From a bacterium (GTDB lineage Bacteria > Blakebacterota > Blakebacteria > Blakebacterales > Blakebacteraceae), in contig JALGVQ010000208.1 of NCBI GenBank assembly GCA_025774615.1, forward strand, positions 1 to 6,211: a DNA stretch of 6,211 nucleotides. Direction: 5' to 3'. A program made the translations under genes and the position numbers. How positions within the stretch are numbered: the first letter of the stretch is position 1; each line of letters starts with the position of its first letter. Positions 1 to 6,211 of the stretch are shown piece after piece. Below the pieces are notes generated by a model, which did no database searches, was not told where the DNA came from, and saw only the letters and a list, made by a program, of their open reading frames with translations.

Positions 1-1341
1 GACGAGGTAGAGCCGGATGAGGCTCGCCGATATTCCGGCGGCCCCCTGCATGTAGCCGGTCTGAGACTGGATGAAGTCAGGTCGGGTACGATGCTCGGCC
101 ACCGGCCACTTCACCATGCCGTCACCTGCCTGAACAGCCCGGCTCATCAGGATATCGCCGCACTCCTTCGCGCCGTCGAGGTACTGCTTCTCATCCGTGA
201 CAAGATAGAGGTCGAGCAGGTAATTCAGGATCCCGGCGGTACCACAGCAGATGCCGAGGTTGTTCCAGTAACCGGAGGGGCTTTCACCCGGTTGAAGGCC
301 CGAATCGATCAGGTAGCGTGCTCCGGCCTCAGCCGGTCCAGAGAGTGCCTGCACCATGTTCTCTTCCGGTCGCGGCAGGCCGCTCTCCTGCATGAAGAGT
401 CGCCCGGTGCCGGCCGGGCCGTGGCACCAGCCGAGATATTGAAGGTCCTCTCCATCACCCTCATGGTGGAATACCACGCAGCCGTCCGCCTCACCGTGGG
501 CCTGCAGCCACGAGATCCCCGAGGCGCGGGCTGCCGAGAAGAGGCTTGCGACTTCGCCCATCGAGTTGTCGGCGGCGTACCGGGCCGCCCGCCCGAGGAA
601 GAACGCGACGCCGGCCGTACCATGAGAGAAATTCGGATAGTGGAGGCCGCCCTCATCGGAGATCCTCCAGTAGCGGTCCCCCTCACTCTCATCGTCCTCG
701 ATCGCCGTGTCGGTCAGCCACCGGGCAGCGTCGATCGCCACGTCGAGATACGCGCGCTCGCCACTGACTTCGAAAGCCTCAAGGAGCAGGAGACCGGTAC
801 CGGAGGTGCCCGAGATCATGTCGGTCACCCCGTTCCATGTGGTCCCGTTTTGCAGGGGACGACTCCAGGTCACGATAGTGTCGGCCAGCGAGAGTGCCTG
901 TCGGCCGAAGCTGTTCCCATCCTCCAGAACGCGGGATGCCTGCAGGTGAACCGCGGCAGCTCCGGCAATCCCGGTGTAGAGGCCTGCGTCCCGGTATCCG
1001 GTGAGGGTGGTCCGGGCGAGAGATTCATCGAGTCCGGCCAGAGCGCGGCGTACAGCGTCCTCCCACTTCGGATCACCTGTTGCCACTGCCGCCTGCAGAA
1101 GGGCGTGGATGCGACCCGGTTGACCGTGGTAGAGAGTGATGTCCCTCATGGGAGAGTCCGATTCGTCGGGGACGTTGGGGTAGAGGGAGGCGCCTTCGGT
1201 CTCCTCGATTGCATGGCTCTCGATCCATTCGAGTCCCGCCAGGGCCGTGTCGAGATAGGCGCTCTTCGATGGCAGGATCCAGAGGATGGAAGCAGCCGCC
1301 AGAACGGGGATCACGATCTCGAGAGCCGTTGGTTTACGCAT
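1..1341 (-). CDS. Exported LanC-like protein with CCG zinc motif (3' end off the window)
   Basis: The frame stays open for 447 codons to the window edge. The ATG is preceded by AGGAG (1350-1354) with 8 bases between. LanC and LanCL proteins are alpha/alpha toroids built from seven repeats, each with a Gly-rich motif. All seven are visible: LYHGQPG (70-76), LYTGIAG (121-127), MISGTSG (175-181), SHGTAG (239-244), WCHGPAG (305-311), CCGTAG (365-370) and MQGAAG (431-436). By motif match to NisC, D174 corresponds to catalytic D141, H240 to H212, C306 and C365 to zinc ligands C284 and C330, and C366 takes the place of H331. Residues 1-28 look like a signal peptide or anchor (basic start, hydrophobic 9-23, then SKSA), so the protein should act outside the cytoplasm, unlike known LanC cyclases. 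The seventh repeat is present, so only a few C-terminal residues are probably missing. No precursor peptide or dehydratase gene is seen, so cyclase activity is unproven. Family call strong, function unknown. Confidence 0.9.
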   Translation of the reverse strand, partial: MRKPTALEIVIPVLAAASILWILPSKSAYLDTALAGLEWIESHAIEETEGASLYPNVPDESDSPMRDITLYHGQPGRIHALLQAAVATGDPKWEDAVRRALAGLDESLARTTLTGYRDAGLYTGIAGAAAVHLQASRVLEDGNSFGRQALSLADTIVTWSRPLQNGTTWNGVTDMISGTSGTGLLLLEAFEVSGERAYLDVAIDAARWLTDTAIEDDESEGDRYWRISDEGGLHYPNFSHGTAGVAFFLGRAARYAADNSMGEVASLFSAARASGISWLQAHGEADGCVVFHHEGDGEDLQYLGWCHGPAGTGRLFMQESGLPRPEENMVQALSGPAEAGARYLIDSGLQPGESPSGYWNNLGICCGTAGILNYLLDLYLVTDEKQYLDGAKECGDILMSRAVQAGDGMVKWPVAEHRTRPDFIQSQTGYMQGAAGISASLIRLYLV

Positions 1342-1449
1342 CGGTGCATCTCCTCTTCTCTGGTGTGCCCCCGGCCGTGCATCGGCACGAACGTGTGGTG
1401 CTCCTGGTCCTGCGGCGGCACGCACGATGAATGTAACCGTACCTCCGAC

Positions 1450-1463
1450 CCGGTTCAAACCGG
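1450..1463. repeat. 14-bp palindrome between the divergent LanC-like and EamA genes
   Basis: Arms CCGGTT and AACCGG are separated by two bases. It lies in the 179-bp region between two divergent genes, where a shared operator could sit. Read on the minus strand it overlaps TTGAAC, followed 16 bases later by TTACAT, a weak -35/-10 pair for the LanC-like gene. The rest of 1342-1520 shows no other clear signal. Regulatory use is inference. Confidence 0.3.
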
Positions 1464-1509
1464 AGTTGGTCGCTGAGTGCAGTGAAAAAGGGGGTGGCGG
1501 TTCCGGTTC

Positions 1510-1515
1510 AGGAGG
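1510..1515 (+). promoter_or_regulatory. Shine-Dalgarno that decides the EamA start
   Basis: AGGAGG is a perfect anti-16S match. It ends 5 bases before TTG 1521 and 14 bases before ATG 1530. The earlier in-frame GTG at 1482 has no ribosome site at a usable distance. This favours TTG 1521, with ATG 1530 as the alternative. Confidence 0.6.
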
Positions 1516-1520
1516 ATTTG

Positions 1521-2414
1521 TTGCTCTCCATGTCACAGCCTGGATCGAGACGGTTATCGCAGGGTCTGCGCTACATGGTCGCCGCGACGTTCTGTTTCAG
1601 CGTCATGAGCCTCATGGTGAAGACCGCCGGTCAGCACATCCACTCCTTCGAGCTGGTATTCGCCCGATCGGTCGTCCTGATCATCCTCTGTATCATTGCG
1701 CTCCGAGCCAGAGGGATCAGTCCCTGGGGGACCAACCGTCGGGGTGTCCTCGGATTCATCGCACTCAACTGCTTCTATTTCGCCATCCTCAGACTCCCCC
1801 TGGCAGATGCCACGGTGCTTCAGTTCCTGAATCCGACCTTCACCACGGTGATCGCCGCGATCTTCATCTCAGAGTCACTCGGCATGCGGCATATGGGGCT
1901 GGTGATCCTCAGTCTCTTCGGGGTCGTGCTGGTTGCCCAGCCGACCGTACTGTTCGGAGAGATGAGCGCGGGTCTTGATCCGCTAGCCGTCGGCGCGGGA
2001 GTAGTGAGCGCGCTGCTGAGCGCGGCCGCATGGGTTCTGATCCGGAAGCTCGCCAGGACTGAAGAACCGCTCGTCATCGTGTTCTGGTTCGCCCTCGTCA
2101 GCACGATAGGCTCCTCACCGGTCATGATAACCGATCTCGTCGTGCCCTATGCCAGGGAGTGGCCGCTCCTGATCGGGATCGGCGTCGCCACCTTTTTCGG
2201 ACAGCTCTGGTTGACGAAGGGGATGCGTCTTGAGCCGGCGGGCCGCGTGGCCGCGACAGGGTATCTTCAGATCGTCTTTGCCACCCTGTGGGGTGTACTC
2301 TTCTTCAGTGAGATACCCGGTCCGCTCAGTGTCGCGGGAGCGCTGCTCATCGTCGGGAGCACATTCTTTCTGGCACGTGCTCCCGCGGAACGCCCCGGGG
2401 TGCCGGCCGCGTGA
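1521..2414 (+). CDS. EamA-domain (DMT superfamily) membrane transporter
   Basis: A protein of 297 residues from TTG 1521 (294 from ATG 1530, 310 from GTG 1482), the usual size for the family. After a short polar, basic N-terminus the chain is almost wholly hydrophobic and fits ten membrane helices in two tandem EamA repeats, roughly residues 15-135 and 150-285. Family features include the first-repeat stretch LPLADATVLQFLNPTF, followed by a helix ending in ISE, and in the second repeat the GRVAATGYLQ stretch and another helix ending FFSE. EamA/RhaT-type proteins are inner-membrane exporters or permeases for small metabolites such as amino acids, nucleotides or sugars. The substrate cannot be read from sequence. 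It lies 46 bp upstream of the M28 peptidase on the same strand, so an operon is likely, and it is divergent from the LanC-like gene. No frameshift is seen. Confidence 0.88.
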   Translation: MLSMSQPGSRRLSQGLRYMVAATFCFSVMSLMVKTAGQHIHSFELVFARSVVLIILCIIALRARGISPWGTNRRGVLGFIALNCFYFAILRLPLADATVLQFLNPTFTTVIAAIFISESLGMRHMGLVILSLFGVVLVAQPTVLFGEMSAGLDPLAVGAGVVSALLSAAAWVLIRKLARTEEPLVIVFWFALVSTIGSSPVMITDLVVPYAREWPLLIGIGVATFFGQLWLTKGMRLEPAGRVAATGYLQIVFATLWGVLFFSEIPGPLSVAGALLIVGSTFFLARAPAERPGVPAA

Positions 2415-2415
2415 T

Positions 2416-2435
2416 ATGCCGGGTGGGCCCGGCAT
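2416..2435 (+). repeat. Hairpin between EamA and M28 genes
   Basis: Arms ATGCCGGG and CCCGGCAT pair perfectly around a TGGG loop, directly after the EamA stop. There is no T-run after it, so it is not a canonical intrinsic terminator. It may stabilise the 3' end of the upstream message or attenuate expression inside the operon. The hairpin is seen; its role is inferred. Confidence 0.45.
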
Positions 2436-2460
2436 GTGTGTCGATGGAGGAAAGGAAATC

Positions 2461-3891
2461 ATGAAAAAGGGAATACTCGCCTGCGTACTGATCGCGCTTC
2501 CGGTTGTGTCGCTGTCGCTGATCGCGTCATCGTGCGTCGATGATCAGAACACGATCGCGGAGGAGTACGGGGCCGATGCCGCGCGGATCATCGAAGCTGT
2601 GAGGTCACAGGGCCTGCAGTTCGAGAAGCTTGTGGAACTGTGCGACGGGATCGGTCCGCGTCTGGTCGGATCGCCCGCCGGCAGAGTGGCACGCGAGTGG
2701 GCGATGCAGACGATGCGCGCCGACGGTGGGGACAAGGTTCGGGAGGAGGAGGTGATGGTCTCCCACTGGGTGCGCGGCAGTGAGGCGGCCTGGATGACCC
2801 TTCCCCACTGGAGGGCGATACAGATCACCGCGCTGGGTAACAGTGTCGGAACGCCGGCCGACGGCATCGAGGCCGATGTTGTCGTGGCAGCCGATTTCGA
2901 GGAATTCGAAGCACTCCAGCCAGGCGATGTGGCGGGGAAGATCGTTCTTTTCAATTTCCCCATGCGACGCACCAGCCGCGACATGTCGGGATATGGAGAA
3001 GCAGTGGCCTACCGTTCGCAGGGGCCGGCGGTCGCCGCCCGGAAGGGCGCGGTAGCATGTCTCGTGAGGTCCGTGGGAACCGGGCCGGCCGGGAACCTGC
3101 ATACCGGCATGACTGCGTATGAAGAGGGGGTGGTGCCGATACCCGCCGCGGCGCTCACCATGGCCGATGCCGGTTCGATCGCCCGCCTCGTCAGGTCGGG
3201 AACGCAGGTGCGTCTCCGCCTTGAACTCGATGTCAGGATGCTTCCTGATGTACAGGGAGCCAATGTGGTGGGTGAACTGAGGGGAAGTGAACTCCCAGGA
3301 GAGGTAGTCGTCATCGGAGGGCATTTCGATTCGTGGGATCTCGGGACCGGTGCCCACGATGACGGAACGGGATGTGTGGCTGCGATGGAAACGTTGAGAA
3401 TCCTCAACCTGCTCGACCTGCGGCCGCGCCGCACAATCCGGGTGGTGCTCTTCGCTGCAGAGGAAGTCGGAGGACTGCGCGGCGGGAATGCCTATGCCGA
3501 CGGGCACGCGGATGAAGCCTCTCAGCACATCGTCGCGATCGAGTCAGACGGCGGTGCCGGTCCGATGATCGGTTTCGGTATTTCCGGGACAACGGAGGAG
3601 GGCAGCGCGATCGTCAGAAATATCCTCCGCCTGCTCGCTTCGGTCGGGGCTGATGAACTCCGTCTCGGCGGGGGAGGTCCCGACATCGGTCCCCTCGGCG
3701 CCCACGGAGTTCCCCTGCTTGGAGTATGGGCCAGTACGGAACTCTATTTCGATTATCATCATTCCGAGGAAGATGTCGTTGAAAATGTCGAGCCGTCACT
3801 GCTGGCCGATCAGACTGCCGCAATGGCGGTGATGGCGTATATCCTGGCGGATATGGAGTCCCCGTTGCCGCGGATATCCCGGAACCGGTGA
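2461..3891 (+). CDS. Exported M28 metallopeptidase, carboxypeptidase Q-like, with PA domain
   Basis: A 476-residue protein, close to the roughly 470 of animal carboxypeptidase Q. The chosen ATG has GGAGG (2446-2450) and AGGA (2453-2456) upstream and gives a clean export signal: MKK, a hydrophobic stretch, then ASSC at 22-25. That is a loose lipobox, so a lipoprotein anchored at C25 or a secreted protein are both possible. Residues 30-120 hold the CPQ-like segment IGPRLVGSP. A protease-associated domain spans about 125-250. The catalytic M28 part follows: GGHFDSWD (H288, D290), HDDGTG (D300), AAEE (E334 as general base, E335 as ligand), ESDGG (D363) and YHHSEED (H433/H434). All expected ligands for a two-zinc centre are present, so it should be active. 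These enzymes release residues from peptides or dipeptides outside the cytoplasm. Substrate unknown. The upstream transporter may be co-expressed. A longer in-frame ORF reaches back to 2230 but only overlaps EamA. Confidence 0.93.
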   Translation: MKKGILACVLIALPVVSLSLIASSCVDDQNTIAEEYGADAARIIEAVRSQGLQFEKLVELCDGIGPRLVGSPAGRVAREWAMQTMRADGGDKVREEEVMVSHWVRGSEAAWMTLPHWRAIQITALGNSVGTPADGIEADVVVAADFEEFEALQPGDVAGKIVLFNFPMRRTSRDMSGYGEAVAYRSQGPAVAARKGAVACLVRSVGTGPAGNLHTGMTAYEEGVVPIPAAALTMADAGSIARLVRSGTQVRLRLELDVRMLPDVQGANVVGELRGSELPGEVVVIGGHFDSWDLGTGAHDDGTGCVAAMETLRILNLLDLRPRRTIRVVLFAAEEVGGLRGGNAYADGHADEASQHIVAIESDGGAGPMIGFGISGTTEEGSAIVRNILRLLASVGADELRLGGGGPDIGPLGAHGVPLLGVWASTELYFDYHHSEEDVVENVEPSLLADQTAAMAVMAYILADMESPLPRISRNR

Positions 3892-4103
3892 TCGTCACCA
3901 TCCGATTCCTGGCGGGGGAGGGGGATTCCCTGTCAGATCCTGCGGCACCTGAAGTGGCGGCCCGGAGAAGCGCTCCTGCCCAATGGCCGGTCGCCGCCGG
4001 CTGAGCTCAAGGTGGCTGAGTCCCTTCCCTCCGCTCAATCCCCCCGCAGCGCCTGAATCTCCACGTGACACTATCCTGATCAGGAATCCCCCCATGTAGC
4101 AGG

Positions 4104-4118
4104 CGTGTGTCCGAACTG
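4104..4118. repeat. Repeat A, left copy (flank of ATPase region)
   Basis: CGTGTGTCCGAACTG matches CGTGTGTCCGAATTG at 5792-5806 in 14 of 15 positions, in the same orientation. The copies bracket the ATPase gene. Confidence 0.55.
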
Positions 4119-4236
4119 GTATCCCACGGGCCGATGCAGGTCTTTTTCATGCTTCAGGGCAGGGGAGAGACCCTCATTGAGGGGATTGGTGCTTCCGTGG
4201 GGCTTCAACAGGATGCTGGGGGTGATGAAAGGGCCA

Positions 4237-4252
4237 TATTCGGGAGGACAGG
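4237..4252. repeat. Repeat B, left copy (flank of ATPase region)
   Basis: TATTCGGGAGGACAGG matches TATTCGGGGGGACAGG at 5728-5743 in 15 of 16 positions, in the same orientation. Base composition falls sharply to AT-rich right after this copy, which makes it a candidate left boundary of an acquired segment. Confidence 0.6.
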
Positions 4253-4272
4253 TTCTAATCTACTTTGAATTA

Positions 4273-4325
4273 GTACAATAACTTGTATGAAAATGGTACA
4301 ATCACTATATTGATACGAGTACAAT
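4273..4325. repeat. Three GTACAAT direct repeats at exact 23-bp period
   Basis: GTACAAT occurs at 4273-4279, 4296-4302 and 4319-4325, so the period is 23 bp both times. Units one and two also share ACT at positions 9-11 and TGA-like bases further on. The array covers the putative ATPase promoter: one copy upstream of the -35, one in the spacer and one near the expected transcription start. This arrangement suggests cooperative binding by a repressor, possibly the ATPase itself through its winged-helix-like region. Binding is inference. Confidence 0.6.
4283..4311 (+). promoter_or_regulatory. Probable sigma-70 promoter of the ATPase gene
   Basis: A -35-like TTGTAT (4283-4288) and a -10 TATATT (4306-4311, 5 of 6 to consensus) are 17 bp apart in a strongly AT-rich stretch. 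Transcription would start near 4318, leaving a leader of about 58 bases. The -35 is weak, which fits a regulated promoter. Confidence 0.45.
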
Positions 4326-4327
4326 TC

Positions 4328-4345
4328 ACGTAATTGACGTAATTG
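4328..4345. repeat. Tandem 9-bp repeat in ATPase leader
   Basis: ACGTAATTG occurs twice back to back, followed by ATTAATTAA. It lies in the predicted 5' leader just after the third GTACAAT copy. It could be an extra protein site, an AT-rich leader element, or simple slippage. Confidence 0.4.
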
Positions 4346-4375
4346 ATTAATTAAAGAGGGGTATCGAGGATTACT

Positions 4376-5623
4376 ATGAAAAAGATTCGCAAACGCATTA
4401 TCGAGGATCGTGTAACGAACAGACTCCGTTCGCACGGTGGAATCTTGCTGACTGGCCCGAAAGCAGTCGGAAAGACAACTACTGCTCGAACTTTCGCTGC
4501 GTCAGAGGTTCGTCTGGATCAGGATCGGGCAGCTTTGACTGCGGCCAGGACTGATCCGCGTCTTGTACTTGATGGTGAGTATCCTCGCCTCATCGACGAA
4601 TACCAACTGGCATTGGGTATGTGGGACGCTGTCCGAGGTCGCATCGATGACATTGGCGGGAAAGGGTTATTCCTATTAACAGGATCCTCATCTCCGCAGG
4701 ACGATCAGATCAGCCATACTGGTGCACGTCGAATCGCAGTTGTACCCATGCGCACCATGACTCTTCATGAACGTGGACTGGCCAGTGGGGATGTGTCAAT
4801 AGGTGCTCTATTGGACGGGGAACCGGCTTCGGCAGGTTCACACTCCTTCACCGTCAGTGAAGCGATAACGTCCCTTTCGATCGGAGGGTGGCCGGACAAT
4901 CTCTCTCTACCTCTCGATGATGCCCTCGATGCCAATACAGATTATATCGATGTTATCGTGAATACGGATATCCGCCAGGTTGATGGCGTAATGCGTGATC
5001 CCGGCGGAGTTCGGCGATTGCTGACCTCATATGCCCGCAATGTGGCGACTGATGCATCATTGAGCACTATCAGACGGTCATCAGAACAACCTCCCAGTGA
5101 ATCGACGATCAACGACTATATCAAAGCACTGAATCGTCTCTTTCTCATTGAAGATCAAGAAAACTGGAAGCCGAAGCTGCGTTCGCGGATCAGACTGGCC
5201 GCGACACCGAAACGCCACCTCGCCGATCCTTCACTTGCGGTTGCAGTATTAGGTGCGACACCTGAGCGACTACTGGGACCGGAGATCGAATTGGCCGGAT
5301 TCCTATTCGAGTCCCAGGTTGTTCATGATTTGCGTGTCTACGCGCAACCTCACCGGGCAGGGATTCGATTCTATCGTGACAATAAGGGATTAGAGGTAGA
5401 TGTCATTGTTGAATCTGTTGACGGCCGCTGGATAGCCATTGAGGTCAAGCTCGGTCATCATCGAGTTGATGAGGGAGCAAGAAATCTTCTGGCACTGCAA
5501 AAGAAACTGACAGATGAAGCCAATGCCTCATGTAGAGCTCTCATGGTCGTCGTAGCGGATAGCCCGACCTATACAAGGCCTGATGGAGTTATAGTAACTT
5601 CAATTGCCTCACTTGGACCTTAG
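4376..5623 (+). CDS. AAA_14/DUF4143 family ATPase with PD-(D/E)XK-like C-terminus
   Basis: A 415-residue protein, normal length for this family. ATG 4376 follows GAGGA (4366-4370) with 5 bases between. The N-terminal AAA_14 domain has Walker A GPKAVGKTT (27-35, K33), Walker B RLIDE (71-75, D74/E75) and the family motif LLTGSSSP (100-107). The middle, about 212-260, has the usual stretch from LLTSYARNVATDASLSTI to STINDYIKALNRLFLIED, predicted as a winged helix. The C-terminal DUF4143 domain holds FYRDNKG, then EVD (D342) and AIEVK (E356, K358), the D...ExK pattern of PD-(D/E)XK nuclease folds. Such ATPases are widespread, often single-gene and mobile; their function is not settled. Catalytic residues of both domains are intact. 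GC (about half) and codon use are lower than in the genes to the left, which suggests transfer. It stands alone with its own promoter. Confidence 0.9.
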   Translation: MKKIRKRIIEDRVTNRLRSHGGILLTGPKAVGKTTTARTFAASEVRLDQDRAALTAARTDPRLVLDGEYPRLIDEYQLALGMWDAVRGRIDDIGGKGLFLLTGSSSPQDDQISHTGARRIAVVPMRTMTLHERGLASGDVSIGALLDGEPASAGSHSFTVSEAITSLSIGGWPDNLSLPLDDALDANTDYIDVIVNTDIRQVDGVMRDPGGVRRLLTSYARNVATDASLSTIRRSSEQPPSESTINDYIKALNRLFLIEDQENWKPKLRSRIRLAATPKRHLADPSLAVAVLGATPERLLGPEIELAGFLFESQVVHDLRVYAQPHRAGIRFYRDNKGLEVDVIVESVDGRWIAIEVKLGHHRVDEGARNLLALQKKLTDEANASCRALMVVVADSPTYTRPDGVIVTSIASLGP

Positions 5624-5727
5624 CCGGGTTGTATCCCCGAAAAATTACCAAATACTGCCCATTGAGACAGCAGTTTGAATACGATCACAGTGTGAAACAG
5701 AAAGCGATGTTGTCGGTCGGATGGAAT

Positions 5728-5743
5728 TATTCGGGGGGACAGG
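5728..5743. repeat. Repeat B, right copy
   Basis: TATTCGGGGGGACAGG, 15 of 16 to the copy at 4237-4252. Its last bases are the start of the GGACA tandem array, so the expansion seems to have begun inside this repeat. Confidence 0.6.
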
Positions 5744-5803
5744 ACAGGACAGGACAGGACAGGACAGGACAGGACAGGACAGGACAGGATACGTGTGTCC
5801 GAA
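5730..5803. repeat. REP-like inverted repeat enclosing the GGACA array
   Basis: TTCGGGGGGACA (5730-5741) and TGTCCGAA (5796-5803) are imperfect inverted repeats: TTCGG...GGACA against the reverse complement TTCGGACA. Palindromes with GGGGACAG and CTGTCCCC ends are known as REP elements linked to RAYT/Y1 transposases, and this resembles a reduced one with the pentamer array as its loop. The same arm pair occurs inverted in order on the left of the ATPase (4108-4115 and 4239-4250). Assignment to the REP class is inference. Confidence 0.4.
5737..5786. repeat. Pentanucleotide microsatellite, ten perfect GGACA copies
   Basis: Ten uninterrupted GGACA units span 50 bp and end in a diverged GGATA (5787-5791). 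There are no spacers, so it is not CRISPR. It is noncoding and lies about 50 bp upstream of the antitoxin operator. Such perfect short repeats change length by slipped-strand mispairing, so copy number may vary between strains. Confidence 0.95.
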
Positions 5804-5806
5804 TTG
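5792..5806. repeat. Repeat A, right copy
   Basis: CGTGTGTCCGAATTG, 14 of 15 to 4104-4118. It begins immediately after the degenerate last pentamer. Note the order of A and B is swapped relative to the left flank. Confidence 0.55.
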
Positions 5807-5842
5807 ATTGAATTGCCTGTTCTTGTCATATAATGTTATTAT
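5804..5842 (+). promoter_or_regulatory. Promoter region of the antitoxin-toxin operon
   Basis: Two overlapping options exist. A perfect -10 TATAAT (5829-5834) pairs with TTGATT (5804-5809) at a long 19-bp spacing. TATTAT (5837-5842) pairs with TTGCCT (5813-5818) at 18 bp. Either gives a short leader before ATG 5880. Confidence 0.5.
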
Positions 5843-5846
5843 ATGA
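5826..5846. promoter_or_regulatory. Palindromic operator over the -10 of the parD-like gene
   Basis: Arms TCATATAAT and ATTATATGA are perfect 9-bp inverted repeats around GTT. They cover both candidate -10 boxes. ParD-type ribbon-helix-helix proteins repress their own operon by binding such palindromes, so this is the natural autoregulation site. The palindrome is seen; binding is inferred. Confidence 0.6.
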
Positions 5847-5864
5847 TTGTTATCTGTCATTCAC

Positions 5865-5871
5865 GGGGGAG
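5865..5871 (+). promoter_or_regulatory. Ribosome binding site of the parD-like gene
   Basis: GGGGGAG ends 8 bases before ATG 5880. This selects the ATG over the in-frame TTG at 5847, which would lie inside the leader right after the operator. Confidence 0.7.
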
Positions 5872-5879
5872 TTTCTGCC

Positions 5880-6194
5880 ATGACTACGTTGAATGTATCG
5901 CTACCGGATTCACTGCGTCAGTTTGTAGAGGAACATGTAGAGCGAGGTGGTTTCAGCACTACCAGTGAATATATCCGTCATCTGATCCGCGAGGCCCGGA
6001 ACATCGAAGCAGCCACCCGGTTGGAACAGCTCATGCTTGATGGATTGCAGAGCGGACCGGCTGAACCACTCGAAGCGGCGGAGTGGAACGCTCTCCGTCT
6101 TCGGGTGGCCGAAAAGCAGGCCGGATATCGGGTTGAATCTCAGCGTCCGGATTCAGACGCTGAGGGACTGGTTCCCGGCCGGGAACCGGGATGA
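5880..6194 (+). CDS. ParD-like ribbon-helix-helix antitoxin
   Basis: A 104-residue protein. Residues 2-9 (TTLNVSLP) form the DNA-contacting beta strand of the ribbon-helix-helix fold, 10-20 the first helix, GG at 23-24 the turn and TTSEYIRHLIREARN (27-41) the second helix, a classic CopG/ParD pattern. Residues 42-78, with QLMLDGLQSG and WNALRLRV, resemble the toxin-binding part of the family. It should bind DNA as a dimer, neutralise a ParE/RelE-type toxin and repress its own promoter, which carries a palindromic operator. The last 25 or so residues are polar and go beyond the usual 80-90 residue length. Its TGA overlaps the next ATG by ATGA, as in coupled antitoxin-toxin pairs. It lies downstream of the ATPase but has its own promoter. 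Confidence 0.88.
   Translation: MTTLNVSLPDSLRQFVEEHVERGGFSTTSEYIRHLIREARNIEAATRLEQLMLDGLQSGPAEPLEAAEWNALRLRVAEKQAGYRVESQRPDSDAEGLVPGREPG
6170..6187. repeat. Perfect 18-bp palindrome before the toxin start
   Basis: GGTTCCCGG is followed directly by its reverse complement CCGGGAACC. It lies inside the last antitoxin codons and ends three bases before the ATG of the downstream ORF. In RNA it could form a stem of about seven pairs with a four-base loop across the place where the toxin ribosome site should be. Confidence 0.6.
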
Positions 6195-6211
6195 GTGGTA
6201 CGATCCTCTTT
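6191..6211 (+). CDS. Start of a probable ParE/RelE-like toxin (cut by the window edge)
   Basis: ATG 6191 overlaps the antitoxin TGA as ATGA and opens a frame of seven codons, MSGTILF, to the edge. The frame has a TGA at 6161-6163 and no other start in between, so this ATG is the only choice. Toxins of this group often begin with a short strand of this kind before a conserved helix, but seven residues cannot establish a family. The call rests on position: a gene coupled directly behind a ParD-like antitoxin is normally its ribosome- or gyrase-targeting partner. No strong Shine-Dalgarno is seen, so translation probably depends on ribosomes finishing the antitoxin. Confidence 0.55.

Follow-up and report, generated by a model that had tools for sequence, protein, structure and literature searches.

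A LanC-like protein predicted to act outside the cytoplasm and its relatives across bacterial phyla

Known LanC chemistry is cytosolic: bacterial lanthipeptide ring closure and, in eukaryotes, glutathione addition to dehydrated peptides (PMC9934072). The first gene in a 6,211-nucleotide stretch of bacterial DNA (the window) encodes a LanC-like protein, P0001, that begins with what looks like an export signal. We asked where such a protein would work and what it would do there. Reading the sequence by eye, the first-pass annotation had proposed a role outside the cytoplasm, perhaps in thiol or peptide chemistry, and not in lanthipeptide maturation. The window is the entire contig C299 of a draft genome in 324 contigs, and the gene and its start are laid out as follows.

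1..1341, minus strand: LanC-like protein P0001, 447 residues, from the open reading frame, Pfam, comparison with the sibling species and a structural model; open at the contig end.
1350..1356, minus strand: Shine-Dalgarno-like AGAGGAG ahead of the ATG, read from the sequence.
1258..1341, minus strand: residues 1-28, the N-terminal export/anchor segment MRKPTALEIVIPVLAAASILWILPSKSA.
1270..1317, minus strand: residues 9-24, hydrophobic core of the N-terminal segment.

Translation starts at an ATG at base 1341, with AGAGGAG 9 bases upstream. At its other end, base 1, the frame is cut by the end of the contig. A sibling species (G001) has a LanC-like protein with 74% identity to P0001, and by comparison with it about 17 C-terminal residues are missing, so the description of the toroid as otherwise complete was nearly right.

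At least 399 relatives were found when about 85,000 species genomes were searched with an alignment of five sequences as query. P0001 matches the Pfam family PF05147 (LANC_like) with 109.9 bits (cut-off 23.2), and the family was matched by 69 of 69 aligned members. An AlphaFold2 model of P0001 built with 69 relatives (mean pLDDT 90.5) has the LanC alpha/alpha toroid, with Z scores of 24-36.5 to LanC, LanCL, LanM, LanKC and LanL structures. It matched the cyclase domain of CuvL (Z 36.5), GCR2 (35.2), LanCL2 (34.5), and LanCL1 (33.7) and NisC (31.7), the two structures that the first-pass annotation had named for comparison. The best PDB matches are all of LanC type, well above GH47 at Z 23. Four stretches of the protein carry the putative active site and its surroundings.

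622..624, minus strand: H240 of PNFSHG, counterpart of the active-site acid H219 of LanCL1 and H212 of NisC (alignment; PMC9934072).
421..426, minus strand: C306, a predicted zinc ligand, and H307, counterpart of the enolate stabiliser H277 of LanCL1, in GWCHG.
244..249, minus strand: C365-C366 of ICCG, the other two predicted zinc ligands, of the three-cysteine type (alignment).
46..108, minus strand: residues 412-432, the conserved hairpin W..AEHR..P.....QTG.MQG, a mark of the exported branch.

In LanCL1, zinc is bound by C276, C322 and H323, H219 protonates the enolate, H277 steadies its oxygen, and glutathione is held by R364, D367 and E374 (PMC9934072). In P0001, C306, C365, C366, H240 and H307 are near-invariant in the branch and invariant in the 69 aligned members, as are several glycines. 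The complete thia-Michael catalytic set is conserved, which makes the proposed thiol or peptide chemistry plausible. The hairpin (W412..A415-E416-H/N-R418..P421.....Q427-T428-G429.M431-Q432) is absent from LanM proteins, and most cytosolic standalone relatives have AW.R there in place of AEHR. In sequence it would lie near the LanCL1 region that binds the glutamyl end of glutathione, and its conservation so close to that region suggests a specific small-substrate pocket.

The other genes of the window are these.

1482-2414: EamA transporter, divergent from the LanC-like gene.
2461-3891: M28 peptidase with a PA domain and a lipoprotein-like signal (LIASSC), divergent from the LanC-like gene.
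4376-5623: DUF4143/AAA_14 ATPase, in a low-G+C stretch close to the contig end.
5880-6194: ParD-family antitoxin (48.3 bits, cut-off 46.2), close to the contig end.

The order LanC, EamA, M28 is kept in sibling G001, where genes for a carbon-nitrogen hydrolase and an NhaC antiporter lie downstream of the LanC gene; NhaC recurs as a neighbour at L048. In G003, from a second genus of the family, only the last ~55 LanC residues lie between EamA and NhaC (L017, 1696-2073), a remnant that reflects either gene decay or an assembly fault. The stretch with the ATPase and ParD genes has a G+C content of about 0.52 as against 0.62 and looks like an acquired module; a perfect GGACA pentamer in 10.6 copies (5737-5789) lies between the two genes.

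In Gemmatimonadota, M19 dipeptidase genes were found near 10/39 members (0/40 random windows), a PLP decarboxylase near 15/39 (0/40) and beta-propeller amidohydrolases near 11/39 (2/40), all three comparisons being inflated by kinship. M20 peptidases neighbour members in Bacteroidota, at L035 a D-cysteine-desulfhydrase-family enzyme is encoded a few bases upstream of the LanC gene, and several members form operon-like arrangements with genes for peptidases or PLP enzymes. The common thread is the breakdown of amino acids and peptides, joined in two places by sulphur enzymes; it is suggestive and not decisive. A separate D-amino-acid theme was dropped: D-aminoacylases do neighbour members at L035, L062, L081, L157, L160, L161 and L149, but their frequency near members (8/39) is close to that in random windows of the same phylum (6/40). 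In one locus from Eubacteriales (L094, 1407-5163), a cytosolic standalone LanC gene lies directly downstream of a PatB C-S lyase, whose match is over the cut-off, and a Cys/Met-metabolism PLP enzyme; this gene set is possibly a thioether pathway.

On balance, we favour the reading that P0001 is an extracytoplasmic zinc-dependent thia-Michael/retro-Michael enzyme of an exported LanC branch, serving peptide and amino-acid scavenging or the removal of electrophiles and not lanthipeptides. Several observations tell against it: neighbourhoods differ between phyla, the Gemmatimonadota enrichment being inflated by shared ancestry; no gamma-glutamylcysteine ligase or BshC was detected in the host; and a few members are fused to DUF5107/TPR, dockerin or C25-like regions (DUF5107, dockerin and C25 labelled by eye), which could mean another role.

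Another role might be hydrolysis. The LanC fold could have been re-used in an exported hydrolase, for example of glycans, that keeps the zinc and the thiolates and cuts a glycosidic or amide bond. Members have a weak Pfam likeness to toroidal glycosidases (GH127 in 40/69, GH76 in 17/69 and GH88 in 15/69), the LanC domain of one member stands behind DUF5107-like and TPR parts, another has a dockerin-like tail (labels by eye), and sulfatases, amidohydrolases and peptidases are among the neighbours. We nevertheless regard a hydrolase as unlikely. The glycosidase matches are weak, that of P0001 to GH127 being under the cut-off and limited to a 31-residue stretch, the structure search places all LanC enzymes above glycosidases, and all of the LanC catalytic residues are invariant, which would not be needed for a new reaction. 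HypBA1, a GH127 enzyme, also has a C..CC zinc motif. Kinship with GH127 through this motif was considered and rejected; because the P0001 match covers profile positions 173-203 and is under the cut-off, we take it as a resemblance between toroid repeats.

We then looked at the partners that a lanthipeptide synthesis would need. The LanM dehydratase domain PF13575 was found neither in the source genome (G000) nor in sibling G001 or six other carriers, and two plasmid controls matched. The LanB dehydratase domain PF04738 gave no match in G000, in a search without any control match. No lanthipeptide precursor was found among the window's open reading frames of at least 60 amino acids or in the neighbour clusters, and no precursor or transporter gene recurs in those clusters. 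P0001 scored 77.6 and 123.8 bits against the LanKC and LanL equivalog models, far under their cut-offs of 575 and 650, and a Pfam search detected no kinase domain in it. Given eight carriers without PF13575 and controls that matched, lanthipeptide synthesis is unlikely; together with the scores and the catabolic neighbours this upholds the view that the protein does not serve lanthipeptide maturation. The same results bear on a cyclase that would close rings on a dehydrated precursor after export. The LanC fold and catalytic residues would suit it, but the absence of a LanM-type dehydratase from the eight carrier genomes, of a LanB-type match in the uncontrolled search and of a recurring precursor or transporter gene makes such an enzyme very improbable.

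If P0001 handles a thiol, glutathione made by the host is not an obvious one. The gamma-glutamylcysteine ligase families PF04262 and PF04107 were absent from the 82-85% complete drafts of G000 and G001, with controls that matched, and the bacillithiol gene BshC was not found in the same two drafts; the missing glutathione genes argue against host-made glutathione. Candidate partner thiols are cysteine or cysteinyl peptides released by the neighbouring peptidases.

The N-terminal segment has the composition described by the first-pass annotation: R2 and K3 make the N-terminus basic, a hydrophobic run spans residues 9-24 (9-23 had been given), and the small residues of S-K-S-A precede helix 1. 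One way in which export could have been illusory, with the hydrophobic part inside the first barrel helix, disagrees with the AlphaFold2 model, in which residues 1-24 are disordered (pLDDT < 50) and that helix starts at residue 28. Standalone relatives in Bacillota and Streptomyces are without the segment and begin directly at helix 1. The segment is thus an addition and not part of the toroid. In sibling G001, 25 of the first 30 residues are the same, and similarity between the two proteins begins at the called Met. For this pair, dN and dS are 0.14 and 0.40 over the first 28 codons and 0.19 and 1.08 over the remaining ones, values that come from small numbers. We found no good signal peptidase site: in P0001, position -3 relative to A28 is taken by K26, and Q25-K26 is present in the sibling. 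With no convincing cleavage site after it, the segment in the source species is likelier to be an uncleaved inner-membrane anchor than a cleaved signal.

Export signals were then compared across the family. The best 80 of the at least 399 loci come from Aminicenantes, Gemmatimonadota, Planctomycetota, Acidobacteriota, Bacteroidota, Armatimonadota, Verrucomicrobiota, Binatota and others, and nearly all of the best 79 have an export signal ahead of the same helix. The signals are of three kinds, which vary by phylum: Sec, lipoprotein (with a lipobox) and twin-arginine (Tat). A set from Gemmatimonadota was added to give 98 distinct proteins. A simple hydrophobicity threshold over the first 70 residues was positive in 63% of neighbouring genes and was replaced by a strict signal rule, by which 94 members were scored. 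It finds a signal in 67/94 members and in 32% of the genes next to them, and a Tat-like motif in 33/94 members (35%) as against 2.7%; we used the strict-rule Tat counts since a looser labelling over-counts basic Sec signals (L028, L029, L076). None of five standalone cytosolic relatives has a signal under the strict rule. Many of the members missed by it have clear signals with a mis-called start (e.g. L039, L098, L036 and L091) or are truncated genes. L086, L094 and L100 appear to be genuine cytosolic proteins.

That the route differs between phyla while its signal occupies one position indicates that export itself is what is kept. Conservation in the sibling, absence from standalone relatives and the other kinds of signal in other phyla also mean that the segment of P0001 has not arisen by chance. 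The family-wide Sec, lipoprotein and Tat signals strongly support the predicted role outside the cytoplasm. That P0001 is nonetheless cytosolic, its hydrophobic segment being a mis-called start or a cytoplasm-facing membrane tether, would fit the lack of a clear signal peptidase site in the source species and the cytosolic location of some standalone relatives, but is scarcely credible. The ATG is preceded by a ribosome-binding site, conservation of the protein sets in at this Met, selection is purifying, and relatives have Tat and lipoprotein signals in the same position.

Scores to the family profile mark the limits of this branch. Of 249 genomes of one phylum, 29 have a member at 441-606 bits; one other protein scores 251 and all the rest score 158 or less. 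In 149 genomes of another phylum, six score about 600 bits or more and the next scores 176. Judged by this gap in two phyla, the exported LanC-like family is distinct and well separated from other LanC proteins. A quick tree, with many unresolved forks and long branches, places LanM and LanL on one side. The exported label clusters strongly on it (3 changes as against 14 in shuffles), but the tree does not settle the number of signal gains or losses. A viral-contig scan with a two-sequence alignment as query yielded no relatives, and a wider one yielded a single weak relative. No description of exported, Tat, dockerin-linked or Gemmatimonadota LanC-like proteins was found in the open-licence literature, as judged by which the exported branch is apparently undescribed so far.

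A few members have additional parts. In an Aminicenantes protein (L044, 3872-8254), a single frame of 1461 residues runs from a signal peptide through a part resembling DUF5107 (by eye) and TPR repeats to an exported LanC domain. In a protein from Planctomycetota (L074, 3412-6822) the LanC domain has a C25-protease-like C-terminus, and in one from G060 (L008, 1438-3843) it has a dockerin-like tail, both labelled by eye.

A second family, made up of standalone LanC-like proteins with a CCG motif, occurs in Bacillota, Actinomycetota and gut contigs (L014, L106, L013, L009 and L012). It is cytosolic and has AW.R or AY.R in place of AEHR; we found no description of it in the open-licence literature either. 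Three of these proteins (Mesobacillus L014, Nonomuraea L106 and L013 from a faecal contig) share the CCG motif with the exported branch and score 289-377 bits against its family profile, compared with 98-132 for LanM and LanL, but are without a signal and without QTG.MQG and have AW.R for AEHR. P0001 carries the marks of the exported branch, namely the export signal ahead of helix 1 and the hairpin with AEHR..P and QTG.MQG.

Among characterized systems, the LanL cyclase domain (CuvL, PDB 8car/8cav) is the best structural match to P0001, at 23% identity, and shares its C..CC motif as read from the alignment. LanL is also the best NCBIfam model for P0001, yet with the score far under the cut-off given above, and unlike P0001 it has kinase and lyase domains, is cytosolic and works with a precursor peptide. 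LanCL1 and LanCL2 resemble P0001 in being standalone toroids with a CHG that holds the enolate-stabilising His, an acid His and the zinc-ligand positions. They differ from the exported branch in being cytosolic and in having a Cys-Cys-His zinc site where Cys-Cys-Cys is predicted for the branch, which also has a longer conserved hairpin where LanCL1 has its glutathione residues R364, D367 and E374. A subgroup with a three-cysteine zinc site has been described (PMC11251773). LanM enzymes of the ProcM/HalM2 type have such a site, like that predicted for the exported branch, but unlike P0001 they are fused to a dehydratase and act on leader-bearing precursors.

For the thia-Michael/retro-Michael enzyme that we favour, export and fold are well supported, and the chemistry can be sketched from its relatives. 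The N-terminal segment would send P0001 across the inner membrane; in the source species the protein probably stays anchored with its toroid in the periplasm, and in other lineages it would be secreted through Sec, exported as a lipoprotein or carried by Tat. The Tat route would let members in Gemmatimonadota load their zinc-thiolate site before they enter an oxidising compartment. Bound by C306, C365 and C366, zinc would activate the sulphur of a thiol or thioether, H307 would steady the enolate, and H240 would donate or take the alpha proton. The result would be addition to, or elimination from, an alpha,beta-unsaturated substrate, small or peptide, that comes from outside the cytoplasm. The role would be amino-acid and peptide scavenging or electrophile removal, and not lanthipeptide ring closure.

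Extended to the whole branch, the reading is more tentative, and we would put it at slightly under an even chance: an extracytoplasmic LanC branch of many phyla, using three export routes, would carry out thiol-Michael/retro-Michael chemistry in the periplasm. Its substrates would be free dehydroamino acids, thioethers resembling lanthionine or other electrophiles, and its work would be tied to peptide and amino-acid scavenging, with no relation to lanthipeptides. If such a widespread exported branch exists without LanM dehydratases, zinc-dependent sulphur-to-alkene chemistry would also take place outside the cytoplasm, and the branch would provide a bacterial counterpart for the standalone role of LanCL proteins.
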